Assembly (NCBI GenBank): GCA_018675425.1
Contig: JABGYD010000033.1
Location: 1 to 39,524 of the forward strand
Length of the DNA stretch: 39,524 bases
Direction: 5' to 3'
Origin: Kordiimonadaceae bacterium
GTDB taxonomy: Bacteria; Pseudomonadota; Alphaproteobacteria; Sphingomonadales; Emcibacteraceae
The position numbers and the translations under genes are program-made. Of this stretch, positions 1-39,524 are shown piece after piece. Numbering within the stretch: the first letter of the stretch is position 1; every line of letters begins with the position of its first letter. A model generated the notes under the pieces. It had not been told where the DNA came from. It saw only the letters and a program-made list of their open reading frames with translations, and made no database searches.

Positions 1-243
1 ATGTATAAAGTACTCATGATTAATGATGATTATACGCCGATGGATTTTGTTGTTCATGTTTTGCAGAAATTTTTTAAAATTCCAGAACCGCAAGCCTTAA
101 CAATAATGCTTCAAGTACATCAAAAGGGTTTTGGGGTCTGTGGTATTTTTAGTTTTGAGGTTGCTGAAAGTAAAGTACAGCAGGTTGTTGAATACGCTAA
201 AACACACGCGCATCCTCTGCAATGTACTATTGAAAAAGATTGA
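1..243 (+). CDS. clpS: ClpS, ATP-dependent Clp protease adaptor (5' end cut by window)
   Basis: ClpS binds N-degron substrates and delivers them to the ClpA N-domain. The 80 visible residues align with the ClpS core: the [11 protein letters not shown] segment near residues 9-19, which forms the N-degron pocket, then VLQKFF and the conserved end [10 protein letters not shown]. Family members usually have about 20-30 further residues before the MYKV stretch (E. coli ClpS is 106 aa with an internal Met at this point). The first base of the window is therefore probably an internal codon and the true start lies upstream. The stop is 16 bases before the clpA start, the usual clpS-clpA operon arrangement. 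Confidence 0.93.
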
Positions 244-259
244 GTTAAAGGAGATATCA

Positions 260-2578
260 GTGCCTACATTTTCACCAAATTTGGAACATACACTTCACCG
301 AAGTGTAGCTGAGGCTAACTCACGAAAACACGAGTTCGCTACATTAGAACATCTTCTATTAGGACTTCTGGATGATCAGGACGCAGTTACCGTTCTTAGA
401 GCCTGTGAGGTTAATATTTCGCAACTTAGAGCGGAACTGAAGGCCTACCTTGATCAGGAACTTAAAAACATTACCGAAGAAACAAATCTTGATGCAACGC
501 CTACGGCAGGTTTTCAGAGGGTCATTCAGCGTTCTATCTTACACGTGCAAAGTAGTGGAAGAGATGACGTGAATGGGGGTAATGTTTTAGTGGCTTTGTT
601 TTCAGAGCGCGAGAGTTTCGCAGTCTTTTATCTTCAACAACATGAGGTCTCCCGTCTTGATGTAATTAATTATATTTCTCACGGCTTCTCCAAATCAAAC
701 GAAAATGATGAAGAGAATACCCTGGATGATGATTTAGAGGGTAATGAAGGTATTGAGGGGGACGCAAAAACGGCCTTGGAAAAATATTGTGTAAACCTAA
801 ATGAAAAAGCGCGAGCAGGAAAAATTGATCCGCTAATTGGTCGGATTTCTGAAGTTGAAAGAACCATTCAAATTTTATGTCGTAGGTCAAAAAATAATCC
901 TCTTTATGTTGGTGATCCTGGTGTTGGAAAAACTGCGATAGCAGAAGGGCTGGCTCTACGCATCGAAAAAAAAGAAGTACCCGAAGTACTTCACAATGCT
1001 ATAATTTACTGCCTTGAAATGGGAACTCTACTTGCTGGAACACGGTTCCGCGGGGATTTTGAAGAACGGATCAAGGGTGTAATTAAAGAAATTGAAGATA
1101 TGGATGGCTCAATTCTTTTTATTGATGAAATTCATACTATTATCGGTGCGGGTGCCACAGGAGGTGGTGCCATGGACGCATCTAATCTGCTTAAGCCAGC
1201 ACTTTCGAAAGGTGCTTTACGTTGTATTGGCTCTACTACTTATAAAGAATATAGGTCTTATATTGAAAAAGATCGTGCACTTCTTCGACGTTTTCAAAAA
1301 ATTGACGTAGTTGAACCAACTGCTCAAGAAACTATAGAGATACTTAAAGGTATTAAAAAATATTTTGAAGAGCACCATAATGTCAAATATAGTACTGAGG
1401 TTATTGAGGCGGCGGTTGATCTTTCCGTAAGGCATATTAATGAACGTAAACTTCCTGATAAAGCTATAGATGTAATTGACGAAGTTGGTGCGTCACAAAT
1501 GTTACTTCCTGAGGCAAAACGTAAGAAAAATATAACGGTAGAAGATGTTGAAAATGTAGTCTCTAAAATGGCTCGTATTCCTGCCAAAAGTGTATCAAAA
1601 GATGACAAAAGCGTTCTTAAAACTCTTGCTAAGGACCTTAATCGAGTAGTATTTGGTCAGGATAATGCAATCCAAGTGCTTTCAGATGCAATCAAGTTAT
1701 CGCGTGCGGGGCTTTGTGAGGAAGATAAGCCCATCGGATGTTATCTGTTTAGTGGACCTACAGGGGTCGGAAAAACTGAGGTTGCTAAACAACTTGCTAG
1801 TCATCTTGGCGTTGAAATAGAGCGTTTTGATATGTCTGAATATATGGAACGTCATACAGTTTCACGCCTTATTGGGGCTCCTCCAGGCTATGTAGGGTTT
1901 GATCAAGGGGGTTTACTTACTGATGCTATAGATAGAACTCCACACTGCGTCCTGCTACTTGACGAAATTGAAAAAGCTCACCAGGATATCTATAATATTC
2001 TTTTGCAGGTAATGGATCACGGTACGTTGACAGACAGCAATGGTAAAAAGATTGATTTTCGGAATGTTGTTTTGATCATGACGACCAATGCGGGTGCTGC
2101 AGAACTTAGTAAGTCGTCGATTGGTTTTGGTAAATCTGATCAATCGGGTGCGGACGGTGAGGCTATTAAAAAATTATTTGCACCCGAATTTAGAAATCGG
2201 CTTGATGCTATTGTTCCATTTTCTTCTTTACCACCTAGTGTTATAGAAAAGGTTGTTGAGAAGTTCATTTTAGAGTTAGAAATGCAACTTGAAGATAGGA
2301 AAGTTCATCTTAAATTATCTCCTGAAGCTAAAGCCTTTATTGCTGCTAAAGGGTATGATAAGCATTTTGGTGCTCGTCCTCTTAAGCGTGTTATTCAAGA
2401 GGAAATTAAAAGACCACTTGCCGATGAATTATTGTTTGGGCGCCTTGTCGAAGGCGGGGAAGTCAAAATAGGCTGTAAAGGTAAGAAGTTGACCATTAAT
2501 ATTGAGCCTGGAAAGGTTTATTCAAAGTCTAAGGTAAAATCAAAAGGTAAGAAAAAAGAAAAAGAACTTACCAAATAG
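260..2578 (+). CDS. clpA: ClpA, ATP-dependent Clp protease ATP-binding subunit
   Basis: AAA+ unfoldase that feeds ClpS-delivered and other substrates into ClpP. The GTG at 260 is chosen because AAAGGAG at 248-253 precedes it at good spacing and the protein then begins MPTFSPNLEHTLHRS like other ClpA; the frame is open further upstream but overlaps clpS. The product is 772 aa. An N-terminal repeat domain covers about residues 1-150. D1 has Walker A GDPGVGKT (218-225). D2 has Walker A GPTGVGKT (499-506), followed by ERHTVSRLIGAPPGYVG. An IGF tripeptide at about 621-623 is the expected ClpP-docking loop. The extreme C-terminus is a lysine-rich tail (SKSKVKSKGKKKEKE), longer than in E. coli. clpP is not in the window. 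Confidence 0.97.
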   Translation: MPTFSPNLEHTLHRSVAEANSRKHEFATLEHLLLGLLDDQDAVTVLRACEVNISQLRAELKAYLDQELKNITEETNLDATPTAGFQRVIQRSILHVQSSGRDDVNGGNVLVALFSERESFAVFYLQQHEVSRLDVINYISHGFSKSNENDEENTLDDDLEGNEGIEGDAKTALEKYCVNLNEKARAGKIDPLIGRISEVERTIQILCRRSKNNPLYVGDPGVGKTAIAEGLALRIEKKEVPEVLHNAIIYCLEMGTLLAGTRFRGDFEERIKGVIKEIEDMDGSILFIDEIHTIIGAGATGGGAMDASNLLKPALSKGALRCIGSTTYKEYRSYIEKDRALLRRFQKIDVVEPTAQETIEILKGIKKYFEEHHNVKYSTEVIEAAVDLSVRHINERKLPDKAIDVIDEVGASQMLLPEAKRKKNITVEDVENVVSKMARIPAKSVSKDDKSVLKTLAKDLNRVVFGQDNAIQVLSDAIKLSRAGLCEEDKPIGCYLFSGPTGVGKTEVAKQLASHLGVEIERFDMSEYMERHTVSRLIGAPPGYVGFDQGGLLTDAIDRTPHCVLLLDEIEKAHQDIYNILLQVMDHGTLTDSNGKKIDFRNVVLIMTTNAGAAELSKSSIGFGKSDQSGADGEAIKKLFAPEFRNRLDAIVPFSSLPPSVIEKVVEKFILELEMQLEDRKVHLKLSPEAKAFIAAKGYDKHFGARPLKRVIQEEIKRPLADELLFGRLVEGGEVKIGCKGKKLTINIEPGKVYSKSKVKSKGKKKEKELTK

Positions 2579-2605
2579 TATTTTTTATAAATAGTCTTAG
2601 AGTTA

Positions 2606-2645
2606 TTTAAGAACAGTAAAAAATTTATTTTTTACTGTTCTTAAA
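2606..2645. terminator. 18-bp perfect inverted repeat between convergent clpA and GNAT genes
   Basis: An 18-bp perfect stem (2606-2623 with 2628-2645) closes on a 4-base TTTA loop. It lies between the clpA stop and the convergent FemAB-like gene, and its right arm encodes the last residues of that protein. The A and T runs sit at the loop end of the stem and no U-tract follows on either strand. It is a likely bidirectional 3' end or RNA-stabilising hairpin rather than a textbook intrinsic terminator. Confidence 0.6.
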
Positions 2646-3767
2646 CGGTGTCAGCTTATTTAAATATTCCATATCTTTTCCAATAATTGTTCTTTCCTGA
2701 TCTAGATAATTTTCTATAGCATTTCTAAAAGACGGATTTTCTATCCAGTGCATACTATTTGTTGCCGTAGGTATATATCCACGCGAGAGTTTATGATCAC
2801 CCTGTGCACCAGCCTCAACTTTTGTTAGTTTGTTTTTAATAGCAAACTCAATAGCTTGATAATAACAAATTTCAAAATGTAGAAATTTATGATGTTCTTT
2901 TGCACCCCAATAACGACCGTATAAAATATAGTCTCCAATTAGGTTGAGCGCTCCAGCAATATATCGTCCATTTCGTTTTGCCATCACTAATAATAGATTA
3001 TCAGGAATATTTTCGCTTAAAAGTGAAAAAAATTCCCGATTTAAGTAGGCTCTACCCCATTTCTTTTGAGCGGTATTAAGATAAAATTCAAAATAGTGAT
3101 CCCAACAATCTTCAGTTATTTCCGAAGCTTGAACCCATTCAATCTCGATACCATCTTGAATAAAACAAGCACGTTCCTTAAGAATGTTTTTACGCTTTCG
3201 CGACGAGAGAGCTTCTAAAAATTCTGTGAATGAACCATAGTTATTATTGATCCAATGATACTGTTGATCATTTCGTTTTAATAGATGGTGAGATTTCATT
3301 ACGTTCACATCATCCTGTTCAAGAAATGTAAAATGAAGAGATGAAACACTTAATTTTTTAGCCAAATTGATAGCAGCTTTTAGCATTAATTCTTTGTAAG
3401 CGGGATTAGATGATAGTAAACGAGGACTTGTTACTGGGCTAAAAGGAATAGATGATTGTAACTTAGGGTAATAATTTCCTCCAGCCTGTTCGTAAGCATT
3501 AGCCCATCCTTGGTCAAAAACATATTCACCTAGAGAATGACTTTTTAAATACAGAGGTGTAGCTCCTAATAGAGCGCCATCTTTATCTTCTAAGATAATG
3601 TGTTGTGCTAACCAACCTGTTTTTGCTGTTGCACATCCACTTTTCTCAAGAGCATACAAAAATCCGTGCGAGCAGAAGGGGTTTAAACCTTCAACGGCAT
3701 GCGTTGCACAGGCATTCCAAGTATCGGCTGCTATATCACTGATGTTTTCAATTATTCGTGTTCTCAT
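2625..3767 (-). CDS. FemAB-like / GNAT-fold protein (PF04339, DUF482 family)
   Basis: About 380 aa, matching the peptidogalycan biosynthesis / FemAB-like family (PF04339) that carries a double GNAT fold. Recognisable segments are NPFCSHGFLYALEKSGC near the start, FDQGWANAYE, the basic SSRKRKNILKERA stretch, and the C-terminal LTKVEAGAQGDHKLSRGYIPT, the family's most conserved piece. The substrate is unknown; acyl or aminoacyl transfer is inferred from the fold. The frame also allows a TTG at 3785, but that overlaps the upstream gene. The ATG at 3767, 4 bases after the upstream stop, is preferred and implies translational coupling. It is the last gene of the ridA-GDPD-GNAT set, and its 3' end lies inside the inverted repeat at 2606-2645. 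Confidence 0.85.
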   Translation of the reverse strand: MRTRIIENISDIAADTWNACATHAVEGLNPFCSHGFLYALEKSGCATAKTGWLAQHIILEDKDGALLGATPLYLKSHSLGEYVFDQGWANAYEQAGGNYYPKLQSSIPFSPVTSPRLLSSNPAYKELMLKAAINLAKKLSVSSLHFTFLEQDDVNVMKSHHLLKRNDQQYHWINNNYGSFTEFLEALSSRKRKNILKERACFIQDGIEIEWVQASEITEDCWDHYFEFYLNTAQKKWGRAYLNREFFSLLSENIPDNLLLVMAKRNGRYIAGALNLIGDYILYGRYWGAKEHHKFLHFEICYYQAIEFAIKNKLTKVEAGAQGDHKLSRGYIPTATNSMHWIENPSFRNAIENYLDQERTIIGKDMEYLNKLTPFKNSKK

Positions 3768-3771
3768 AATG

Positions 3772-4494
3772 CTAATGGTGCTCAAAGATAATGTTATCTG
3801 AATTTTTATATGCTTTATCTTGATCGTTACAATTACAAACAGTCCAAGTCAGTACAGGAATATTATTTAAGCGACAATATTTTGTTACTATGTTTGGAAG
3901 TGCACGTATATCATAGGCAATAAAGTCTGTTTCTAATTCTTTTATGACTTTTTTTTGATGCGATGGGTCGAAATACGTTGAAGGAAGGTTGCCATCATTG
4001 AGTGATGTCGCAACTAGACCACAGGTAACACTTGGGTGATTATTTCTAAAATATTTGATAATTTCAGGATAAAAAGACATTACAGCCACATCGCCTTTAT
4101 AATTCTCAATATCTTTCCAAACGGCTCTTGAAATTTCATTGTATTGGCCCTGATCACCTTTAATTTCAAGAAGAATGGGCTGTCGACCGTTGGTTTGGTT
4201 AAGGACTTCTTTTAATGTGGGTATAGTCTCGGTGGAACCTACAAGTTGTATTCTTGAAAGTTCTTTAGCCTTATAATTGATAACCTCTCCCTTTTGTGTG
4301 GTCAGGGGGCTAAGGTTATGGTCATGTATAACAACTGCTATATTATCGCTACTCAAGAGCACATCAAGCTCAAAACCAAATCCTTGGTCTACTGCTTCTT
4401 TAAACGCGGATAGGCTATTTTCAACATGCCCAGTTCGCGGACCATGAAGCCCCCTGTGTGCATATGGGGATGCTTCTAACCAATCATGTGGCAT
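3772..4494 (-). CDS. Glycerophosphodiester phosphodiesterase (GDPD family)
   Basis: Hydrolyses glycerophosphodiesters to glycerol-3-phosphate and an alcohol. The 240-aa protein shows the GDPD signature in order: HRG at 13-15, ENS at 26-28, the ELD metal-binding pair at 42-44, and HDHNL with the second catalytic His at 57. LLEIKGD and LTWTV follow in the second half. No signal peptide is visible, so it is a cytoplasmic type, like UgpQ. The start has no Shine-Dalgarno; instead eight T residues lie directly before the ATG, 13 bases after the ridA stop. It is probably translated by coupling from ridA. Confidence 0.9.
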   Translation of the reverse strand: MPHDWLEASPYAHRGLHGPRTGHVENSLSAFKEAVDQGFGFELDVLLSSDNIAVVIHDHNLSPLTTQKGEVINYKAKELSRIQLVGSTETIPTLKEVLNQTNGRQPILLEIKGDQGQYNEISRAVWKDIENYKGDVAVMSFYPEIIKYFRNNHPSVTCGLVATSLNDGNLPSTYFDPSHQKKVIKELETDFIAYDIRALPNIVTKYCRLNNIPVLTWTVCNCNDQDKAYKNSDNIIFEHH

Positions 4495-4507
4495 AAAAAA
4501 AACACAT

Positions 4508-4978
4508 TCAAGAAACCTCGATTAGAGCATCGATTTCTACTGGTACGTTAAGGGGTAGTGCATTAGTACCGACTGCTGAACGGGAGTGCTTGCCTTTATT
4601 GCCGAATATTTCGACCATTAAATCAGAAGCACCATTCACAACGGCTGGCTGACCTGGGAAACTATCTATACAATTAACAAATGCTCCGAGTTTTACAATG
4701 CGAACTACCCTGTCAAGGTCGCCATCAAGCGCCGCGTTTAATTGAGCAATGATATTAATGGCACAGAGGCGAGCTGCTTTATTAGCATCTTCTGCTGATA
4801 CCTCTTGTCCAACTTTACCTAGATAAGGCAGCTTACCATCAATATCAAGAGGGAGTTGACCCGATATGGAAATAAGGTTCCCAGTTTTTACGTAAGTTAC
4901 ATAGTTAGCGACTGGTGCCCCAGGGGTCGGTAGGATTATACCCAGTTTTTCTATGGTTTCTTTTGGTGTATTACTCAT
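4508..4978 (-). CDS. RidA family protein (YjgF/YER057c/UK114)
   Basis: RidA-type enamine/imine deaminases protect PLP enzymes from reactive 2-aminoacrylate. This 156-aa member belongs to the longer subfamily (starting TPKETIEKLGIILPTPGAPVANYV), not the 128-aa archetype. ISGQLP near 38-43 and HSRSAVGTNALP near 131-142 are visible; R133 is in the position of the substrate-carboxylate-binding Arg. The actual substrate of this subfamily is not established, so a deaminase role is inferred. GGAAAAAGAAT precedes the ATG. It is first of three tightly spaced minus-strand genes, so their promoter should lie in 4979-5131, where I see no clear consensus. Confidence 0.88.
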   Translation of the reverse strand: MSNTPKETIEKLGIILPTPGAPVANYVTYVKTGNLISISGQLPLDIDGKLPYLGKVGQEVSAEDANKAARLCAINIIAQLNAALDGDLDRVVRIVKLGAFVNCIDSFPGQPAVVNGASDLMVEIFGNKGKHSRSAVGTNALPLNVPVEIDALIEVS

Positions 4979-5131
4979 ATTCTTTTTCCATCTTTACATA
5001 ATATAACTCAAGGAAGGATACTCTTTTTTAATCCATAATAAAAGTTTATTGAGTTAGCTAATACGATATTAATTTTAACCCTATAACAAACTAATTTTAA
5101 TTCGTTATCGTTTAGTAAAATTATTTTTATA

Positions 5132-6415
5132 TCAGGTAAGTGTTCGTCCTTTATTAATTATATGTGACCCAAAACGATCACGAATTCTATCCATAGCTTT
5201 TTCTGTTTTGATCTTATTATCCATAACGGGATCGATTAAATCTGGCATATCAGCATCCTGGTCATTAGAAAACTTAGAAACTCCTATACCAATTAGTCTA
5301 TATTTAAGGCCACTGCATTCAGGTTTTAGTAAAAACTTACCTTGCGTATAAAGAATTTCTGCCATTTGTGTTGGACTACTTATGGAAACTGAGCGGCTTA
5401 TAGATCTAAAATTAGATGTTTTGAGTTTGAGCGTAACCGTTTTTGCAGAAAGGTGTTTTTGTTTAAGTCGAGCCGATAATTTTTCACAGAGTTGCCAAAG
5501 ATGTTTTTTAAGAGCTTTATAATTGGCAATATCTCCATCCAGCGTAGTTTCGTTAGATACACTTTTTACTTTTTGTATTGGGATCACGTTGCGCCTATCG
5601 TCCCCCCTAGAAAAATAGTAAAGACGCTCTCCCATAATTCCATAGTCCCTAACTAGTTTATTCAGGTCCATTTTTTGCAATTGACCTATTTGGGTTATGC
5701 CTCCCCGACCCATTTTTTTATTAAGGACTTTTCCTACGCCCCATATTTTAGTTATAGGCTGCGTTGAAAGAAACCTTTTAGCCTCCTTTTTGCCTATAAC
5801 TGAAAATCCATTTGGTTTATTTAAATCTGAGGCTAACTTTGCTAGAAATTTATTATAACTGAGCCCAATTGAGGCTGTGATGCCAATTTCATGCTCAATA
5901 CGTTTAGTTGCTTTGTTAAGAACTTTTGCTGGTGACATACCATGAAGTTTTTCAGTACCGCTTAGGTCGAGGAACGCTTCGTCAATTGAAAGTGGTTCAA
6001 CAACTGGTGTGAGTTCATCAAATATTTTTTTTATGTCTTTACTAACCGATAAATATTTTTTGATATTTGGGGCTAGAATAATCGCCTCTGGGCAAAGTTC
6101 ATTGGCCTTAAACATAGGCATTGCAGAATAAACACCATATGTTCTTGCTATATAGCAGCAGGTTGATACTACACCGCGCCTACCTCCGCCGATAATTAAG
6201 GGTTTTGCTTCAAGTTCTGGATTATCTCTCTTTTCTACACTTGCATAAAAAGCATCACAATCAATATGAGCTATTGATAATTTATGAATTTCAGAATGTC
6301 TTAGAAGACGCGGACTAGAACAGTTTGAGCATCTTATTAATTGAGTTTTAATGTTTAACTCAATGAGGCAATCCCTACAAAAACCTGGGTTAATATTTTC
6401 TAAATCACTCACCAT
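5132..6415 (-). CDS. dinB: DNA polymerase IV (DinB) with N-terminal zinc-ribbon-like extension
   Basis: Y-family translesion polymerase, 427 aa. The catalytic core begins at about residue 50 (IAHIDCDAFYASVEKRDNP, with the first acidic cluster) and continues with the SIDEAFLDLS motif and the GITASIGLSYNKFLAKLASD palm segment. Thumb and little-finger regions follow. Before the core is a roughly 45-residue extension with two CxxC pairs (C13/C16 and C29/C32), a plausible zinc ribbon also known in other alphaproteobacterial DinB proteins. No C-terminal beta-clamp motif was confidently read. It starts 2 bases after the DUF3572 stop, so the two are co-translated. No LexA-type operator was seen upstream of the pair. 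Confidence 0.94.
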   Translation of the reverse strand: MVSDLENINPGFCRDCLIELNIKTQLIRCSNCSSPRLLRHSEIHKLSIAHIDCDAFYASVEKRDNPELEAKPLIIGGGRRGVVSTCCYIARTYGVYSAMPMFKANELCPEAIILAPNIKKYLSVSKDIKKIFDELTPVVEPLSIDEAFLDLSGTEKLHGMSPAKVLNKATKRIEHEIGITASIGLSYNKFLAKLASDLNKPNGFSVIGKKEAKRFLSTQPITKIWGVGKVLNKKMGRGGITQIGQLQKMDLNKLVRDYGIMGERLYYFSRGDDRRNVIPIQKVKSVSNETTLDGDIANYKALKKHLWQLCEKLSARLKQKHLSAKTVTLKLKTSNFRSISRSVSISSPTQMAEILYTQGKFLLKPECSGLKYRLIGIGVSKFSNDQDADMPDLIDPVMDNKIKTEKAMDRIRDRFGSHIINKGRTLT

Positions 6416-6417
6416 AA

Positions 6418-6699
6418 TTAATCGTGAATTGCTCCTGGAAAACAGTGCCGAGCAGCTCTTATTTCGGTAGGATCAAGTTGATGAGTATTCGAAAATTTTA
6501 TAAGACACTTCTCATTTTGTAAAAGGTAATCTAAGACACTAGCTAAAATTCCCTCCATAGTCTCTGGGTTTGATAAATTATCTTTTACTTGGTTCAGGTC
6601 TGTGCCACTTAAATTAAGATAACTTGCGAGTATTATCTCGTCGGCAGCAATAAAAGAAAGACTGTTTATGGCTATGATTTCGGCCCTTTGATGATCCAT
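6418..6699 (-). CDS. DUF3572 family protein
   Basis: A 93-aa small protein matching DUF3572, a family largely confined to Alphaproteobacteria. The pattern is an N-terminal AEIIAINSLSFIAADEIILASYLNLSGTDL, a central ILASVLDYLLQNEKCL, and a C-terminal LDPTEIRAARHCFPG. It is predicted all-helical with no membrane segment and no known catalytic motif. The function is unknown. It sits 2 bases upstream of dinB on the same strand, so it probably shares the dinB promoter. That arrangement suggests, without proving, a link to DNA damage tolerance. Confidence 0.82.
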   Translation of the reverse strand: MDHQRAEIIAINSLSFIAADEIILASYLNLSGTDLNQVKDNLSNPETMEGILASVLDYLLQNEKCLIKFSNTHQLDPTEIRAARHCFPGAIHD

Positions 6700-6881
6700 A
6701 TATATTTCTTCTTATTTAAGCTTAATTATTAAACTAGTATATCATTTAAGGAAATTTAAAGATATTTTTCATCATAAAAAAAATTATCTAAAGATATTAA
6801 TTAGATTTATCAGTTCAAATTGAGGGGGATGCAATAAATCAAATTATATTTTAAGGAAGGTAAGTAATAAGTAATAAGTCA

Positions 6882-6909
6882 TAAAAAAAGGCCGCTTGAA
6901 AAAGCAGCC
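6882..6909 (-). terminator. Intrinsic terminator of rpmG
   Basis: On the minus strand GGCTGC (6909-6904) pairs with GCGGCC (6895-6890), 6 bp including one G-U pair, around an 8-base loop. A run of seven T residues (6889-6883) follows at once. It lies 38 bases past the rpmG stop, as expected for an abundant ribosomal protein mRNA. The rest of the 6700-6947 gap is A+T-rich and shows no gene. Confidence 0.78.
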
Positions 6910-6947
6910 ATTCTTTCTTTAAAATTAAGTACTTTATAAGTAAATAG

Positions 6948-7115
6948 TTATTTAATTTTTGCTTCTTTAAAATCTACGTGTTTACGCACAACAGGATCAT
7001 ATTTACGCATTACCATTTTTTCTGTAATGTTGCGCGGGTTTTTCTTAGTTACATAATAAAAGCCTGTGTCAGCTGTACTAACTAGCTTTATTTTTACACT
7101 TGATGGTTTGGCCAT
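6948..7115 (-). CDS. rpmG: 50S ribosomal protein L33
   Basis: Small ribosomal protein of the large subunit, 55 aa, beginning [26 protein letters not shown] and ending with [11 protein letters not shown]. There are no cysteines, so this is the zinc-independent (C-minus) form normal in Proteobacteria. The frame stays open upstream to 7184, but the internal ATG at 7115 matches the universal L33 start and has GGAG nine bases before it. It stands alone, with a candidate promoter just upstream and an intrinsic terminator downstream. Confidence 0.96.
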
Positions 7116-7156
7116 TGCTAGCCTCCGTTTTAAAATTACATGAATTGCGTGAGCGG

Positions 7157-7184
7157 AAAATACATGGATTATATGTGAAGTCAA
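7157..7184 (-). promoter_or_regulatory. Candidate sigma-70-type promoter for rpmG
   Basis: On the minus strand TTGACT (7184-7179) and TATTTT (7162-7157) are separated by 16 bases. The predicted start would lie about 35-40 bases upstream of the rpmG ATG. This is judged by eye and is weak in the -10 box. Confidence 0.4.
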
Positions 7185-7210
7185 GTAAAACTCAGTGAAT
7201 TTTTAGTTAT

Positions 7211-9448
7211 TTACTTTCTTTTCCAATTTCTTGGTCTTCGACTATTTTTTCCGCTTGATTTACGAAGCTTGAACGTCATCAGTTTTTCATTAATCACCTG
7301 AAATATTAGTCCGCCTGAAATTGGATTCGCTTCTCGGAGCTTCACTGTTACAGTATCTCCTAATTGAAAAGTGATACCACTATTTTCGCCTTTTAGTAAT
7401 TGATGACCCTTATCGTGATGAAAGTAATCACCAACTAGTGATGATATAGGAACAAACCCTTCACCACCAGTGTCAGTAAGGCTTATAAATAATCCCGCGC
7501 GGACAACCCCATTAATCTTACCATTAAATTCTTCATCTATTTTTGTGCTCATGTAATGGGCTATATAGCGTTCTGTACTATTGCGTTCAGCGATCATTGA
7601 GTTTCGTTCCGTGGTACTAATATGTTCTGCTGTTTCGAATAAGGTTTCTGTATCATTTTTATTTAATCCATCATCGCCTAATTTTAGCGCTTTGATGAGA
7701 GCACGGTGGACTATCACATCCGCATAGCGACGGATTGGTGAGGTAAAGTGAGCATATTTTGATAATGAGAGACCAAAATGGCCATAGTTCTCAACACTGT
7801 ATTTAGCCTGCATTTGGGTACGGAGAACTATTGTACTAATAACATTCTCATGCGGTGTCCCTTTTACTTTTCTGATAAGATTATTAAATAATTTTGGTTT
7901 TACCACTTGTCCTTTGGCGAATTTGACATCAATACTCTCCATAAATTGCCTTAGGGTTTCAAGCTTATCAAAACTTGGTTGTTCATGAATGCGGTACATG
8001 CACTGTGACTGTTTTTTTTCTAGTTCCTCTGCAGCGGCAACATTAGCCTGTATCATAAACTCCTCGACTAACTTATGAGCAGGTAAACTTTCGCGGTTAA
8101 GTATTGAAGAAACTTCTCCCTTTTTATTTAGGATAATTTTCTTTTCTGGGACATTTAGTTCTAGGGGTTCGCGGTGAATACGACCTTTAGTTAAAATTTT
8201 GTATGCCTGATACAAAGGAAATACAACACTGTCCATGATAGGCAAAACCCGTTTTGAAGGTTTTCCATTCTGGGCAGTTTGAAATTCTTCATATGAAAGG
8301 CTTGCGTGACTTCTCATTAGGGCACGCACAAATTTATGACGTATTTTCTTCCCCCGATTATCAAACCAGATGTGCACTGCCATTGTGTAACGGTCTTTAC
8401 CCTCATGAAGGGAACAAAGCCCGTTTGATAAAATTTCTGGTAACATCGGTATGACCCGATCAGGAAAATATGTTGAGTTCCCTCTTTTCTTGGCTTCTTT
8501 ATCAAGCGAAGAAGTTGGGTTTACATAGTGGGCCACATCTGCGATGGCAATAATAATATGACACCCCCCAGAATTTTTTGGATCAGGGTCCATTTCTGCC
8601 CAGATAGCATCATCATGGTCTCTTGCATCAGATGGGTCGATAGTTACGAGAGGTATATTACGAAGATCATGCCTTTTTCCTAGGACCGGCTCTTCAGATT
8701 TCTCAGTTTCTCTCAAAACTTCATCAGGAAAATCTATAGCAATTCCTTGAGAAATAATGGCAATGAGGCTAATGGATTTTGGATCGGTAACCGAACCAAA
8801 ACACTTTAGAACCTTGGCACTTCTGGTTTTAACTTGTCGAGATTTTTGTGGTTCTTGGCTCATGCTTATTAGAACTAAGGTGCCATCCTTGGCGCCGTTC
8901 CAAGCGTTTTTATCTATTAGATATTTGTTGCGGTCTTTTTTATCAGTAGCTTCAACGAACGCGTTATAATCACTATCTGCATGAAAAACGCCCATTACTT
9001 GCGATGATTTTTGTTCTAACTTTCGAATTATTTTGGCGACGTAGCCAACTTCACCTTTATCTTGATTGGGTGTTAATCTCACAAGAGCCTGGTCACCTAT
9101 GACGAGTTTATTGCGCCTGTCGTGAGCAAACATCAGTATCTTAGGTGGTTCTTCCTGTAATTCCCAGTTTAAAGGTTTTGCAGTTAGGTCACCAAACTGG
9201 TCTATACCATTTATTTCAACAACTAGTACCGCGGCAAGATCACCCACTGCGTGAAGTTTTGACTTAGTACTTTTTTCAAGTTTTCCGTCGCGAGCCATCT
9301 TGCGAAGTATTTTTTTAAGTTTTATTTTTTCTTCGCCTTTTATTTGAAAAGCACGAGTAATTTCGCGTTTGGACGCACGCCCAGGGTTTTCCCTGATGAA
9401 TTCAAGTATTTTTTTTTCATCAGGAAATGGTGCAATTTTTTTTATCAT
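7211..9448 (-). CDS. rnr: Ribonuclease R
   Basis: Processive 3'-5' exoribonuclease of the RNase II/RNB family, able to degrade structured RNA. It has 745 aa. The first 65 residues form a winged-helix-like basic domain, followed by cold-shock-type OB folds. The RNB catalytic signature TIDPSDARDHDDAI lies at 269-282, with the metal-binding Asp cluster at D271, D277, D279 and D280. A C-terminal S1 domain (GKINGVVRAGLFISL) comes next and a basic tail (RRPRNWKRK) ends the protein. It begins 8 bases after the topA stop without a strong Shine-Dalgarno, so translation is probably coupled to topA, a conserved alphaproteobacterial pairing. Confidence 0.97.
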   Translation of the reverse strand: MIKKIAPFPDEKKILEFIRENPGRASKREITRAFQIKGEEKIKLKKILRKMARDGKLEKSTKSKLHAVGDLAAVLVVEINGIDQFGDLTAKPLNWELQEEPPKILMFAHDRRNKLVIGDQALVRLTPNQDKGEVGYVAKIIRKLEQKSSQVMGVFHADSDYNAFVEATDKKDRNKYLIDKNAWNGAKDGTLVLISMSQEPQKSRQVKTRSAKVLKCFGSVTDPKSISLIAIISQGIAIDFPDEVLRETEKSEEPVLGKRHDLRNIPLVTIDPSDARDHDDAIWAEMDPDPKNSGGCHIIIAIADVAHYVNPTSSLDKEAKKRGNSTYFPDRVIPMLPEILSNGLCSLHEGKDRYTMAVHIWFDNRGKKIRHKFVRALMRSHASLSYEEFQTAQNGKPSKRVLPIMDSVVFPLYQAYKILTKGRIHREPLELNVPEKKIILNKKGEVSSILNRESLPAHKLVEEFMIQANVAAAEELEKKQSQCMYRIHEQPSFDKLETLRQFMESIDVKFAKGQVVKPKLFNNLIRKVKGTPHENVISTIVLRTQMQAKYSVENYGHFGLSLSKYAHFTSPIRRYADVIVHRALIKALKLGDDGLNKNDTETLFETAEHISTTERNSMIAERNSTERYIAHYMSTKIDEEFNGKINGVVRAGLFISLTDTGGEGFVPISSLVGDYFHHDKGHQLLKGENSGITFQLGDTVTVKLREANPISGGLIFQVINEKLMTFKLRKSSGKNSRRPRNWKRK

Positions 9449-9456
9449 ACAATCAC

Positions 9457-12072
9457 TTATTTAGCTTTAGCCTTTGGTTCGACTTTGGCTTTTGCTGTTT
9501 TTGTAGCTTTAGCCTTTGGTTTTGCTTTGGCTTTGGCTTTTGCTTTCTTTTTAGGTTTAGCCTTAGTTTTTTTACCTTTTAACGCTCGCTCCTTAATAAG
9601 TTCTAAAGCTTCCTTCAAGGTAATTTCTTTTGGGTCTTTATCTTTTGGTATTGTGGCATTTATGCGTTTATATTTCACGTAGGGGCCGTAACGGCCATCC
9701 ATTACAAGAATACTTCCGTCGCCGTCAGGGTGCTCACCAAGGTCCTTAATAGGTTCAGCAGCCTTTCCACGTTTAGAGAGAGCTTCACCAAGTAATGTTA
9801 CCGCATGATTAATTCCAATATTAAAAACATCTTCCGGGTCTTTAAGGCTAGCAAAGACGCTATTATGAGAAACATAGGGTCCGTAACGACCGATTGCAGC
9901 TTTAATAATTTTTCCATCTTCTGGGTGAATACCTACATCTCGAGGAAGTGCGAGAAGTTTTAGCGCTCGTTCAAAATCGATACTATTAATATCCATACCT
10001 TTTGGAATTGAAGAGCGTTTTGGTTTTTCTTTTTCTATAGGCTCTCCAAGCTGGATATAAGGTCCAAAACGTCCAGTTCTGAGAGTTACTTCCATACTTG
10101 AGATTGGATCAATACCTAGCGTCTTTGGACCATCACCTTCTGTTGCGGCTTCATCGCTATTTTGAATTTGACGCGTGTAGTTACATGTAGGATAGTTTTC
10201 ACAGCCAATAAATGCTCCAAATTTCCCGGTTTTTACGCTTAATCCACCTTCTTTACATTTTGGGCAACTTCTTGGATCTGTATCGTCATCGCGTTCTGGA
10301 AAAATAAAAGGAGCGAGGGCATCGGTTATAACATCAAGTACTTCTGAGACCCTAAGGTCTTTAGTTCCTTCAATTGATTTGCTAAAGTCATTCCAAAAAT
10401 TTGCAAGAACTTCTTTCCACGCGATTTTTCCATCGGATACTTTATCTAAATCTGCCTCTAGATCTGCTGTAAAGTCATATTGAACATACTTACTAAAATA
10501 GTTTTCTAGAAATGATGTTACAACCCGTCCCTTACCTTCAGGTACAAAACGGTTTTTGTCCATTACAACATAATTTCGGTCACGAAGTACAGTTAGGATA
10601 GAAGCATAAGTGGATGGGCGACCAATACCAAGCTCTTCCATTTTTTTGACGAGGCTCGCCTCACCGAAACGTGGCGGTGGTTCGGTAAAGTGTTGATTTG
10701 ATATAATTGTATCTTTATTGATACTTTCCCCGTTTGTTAATTTAGGCAGGCGCTTTTCATCATCATCTTTAGTATCGTCACGACCTTCCTGATAAAGGGT
10801 AAGAAAACCATCAAATACTTGAACAATTCCTGTTGCCCTGAGTGAAATTTTTCCATCGTCTGACAAAATGTCAGCCGTAGTGCGGTCCATTCGAGCTTCA
10901 GCCATTTGACTTGCAATAGTTCTCTTCCAAATTAGCTCATAAAGGCGCCGCTGATCTTCATCAAGCCTATTTGCAACGGATACTGGCAACCTAGAAAGGT
11001 CGGTTGGACGGACAGCTTCATGTGCCTCTTGAGCATTTTTTGATTTGTTTTTATAAAACTTAGGCTTTGTGGGAACATAATCATCACCGTACTTATCGCC
11101 GATCAAAGTCCGTGCTTTGGTAACGGCTTCTGCGGCAATATTTACACCATCGGTACGCATGTATGTAATTAAACCAGTGGTCTCTCCAGCTATTTCAATA
11201 CCTTCGTAAAGCTTTTGAGCAGTTCTCATAGTACGTTGTGCATTAAAACCTAGTTTCCGCGATGCTTCTTGTTGCATAGTTGACGTAGTAAATGGTGCAG
11301 CGGGATGACGCTTTGTTGGTTTGCTTTCCACATTTTTAACAGTAAATTCAGACCCTTCAACCGCCATTTTCGCTGCAGTTGCCAATGTTTCATTATTTAA
11401 ACTGAATTTTTTAAGTTTTTCGTCAGCGAGTACTATTAATCTAGCGGTGAATGGCTTCCCTGTAGAGCTTTTAAGGTTAGCTTCTATTGTCCAATACTCT
11501 TCTGATCTGAACTTTTCAATTTCAAGTTCGCGTTCACAAATTAGCCGAAGTGCAACAGATTGCACGCGCCCTGCAGATTTAGAACCAGGTAATTTACGCC
11601 AAAGGACTGGTGATAAATTAAAGCCTACTAGATAATCTAGGGCGCGACGCGCCAAATAAGCATCCACCATTTCATCATCTACATCTCGTGGATCATCCAT
11701 GGCTTTTAAAATAGCAGATTTAGTGATTTCACTAAAAACTACTCGTTTAACTGCAACATCCTTCATAACGCCACTGCGCGCCTTAAGAGCTTCAAGAACA
11801 TGCCAAGCTATAGCTTCACCCTCGCGGTCAGGGTCTGTGGCTAGGATTAACTCTTCAGATCCTTTTGTGCTATCTGCAATGTCTTTAATACGTTTCTTGC
11901 TATCGGTGTCGACTTCCCATTTCATAGCAAAATCATTCTCGGGATCAACTGATCCATTTTTCGAGGGGAGGTCACGAATGTGCCCAAAGCTTGCAAGGAC
12001 TTTATAATCTTTGCCAAGATATTTATTTATCGTTTTCGCTTTCGCCGGAGATTCAACAATTACGGTTTTCAT
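9457..12072 (-). CDS. topA: DNA topoisomerase I (type IA)
   Basis: Relaxes negative supercoils. It has 871 aa. The TOPRIM domain starts MKTVIVESPAKAKTINKYLG and carries the acidic ATDPDREGEA motif at 78-87. The catalytic tyrosine is Y304 in GLITYMRTDG. A C-terminal zinc finger is present (CPKC ... CENYPTC), then repeated GRFGPYIQ / GRYGPYVS / GRYGPYVK topoisomerase C-terminal repeats. The last roughly 45 residues are a low-complexity Lys/Ala/Pro tail made of KAK and KPKAK units, probably a non-specific DNA- or RNA-polymerase-binding tail. GGTGA lies upstream of the ATG. Confidence 0.98.
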   Translation of the reverse strand: MKTVIVESPAKAKTINKYLGKDYKVLASFGHIRDLPSKNGSVDPENDFAMKWEVDTDSKKRIKDIADSTKGSEELILATDPDREGEAIAWHVLEALKARSGVMKDVAVKRVVFSEITKSAILKAMDDPRDVDDEMVDAYLARRALDYLVGFNLSPVLWRKLPGSKSAGRVQSVALRLICERELEIEKFRSEEYWTIEANLKSSTGKPFTARLIVLADEKLKKFSLNNETLATAAKMAVEGSEFTVKNVESKPTKRHPAAPFTTSTMQQEASRKLGFNAQRTMRTAQKLYEGIEIAGETTGLITYMRTDGVNIAAEAVTKARTLIGDKYGDDYVPTKPKFYKNKSKNAQEAHEAVRPTDLSRLPVSVANRLDEDQRRLYELIWKRTIASQMAEARMDRTTADILSDDGKISLRATGIVQVFDGFLTLYQEGRDDTKDDDEKRLPKLTNGESINKDTIISNQHFTEPPPRFGEASLVKKMEELGIGRPSTYASILTVLRDRNYVVMDKNRFVPEGKGRVVTSFLENYFSKYVQYDFTADLEADLDKVSDGKIAWKEVLANFWNDFSKSIEGTKDLRVSEVLDVITDALAPFIFPERDDDTDPRSCPKCKEGGLSVKTGKFGAFIGCENYPTCNYTRQIQNSDEAATEGDGPKTLGIDPISSMEVTLRTGRFGPYIQLGEPIEKEKPKRSSIPKGMDINSIDFERALKLLALPRDVGIHPEDGKIIKAAIGRYGPYVSHNSVFASLKDPEDVFNIGINHAVTLLGEALSKRGKAAEPIKDLGEHPDGDGSILVMDGRYGPYVKYKRINATIPKDKDPKEITLKEALELIKERALKGKKTKAKPKKKAKAKAKAKPKAKATKTAKAKVEPKAKAK

Positions 12073-12136
12073 TATCTATTATTCACCAATAGTGTCATCG
12101 TATATAAAATTTCATCAGGGGCTTTTACCCAATGTT

Positions 12137-12352
12137 TTAACAAAAAGATACCCTATTTACAGTAATTAGGTATATTTTTCATATCAGTTAGTAATTTAAA
12201 AGTATAGTCAGTTCTATGGATACATCAAATTTTGTTAAATGAATCATTTCAAGAATGGCCATTGCAGTAGGACTAAACTTTTAAATTATAATTGCCTTTA
12301 TGTTTTATTCAGTAATCAGCTTATTTATAATAACTAATGATGGCTCTAGCAT
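12137..12352 (-). pseudogene. Probable decayed 3' remnant of dprA
   Basis: The 308-base gap between plsY and topA holds no intact gene. dprA (a loader of RecA onto incoming DNA) normally occupies this spot in Alphaproteobacteria. Reading the minus strand in one frame from 12352 gives short stretches in DprA order. IINKLITE near 12331-12308 resembles the family's TNRLIREGA. ILEMIHLTKFDVS with IEL (12256-12209) resembles the C-terminal ILELL..TPVSVDEL helix region. NRVSF (12157-12143), just before the stop at 12139, resembles the terminal GNRVSL. Several in-frame stops interrupt the frame and the conserved Rossmann core is gone. The matches are short and the region A+T-rich, so chance is possible. 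A weak hairpin followed by TTTTT lies at 12143-12173 on this strand. Confidence 0.42.
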
Positions 12353-12380
12353 AATATTAATCCTAAAGTATTTATTTAGA

Positions 12381-12986
12381 TTACTTATTTCCAATTTTAG
12401 GTTCTGTTCCGGCCATTAACCGTCGAATATTATCTTTATGTTTAAATATTATTAGAGCGCACATTATAGTTGCAAGAATTGTTATTTTAATACCAAGAAA
12501 ATAGTATCCCAATAAGGGGGAAGCTAGAGCTGCGATAATTGCTGAGAGGGAGGATATTCTGAATAAAAATGCCGATATTATCCAGACTATACAGCATGAA
12601 AGACCGGTTAGTGGGGATAGGGCTATTAGTATTCCGAGGAAGGTTGCAACACCCTTTCCACCAGAAAGTTTTAAAAAAATTGAATAGATATGGCCAAGAA
12701 ACGCTCCGGCACCTGCAAATAGGCCAAGGCCGGGGTAAAAATATTCGACTATAAAAACTGCTGCAGCCCCTTTTCCAATATCAAGTAACAAAGTAAGTAG
12801 GGCTAGGAATTTATTCCCTGTGCGCAATACGTTTGTTGCTCCAATATTACCTGACCCGATTTTGCGAAGATCACCAAGCCCTGCAATTTGGTGCAATACT
12901 AGACCAAAGGGTACAGAGCCAGTTATATACCCGCAGGCAAAAATAGTGAGAAGCAAAATCGTCGAATAATCAGCCAGCATATTCAT
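12381..12986 (-). CDS. plsY: Glycerol-3-phosphate acyltransferase PlsY
   Basis: Integral membrane enzyme that transfers acyl groups from acyl-phosphate to glycerol-3-phosphate, the first step of phospholipid synthesis. About 201 aa with five or so hydrophobic segments. The family's three conserved motifs are visible: GSGNIGATNVLR, GGKGVATFLG and the C-terminal KHKDNIRRLMAGTEPK. The frame allows a TTG at 13007; the ATG at 12986 is preferred and the ATG at 12980 is also possible. All overlap the end of the pyrC-like gene, indicating translational coupling in a pyrB-pyrC-plsY operon. Confidence 0.95.
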   Translation of the reverse strand: MNMLADYSTILLLTIFACGYITGSVPFGLVLHQIAGLGDLRKIGSGNIGATNVLRTGNKFLALLTLLLDIGKGAAAVFIVEYFYPGLGLFAGAGAFLGHIYSIFLKLSGGKGVATFLGILIALSPLTGLSCCIVWIISAFLFRISSLSAIIAALASPLLGYYFLGIKITILATIMCALIIFKHKDNIRRLMAGTEPKIGNK

Positions 12987-14253
12987 AAACACTTTCGCCG
13001 CCAACAACGGTTTTCACAACACGGCCCTGTACAGGCCTCCCATCAAAACATGTGTTCTTTGTTATACTAATCATTTTTTCTGCTTCAATTCTATAAGGTA
13101 CGTTTAAATCAAACACACACAGATCTGCAGGTGCGCCAATCTTAAGGCGCCCACTTTTAAGCCCCATTATTTTGGCTGGGTTTGATGTCATTTTGGCAAG
13201 AATACTCAAAAGGTCTATGCTATCATTGTGGTATATTTCGAGGCAAATATTTAGCAACGTTTCAAGTCCGATTACGCCCGATTCTGCTTGTTCGAAGGGT
13301 ACCCGCTTAGTTTCGGGGTCTTCAGGATCATGTCCACTAACAATGACATCAATTGTTCCATCTTTTAAGGCCTCTATCACGGCAACTCGATCATCTTCAC
13401 TGCGCAGGGGCGGTGAAATCTTAGTAAATGTGCGATAATCTTCAATGGCATATTCATTGAGTGATATGTGAGGCACCGCAACACCTGCCGTAACATTATA
13501 TCCATCCCTTTTAGCATTTTTTAAAACTTTAATACTGTCAGCACAAGTAATCTGTGAGGCGTGGTAACGACAATTAGAAGATTTAAGAAGCCGCATATCA
13601 CGTTCAAGAACAATGGTTTCAGCTGCAGTTGGGATGCCTGGTAGGCCAAGTCTGGTAGCTAAGTCACCTGCATTCATACACCCATTTTTAGAAAGGTTTG
13701 GCTCAGCGAGATGAGTAATAATTAAAGCGTCAAAGGCCGAGGCATATTTAAAAATACGGCTCATGAGTGCTGCATTTTCTATTGTGCTACTACAATCGGT
13801 AAAGAAGTTGTGTCCAGCTTTAGACATAAGTCCAATTTCTGAAATCTCCTTACCTTCAAGTTGTTTTGTCACCGCAGGCATGGCTATAAAATTAACAAGA
13901 GAATTTTTTGCACGAATGGCAAGGTATTCTATATGTGGAATGCTATCAATAATGGGATCACTATTTGGTTGCACGCATACTGTAGTTACACCACCGGCTG
14001 CCGCAGCTTCACCAGTATTTTTAATAGTGTCTTTATAGTCTTCACCTGGAATACCTATAAAGACACGCATATCAATGAGCCCAGGGCATAGGCAATTTCC
14101 TTTTAAATCGATAATTTTTGCGTTCTTAGGGGCCTCTACCTTTATACCTAAAGCAGCTATTTCTGTATTTATTGTCAGAAGTTCTCCTTTGATATCCAGG
14201 CCACTTTCTGGATCTAGAAGTCGAGCATTTGTATAGAGCGTTACCTCATTCAT
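12970..14253 (-). CDS. Dihydroorotase-like PyrC homologue, probably non-catalytic
   Basis: 427-aa amidohydrolase of the class I dihydroorotase family, next to pyrB. The fold is well preserved (PGLIDMRVF..PGEDYKDT, AAAAGGVTTVCVQPN, PPLRSEDDR). The ligand set is not: the metal-binding HxH after PGLID is R63 and F65, and the catalytic Asp of the usual TDHAPH motif is G307 (SGHDP). D153, H181 and H231 remain. This matches the inactive PyrC' (PyrX) proteins that support assembly of aspartate transcarbamoylase in pseudomonads and are common beside alphaproteobacterial pyrB. A structural role for PyrB is inferred, and an active dihydroorotase should exist elsewhere. The ATG overlaps the pyrB stop as TAATG. 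Confidence 0.88.
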   Translation of the reverse strand: MNEVTLYTNARLLDPESGLDIKGELLTINTEIAALGIKVEAPKNAKIIDLKGNCLCPGLIDMRVFIGIPGEDYKDTIKNTGEAAAAGGVTTVCVQPNSDPIIDSIPHIEYLAIRAKNSLVNFIAMPAVTKQLEGKEISEIGLMSKAGHNFFTDCSSTIENAALMSRIFKYASAFDALIITHLAEPNLSKNGCMNAGDLATRLGLPGIPTAAETIVLERDMRLLKSSNCRYHASQITCADSIKVLKNAKRDGYNVTAGVAVPHISLNEYAIEDYRTFTKISPPLRSEDDRVAVIEALKDGTIDVIVSGHDPEDPETKRVPFEQAESGVIGLETLLNICLEIYHNDSIDLLSILAKMTSNPAKIMGLKSGRLKIGAPADLCVFDLNVPYRIEAEKMISITKNTCFDGRPVQGRVVKTVVGGESVYEYAG

Positions 14254-15203
14254 TAGTTTACTCCCCTTCTTTCCCTTGTAAGTAAGTCTAGGCAGGCCAT
14301 TCTTACAGCAACGCCCATTTCAACCTGTTCTTGAATGGCGCTGCGGGTGAGATCATCTGCGACTTTAGCATCAATTTCAACGCCACGGTTCATTGGTCCA
14401 GGGTGCAGGATCAGTGCATCGTCCTTAGCATGAGCAAGCTTTTCATAATCCAGTCCGTAAAGTGAAAAATATTCACTAATACTTGGAAAGTAACCGCCAT
14501 GCATGCGTTCTGTCTGTAATCGAAGCATCATTATGATATCACACCCTTTTAAGCCTTCTTCCATACAGTGAAAAACTTCAGTTCCAAGTTTTTCAGCGCC
14601 TGTTGGGATAAGTGTGGGGGGACCAATTAACCTCACTCGCGCGCCCATAATATTAAGAAGGTGTATATTCGACCGCGCAACGCGGCTGTGAAGAACATCT
14701 CCGCATATTGCAACTGTTAACCTTGCCAAGCGTCCTTTGCGTCTGCGGATAGTCAATGCATCAAGCAACGCTTGCGTTGGGTGCTCATGTTTGCCATCAC
14801 CGGCATTAATTACTGCACAATCAACCTTACGAGATAATAGTTTCACTGCGCCAGCTGAACCATGGCGGACTACAAGTAAGTCAGGCCGCATTGCATTAAG
14901 CGTTGAGGCGGTGTCGATAAGGGTTTCGCCTTTTTTAATGGATGATGTTGACATTGACATGTTGATTACGTCGGCACCAAGCCTCTTGCCAGCAAGTTCA
15001 AAGGACATTCGGGTTCTTGTTGAGTTTTCAAAAAATAGATTAATTTGAGTTAGGCCTTCAAGTAGATCTTTTTTTTTATTTGTTTGGCGGTTTTGATCAA
15101 CATATTTATCTGCAAGATCAATAATCTGTGAAATATCAGCCTCTTTAAGGCCTTCAATACCAAGGAGATGTTGATGCGGAAACGAAGGTTGGAATGTTGA
15201 CAT
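14253..15203 (-). CDS. pyrB: Aspartate carbamoyltransferase catalytic subunit
   Basis: Condenses carbamoyl phosphate and aspartate in de novo pyrimidine synthesis. It has 316 aa. The carbamoyl-phosphate loop [15 protein letters not shown] lies near residues 53-67. Further family motifs are [29 protein letters not shown] and the C-terminal [16 protein letters not shown] precedes the ATG at normal spacing. Its stop overlaps the start of the pyrC-like gene by one base, so the two products are likely made in matched amounts. That fits a PyrB-PyrC' complex. No pyrI is present. Confidence 0.97.
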
Positions 15204-15293
15204 ATTCAGTCCTTAATTATACGGTTTTCTAAGGTTCTGAAAAACAAGTATATAGAGGTAATTAGGGCACAGGGCAAGTGATTATTAGATTTT

Positions 15294-15755
15294 CTAATTT
15301 TGAGATAAATTATCTAGAACACCCTGTAAAATATATGATGCTGCCATTTTATCAACTAATTCACCTCGACGTTTCCTGCTTGCATCTGCTTCCAACAATG
15401 TCCTTGTTACGGCGATGGTTGAAAGCCGTTCATCCCAAAAACAAATAGCAACATCTGTTTTTTCGGCCAAATTTTTTGCAAATTGACGGGTTGATTGGCA
15501 GCGCGGACCTTCTGAGCCGTCCATATTTTTTGGAAGACCAAGAATAATGCCACCCACATTCTGCTCATGAATTATGTTGAGAATACGTTCAGCGTCTATT
15601 GTAAACTTAGTCCTTTGAATAGTTTCCATAGGCGTTGCTACGATGAGCATGACATCTGATAAAGCAATGCCAATTGTCTTTGACCCAAGATCAAAACCAA
15701 GTAATCTCTGCCCTTTCTCTAGCGTACTACTAAGTTCATCTATTTCTAATTCCAT
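15294..15755 (-). CDS. ruvX: RuvX/YqgF, RNase H-fold Holliday junction resolvase-like protein
   Basis: 153 aa of the YqgF/RuvX family, implicated in 16S rRNA 5'-end maturation and proposed to resolve Holliday junctions. The RNase H-like motifs are visible: LLGFDLGSKTIGIALSD near 18-34, the central IILGLPKNMDGSEGPRC, CFWDERLSTIAV near residues 105-116, and the C-terminal KMAASYILQGVLD. It lies 90 bases upstream of pyrB on the same strand and is divergent from thiC. No strong Shine-Dalgarno is seen before the ATG. Confidence 0.93.
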   Translation of the reverse strand: MELEIDELSSTLEKGQRLLGFDLGSKTIGIALSDVMLIVATPMETIQRTKFTIDAERILNIIHEQNVGGIILGLPKNMDGSEGPRCQSTRQFAKNLAEKTDVAICFWDERLSTIAVTRTLLEADASRKRRGELVDKMAASYILQGVLDNLSQN

Positions 15756-15839
15756 AGGAAGACTTATACAGTGATGTTTAAAGTATATTCAATATATATT
15801 TTGCTTGTATTTGCAGACAAAGTGGTTACCCTAATTGTA

Positions 15840-15932
15840 ATTCCTAGGGGAGTCTTTGAGACTGAGATACTATACTAATAATATAGTAACCCTTAGAACC
15901 TGATCCGGGTTATACCGGCGGAGGGAAGGAAT
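15840..15932 (+). promoter_or_regulatory. TPP (thi-box) riboswitch aptamer
   Basis: Thiamine pyrophosphate-sensing RNA upstream of thiC. P1 is ATTCCT (15840-15845) with AGGAAT (15927-15932). The conserved GGGGAGTC (15847-15854), CTGAGA (15862-15867), ACCCTT..GAACCTGATC (15889-15905) and the CCGG..CCGG hairpin (15905-15918) with GGAGGGA follow in the right order. The variable arm is a 7-bp stem (15868-15874 with 15882-15888). TPP binding is expected to lower thiC expression. Confidence 0.95.
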
Positions 15933-15965
15933 GTAAAAATTCTCAAACCGTTACCGCTACTTCCC

Positions 15966-17835
<1,870 letters not shown>

Positions 17836-17859
17836 AAAAATAAATTAAAAAATACTTAT

Positions 17860-17892
17860 AAAGCCTGTCTAACAAATAATTAGACAGGCTTT
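17860..17892. terminator. Bidirectional terminator between thiC and the M19 dipeptidase gene
   Basis: A 13-bp perfect stem (17860-17872 with 17880-17892) and a 7-base loop, with GCCTGTCT as its G+C core. The arms end in AAA/TTT and T-rich sequence continues on the plus strand (ATTATTTT). It lies between two convergent genes and can serve both. Confidence 0.85.
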
Positions 17893-17906
17893 ATTATTTT
17901 AAGAAA

Positions 17907-19268
17907 TCAATTTGATGTTAATAATTTTCGTGAAACTCGTTGTACGTCGTCTAGCACACGCAATAGATTACCACTCCATAGGGCAGAAATTTGCTCTTCG
18001 TTATAACCGCGCCGGACGAGTTCTATTGTAATATTATAAGTTTCTGCAGCACTATTCCATCCGTGAATACCACCACCACCGTCAAAATCAGAGCTAATCC
18101 CTACATGATTTATGCCCATAAAACTAACCAGATAGTCAATATGGTTGACAAAATCTCTTACATCAACTGGTGGGGCAATAGAGTAAACTTCAGATTCAAG
18201 GCGTGGTGCAGCAAGTTTTTCAAGTTCATCAAATTTTTCATTATAAGCGGCACGGTCTTCTTCCGACATATTAAACCTCTCACGGCGAGACAAAAGTTCA
18301 AAACCCATAGTTTTAGAAATTTCACTATGAAGATTATTCAGCACTTCTCTGTGAGCACTAAATTTATTGCGATCCAAATAACTGGCGAAAGCAGTTGTTT
18401 GAACTACACCATTATTTGCTTTTATAGCCAATAATACTTCATCTTCAAGGTTACGACTTACGGCTTGACTTAATGACCGTGCAGAAGAATGTGAGGCTAT
18501 AACGGGTGCTTTGGAAAGGGCTATCGCTTGAAGATTACTCTCCTTTGATGGATGGGATAGGTCGATCATGATACCGTGTTTGTTCATCAATGGTATGGCT
18601 TCTCTACCAAGATCACTAAGACCGTTGTATAGCCATGGGTCTACCTGATCTCCATTTTCGTCCAAAAGTTCCCCAGTGTTAGAGTCAGCAAATTGACTGT
18701 GGCCGTTATGGGATAAGGACATATAAAGAGCACCTAAGTCAGCAAACTTTTTAATGTTATCTAGATCTTCTCCAACAGGATAAGCATTTTCAATACCAAT
18801 CATGGCAACTTTTTTACCTTCGCCACTAATTCTACGTACGTCATCAGAGTTCAATGCAAGGCCGATTTGATCGGGTGCTTTTTCCTCAGTCAGCCAGTGG
18901 ATGGCATTAAATTTAGCCATCGCATTTTCGTAAGCTGCGGCGTAACCTTCATTGTTGAGTTCTTTTTGGCCGGTATAGACAATAAAAAAAGCAACATCAA
19001 GACCACCCTCTATCATTTTTGGAAGGTTTACCTGAGTATTCGTATCCATGGTATAATTTAGATCGTCGGTAAAATTGGAAACATTAATATCATCGTGAGT
19101 GTCTAGTGTAATTACCCTTTCGTGTATACCCATGGCGCGGGCAATCATTGCTTCTTCTGTTTCTATATTTTCAGATTTTTGAGAGGTCTCTATTGTACTG
19201 TCACAAGCAGCTAGTGTTAGGGCACAGGAAAGTATTATAGTTTTTAAAAAAAGTGATTTTTTATACAT
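17907..19268 (-). CDS. Membrane dipeptidase (peptidase family M19), lipoprotein
   Basis: Zinc dipeptidase of the renal dipeptidase family, 453 aa. The N-terminus is a lipoprotein signal (hydrophobic IILSCALTLAAC, acylated Cys at 22), so the enzyme is probably anchored facing the periplasm. Metal-binding motifs appear in family order: the LDTHDDI HxD pair, the bridging Glu in IGIENAY, the His of LSHNGHSQFAD and LSHPS, and SSDFDGGGG near the C-terminus. It probably cleaves dipeptides or D-amino-acid dipeptides, including cell-wall ones; the substrate is not readable. It stands alone, convergent with thiC and divergent from argG across a 258-base A+T-rich gap. Confidence 0.92.
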   Translation of the reverse strand: MYKKSLFLKTIILSCALTLAACDSTIETSQKSENIETEEAMIARAMGIHERVITLDTHDDINVSNFTDDLNYTMDTNTQVNLPKMIEGGLDVAFFIVYTGQKELNNEGYAAAYENAMAKFNAIHWLTEEKAPDQIGLALNSDDVRRISGEGKKVAMIGIENAYPVGEDLDNIKKFADLGALYMSLSHNGHSQFADSNTGELLDENGDQVDPWLYNGLSDLGREAIPLMNKHGIMIDLSHPSKESNLQAIALSKAPVIASHSSARSLSQAVSRNLEDEVLLAIKANNGVVQTTAFASYLDRNKFSAHREVLNNLHSEISKTMGFELLSRRERFNMSEEDRAAYNEKFDELEKLAAPRLESEVYSIAPPVDVRDFVNHIDYLVSFMGINHVGISSDFDGGGGIHGWNSAAETYNITIELVRRGYNEEQISALWSGNLLRVLDDVQRVSRKLLTSN

Positions 19269-19458
19269 GATATTTTCTGTTTCTGATGTTTAAGTTGTTA
19301 ATAATTAGATATTAAAAACAACGTTAAAGACCAATTAAGTTTTTGTCAAATTTCCTATTATATTTAGAATTATATTCTTATTTTTTAACTTAATACAAAT
19401 ATAATTCTTTTTATATGGCCATTAATTGCATATTTTTTCAAAAATATCTAAATCATAC

Positions 19459-19486
19459 TTGTGTACTATTAAATTATAAGTATAGT
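19459..19486 (+). promoter_or_regulatory. Candidate promoter for argG
   Basis: TTGTGT (19459-19464) and TATAGT (19481-19486) are separated by 16 bases, placing a start about 30-35 bases upstream of the argG ATG. A second A+T-rich TATAAT at 19494 has no partner -35 box. Judged by eye only. No ARG-box-like operator was recognised. Confidence 0.33.
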
Positions 19487-19526
19487 GCGCAATTATAATA
19501 TGTGATAATTTTTTAAGGAAAATACT

Positions 19527-20726
19527 ATGTCTGTTAATAAAGTGGTTCTTGCTTATTCTGGAGGCTTAGATACCTCTGTTATTCTCAAGTGGTTAGTGGA
19601 TGAATATGAATGTGAAGTGGTCACATTTACTGCCGATCTTGGTCAGGGTGAAGAGTTGGGTCCGGCTCGTAAAAAGGCCGAAATGTTAGGTGTGAAAGAA
19701 ATTTTTATTGATGATCTTCGTGAAGAGTTTATTCGTGATTTTGTTTTTCCTATGTTTCGTGCAAATGCCCTTTATGAAGGTACTTATCTTTTAGGTACTG
19801 CAATTGCACGTCCACTTATTGCTAAACGACAAATTGAAATTGCTAAACAAGTGGGAGCAGAAGCAGTATGTCACGGTGCAACTGGGAAAGGAAATGACCA
19901 AATTCGATTTGAACTTGGTTATTATGCACTTAACCCAGATATCAAAGTTATCGCTCCGTGGCGCGAGTGGAACCTAAATAGTCGTGATAAACTAATCAAA
20001 TACGCAGAGAGCCATAAAATTGAAATTGCAAAAGATAGTCGCGGTGAAGCTCCATTTTCATGCGATAAAAATCTTTTACATACGTCTAGTGAAGGCAAAC
20101 TTCTTGAAAATCCTTGGACAGAAAGTCCAGAATATGTCTATGAACTTATTAATTCACCAGAAAGTGCGCCAGACAAACCAACATATATAGAAATTAAATT
20201 CGAAAAAGGTGACCCAGTTGCAGTTGATGGGGTATTTATGAGCCCAGCTAATATTCTTACTAAACTTAATTGGTTTGGCCGTAAAAATGGAATTGGCCGT
20301 CTTGATTTGCTTGAAAATCGCTACATTGGAATGAAGTCGCGTGGCATTTATGAAACACCGGGCGGTACTATTCTCATGGTTGCTCATCGTGGTATGGAAA
20401 GTATCACGATTGATAGTGGAGCAATGCATTTAAAGGATGAAATTATGCCAAAATATGCCGAAACAATTTATAATGGGCTATGGTACTCCCCGGAACGTGA
20501 AATGATGCAAGCTTTGATTGATAAATCACAGGAAAATGTTTATGGCACTGTTCGTCTCAAGCTTTATAAAGGAAGTGCTACTCTCGTGGGCAGAAAATCA
20601 CCAAAATCGCTTTATTCCATGGAACATGTTACTTTTGAGGACGACGATGTATATGATCAACGCGATGCAGAAGGTTTCATCAAGTTAAATGCTCTTCGCT
20701 TGCGCTTAGGAAATATGCGTGGTTAG
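19527..20726 (+). CDS. argG: Argininosuccinate synthase
   Basis: ATP-dependent condensation of citrulline and aspartate, the penultimate step of arginine synthesis. It has 399 aa, normal for the short bacterial ArgG type. The N-type ATP pyrophosphatase loop [15 protein letters not shown] is near residues 9-23. The nucleotide and citrulline sites include [21 protein letters not shown] and [13 protein letters not shown], and the C-terminal half has [19 protein letters not shown] lies ahead of the ATG. It is monocistronic here; argH is not adjacent. The stop is only 4 bases from the stop of the convergent downstream gene. Confidence 0.98.
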
Positions 20727-20730
20727 TTGA

Positions 20731-21762
20731 CTATTTTAAGTCTTCTTGGTTCGTTACATAACTTCCATTCAGCATCGACCATAATACACCAAAAGCTCGG
20801 CCATTTGGACGAGAAAACCCAAGATATTCAGCATGTGCATCAGGTGTTTTAGGCTTAATTTTTATACCCCAGATAGGTTGAACCTTATGGGGTTCTGTGC
20901 CGTATCGTAGGTCAGAAATAGTCCCCTGATATTCAAATAAATATCCCTGTGCGAAATAATTAAAACGTCGAATATCTTCTCTCTGCGTACTGTATTTATC
21001 TAATTGTGGACATATTTTTTCAGGATCTATGGTGGCTACTGATGTACCACTGATTATTTTAGGTTTTATAAAAGGTTGAGCTATTACGCCATCTACAAAA
21101 TAGCGCCCGTTGTGCCTATAGATGGCCCGCCAAACAATTAAATTACCTAAAGTGGGGTTCAGTTTTAAGCTCTCTATTTCATGGCCGCGTAATGATGATA
21201 TTTCTTTTATTGCTAAGGCAACTCGTTGGTTTTGAATAAAACCTAGTAATAAATAACCAATCATAAAAACTATTCCAAGACGCGCCATTTTTACAGAAAG
21301 TAAACGGTAACTAAGAACCACAAATATAAAAAGGGCTAAAGTCGGAATTGGATCAATTACAGCTATCGTATCCCATGCCACTCGAGTATTTGAAAAAGGC
21401 CAAAATAATCGTGTACCATAACTAGTGCAAGCATCAAGAATAGCATGGGTTGCGTAGCCAAGTGTAGTGAAAATATAAAGTGTTTTAAATTTCCATTCGT
21501 TTATTTTTAATAATTTATTAATTATAAACCATAGAGCGACAGCAACGAGAAATCCACCTATAGGTATGAACCAAATAGAGTGAGTAAAATGACGATGAAA
21601 TTCAATACCTAAGAGTGGATCTGTCGCAGACACTATTAGTATGTCAAGGTCTGGTGCTAAACCACCTAATGTTCCAGAAAGACATGCTAAGGGTATTTTT
21701 TTCTTACTTGCAAAACTTTGGGAAAAGGCAGCGCCGAGCAAACCTTGTGTAAACGGATCCAT
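20731..21762 (-). CDS. YdjM-type membrane-bound metal-dependent hydrolase (PF04307)
   Basis: 343-aa membrane protein of the YdjM / LexA-regulated inner-membrane hydrolase family. The N-terminal signature MDPFTQGLLGAAFSQSF, GGLAPDLDIL and HRHFTHSIWF supplies the conserved Asp and His residues, with ATHAILDACTSYGTRLFWPF as the second motif. About five hydrophobic segments lie in the first 190 residues, followed by a soluble tail of about 150. The family is described as phospholipase-like or metal-dependent hydrolase but the substrate is unproven. It is convergent with argG, 4 bases apart, with no terminator between, and divergent from xdhC. Confidence 0.88.
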   Translation of the reverse strand: MDPFTQGLLGAAFSQSFASKKKIPLACLSGTLGGLAPDLDILIVSATDPLLGIEFHRHFTHSIWFIPIGGFLVAVALWFIINKLLKINEWKFKTLYIFTTLGYATHAILDACTSYGTRLFWPFSNTRVAWDTIAVIDPIPTLALFIFVVLSYRLLSVKMARLGIVFMIGYLLLGFIQNQRVALAIKEISSLRGHEIESLKLNPTLGNLIVWRAIYRHNGRYFVDGVIAQPFIKPKIISGTSVATIDPEKICPQLDKYSTQREDIRRFNYFAQGYLFEYQGTISDLRYGTEPHKVQPIWGIKIKPKTPDAHAEYLGFSRPNGRAFGVLWSMLNGSYVTNQEDLK

Positions 21763-21899
21763 GCGTATGACCTTAAGTTATTTTTATCAATATAACTATA
21801 ATTAATCTTACATGGCAATGTCTTGTTATAAATTTTGATATTTAAAAAGTTTAATATTAATGAGTGATTTATAGATTTCTTTTTGTTACTGTTCTTGCC

Positions 21900-22811
21900 A
21901 TGAGTACTGACTGGAAAAATATATGGCAAACCATTCGTGAGTGGGATGGCGAAGGACGAAAGATGGCGCTAGCGACGGTTGTTAAAACCTGGGGCTCGTC
22001 ACCGCGTCCGGTTGGCAGTCACTTGGTAATTGACGCAGATGGTCATATGGAAGGTTCTGTTTCTGGTGGCTGTGTTGACGGTGTTGTTGTGACCGCTGCT
22101 CGTGATTGTATCAATACGAAAAAAGGAGAATTACTTCAATTTGAAGTTGCAACTGATCAGGCATGGGAAGTAGGCCTGAGTTGTGGAGGTGAAGTTCATA
22201 TTCTTGTAGAACCATTAATAAATATAGCGGAAAAGGTTTCTTATCTTTTGGATAATGATGCAAATACAATAAAAAAGCTGCACTCTGAGACAAAAATGAT
22301 AGATGGAAATTTTTTTACCCATGAATACAAGCCGGCCCTCAAGATGATCGTGGTGGGTGCGGTACATATTTCGCAGGGACTTGTTAGTATGGCAAAAACG
22401 CTTGATATTGATGTTATATTAGTTGACCCGCGAACCGCTTATGCATCAGAAGAACGCTTTCCTGATATTGATTTTATCACTAGTTGGCCTGATGAGGCCC
22501 TGAAGAAAATCGGTATCAATGCAAGCACAGCTATTGTCACTTTAAGCCATGACCCTAAGTTGGATGATTCTGCTCTTGAAATAGCTGTACGATCGGAGGC
22601 TTTCTATATTGCCGCATTAGGAAGTCTTAAAACTCAAAAAGAACGAAAAAAAAGACTGAAGGAAAAAGGTTTTTCAGAGGACGAAATCGCTCGCATCCAT
22701 GGACCCGCTGGCCTCGATATTGGTGCTTTAGAACCAGCAGAAATTGCCCTTTCTATTTTATCTGAGCTTGTTGCCACTCGTCGTGCTGAAAATATAAAGG
22801 GTATCGCTTGA
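21900..22811 (+). CDS. XdhC/CoxI family molybdenum-cofactor chaperone
   Basis: XdhC-type proteins bind molybdenum cofactor, promote its sulfuration and insert it into xanthine-dehydrogenase-family enzymes. About 303 aa from the ATG at 21900; a GTG at 21864 extends the frame but no Shine-Dalgarno supports either. The N-terminal XdhC domain shows LATVVKTWGSSPRPVGSHLV and SGGCVDG. The C-terminal Rossmann-like domain has MIVVGAVHISQGL, VDPRTAYA and IAALGSLKTQKERK. It overlaps the next gene (MocA-like) by four bases. No molybdoenzyme subunit is in the window, so the client is encoded elsewhere. Confidence 0.9.
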   Translation: MSTDWKNIWQTIREWDGEGRKMALATVVKTWGSSPRPVGSHLVIDADGHMEGSVSGGCVDGVVVTAARDCINTKKGELLQFEVATDQAWEVGLSCGGEVHILVEPLINIAEKVSYLLDNDANTIKKLHSETKMIDGNFFTHEYKPALKMIVVGAVHISQGLVSMAKTLDIDVILVDPRTAYASEERFPDIDFITSWPDEALKKIGINASTAIVTLSHDPKLDDSALEIAVRSEAFYIAALGSLKTQKERKKRLKEKGFSEDEIARIHGPAGLDIGALEPAEIALSILSELVATRRAENIKGIA

Positions 22812-23401
22812 GTGATAAAATTTCAGCCATTGTTCTTGCTGCAGGTTGCTCAAGTCGTATGGGAGATCAAAACAAGCTGCTGCTGACATTCCATAACCAA
22901 GCTATGGTGAGCCATGTGATTGATCAACTAGTTGGAAGTAGGGTATCAAATATTATAGTTGTCACTGGGAATGATTTTGATGCGGTGACAAAAAGCATAA
23001 ATCAAAAAGTCGAATTTACACATAATATAGATTATAAAGATGGGCTTAGTTCATCATTAAAAGCTGGAATTTCTGCACTACCTAATACTGCAGACGGGGT
23101 AATGGTCTGCCTAGCTGACATGCCTTATATAACGTCACATCATTATAACCAGTTGTTAGCATCGTTTGAGAAACGCAAAATTATTGTGCCAATGTCAAAT
23201 GGTAAAGTTGGAAACCCCCTTGTTTTTTCAAAAAAATATTTTCATTTATTTGAAGACCTTACTGGCGACAGAGGGGCACGTAAGCTTCTGCAAAAATATT
23301 CAAAGGATGTTATAAAAGTTGATCTTGGCACGGATGCTATTTTTAATGATGTTGATACACCAGATGTTTATCAGGAAATAATGGATAAACTATTAGTTTA
23401 A
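22808..23401 (+). CDS. MocA-like molybdenum cofactor nucleotidyltransferase
   Basis: 197-aa NTP transferase of the MobA/MocA family. The nucleotide-binding signature VLAAGCSSRMGDQNKLLLTF is at the N-terminus, and CLADMPYI (metal-binding Asp), VGNPLVFSK and GDRGARKLL follow. MocA makes molybdopterin cytosine dinucleotide for xanthine/aldehyde-oxidase-type enzymes; partnership with xdhC favours MocA over the GTP-using MobA. Nucleotide choice cannot be proven by eye. It starts at TTG (22808) inside a TTGA overlap with the xdhC stop, so translation should depend on xdhC. Confidence 0.87.
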   Translation: MSDKISAIVLAAGCSSRMGDQNKLLLTFHNQAMVSHVIDQLVGSRVSNIIVVTGNDFDAVTKSINQKVEFTHNIDYKDGLSSSLKAGISALPNTADGVMVCLADMPYITSHHYNQLLASFEKRKIIVPMSNGKVGNPLVFSKKYFHLFEDLTGDRGARKLLQKYSKDVIKVDLGTDAIFNDVDTPDVYQEIMDKLLV

Positions 23402-23426
23402 AATAAAAATAGTAGCTTAAAATGCG

Positions 23427-23457
23427 CAGGTCTTTTTTACGACCTGAAAAATTTTTT
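23427..23457 (+). terminator. Candidate terminator after the xdhC-mocA pair
   Basis: CAGGTC (23427-23432) and GACCTG (23441-23446) form a 6-bp stem with an 8-base loop. AAAAA and then TTTTTT (23452-23457) follow. The T run is displaced by five bases from the stem, so strength is uncertain. Confidence 0.45.
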
Positions 23458-23502
23458 GGCAGCTTTTTCTATATAAAAAATTAAAAATGTTAACATAACA
23501 AT

Positions 23503-24348
23503 TTAAGCTAGAACCTGATTAAGAACAGTCTGAAATAATGGACTGTCCTTTTTGTTAAGGTCAAGTACGATATTAAAATGGTTAACTGACGGCATATCGA
23601 GATACCGACATCCGAGCCCTGCACGCAGGAAGGCATCCATATATTCGTGTGTTTGTCTTTTAAATTCTGAGGTTTCATTTTCGCCATAAGTTAAAACAAC
23701 TGGGCAACATTCTTTTGGTATGTGGTTAATTGGACTTAATACTTGAGTGTCCTTGAGGGTTAATTTTAGAGGTTTATTTATATATGTCTTTATTAGTGGT
23801 TCAAGATCAAAAATACCACTAATTGCCAATGCTCCTTTTAAGGGACAATTTTTATAGCCATATTTTTCCCATTTCATACTTAGCACTTCTGCAACAAGAT
23901 GTCCTCCTGCAGAACTTCCAGAAACGGTGACATTATTTGGATCACCATTATAATTGAGGGCATTTTTTAGGATAGAAATAACTCCCCTGCGAGTTTGATC
24001 AATAATTTTTGACATATTTGCTTCGGGAGCAAGAGTATAATCAAGAGCTATAAATATAATTCCATGATCGAGAAAATTTGGTGCAGCAAATGAACTTTCG
24101 TTCTTAGAGAGCTCCTGCCAATAACCGCCATGAATGAAAATATGAACTGGAAAGGGTCCTTTTCCCTCAGGAATGAAAACATCCATAGTCGATCGAGTTT
24201 CTGGACCATATTTAACGTTTGGCCTTATGTGTTCCTTTAGTATCTCGCGGGCAGTTGCACTTTGATTAATATATTGTTCAATATAGACCATAATATCGTC
24301 AATACAGCTGCTGGGACTATATTCACGTTCGAGTGTTTCATGATCCAT
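23503..24348 (-). CDS. Alpha/beta hydrolase, arylformamidase (kynurenine formamidase)-like
   Basis: About 281 aa from the ATG at 24348, where the protein starts MDHETLEREYSPSS like relatives; the frame extends 19 codons further upstream. The oxyanion motif HGGYW is at 73-77, the form typical of animal-type arylformamidases and some carboxylesterases. The nucleophile elbow is GSSAG at 144-148 (Ser146), YGENET holds a candidate acid, and VNHFN the catalytic His. No signal peptide is visible. Hydrolysis of N-formylkynurenine is possible but no kynurenine-pathway gene is nearby, so only the esterase/amidase class is secure. Confidence 0.82.
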   Translation of the reverse strand: MDHETLEREYSPSSCIDDIMVYIEQYINQSATAREILKEHIRPNVKYGPETRSTMDVFIPEGKGPFPVHIFIHGGYWQELSKNESSFAAPNFLDHGIIFIALDYTLAPEANMSKIIDQTRRGVISILKNALNYNGDPNNVTVSGSSAGGHLVAEVLSMKWEKYGYKNCPLKGALAISGIFDLEPLIKTYINKPLKLTLKDTQVLSPINHIPKECCPVVLTYGENETSEFKRQTHEYMDAFLRAGLGCRYLDMPSVNHFNIVLDLNKKDSPLFQTVLNQVLA

Positions 24349-24464
24349 AGTTTTGTATAATTTCAAAAACTGATCCGATATAATAAATGTCCAATGAGTA
24401 ATCACATTATTTTACATAGAGTAATGAATTTAACAATAATATTATATTATTTTTAAAATAGTAT

Positions 24465-24500
24465 TAATTTACCGAAGCTAAATTAACCTTCGGTAAATTA
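24465..24500. repeat. 13-bp perfect inverted repeat in a divergent intergenic region
   Basis: TAATTTACCGAAG (24465-24477) and CTTCGGTAAATTA (24488-24500) are exact reverse complements around a 10-base spacer. The site lies in the 306-base gap (24349-24654) between the divergent hydrolase and YhhQ-type genes, where a terminator would serve neither. It could be an operator, a leader-RNA hairpin, or a relic of a lost gene's terminator. Nothing else was recognised in the gap; it is A+T-rich with no usable ORF. Confidence 0.7.
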
Positions 24501-24654
24501 CTTACTCTCGATTATACTAATTTTCTATATAAAAAATTATGTCATATGTTACACTTGAGTAAAACATTCTAATGATAGGGAAAGCTAGTTTGAAAAAGGT
24601 TTATTTTAAGATTAACTTGGATTTTAAAATAACAAGATCAAGGTTCTTATTGAT

Positions 24655-25356
24655 TTGAAAGTCCCTAATCAAAAATTTAAATATTATGATCTAATGATGG
24701 CCGCCTTCGTGACGGTTCTCATTTGCTCTAATATTATTGGACCAGCTAAGCTTGCAACTGCGACCTTTTTTGGTAAAGAATTTATTTATGGTGCTGGGGT
24801 TCTTTTTTTCCCTTTGTCTTATGTCTTTGGCGATGTGCTTACTGAAGTTTATGGATATGCCCATGCTCGAAAAGTGATCTGGGTTGGTTTTGTAGGGGTC
24901 TTTTTTGCTAGTTTAATGAGTTATATCATTGTTAAACTTCCAGCAGCACCAGGCTGGGAAGGGCAGGAGGCTTATGCTCTAATTTTTGGACAAGTACCTC
25001 GTATTGTATTAGCTTCATTAATAGCTTTTATGGTTGGTGAAATGATTAATGCCTATGTTATGGCAAAAATGAAGATATGGACTCAAGGAAGGTATCTTTG
25101 GACCCGCACTATAGGGTCAACTATTTTAGGGCAAGGGTCAGATAGTTTAATTTTTTATCCTATAGCCTTTTACGGTATTTGGGAAAATAGTATACTTATT
25201 ACCGTTATGTTATCTAACTTTGTAATTAAAGTAGGATGGGAAGCTATTCTAACGCCCGTAACATACAAGGTTGTGAATTTTCTAAAGCGTGCTGAAAATG
25301 TTGATATATTTGATAATAAGACAGTCTTTACACCATTTAAAATTAATACCGATTAA
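24655..25356 (+). CDS. Queuosine precursor transporter (YhhQ / DUF165 family)
   Basis: 233-aa membrane protein with about six hydrophobic segments, family PF02592, thought to import queuine or preQ0/preQ1 for tRNA queuosine synthesis. Diagnostic segments are FPLSYVFGDVLTEVYGYAHA near 60-79, GEMINAYVMAKMKIWTQGR, and the TRTIGSTILGQGSDSLIF stretch with its conserved Arg, Ser and Asp. The start is a TTG at 24655 with AAGG about a dozen bases upstream; an internal ATG at 24694 would drop the first 13 residues. It ends 15 bases before the TIM-barrel gene, so the two may be co-transcribed. No preQ1 riboswitch was recognised. Confidence 0.88.
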   Translation: MKVPNQKFKYYDLMMAAFVTVLICSNIIGPAKLATATFFGKEFIYGAGVLFFPLSYVFGDVLTEVYGYAHARKVIWVGFVGVFFASLMSYIIVKLPAAPGWEGQEAYALIFGQVPRIVLASLIAFMVGEMINAYVMAKMKIWTQGRYLWTRTIGSTILGQGSDSLIFYPIAFYGIWENSILITVMLSNFVIKVGWEAILTPVTYKVVNFLKRAENVDIFDNKTVFTPFKINTD

Positions 25357-25371
25357 GTTTGGGGAAAATGA

Positions 25372-26376
25372 ATGAATGAGAATTACACACGTAGAAAAAT
25401 TATATCTAAATCAGGTCTCGTAATTGCAGGTTTGGGAATGTCTCTTTCATTTAGTGGTTGTTCGAAAGAAAAAATAAACAAGAATAAGCCAAATTTTCAA
25501 ATATCACTTGCTGAATGGTCAATTCATAAACATATCTTTGGTTCAGGTGCGGGTAGTTTTAAAAATGAGGCATCCAGGCGTCGAGCTTACCGAAAGGATT
25601 TGAATTTATATCTCAATGGGGATCTTAGTAATTTAGATTTTCCCCGCATAGCTAGGAAAGAATTTAATGTAAGTGCTGTAGAATATGTAAATACCTTCTT
25701 TTTTGATCGGGCGCGAGACGAGAAGTATTTACTGGACCTTAAGACTAGAGCCGATGGCGAGGGTGTGAAAAATTTATTGATTATGTGCGATTGGGAGGGC
25801 GCATTAGGTCACCCCGATGCGCAGGAAAGGTTATTAACTATTGAAAGGCATCATAAATGGGTTGATGCAGCTGCATATCTTGGGTGTCATTCCATCCGTG
25901 TTAATGCTCAAAGTATTGGTACTTGGGAGGAGCAGCGTGATTTATCGGTTGATGGTCTTGTGCGCCTCGCCGAATATGCAGATAAAGCTGATATCAATAT
26001 TATTGTTGAAAATCATGGGGGGCTTTCAAGTAATGGAAAATGGCTGGTATCGGTCATGGAAACTGCAAATCATCCACGTTTAGGAACGCTTCCGGATTTT
26101 GGAAACTTCACAATCAGTGAAAGCGAGGAATATGATAAGTACCTTGGTGTTGAGGAGCTAATGCCCTACGCTAAAGCGGTTAGTGCAAAATCATTTAATT
26201 TTGATGAAAATGGAAATGAGCCAGATATTGATTACGACCGATTACTAAGAATTGTAGCTGATAGTGGTTATTCTGGTTACCTTGGGATCGAATATGAAGG
26301 AAACAGTTTAAGTGAATATGACGGTATTCACGCTACTATTAAATTATTAAGACGCGTTATCGCAGATATGAGTTAA
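25372..26376 (+). CDS. Sugar phosphate isomerase/epimerase-like TIM barrel, predicted Tat lipoprotein
   Basis: 334 aa. The N-terminus reads TRRKIISKSG (Arg7, Arg8), then a moderate hydrophobic stretch ending SFSGC, with Cys30 as a lipobox. It is therefore probably exported folded by Tat and lipidated. The mature part is an AP-endonuclease-2/xylose-isomerase-like barrel: CDWEGALGHPD, HKWVDAAAYLGCHSIRVN, IIVENHGGLSS (metal-binding Glu), LPDFGNF (Asp), and GYLGIEYEG (final Glu). The substrate is unknown; relatives include inosose and ketose epimerases. GGGGA precedes the ATG. It follows the YhhQ gene by 15 bases and is convergent with xthA. Confidence 0.85.
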   Translation: MNENYTRRKIISKSGLVIAGLGMSLSFSGCSKEKINKNKPNFQISLAEWSIHKHIFGSGAGSFKNEASRRRAYRKDLNLYLNGDLSNLDFPRIARKEFNVSAVEYVNTFFFDRARDEKYLLDLKTRADGEGVKNLLIMCDWEGALGHPDAQERLLTIERHHKWVDAAAYLGCHSIRVNAQSIGTWEEQRDLSVDGLVRLAEYADKADINIIVENHGGLSSNGKWLVSVMETANHPRLGTLPDFGNFTISESEEYDKYLGVEELMPYAKAVSAKSFNFDENGNEPDIDYDRLLRIVADSGYSGYLGIEYEGNSLSEYDGIHATIKLLRRVIADMS

Positions 26377-26403
26377 GAATAGAAATAATAATTAAGGCGT
26401 ATT

Positions 26404-27174
26404 TTAAACATCGAGTTCACACCAGATCGGAGTATGGTCAGACGGCCTTTCTTTTGAGCGCGGTGTACGGTCAATGTCGCATTTAATAAGTTTGTCTGCA
26501 GCGGTTGGACTGAGTAATAGATGGTCAATTCGTACACCATTATCTTTTTGCCATGCACCGGCCTGATAATCCCAGTAGCTATAATTGTTACCACTGGTAT
26601 AAAACACTCTTAATGCATCGGTAAGGCCCAAATTAAGTAGTGTGAAATAGCGATCACGTGATTCTGGTTGCAGTAGTGCATCGTTTGCAAAACGATTTGT
26701 ATCATAACAGTCTTCGTCCTTGGGACAGACGTTATAATCGCCACCAAGCACTAGATATTCCTCGTGTGTTATAAGTTCCTTGGCGCGGGCAACTAGTCTA
26801 TCCATCCAGGCAATTTTGTAATTAAATTTTGGTCCTGGAAAAGGATTTCCATTTGGCAAATAAATACTTGCTACTCGAACGTTATTTACTGTTGCCTCCA
26901 AATATCTCGCCTGCTCATCATCATCATCCCCAGGCAGACCTTCCATTACATCTTCGATTGGGTATTTGGAAAGAATAGCCACCCCATTGTAAGTTTTTTG
27001 GCCGTGAGTTGCTACGTTATATCCAAGGTCTTCAATTTCCATTCTAGGAAAATTATCGTCTATACATTTAAGTTCTTGAAAAAGAACTACATCGGGTTGG
27101 AATTCTGATAACCATTCGGTTACTCGAGGAAGGCGCGCTTTGATCGAATTTACGTTCCAGGAAGCAATTTTCAT
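26404..27174 (-). CDS. xthA: Exodeoxyribonuclease III
   Basis: AP endonuclease and 3'-5' exonuclease of base-excision repair, 256 aa. The exonuclease-endonuclease-phosphatase fold is complete: MKIASWNVNSIKARLPRV at the N-terminus, FQELKCID with the metal-binding Glu, YNGVAILSK, LGGDYNVCP (Asp and Asn of the active site), RIDHLLLSP and the terminal SDHTPIWCEL with catalytic Asp-His. It begins 3 bases after the erpA stop and is probably co-translated with it. The erpA-xthA pair beside divergent dgt-argS is a typical alphaproteobacterial arrangement. Confidence 0.97.
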   Translation of the reverse strand: MKIASWNVNSIKARLPRVTEWLSEFQPDVVLFQELKCIDDNFPRMEIEDLGYNVATHGQKTYNGVAILSKYPIEDVMEGLPGDDDDEQARYLEATVNNVRVASIYLPNGNPFPGPKFNYKIAWMDRLVARAKELITHEEYLVLGGDYNVCPKDEDCYDTNRFANDALLQPESRDRYFTLLNLGLTDALRVFYTSGNNYSYWDYQAGAWQKDNGVRIDHLLLSPTAADKLIKCDIDRTPRSKERPSDHTPIWCELDV

Positions 27175-27177
27175 AAA

Positions 27178-27519
27178 TTATACTGCGAAGGATGAGCCAC
27201 AGCCGCATGAGGCAGTTGCGTTCGGATTTTTTACAACAAACATTGAACCTGCTAGTTCTTCGGTGAAGTCGACTTCGGAACCCATTAGATACATTATTGA
27301 TAGCCCATCAACAAGCATCGTGGCACCGTCACGGTCGACTATCAGATCATCGTCCTTACTATCTTCAACTAAGGAAAAATCGTATTGAAAACCACTGCAT
27401 CCGCCTCCATTGATAGTTATACGAAATTTTAGATTATCATTACCTTGGCTTTTGACGAGTGTATTAATGCGTTTTGCAGCATTTGCGCTTAAGCTTACAG
27501 GTGAGTTTTCGCTAGTCAT
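27178..27519 (-). CDS. erpA: Iron-sulfur cluster insertion protein ErpA (A-type carrier)
   Basis: A-type [Fe-S] carrier that hands clusters to apo-enzymes, 113 aa. The three cluster-ligating cysteines are present: C41 in NGGGCSGFQYDF, and C105 and C107 in ASCGCGSSF at the C-terminus. ErpA rather than IscA is preferred from the DGLSIMYLMGSEVDF segment and the xthA/dgt neighbourhood, though the A-type subgroups are hard to separate by eye. It is the first gene of the minus-strand pair and is divergent from dgt across 224 A+T-rich bases holding no recognisable operator. A plausible client in this window is ThiC. Confidence 0.9.
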   Translation of the reverse strand: MTSENSPVSLSANAAKRINTLVKSQGNDNLKFRITINGGGCSGFQYDFSLVEDSKDDDLIVDRDGATMLVDGLSIMYLMGSEVDFTEELAGSMFVVKNPNATASCGCGSSFAV

Positions 27520-27743
27520 GATGGTGTTCCTGAGACATTAAGTATTATTACTTAATTTCTTTATATGTATGTTAAATGAACTAATTGTCAATAGTAATAG
27601 GTATTGTTTAATGATAATAATTATTAATAGCAACAAAAAAATGAAAATAAAATTAATATTTTTGAAAACTTTTAAAGTTTAAAATTAATGCTTATGATGT
27701 AATGTAACCTAATTATTTATTATATAAAAAATGTGGATGATAT

Positions 27744-28943
27744 ATGTCTGATTTTGAAATTTTTATCCCTACTCCTCAATTCGCACCCTATGCCCTTTTT
27801 CCTGAGCATAACAGAGGCTGTCTTCACGATGAAAAAAGTCCTAATAATCGCTCGGTTTATCAACGAGACCGAGATCGTATTATTCATTCGGGAGCATTTC
27901 GCCGTTTGAAACATAAAACACAGGTTTTTGTTCATCATGTTGGTGACTATTATCGTACACGACTAACTCATTCAATTGAGGTGGCACAAATCGCTCGAAG
28001 TATTTCAAGAACTTTAGGCCTCAACGAAGATGTCACTGAAGCATTAGCGCTTGCCCACGATTTTGGTCACCCTCCATTCGGCCATGCTGGTGAGGAAGCT
28101 CTTGATGCTGCTATGAAACCCTATAATGGGTTTGATCATAATGCCCAGTCACTGCGTGTTGTGACAAAACTTGAAAATAGATATGCGGGATTTTCTGGCC
28201 TTAATCTAACATGGGACACATTGGAGGGACTCGCAAAACATAATGGACCATTATGCAAAGAAGATAAATTCTCGGGCCTGCACGTGAACTTTACTGAATA
28301 TAATGACACGCATAATCTTGAGCTTCATACATATGCCAGCGCAGAAGCGCAGGTGGCTGCAATTGCGGATGATATAGCGTATAATAGTCATGATGTAGCT
28401 GATGGTGTCAGGGCAGGTATTATTAGCTTTGAACAGCTTGAAGAAGTACCATTGGTCCACGCTAATGTCCTAAGGGTTAAGGAATTACATGGAAAATTAG
28501 ATACGAGTCGCGAGCAGCATGAGGTGACACGAAGAATTATAGGTCAAATGATTAATGATGTAATTATTAATAGTCAGCATAATCTAAAGAGGCTCCAACC
28601 AACGTCAGTAAGCGACATACGAAATGCAGGAAAGATGACCATTGGTTTTTCTGTAGAGATGAAAAATCATGATAAAACATTGAAAAATTTTCTAATGAAG
28701 AATATGTATCGTCATTACAAAGTGAACCGAATGTCTAGTAAGGCGCGCAGAGTAGTAAATAAGCTCTTTACACTTTACTTGAATGAACCAGATTGTTTAC
28801 CAACAGATTGGAGACAAGCAATTGAAGGTAAGGAAGAAATTGAAAGGGCTAGATTAGTGGCTGACTTTATTGCCGGGATGACTGATAGGTTTGCATTACT
28901 TGAACATAAAAGACTATTTGATACATCAACGTTTGAATTATGA
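27744..28943 (+). CDS. dgt: Deoxyguanosinetriphosphate triphosphohydrolase-like protein
   Basis: HD-domain dNTP triphosphohydrolase, 399 aa. The metal-binding set is visible: [14 protein letters not shown] with H76, [13 protein letters not shown] with H105 and D106, and [20 protein letters not shown] with the distal Asp. The length and the N-terminal [19 protein letters not shown] are typical of the type 2 Dgt subfamily rather than the longer enterobacterial enzyme. Base specificity cannot be read. No Shine-Dalgarno stands out before the ATG. The stop overlaps the argS start as ATGA, linking it to the following operon. Confidence 0.94.
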
Positions 28944-30676
28944 ATATATTTAAAGATTTTCAAAAAAATATCAGAGACACAATTTTTTCTTTGAGTGAGG
29001 CAGGAAAACTTCCCGCAGGAATGAACCTTAGTAACATTACCGCAGAGGCTCCGCGAGACGTGAGCCACGGCGATATTGCTACTAATGCGGCTATGGTTTT
29101 AGTTAAGCAAGCTAAAATGGCACCTCGTGATATTGCGGAATTGATAGCATCCTGCCTTCGTTTGAATGAAAATGTAAAAGCCATCGAAATTGCTGGACCA
29201 GGCTTTATTAATATTCGCCTTAAAGATGCATTTATTCAAAACCAGACTGCAGTTATCCTCTCTAAAGGCCTGGACTACGGTAGGAGCAACTACGGCGCCC
29301 TTAAAAAGGTTAATGTTGAGTATGTATCAGCTAATCCGACAGGACCCCTTCATGTAGGTCATTGTCGAGGTGCCGTTTTTGGCGATGCACTTTCCACTCT
29401 GCTGGACTATATTGGCTACGATGTTACCCGAGAATATTATATTAATGATGCTGGGGGCCAGATTGATGTGCTAGCTCGTTCCACATATTTAAGGTATTTA
29501 GAGGCACTTGGGGAAATAGTAGGTGAAATTCCAGAAGGTCTTTATCCCGGCGAATATTTGATCCCAGTTGGTGAAGCACTTGCGGCAAAGTACGGTAATA
29601 AATTTAAAGATAAAGTTGAGAGCGAGTGGCTTTTTGAAATACGTAGTTTTGCATCAAGTAAGATGATGGAATTGGTGCGAGAGGACTTAATAACTCTCGG
29701 AATTAAACAAGATGTCTTTTTTTCCGAAAAATCACTCCATGAAAATGGTGGTATTCAGGCAAGCCTTGAACAACTTAAAGAAAAAGATTTGATTTACATA
29801 GGTATTTTAAAACCACCAAAAGGAGTGTTGCCGGATGATTGGGAAGAACGTCCTCAAACGTTATTTAGGTCAACGAATTTTGGCGATGATGTAGACCGAG
29901 CACTTAAGAAATCTGACGGTTCATGGACTTATTTCGCCGCTGATGTGGCTTACCATAAAAATAAAATGGACCGTGGTTTTGATAACCAAATTGATATATG
30001 GGGTGCGGATCATGGTGGATACATAAAGCGAGTTCAGTCGGCGTTAACTGCTCTTTCAGATGGTAAGGCCACACTCGATGTGCGCCTATGTCAGATGGTG
30101 AAATTACTTCGTGACGGTGAGCCAATTAAAATGTCAAAACGTTCTGGTAACTTTGTTACACTTCGTGATGTAGTCGAAGAGGTTGGCAAGGATGTGGTTC
30201 GCTTTATTATGTTAACTCGAAAAAACGACGCATCGCTTGATTTTGATTTTGCTCGTGTGACGGAGCAATCAAAAGATAATCCAGTTTTTTATGTTCAGTA
30301 TAGCCACGCAAGAGTATGTTCGGTTCTTCGCAAAGCAGCCGGTGCGTTTGAAAACATTGATATTTTAAAAGCAGATTTGTCACTTCTTACTGATGAAAGT
30401 GAGCTCCAACTTATAAAAACTATGACTAATTGGCCTCGGATCGTTGAAAGTGCTGCCCTTGCACATGAGCCGCATAGAATATCATATTATCTTTATGAAT
30501 TAGCCTCCGAATTTCATGCTTTATGGAATAAAGGTAATGACAGGGTTGATCTGCGCTTTATTATTGATGATAATAAAGAAGTTACGCTAAGCCGCCTAGC
30601 TATGATAACTGCATTTTCAAATATAATTGCCGCTGGTCTTAATATTCTGGGGGTTGAACCGGTAACTGAAATGTAA
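28940..30676 (+). CDS. argS: Arginyl-tRNA synthetase
   Basis: Class I aminoacyl-tRNA synthetase charging tRNA-Arg, 578 aa. The N-terminal Add-1 domain ([15 protein letters not shown]) leads into the HIGH-type motif [20 protein letters not shown]. The tRNA-sensing and adenylation region follows, with [16 protein letters not shown]. The KMSKS-type loop reads [11 protein letters not shown], retaining the lysines, which many ArgRS lack. The C-terminal DALR anticodon-binding domain ends with LGVEPVTEM. The first codon overlaps the dgt stop (ATGA). Confidence 0.98.
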
Positions 30677-30699
30677 AACTTAATTAAGGGGTAAAGAAG

Positions 30700-31413
30700 T
30701 TGAATAAATACAACTCTGATAAAGCGTCTTGGTTACGTCCAGTACCGGAAGAACTTTCAAAAAAAAATATAACTTTTAAAAAAAGAGCCGCTCTAAATTC
30801 ACTTATATTGCTTGTGCTTGGTGGGTTTGGAAGTTTCATATGGGTGAGTTATACTTCTGAACCCTCTAATATAGGTCTAGTCCCGGTGGTGAGGGCGGAT
30901 CATTTGGTCATAAAAGTAAAACCATTAGAGCCAGGAGGGAAGGAAGTTCGTTTTCAGAATATAGAAGTATTTGATACAATTGATAATATTCCTAGGAAAG
31001 AAAATAATATTATAGCTTCTAGCGCCGAAATTCCTTTAAAAAGACCTGCTTTTAAATCAAATATTTTGAATGAAGAGCCTTTAAAAAAATTAGATAGTAC
31101 AATAGAAAATGATAATACAGTTTTAGATTCTTCATTAAATTTTCAACCTTTAAAAACAAATTTAAATGATTTTATGATACAAATAGGCGCTTTTTCAGAA
31201 AAGAATAAGGCCGAAGAATTTTGGGCCGAAGCCAAAAAGAAGAATGATAAAGAACTAGCAGGCCTTTCCCCTACTTATATGAGAATGGAGGTAGGAGAAA
31301 AAGGAGTACTTTACAGAGTACGTGGCGGCATGATTGCTAGTCGTGAAGTAGCTGAAAATTTATGTGCCTCATTAGTGAAAAAAAATCAAGTTTGTATAGT
31401 GGTGTCAAAATAG
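30700..31413 (+). CDS. SPOR-domain inner-membrane protein
   Basis: 237 aa with a cytoplasmic N-terminus of about 30 residues, one transmembrane segment at about 31-50 (ALNSLILLVLGGFGSFIWVS), a long low-complexity periplasmic linker, and a C-terminal SPOR domain from about 160 (FMIQIGAFSEKNKAEEFW ... LYRVRGGM). SPOR domains bind denuded septal peptidoglycan, so a division-site role is likely. It starts at TTG (30700) with AAGGGGTAAAG upstream. The stop TAG abuts the nagZ ATG directly. Its place between argS and nagZ is conserved in Alphaproteobacteria. Confidence 0.88.
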   Translation: MNKYNSDKASWLRPVPEELSKKNITFKKRAALNSLILLVLGGFGSFIWVSYTSEPSNIGLVPVVRADHLVIKVKPLEPGGKEVRFQNIEVFDTIDNIPRKENNIIASSAEIPLKRPAFKSNILNEEPLKKLDSTIENDNTVLDSSLNFQPLKTNLNDFMIQIGAFSEKNKAEEFWAEAKKKNDKELAGLSPTYMRMEVGEKGVLYRVRGGMIASREVAENLCASLVKKNQVCIVVSK

Positions 31414-32427
31414 ATGTATCATCCAGTTATTTCAGATGTAGAAGGCCTTGAAATAAGTGCCGCAGAAAGAGCATTGTTTAGCGAATTTCCCCCATACGGG
31501 TTCATTCTTTTTAAACGAAACTGTGAAAATTCAGAGCAGATAAGAGCTCTTACCTCTGAGATGCGTGAAATAATAGGCTTTGATAATGCCCCAATACTTA
31601 TTGATCAAGAAGGTGGTCGTGTCGCACGACTAGGCCAGCCTAATTGGCCAGTGTATCCCTCGGCTGGGGTGTATTCAAAACTTTATGAAACTAATCCAGA
31701 TCTTGCTTTGTCAGCAGTCCAAGTTCAAGCACAACTAATGGCTGGTGAACTATCAAAAGTGGGTATTTCAGTCAATTGTTACCCTGTTGCAGATTTGCTC
31801 CATTCTGGTGCAGATAAAGTGATCGGGGATCGGGCCTACGGCGATTGCCCTAATAAGGTATCCGTGCTTGCGCAGTCAGCGGCGCAGGGTACAATTAATG
31901 GCGGTATTATTCCAATGATTAAGCATCTTCCTGGACATGGCCGTGCCGATGTTGATAGTCATAAAGAATTACCCGTAGTAAGAGCATCCCTAAATGATCT
32001 TAGAAAGACCGACTTTATTCCTTTTTCATACTTAAGCTACTTGCCATGTGCGATGACGGCCCATGTAATCTATACTGCTATTGACCCAATTAATTGTGCC
32101 ACCCTATCTAAGACGGTAATAAGTGATATTATACGTGATAAAATAGGCTTTAAAGGTGTTTTATTTTCTGATGATTTATCTATGAAGGCCCTTAGTGGTA
32201 GACCTGAGAAAAACGCGCTAGATGCTCTTTCAGCGGGGTGCGACCTAGCAGTGCACTGCAACGGCGACATATTAGAACGACGTGCTGTCCTTGAGGCGAC
32301 GGCGGATAAGCTTTTGGAGCGTGAAAACAGACTTAATTATTTTTTCAACCAGAAAGTTAAGTCAGTGGATGTTGATGAAAATAAATTATACCACTGGCTA
32401 TTAGAGACTGTTAAAGGATATGAATAA
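31414..32427 (+). CDS. nagZ: Beta-N-acetylhexosaminidase NagZ
   Basis: Glycoside hydrolase family 3 enzyme of peptidoglycan recycling that removes N-acetylglucosamine from anhydro-muropeptides in the cytoplasm. It has 337 aa. Visible motifs are IDQEGGRVARLG near 63-74, the signature IKHLPGHGRADVDSHKELPV at 169-188 with the His-Asp/His pair, and FSDDLSMKAL with the nucleophile Asp at 253 (or 254). The usual KHFPGHG reads KHLPGHG here, a mild substitution. No signal peptide is seen. The start directly follows the SPOR gene stop (TAGATG). Confidence 0.95.
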   Translation: MYHPVISDVEGLEISAAERALFSEFPPYGFILFKRNCENSEQIRALTSEMREIIGFDNAPILIDQEGGRVARLGQPNWPVYPSAGVYSKLYETNPDLALSAVQVQAQLMAGELSKVGISVNCYPVADLLHSGADKVIGDRAYGDCPNKVSVLAQSAAQGTINGGIIPMIKHLPGHGRADVDSHKELPVVRASLNDLRKTDFIPFSYLSYLPCAMTAHVIYTAIDPINCATLSKTVISDIIRDKIGFKGVLFSDDLSMKALSGRPEKNALDALSAGCDLAVHCNGDILERRAVLEATADKLLERENRLNYFFNQKVKSVDVDENKLYHWLLETVKGYE

Positions 32428-32429
32428 AA

Positions 32430-33110
32430 ATGTCTGAAATTATTCAAAATATAACAGTTATGGCTATACCATTATTATTTGCAATCACTCTGCATGAAGC
32501 TGCACACGGTTGGACTGCCTGGAAGCTTGGAGATGATACTGCTAAGGCTCTGGGAAGAGTAAGTTTTAATCCACTTGTCCATATTGACCTTTTTGGAACA
32601 TTGCTTCTCCCTGGGATATTAATTTTTTCTGGATCAGGGTTCTTGTTTGGCTATGCAAAACCTATACCTGTAAATTTCAATGCTTTGAATAGTCCGCGGC
32701 GTGATATGGTTTTAGTGGCAATAGCTGGCCCGGGTGCGAATTTAATATTGATTATTTTAGCTGCAATATTAATGAATTTCTTAAGTTATATGCCTACTTT
32801 TTCTCAGGAGTGGGCAGGACTTAATCTATATTATATGGTATATATCAATGCAATACTTGCAATTTTTAATATGTTACCAATTCCCCCCCTTGATGGTGGA
32901 CGTGTTGCTGTTGGAATACTACCACCATTTTTGTCGCGGTCAATTAGTCGGCTTGAGCCATATGGTATGTTAATTATTATAGCTATTATTTTTATTATCC
33001 CTGTGGGAGGAAGTTATTTTGGCTTAAACTTAAATGTTTTTCAATATATTATCAGTCCACCAGTTAATGCTCTAATGTCTATGGCGGATCAATTGACGAG
33101 ATTATTTTAA
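32430..33110 (+). CDS. Site-2-protease-type M50 family metalloprotease
   Basis: 226-aa polytopic membrane protein. The zinc motif HEAAH is at residues 22-26 within the first membrane segment, and the second ligand motif PIPPLDGGRVAVGILP lies near residue 150, as in the short YwhC/Rv-like S2P group without a PDZ domain. GYAKPIPVNFNALNSPRRDM is the conserved linker. Its substrate is unknown; it is a conserved neighbour of scpA. AAAGGA lies upstream of the ATG. The stop overlaps the scpA start as TAATG. Confidence 0.92.
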   Translation: MSEIIQNITVMAIPLLFAITLHEAAHGWTAWKLGDDTAKALGRVSFNPLVHIDLFGTLLLPGILIFSGSGFLFGYAKPIPVNFNALNSPRRDMVLVAIAGPGANLILIILAAILMNFLSYMPTFSQEWAGLNLYYMVYINAILAIFNMLPIPPLDGGRVAVGILPPFLSRSISRLEPYGMLIIIAIIFIIPVGGSYFGLNLNVFQYIISPPVNALMSMADQLTRLF

Positions 33111-33946
33111 TGAAAAAAGGTTTAGAAAATAAGATAGAAGAATTTGAGATGCCTGACCCTCGCATCACCAAGATGGATGACCTTGATAAAGAAGAACGTC
33201 TTATCGTTGATATCGATGGGTTCGAGGGACCACTTGATGTCTTGCTGACCTTATCTCGCACCCAAAAAGTTGATTTAAAACAAATATCTATTCTTGACCT
33301 TGTCAAGCAATATCTTAGATTTGTAACTCAGGCTACGGCACTTCGTCTAGAGCTAGCCGCGGATTATTTGGTGATGGCTGCGTGGCTTGCATATCTTAAA
33401 TCACGACTATTACTGCCGGAAGAAGAGAACGAAGATGAAATTTCAGCAGAAGAATTAGCTGCACGATTGACTTATCAGCTTGAACGATTAAATGCGATCC
33501 GTGAGCGAGCAGCTATCCTTATGTCAAGAAACCAGATAGGCCGTGATATGTTTGTCCGGGGCACACCAGAGGCTGTTGTTGTCACACGTCACCATACTTA
33601 TGATTTAAGTATGTACGACCTCCTAAAAGCTTATGCAGAACATAAAACGCGTGAAGCTGTTGCGGATATTCACATTTTTAAACGTAATGTTTTTACACTA
33701 GATCAAGCTATAAGTAGACTTTCTGATATGCTTGGGCTTGCTCTAGATTGGACTAACCTTGAGCAATTTATGCCAACGGATATAGAAGACCAGCAACTTA
33801 TTAAATCTATTAAAGCAAGTATGTTTAGCGCATCACTTGAGATGGCCAAGGTTGGTAAAGCCGATCTAGTGCAAAAACAAATATTTGGCCCTTTATTTGT
33901 TCGTGGCCGCAAGCAGAACTATACGAAGGAAGATGATAATGGATAA
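33110..33946 (+). CDS. scpA: Segregation and condensation protein A
   Basis: Kleisin subunit of the SMC-ScpAB condensin, 278 aa. The kleisin signature FEGPLDVLLTLSRTQKVDLKQISI is near residues 38-61, followed by AADYLVMAAWLAYLKSRLLLP and a C-terminal winged-helix part. The N-terminal extension of about 30 acidic residues before the core is typical of alphaproteobacterial ScpA. The TAATG overlap with the M50 gene and an 8-base overlap with scpB indicate coupled translation. smc is not in the window. Confidence 0.96.
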   Translation: MKKGLENKIEEFEMPDPRITKMDDLDKEERLIVDIDGFEGPLDVLLTLSRTQKVDLKQISILDLVKQYLRFVTQATALRLELAADYLVMAAWLAYLKSRLLLPEEENEDEISAEELAARLTYQLERLNAIRERAAILMSRNQIGRDMFVRGTPEAVVVTRHHTYDLSMYDLLKAYAEHKTREAVADIHIFKRNVFTLDQAISRLSDMLGLALDWTNLEQFMPTDIEDQQLIKSIKASMFSASLEMAKVGKADLVQKQIFGPLFVRGRKQNYTKEDDNG

Positions 33947-34571
33947 TTATGAACAGATGAGAATATGTGAGGCACTTTTATTTGCGTCTGATAGGCCTCT
34001 ATCTTCTATCGCTCTCGCAGAACAGGTTCCCGAGGGAAGTGACATCGAAGCGATTCTTCAAGAATTGCAAATAAAATATCAAAATTGTGGGGTAAACTTG
34101 GTAGAAGTTGCTGGAAAGTGGATGTTTCAAACTGCTGCTGACTTGGCCTTTTTGCTTAGAAAAGAAGAAGAAAAGGAACGAAAATTATCGAGGGCTGCAA
34201 TAGAGACACTTGCAATTATAGCGTATCATCAACCGGTAACCCGTGCAGAAATTGAAGAAATTCGTGGCGTTAGTGTGAGTAAAGGAACACTAGATGTACT
34301 TATGGAAGCCGTTTGGGTCCGGTCCCTTTCAAGGCGAAGAACACCAGGCAGACCAATGACTTACGGAACAACAGAAGATTTTCTTGTACACTTTGGGTTA
34401 AATAATGTAAAAGATTTACCAGGCCTTTCGGAACTTAAAGCAGCGGGATTTCTGGATAATGTTAATACCTCCAGACTTAACCTTTTAGATGATGATGAAC
34501 CGGATGAAGAGCAACCCGACCTGCCTATAAATGATGAAGAAATTAGTTCTGAGGATCAGGCGATCGTCTGA
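33939..34571 (+). CDS. scpB: Segregation and condensation protein B
   Basis: Partner of ScpA in the SMC complex, 210 aa. Two winged-helix domains are visible: MRICEALLFASDRPLSS with LQELQIKYQNCGVNLVEVAGKW, then RAAIETLAIIAYHQPVTRAEIEEIRGVS and GRPMTYGTTEDFLVHFGL. The C-terminal tail is strongly acidic (DDDEPDEEQPD). The ATG at 33939 is preferred because GAAGGA at 33925-33930 precedes it and the sequence matches family starts; the frame is open further upstream inside scpA. Confidence 0.95.
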   Translation: MDNYEQMRICEALLFASDRPLSSIALAEQVPEGSDIEAILQELQIKYQNCGVNLVEVAGKWMFQTAADLAFLLRKEEEKERKLSRAAIETLAIIAYHQPVTRAEIEEIRGVSVSKGTLDVLMEAVWVRSLSRRRTPGRPMTYGTTEDFLVHFGLNNVKDLPGLSELKAAGFLDNVNTSRLNLLDDDEPDEEQPDLPINDEEISSEDQAIV

Positions 34572-34676
34572 TTTTATTATAATTCTGTTGATTTCTTGAC
34601 TAAGATCGTTGATCTTTTGCATGAAAAATTTTCTGTGCGGTGTACAGGTTAACTAGTAATTTTAAAGGAAAATATA

Positions 34677-34913
34677 ATGGGAAATGTTGGCATTCCACAA
34701 CTAGTAATAATTGTTGTTGTTGTGGTTCTTTTATTTGGAAGAGGAAAAATTTCTGGCTTAATGAGTGATGTTGCTCAAGGTATTAAAAGCTTTAAAAAAG
34801 GCATTGCTGATGATGATGAGCCTACTGAAACTGTTGATCAAATAAATCTTGAACAAAAGTCTGACGCTGTTGCTTCTAAAGGCAAAAAGAAAACTTCAAA
34901 AAAAGCGGATTAA
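34677..34913 (+). CDS. tatA: Sec-independent protein translocase TatA
   Basis: Pore-forming subunit of the twin-arginine translocase, 78 aa. A short N-terminal transmembrane helix (GIPQLVIIVVVVVLLFG) is followed by the FGRGKI hinge, an amphipathic helix (GIKSFKKGIADDDE) and a charged tail ending in a Lys-rich stretch. AAAGGAAAATATA precedes the ATG. It opens the tatABC cluster after a 105-base gap from scpB. A likely substrate in this window is the TIM-barrel lipoprotein at 25372-26376. Confidence 0.96.
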   Translation: MGNVGIPQLVIIVVVVVLLFGRGKISGLMSDVAQGIKSFKKGIADDDEPTETVDQINLEQKSDAVASKGKKKTSKKAD

Positions 34914-34943
34914 TTCTTTTATAATTTAAGGTCAGAAGCATAA

Positions 34944-35507
34944 ATGTTTGATATTGGATTTCCGGAACTATTTATCGTCGCAGTTCTTGGTATCATTTTT
35001 GTTGGTCCGAAAGACCTACCCAAAGTTATTCGTGGCGGCATGAATATGCTTCGTAAAGTGCGTGAAATGGGTAGAGAGTTTCAGGATGGCGTTAAAAAAA
35101 TGGCTGATGAGGTGGAGCTTGATGAGGTAACGCGTAAACTCAATGAAGCCGGTAATATATCCCTTGATGATGCGAGTAAGAAGACATTACCAGATGTTGA
35201 TCAGTCAGGTGAATTTTCAGATTATGAAGAATTTGATTATGATGCTTTTGATTACGAGGATGGGGGCTATGATGCCCCATCGAAACCGGATATTAAGACT
35301 GGTGACGACAAAGTCAATCAAGGTAAAACCTTCAATAAAAAACCAACTCAAGGCGATGGGGACAATATTGAGGTCGTCTCGAAGAAATCAAGCAAAACAG
35401 CAGCAAAGGTAAAAGGTAAACTACCTATAAAAGCTACTAATAAGAAGCGCTCATTAAAAGTTTCCACGAAAAAAAATAAAAAGTCGAAGAGTGTTAAAGA
35501 TGAGTGA
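34944..35507 (+). CDS. tatB: Sec-independent protein translocase TatB
   Basis: Receptor-complex partner of TatC, 187 aa. The N-terminus MFDIGFPELFIVAVLGIIFVGPKDLPKVIR is diagnostic for TatB, with the Glu at residue 8 inside the membrane helix. An amphipathic helix (VREMGREFQDGVKKMADEV) follows. The tail is an Asp/Tyr-rich segment with DYEEFDYDAFDYEDGGYD near residues 93-110, then a strongly basic Lys/Ser end. This polarised tail is unusual in composition. The stop overlaps tatC. Confidence 0.95.
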   Translation: MFDIGFPELFIVAVLGIIFVGPKDLPKVIRGGMNMLRKVREMGREFQDGVKKMADEVELDEVTRKLNEAGNISLDDASKKTLPDVDQSGEFSDYEEFDYDAFDYEDGGYDAPSKPDIKTGDDKVNQGKTFNKKPTQGDGDNIEVVSKKSSKTAAKVKGKLPIKATNKKRSLKVSTKKNKKSKSVKDE

Positions 35508-36327
35508 TCCCATCAAAGGTGAAAAGGGTACAGAAGATGGAATAGAAGAGAGCTCCGCACCTCTTCTTGATCACCTTATTGAACTTCGGACTAGGCTCAT
35601 GTGGTGTGTTGGTTATATTCTGGTTGCCTTTTTTATATGCATGTATTTTGCTAGCGATATTTATACATTTTTGGCTCAACCTTTTGTTGATGTAGCATTA
35701 AAAAATGGAAAAGAGCCAAATATGATATTTACAGGTCTTCAGGAGATGTTCTTTGTAAATATTAGGCTGAGTTTTTATGTAGCTTTAGCAGTTACTTTTC
35801 CAATGCTATCAATGCAAATATGGAAGTTTGTTGCGCCGGGGCTTTATAAGAATGAAAAAAACGCATTTTTGCCATTTCTAGCTGGTACGCCAGTTTTGTT
35901 CGTAATGGGTGCATCCCTAGCTTATTATTTAGTTATTCCTAATGCGTGGAATTTCTTTATTTCTTATGAGGTCGGTGTGGCAGCGGAAATGTCAAAAGAG
36001 CTAGGAAATGCCGCGCAATTACAGATTGAATCGCTGCCTGCTGTTAAGGAATATCTCTCACTAACCATTTTATTAATGTTTGCCTTTGCACTCAGTTTTC
36101 AACTACCAGTACTTCTGTTGTTACTCGCGCGGGTTGGTTTTGTCACCGCAGATGGCCTAGCAAAAAAAAGAAAATATATGATTGTTGGAGCCTTTGTCTT
36201 TGCAGCATTTATGACCCCGCCAGATCCTATCAGTCAAATCGGACTTGCAGTGCCGGTATTGCTGCTCTATGAAATATCCATAATTATTATTAGATTTACA
36301 ATAAAGCAGCCTGAAGAAGATGTTTGA
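35500..36327 (+). CDS. tatC: Sec-independent protein translocase TatC
   Basis: Six-helix core receptor for twin-arginine signal peptides, 275 aa. The ATG at 35500 is preferred over the upstream in-frame GTG at 35491 and overlaps tatB by 8 bases. The conserved [14 protein letters not shown] begins the first helix. The periplasmic P1 region reads [20 protein letters not shown], and the fourth-loop region [19 protein letters not shown] is followed by [23 protein letters not shown]. It overlaps serS by 8 bases at the downstream end. Confidence 0.97.
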
Positions 36328-37594
36328 TATAAAAGCCATTCGTGAAAATCCAAAAGCATTTGATGCCGCATGGGCGCGCCGTGGCCTTACGCCTTTAGCG
36401 GCTGATTTTATTGCATTAGATGAGGACTTAAGAGCCAAACAAACTGAACTTCAGGATTGCCAGTCCCAACGAAATGATGCCTCTAAAACTATAGGAATAT
36501 TTAAATCAAAGGGGCAAGATGCATCAAAAATTATTCATGAAGTGGGTGATATTAAAGCTCGTATGAGAGTGCTTGAGGATGAGGTGAAAGTAATTAGCAT
36601 TAGACTTAACGATAAACTCGCAAAGATTGAGAATATCCCTGATGATGATGTCCCTAATGGAAATAGTGAAGAGGATAATGTAGTTGTACGTCAATGGGGT
36701 GAGTTACCGGCATTCGATTTTATCCCAAAACAACATTTCGACCTTGGTGAAGAGCTGGGTAAAATGGATTTTGATGGGGCAGTAAAAATGTCTGGCGCTA
36801 GGTTTGTAATTTTACGTTCGGACCTTGCTAAGCTTGAGCGGGCATTGGCTGCCTTTATGCTTGATATGCACACTACTGAATTTGGTTATGAAGAGGTGTC
36901 GGTGCCGCTCTTAGTTCGTAATCATGCGCTTTTTGGTACTAGCCAACTACCAAAATTTGAAGAAGATCTTTTTAAAACTACCTCTGATCATTATCTGATC
37001 CCAACAGGTGAAGTGCCCCTTACTAATTTGGTTAGAGAAAGCATTGTTGAAGAAGAAAAGCTACCGTTAAGGTATACCTGTCTGAGTAGTTGTTTCCGTT
37101 CTGAAGCTGGATCTGCTGGTCGTGATACTCGCGGAATGATTAGGCTTCATCAATTTCAAAAAGTTGAAATGGTAAGTATTACCACTCCAGAGCAATCAGA
37201 AGTTGAGCTAGAGCGCATGACTAATATTGCAGAAGAAGTTCTTAAAAGACTAAAGCTTCCCCATCGGACTGTTTTGTTATGTGCCGGGGATATGGGTTTC
37301 GCTGCCCGAAAAACCTATGATTTAGAGGTTTGGCTTCCTGGCCAAAATGCTTTCCGTGAAATTTCCAGCTGTTCCAATACAGGTGACTTTCAGGCGCGTC
37401 GCATGAAGGCGCGTTCGCGCCCAAAAAATAATAATAAAACCCAATTTGTGCATACTTTAAATGGTTCAGGTCTAGCGGTTGGGCGTACTCTCGTGGCCGT
37501 TTTAGAAAATTTTCAGCAGGCAGATGGTTCCATAGTCGTACCTGAGGTATTAATATCATATATGCATGGACAAGAGGTTATTAAAGCCACTTGA
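36320..37594 (+). CDS. serS: Seryl-tRNA synthetase
   Basis: Class II synthetase charging tRNA-Ser and tRNA-Sec, 424 aa. The N-terminal coiled-coil tRNA-binding arm is visible ([21 protein letters not shown] and following). Motif 2 reads [20 protein letters not shown] with the catalytic Arg, and motif 3 reads [25 protein letters not shown] and [16 protein letters not shown] complete the active site. It overlaps tatC by 8 bases, and pcm starts 18 bases after its stop. Confidence 0.98.
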
Positions 37595-37612
37595 GGAAGT
37601 TCGATAATTTAC

Positions 37613-38260
37613 ATGAATGGAAGTTTAGTATCTAAAAAAAATGAGCTCATTGAAAAATTAAGAGTTTTAGGTATAGTTGATGAAACCTTACTCTCAACTA
37701 TTTTTTCTATAGCCCGTGAGGACTTTATTCCTAAATACCTTCGTAATCAGGCCTATGAAAATGCAGCCCTTCCAATTGAATGTGAGCAAACGATTAGTCA
37801 GCCTTATATTGTTGCTTACATGACCCAAGAACTTAAGGTTAATAAAAGTCATAAAGTACTTGAGATAGGTACTGGGTCAGGCTATCAGGCGGTGATCCTC
37901 GCAAAACTCTGTAAACGACTTTTTACCATTGAACGTCATTTACCTCTTTATACTGCGGCTGAGGAAATTTTTAAAAAATTTCGACTATTTAATATTATAA
38001 CATTATTTGGAAATGGAATTAAAGGTTGGAAAGAGCAGGAACCTTTTGATCGAATTATTGTTACTGCTGCTGCAGAAGATATTCCTCAAAAACTTTTGAG
38101 CCAACTAAAAGATGAAGGTATTATGGTGATACCTATCGGTATACAGGGAGAAACTCAACATATTGTAAGGGTTACTCGACGAGGCGGTGAGTTTGATTTT
38201 AAAACTTGTGTTCCAGTTAAATTTGTTCCTCTACTATCGGGTATTGTGCATTCATCCTAA
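37613..38260 (+). CDS. pcm: Protein-L-isoaspartate O-methyltransferase
   Basis: SAM-dependent repair enzyme that methylates isoaspartyl residues in damaged proteins, 215 aa. Family motifs are REDFIPKYLRNQAYENAALPI, the QTISQPYIVAYMTQ segment, the SAM-binding LEIGTGSGYQAVILAKL, and FDRIIVTAAAEDIP. The C-terminus has FVPLLSG. In related genomes surE lies between serS and pcm; here only 18 bases separate them. The neighbouring LysM/M23 lipoprotein downstream is the conserved partner. Confidence 0.94.
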   Translation: MNGSLVSKKNELIEKLRVLGIVDETLLSTIFSIAREDFIPKYLRNQAYENAALPIECEQTISQPYIVAYMTQELKVNKSHKVLEIGTGSGYQAVILAKLCKRLFTIERHLPLYTAAEEIFKKFRLFNIITLFGNGIKGWKEQEPFDRIIVTAAAEDIPQKLLSQLKDEGIMVIPIGIQGETQHIVRVTRRGGEFDFKTCVPVKFVPLLSGIVHSS

Positions 38261-38279
38261 ACGCTGCTATAAATTATCT

Positions 38280-39200
38280 ATGACCTTTTTGATAAAAATA
38301 AAATATCTTTTGGCTCTAGCTTTTGTTTTACTTGCTGTGAGTGCTTGTTCACTTGGCTATAATAATGAGGGCCCATACCCTTATTCTCATGTAAACAAAA
38401 AGCCTTTAAAAACAAAGGGCAATTATTTAGTTCGCAATAAACCGACACCTCCCAAAACTTCTGAGTTGGTTGCAAAATATATATCTAAGGTTTTGGTTAG
38501 CAGGGGTGATACTGTATTTGCTATTTCTCGTCGCTATGGAGTTACTGTACGTGAAGTAATCACTAGGAACAGTCTTAAACCACCATATATTCTTAAATCT
38601 GGTCAAAGCCTAAATATTCCTAAAGGATTTGTCTATACCACCAAACGTGGTGATACGGTTTATGGCATATCGCGTGCTAATGGTATTTTAATGAATGACC
38701 TAACAAGTGTTAATGGTCTTAAACAACCTTATTTACTAGTGGCAGGGCAGTTACTTAAGATACCTGGAAGAAGAAAGGGTTCTGCTCCTACAGCAGTTGT
38801 TACCCCACCGGCAAGAAGCGCCGGCAAGGGATTTATGTGGCCAGTTCGGGGTAGTGTAATTTCAGGTTATGGCCCAAAAAAAGCAGGGTACCACAATGAT
38901 GGAGTAAATATTCGTGCGCGTCTAGGTGCAACAGTTCAAGCTTCAGAAAGTGGTGTTGTGGTTCATGCAAGTAATAAATTACAGGGTTATGGAAACCTTG
39001 TCCTTATTAAGCATCAAAATGGTTGGGTTACCGCTTATGCACACAATGATAAAATTTTGGTTCGTAAAGGTCAACAGGTTGCGCGAGGTCAAGCAGTGGC
39101 AGAAGTTGGCAGCACAGGTCGTGTTGATAGCCCACAACTGCATTTTGAAATGCGTAAAGGGTCTCGAGCTGTTGACCCGACACTTTATCTAAAGAGCTAG
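38280..39200 (+). CDS. LysM and degenerate LytM (M23) domain lipoprotein, NlpD/DipM-like
   Basis: 306 aa from the ATG at 38280; the frame is open into pcm, but this start gives a classic lipoprotein signal (LALAFVLLAVSAC, acylated Cys23). Two LysM repeats follow (VSRGDTVFAISRRYGVTVRE, then TTKRGDTVYGISRANGI), and a C-terminal LytM domain covers about 190-305. The zinc site appears lost: the usual HxGxD reads NDGVN and the HLH motif reads QLH. It is therefore probably a non-catalytic activator of cell-wall amidases at division, like NlpD or EnvC. Position after pcm is conserved. Confidence 0.92.
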   Translation: MTFLIKIKYLLALAFVLLAVSACSLGYNNEGPYPYSHVNKKPLKTKGNYLVRNKPTPPKTSELVAKYISKVLVSRGDTVFAISRRYGVTVREVITRNSLKPPYILKSGQSLNIPKGFVYTTKRGDTVYGISRANGILMNDLTSVNGLKQPYLLVAGQLLKIPGRRKGSAPTAVVTPPARSAGKGFMWPVRGSVISGYGPKKAGYHNDGVNIRARLGATVQASESGVVVHASNKLQGYGNLVLIKHQNGWVTAYAHNDKILVRKGQQVARGQAVAEVGSTGRVDSPQLHFEMRKGSRAVDPTLYLKS

Positions 39201-39485
39201 CTTGTTCCGAATAACTCTATTTGATCTGTGAAGTAATTTCCGAAGGTTAAGATTAAGGGTAATAGAATTTTAATTTAGCTTCCCGACCAAATAATACCCA
39301 GTTTTATGTTAAGCATCTATAATTATTTATGAGTGCTGGCGATGCGGGATACCTTTTGTTATTATATTTAAAAATTGAAGTTGATGATTAAATTTCTTAT
39401 GGAATAATTTTACCATTGTAAAACCATCAGAAATCTTGTTATCTGTTGGTCCTATCTAATTTAGTTACAAGAAAAATTATAAACT
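39201..39485 (+). other. A+T-rich intergenic region, no gene recognised
   Basis: About 285 bases after the NlpD-like gene. The longest plus-strand reading frame noticed is about 20 codons from 39329, without a Shine-Dalgarno. No hairpin with a T-tract, tRNA-like fold or repeat was recognised. It probably carries the promoter of the gene beginning near 39486. Confidence 0.5.
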
Positions 39486-39524
39486 ATGACAAGTAAAAAC
39501 CTACCTAATTATAATGATATTTTA
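39486..39524 (+). CDS. Possible start of the next gene (cut by window end)
   Basis: An ATG at 39486 opens a frame of 13 codons to the window edge (MTSKNLPNYNDIL), with ACAAGAAAAA as a weak upstream purine stretch. Too little is visible to assign a family. It is listed because the frame is open and lies where the next operon gene would be expected. Confidence 0.3.
   Translation, partial: MTSKNLPNYNDIL

Follow-up and report, generated by a model that had tools for sequence, protein, structure and literature searches.

Loss of DNA uptake has been described in several bacterial groups. Transformability is frequently lost in Legionella and Acinetobacter (PMC11472951), and comEC is interrupted in Piscirickettsia salmonis (PMC12955456). 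The proteins ComEC, ComF, ComM, and DprA have been reported to import and protect DNA delivered by RcGTA (PMC10883770). Here, we present an analysis of the gap between plsY and topA in a member of the Kordiimonadaceae/Emcibacteraceae. The window comprises a whole contig of 39,524 bp from a 2.20-Mb draft genome (94 contigs; 99.62% completeness), and the features of the region are collected in Table 1. We propose, with a probability of about 90%, that the gap consists of the remains of dprA, that the genes for DNA reception were lost after the genus ancestor, and that the 3' end of dprA was retained as DNA because it carries a cis element of topA. Elsewhere in the window, a TPP riboswitch (15836-15943; RF00059, 81.8 bits) lies directly upstream of an open reading frame of 616 aa (15985-17835) that by eye resembles thiC, an ordinary arrangement.

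Table 1. Features in and around the plsY-topA gap (positions refer to the window)
Feature	Position	Strand	Basis
topA, type I DNA topoisomerase	9457..12072	-	TIGR01051, intact
topA leader, little conservation	12073..12117	-	22/45 vs G003
40-base conserved block, dprA 3' end and bases past its stop; proposed topA cis element	12118..12157	-	37/40 vs G003, family conservation, single genome copy
Old dprA stop codon TAA, position as in relatives	12137..12139	-	Comparison with relatives
dprA remnant, last 47 DprA residues without gaps, two in-frame stops	12140..12280	-	Profile, tblastn, ungapped placement
In-frame stops inside dprA remnant	12188-12190 (TAA), 12179-12181 (TGA)	-	
Weaker remnant extension, variable DprA linker, two more stops (12281-12283, 12305-12307)	12281..12325	-	tblastn reaches 12325; profile leaves most uncovered
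AT-rich remainder of dprA slot, no recognizable homology	12326..12380	-	
plsY, glycerol-3-phosphate acyltransferase	12381..13007	-	TIGR00023, intact

The plsY-topA gap (12073-12380) is 308 bases long and has a GC content of 25.6% compared with 38.3% for the window. As described in the initial annotation, a single minus-strand frame in the gap contains stretches resembling DprA, is broken by four in-frame stops, and then reaches the old DprA stop; the number of stops stands, while the two that had been placed at 12301 and 12274 lie a few bases away (12305-12307 and 12281-12283). Without gaps, the remnant matches the final 47 residues of DprA from the same-genus genome G003 at 23 of 47 positions; it reads KFSPTAMAILEMIHLTKFDVSIELTILLNY, stop, LI, stop, KIYLITVNRVSFC, and the aligned end of G003 DprA reads KLSHTAVAIDELIRLTKLETSVVQTVLLELELAGEITRHAGNRVSFC. 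The runner-up among 78,768 ungapped placements across the window has 12 identities. Using a DprA profile built from ten same-genus proteins, we obtained 28.1 bits for the remnant frame (profile positions 327-379), whereas 4,881 scored dinucleotide shuffles, with all six frames considered, gave at most 5.2 bits; a shuffled control of this kind had been set in advance as a test. Consistently, tblastn with a sister DprA against the entire genome matched a single location, the remnant (E 3.5e-5, 44% identity, four stops), and the DNA beyond the old dprA stop is also homologous to that of relatives. One detail has to be revised: the stretch IINKLITE does not correspond to the TNRLIREGA motif, as had been suggested, because the profile match begins only after this stretch, which tblastn assigns to the variable linker preceding KLSHT. 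That AT-rich intergenic DNA resembles the DprA C-terminus by chance, as a GC content favoring open frames with many I, N, K, and L residues might allow, can be dismissed as exceedingly improbable given the margin over shuffles and competing placements, the correct position, order, strand, and stop, the homology past the stop, and the dprA gene in the same slot of relatives.

Among the 11 other genus genomes with a completeness of at least 90%, PF02481 was detected in every one, and it was not found anywhere in this genome (the remaining genus genome, G011, is 53% complete and falls outside this set). The slot named in the initial annotation was also confirmed: dprA lies between plsY and topA in all ten same-genus loci readable through to topA (G001-G007, G009, G010, and G012), and it is dprA rather than unrelated intergenic sequence that occupies the same gap in these sister genomes. 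In G008, a contig boundary falls within dprA, and the slot is not readable through to topA. The remnant shares its slot, strand, C-terminal sequence, and stop with the same-genus DprA (TIGR00732, PF02481; Emcibacteraceae/Kordiimonadaceae MAGs). In contrast to these proteins, it has lost the bulk of the gene, including the Rossmann-fold core, and its frame is disrupted by four in-frame stops, giving it the status of a pseudogene. From ~375 DprA residues, about 47-62 recognizable codons are left, and the earlier claim that most of the gene is missing thus translates into about five sixths. Because dprA is present in all other genus genomes with at least 90% completeness, its loss is specific to the lineage of this genome and postdates the genus ancestor. 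The earlier description of this loss as recent is vague and calls for caution, as the unconstrained part of the remnant has already reached a GC content of about 26% and an identity of about 58%. Together, these data support the interpretation of the plsY-topA gap as a dprA fossil in its ancestral slot. In G028, a genome of about 3.9 Mb from the same family (99% complete), ComEC is present and PF02481 is unmatched, which could reflect a gene split between contigs or a further loss of dprA.

Three other genes of the DNA-reception set are likewise absent. ComEC (PF03772) was detected in the same eleven genus genomes and not in this one, in which a full-length query also found none. The comEC locus is collinear with that of relatives, with gltX followed by 290 bp at 25.9% GC and then the same next gene; in this slot, the comEC score was -1.5 bits compared with 8.5 bits for the best shuffle, i.e., no trace above shuffles. 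The slot itself (G000:C47 6479-6768, locus L153) is similar in composition to the dprA gap. For ComM (TIGR00368), the genome contains a weak match in an 807-aa frame alone, the same weak match also occurs in relatives possessing true ComM, and a ComM query gave no trace in the genome. For ComF (TIGR00201), there is just a weak match within a 499-aa frame. The absence of ComM and ComF is read from a draft genome in which missing sequence is possible in principle, although its completeness is high; dprA and comEC are missing from contig interiors and not from contig ends. Neither the PF02481 search nor tblastn revealed a relocated or second dprA, and the search for another dprA, comEC, or comM proposed earlier returned none. 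An intact dprA that was lost or mangled during assembly would be conceivable for a genome in 94 contigs; however, the gap lies inside a contig between two intact neighbors, the differences from relatives are many scattered substitutions and two short gaps rather than the pattern of a misjoin, dprA is found nowhere else, and comEC is missing in a like manner on a different contig, making this explanation very improbable. Judged from the genome sequence, the DNA-reception set (dprA, comEC, comM, and comF) is lost, and the organism probably no longer takes up foreign DNA. The initial annotation had raised the possible loss of transformation from the dprA locus; we infer the same phenotype, and the absence of ComEC, ComM, and ComF strengthens this inference.

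The dprA fossil contains a stretch that has changed far less than its surroundings. The 40-base block at the dprA 3' end matches G003 at 37 of 40 positions compared with 73 of 125 in the remnant upstream and 22 of 45 in the leader downstream (Fisher's test, p 3e-5, an optimistic value because the block was picked after looking). It consists of GGAAAYAGGGTAKCTTTTTG followed by GTAAAAGCCC, recurs throughout the family with small changes and at constant spacing, and is located 45 bases upstream of topA. A search for the block as a repeated motif identified one copy in this genome. Across ten relatives, synonymous identity is 98% in the nine terminal codons of dprA, the highest of all windows along the gene, compared with 44% gene-wide; constraint beyond coding need is therefore present in the dprA 3' end. 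Because the block is kept in the fossil and synonymous sites are constrained in the relatives, we suggest that it represents a cis element, most likely of topA, that overlaps the dprA end and outlived the gene. A scan of the block for promoter consensus sequences performed no better than shuffles and recognized no hexamers, and we found no literature link between the topA promoter and dprA. A hairpin in the block was also considered; visual inspection of the family alignment indicated that its pairing is not maintained in G001 and G031, and the idea was dropped. Alternatively, the block could be a transcript end, a structural DNA-binding site, or residual homology kept by chance, and not an element of topA. 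The lack of a promoter consensus within the block and its distance from topA, for which its role is putative, fit these possibilities, while the synonymous-site constraint in relatives, which is independent of the fossil, the constant spacing across the family, and the persistence of the block after gene death while topA stayed argue against them; we consider them together a tenable but less probable account.

A second genome of the genus, G002, carries lesions in the same genes. In G002, dprA has a TAA stop at E188, comEC has a TAA stop at K219 and a further break near residue 530, comF has a TGA stop, and there is no true ComM. Whole ComM was likewise not found in G004, G005, and G010, and its absence in G002 therefore weighs little alone. 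The lesions are located at 2418 in L132 (G002:C44), at 8341 and about 7407 in L143 (G002:C19), and in L158. Within the same two regions, the neighboring genes have open reading frames, except for one late stop in one gene. A split gltX in G002 was considered as a sign of poor assembly and rejected, because it reflects a run of N and no frameshift. G002 groups with G001, and branches with 99% bootstrap separate it from the present genome, in a tree in which the deeper branching among the other genomes is poorly resolved. Although this case is one draft genome, G002, a separate species of the genus, probably represents an earlier stage of the same reception loss, and its stop codons suggest a second, younger loss. 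Whether these losses amount to a specific shedding of DNA uptake or are part of a general genome shrinkage is evenly poised: the present genome is the smallest in the genus among those at least 90% complete (2.2 Mb compared with 2.6-3.9 Mb), as shrinkage would predict; however, the present genome lacks all four reception genes, and each of them is missing or damaged in G002, where almost every neighboring gene sampled is intact. The pattern of reception genes points to the loss of one pathway and is compatible with neutral loss or selection. We give an even chance to the broader picture in which one marine alphaproteobacterial genus shed the complete reception set in at least two independent losses, finished here and in progress in G002, with a topA element at the dprA end that occurs family-wide and outlived dprA.

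For the dprA fossil and the retained block, we propose the following model. After the genus ancestor, selection on dprA, comEC, comM, and comF would have ceased, followed by deletion or erosion of these genes. Deletion would have removed roughly five sixths of dprA, and the remainder would have diverged by drift with an AT mutational bias. The 3' end would have been kept as DNA because its final codons and the bases past the stop coincide with a cis element of topA, most likely the promoter or a site for a regulator; accordingly, the block may still be under selection even though DprA is no longer made. In this model, we infer the order of the loss events and the action of the block on topA. 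The two apparent stages in one genus, with stops in nearly full-length genes in G002 and near-complete removal in the present genome, provide a natural comparison for recombination, mobile elements, and genome size once DNA uptake stops. Moreover, the fossil exposes a conserved, putative control element hidden at the end of a coding gene.

The four missing genes coincide with the set comEC, comF, comM, and dprA reported for RcGTA reception (PMC10883770). Unlike the RcGTA setting, the GTA-type gene TIGR02217 is absent here and present in one genus member only, and a connection to a gene transfer agent, which we considered, was dropped as unsupported because, among the genus members searched, G001 alone has this gene; plain transformation is therefore the likelier lost trait. 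The two TIGR02217 copies (GTA/phage tail-type) are located about 55 kb apart on G001:C1 (L154 and L155). As in P. salmonis (PMC12955456) and in Legionella and Acinetobacter (PMC11472951), DNA uptake would have been lost via damaged competence genes. In P. salmonis, however, the other competence genes, including dprA, are intact, while all four reception genes are gone in the present genome. Damage to competence genes and loss of transformation are well known, and the dprA fossil described here is a new and well-preserved instance of ordinary gene loss.
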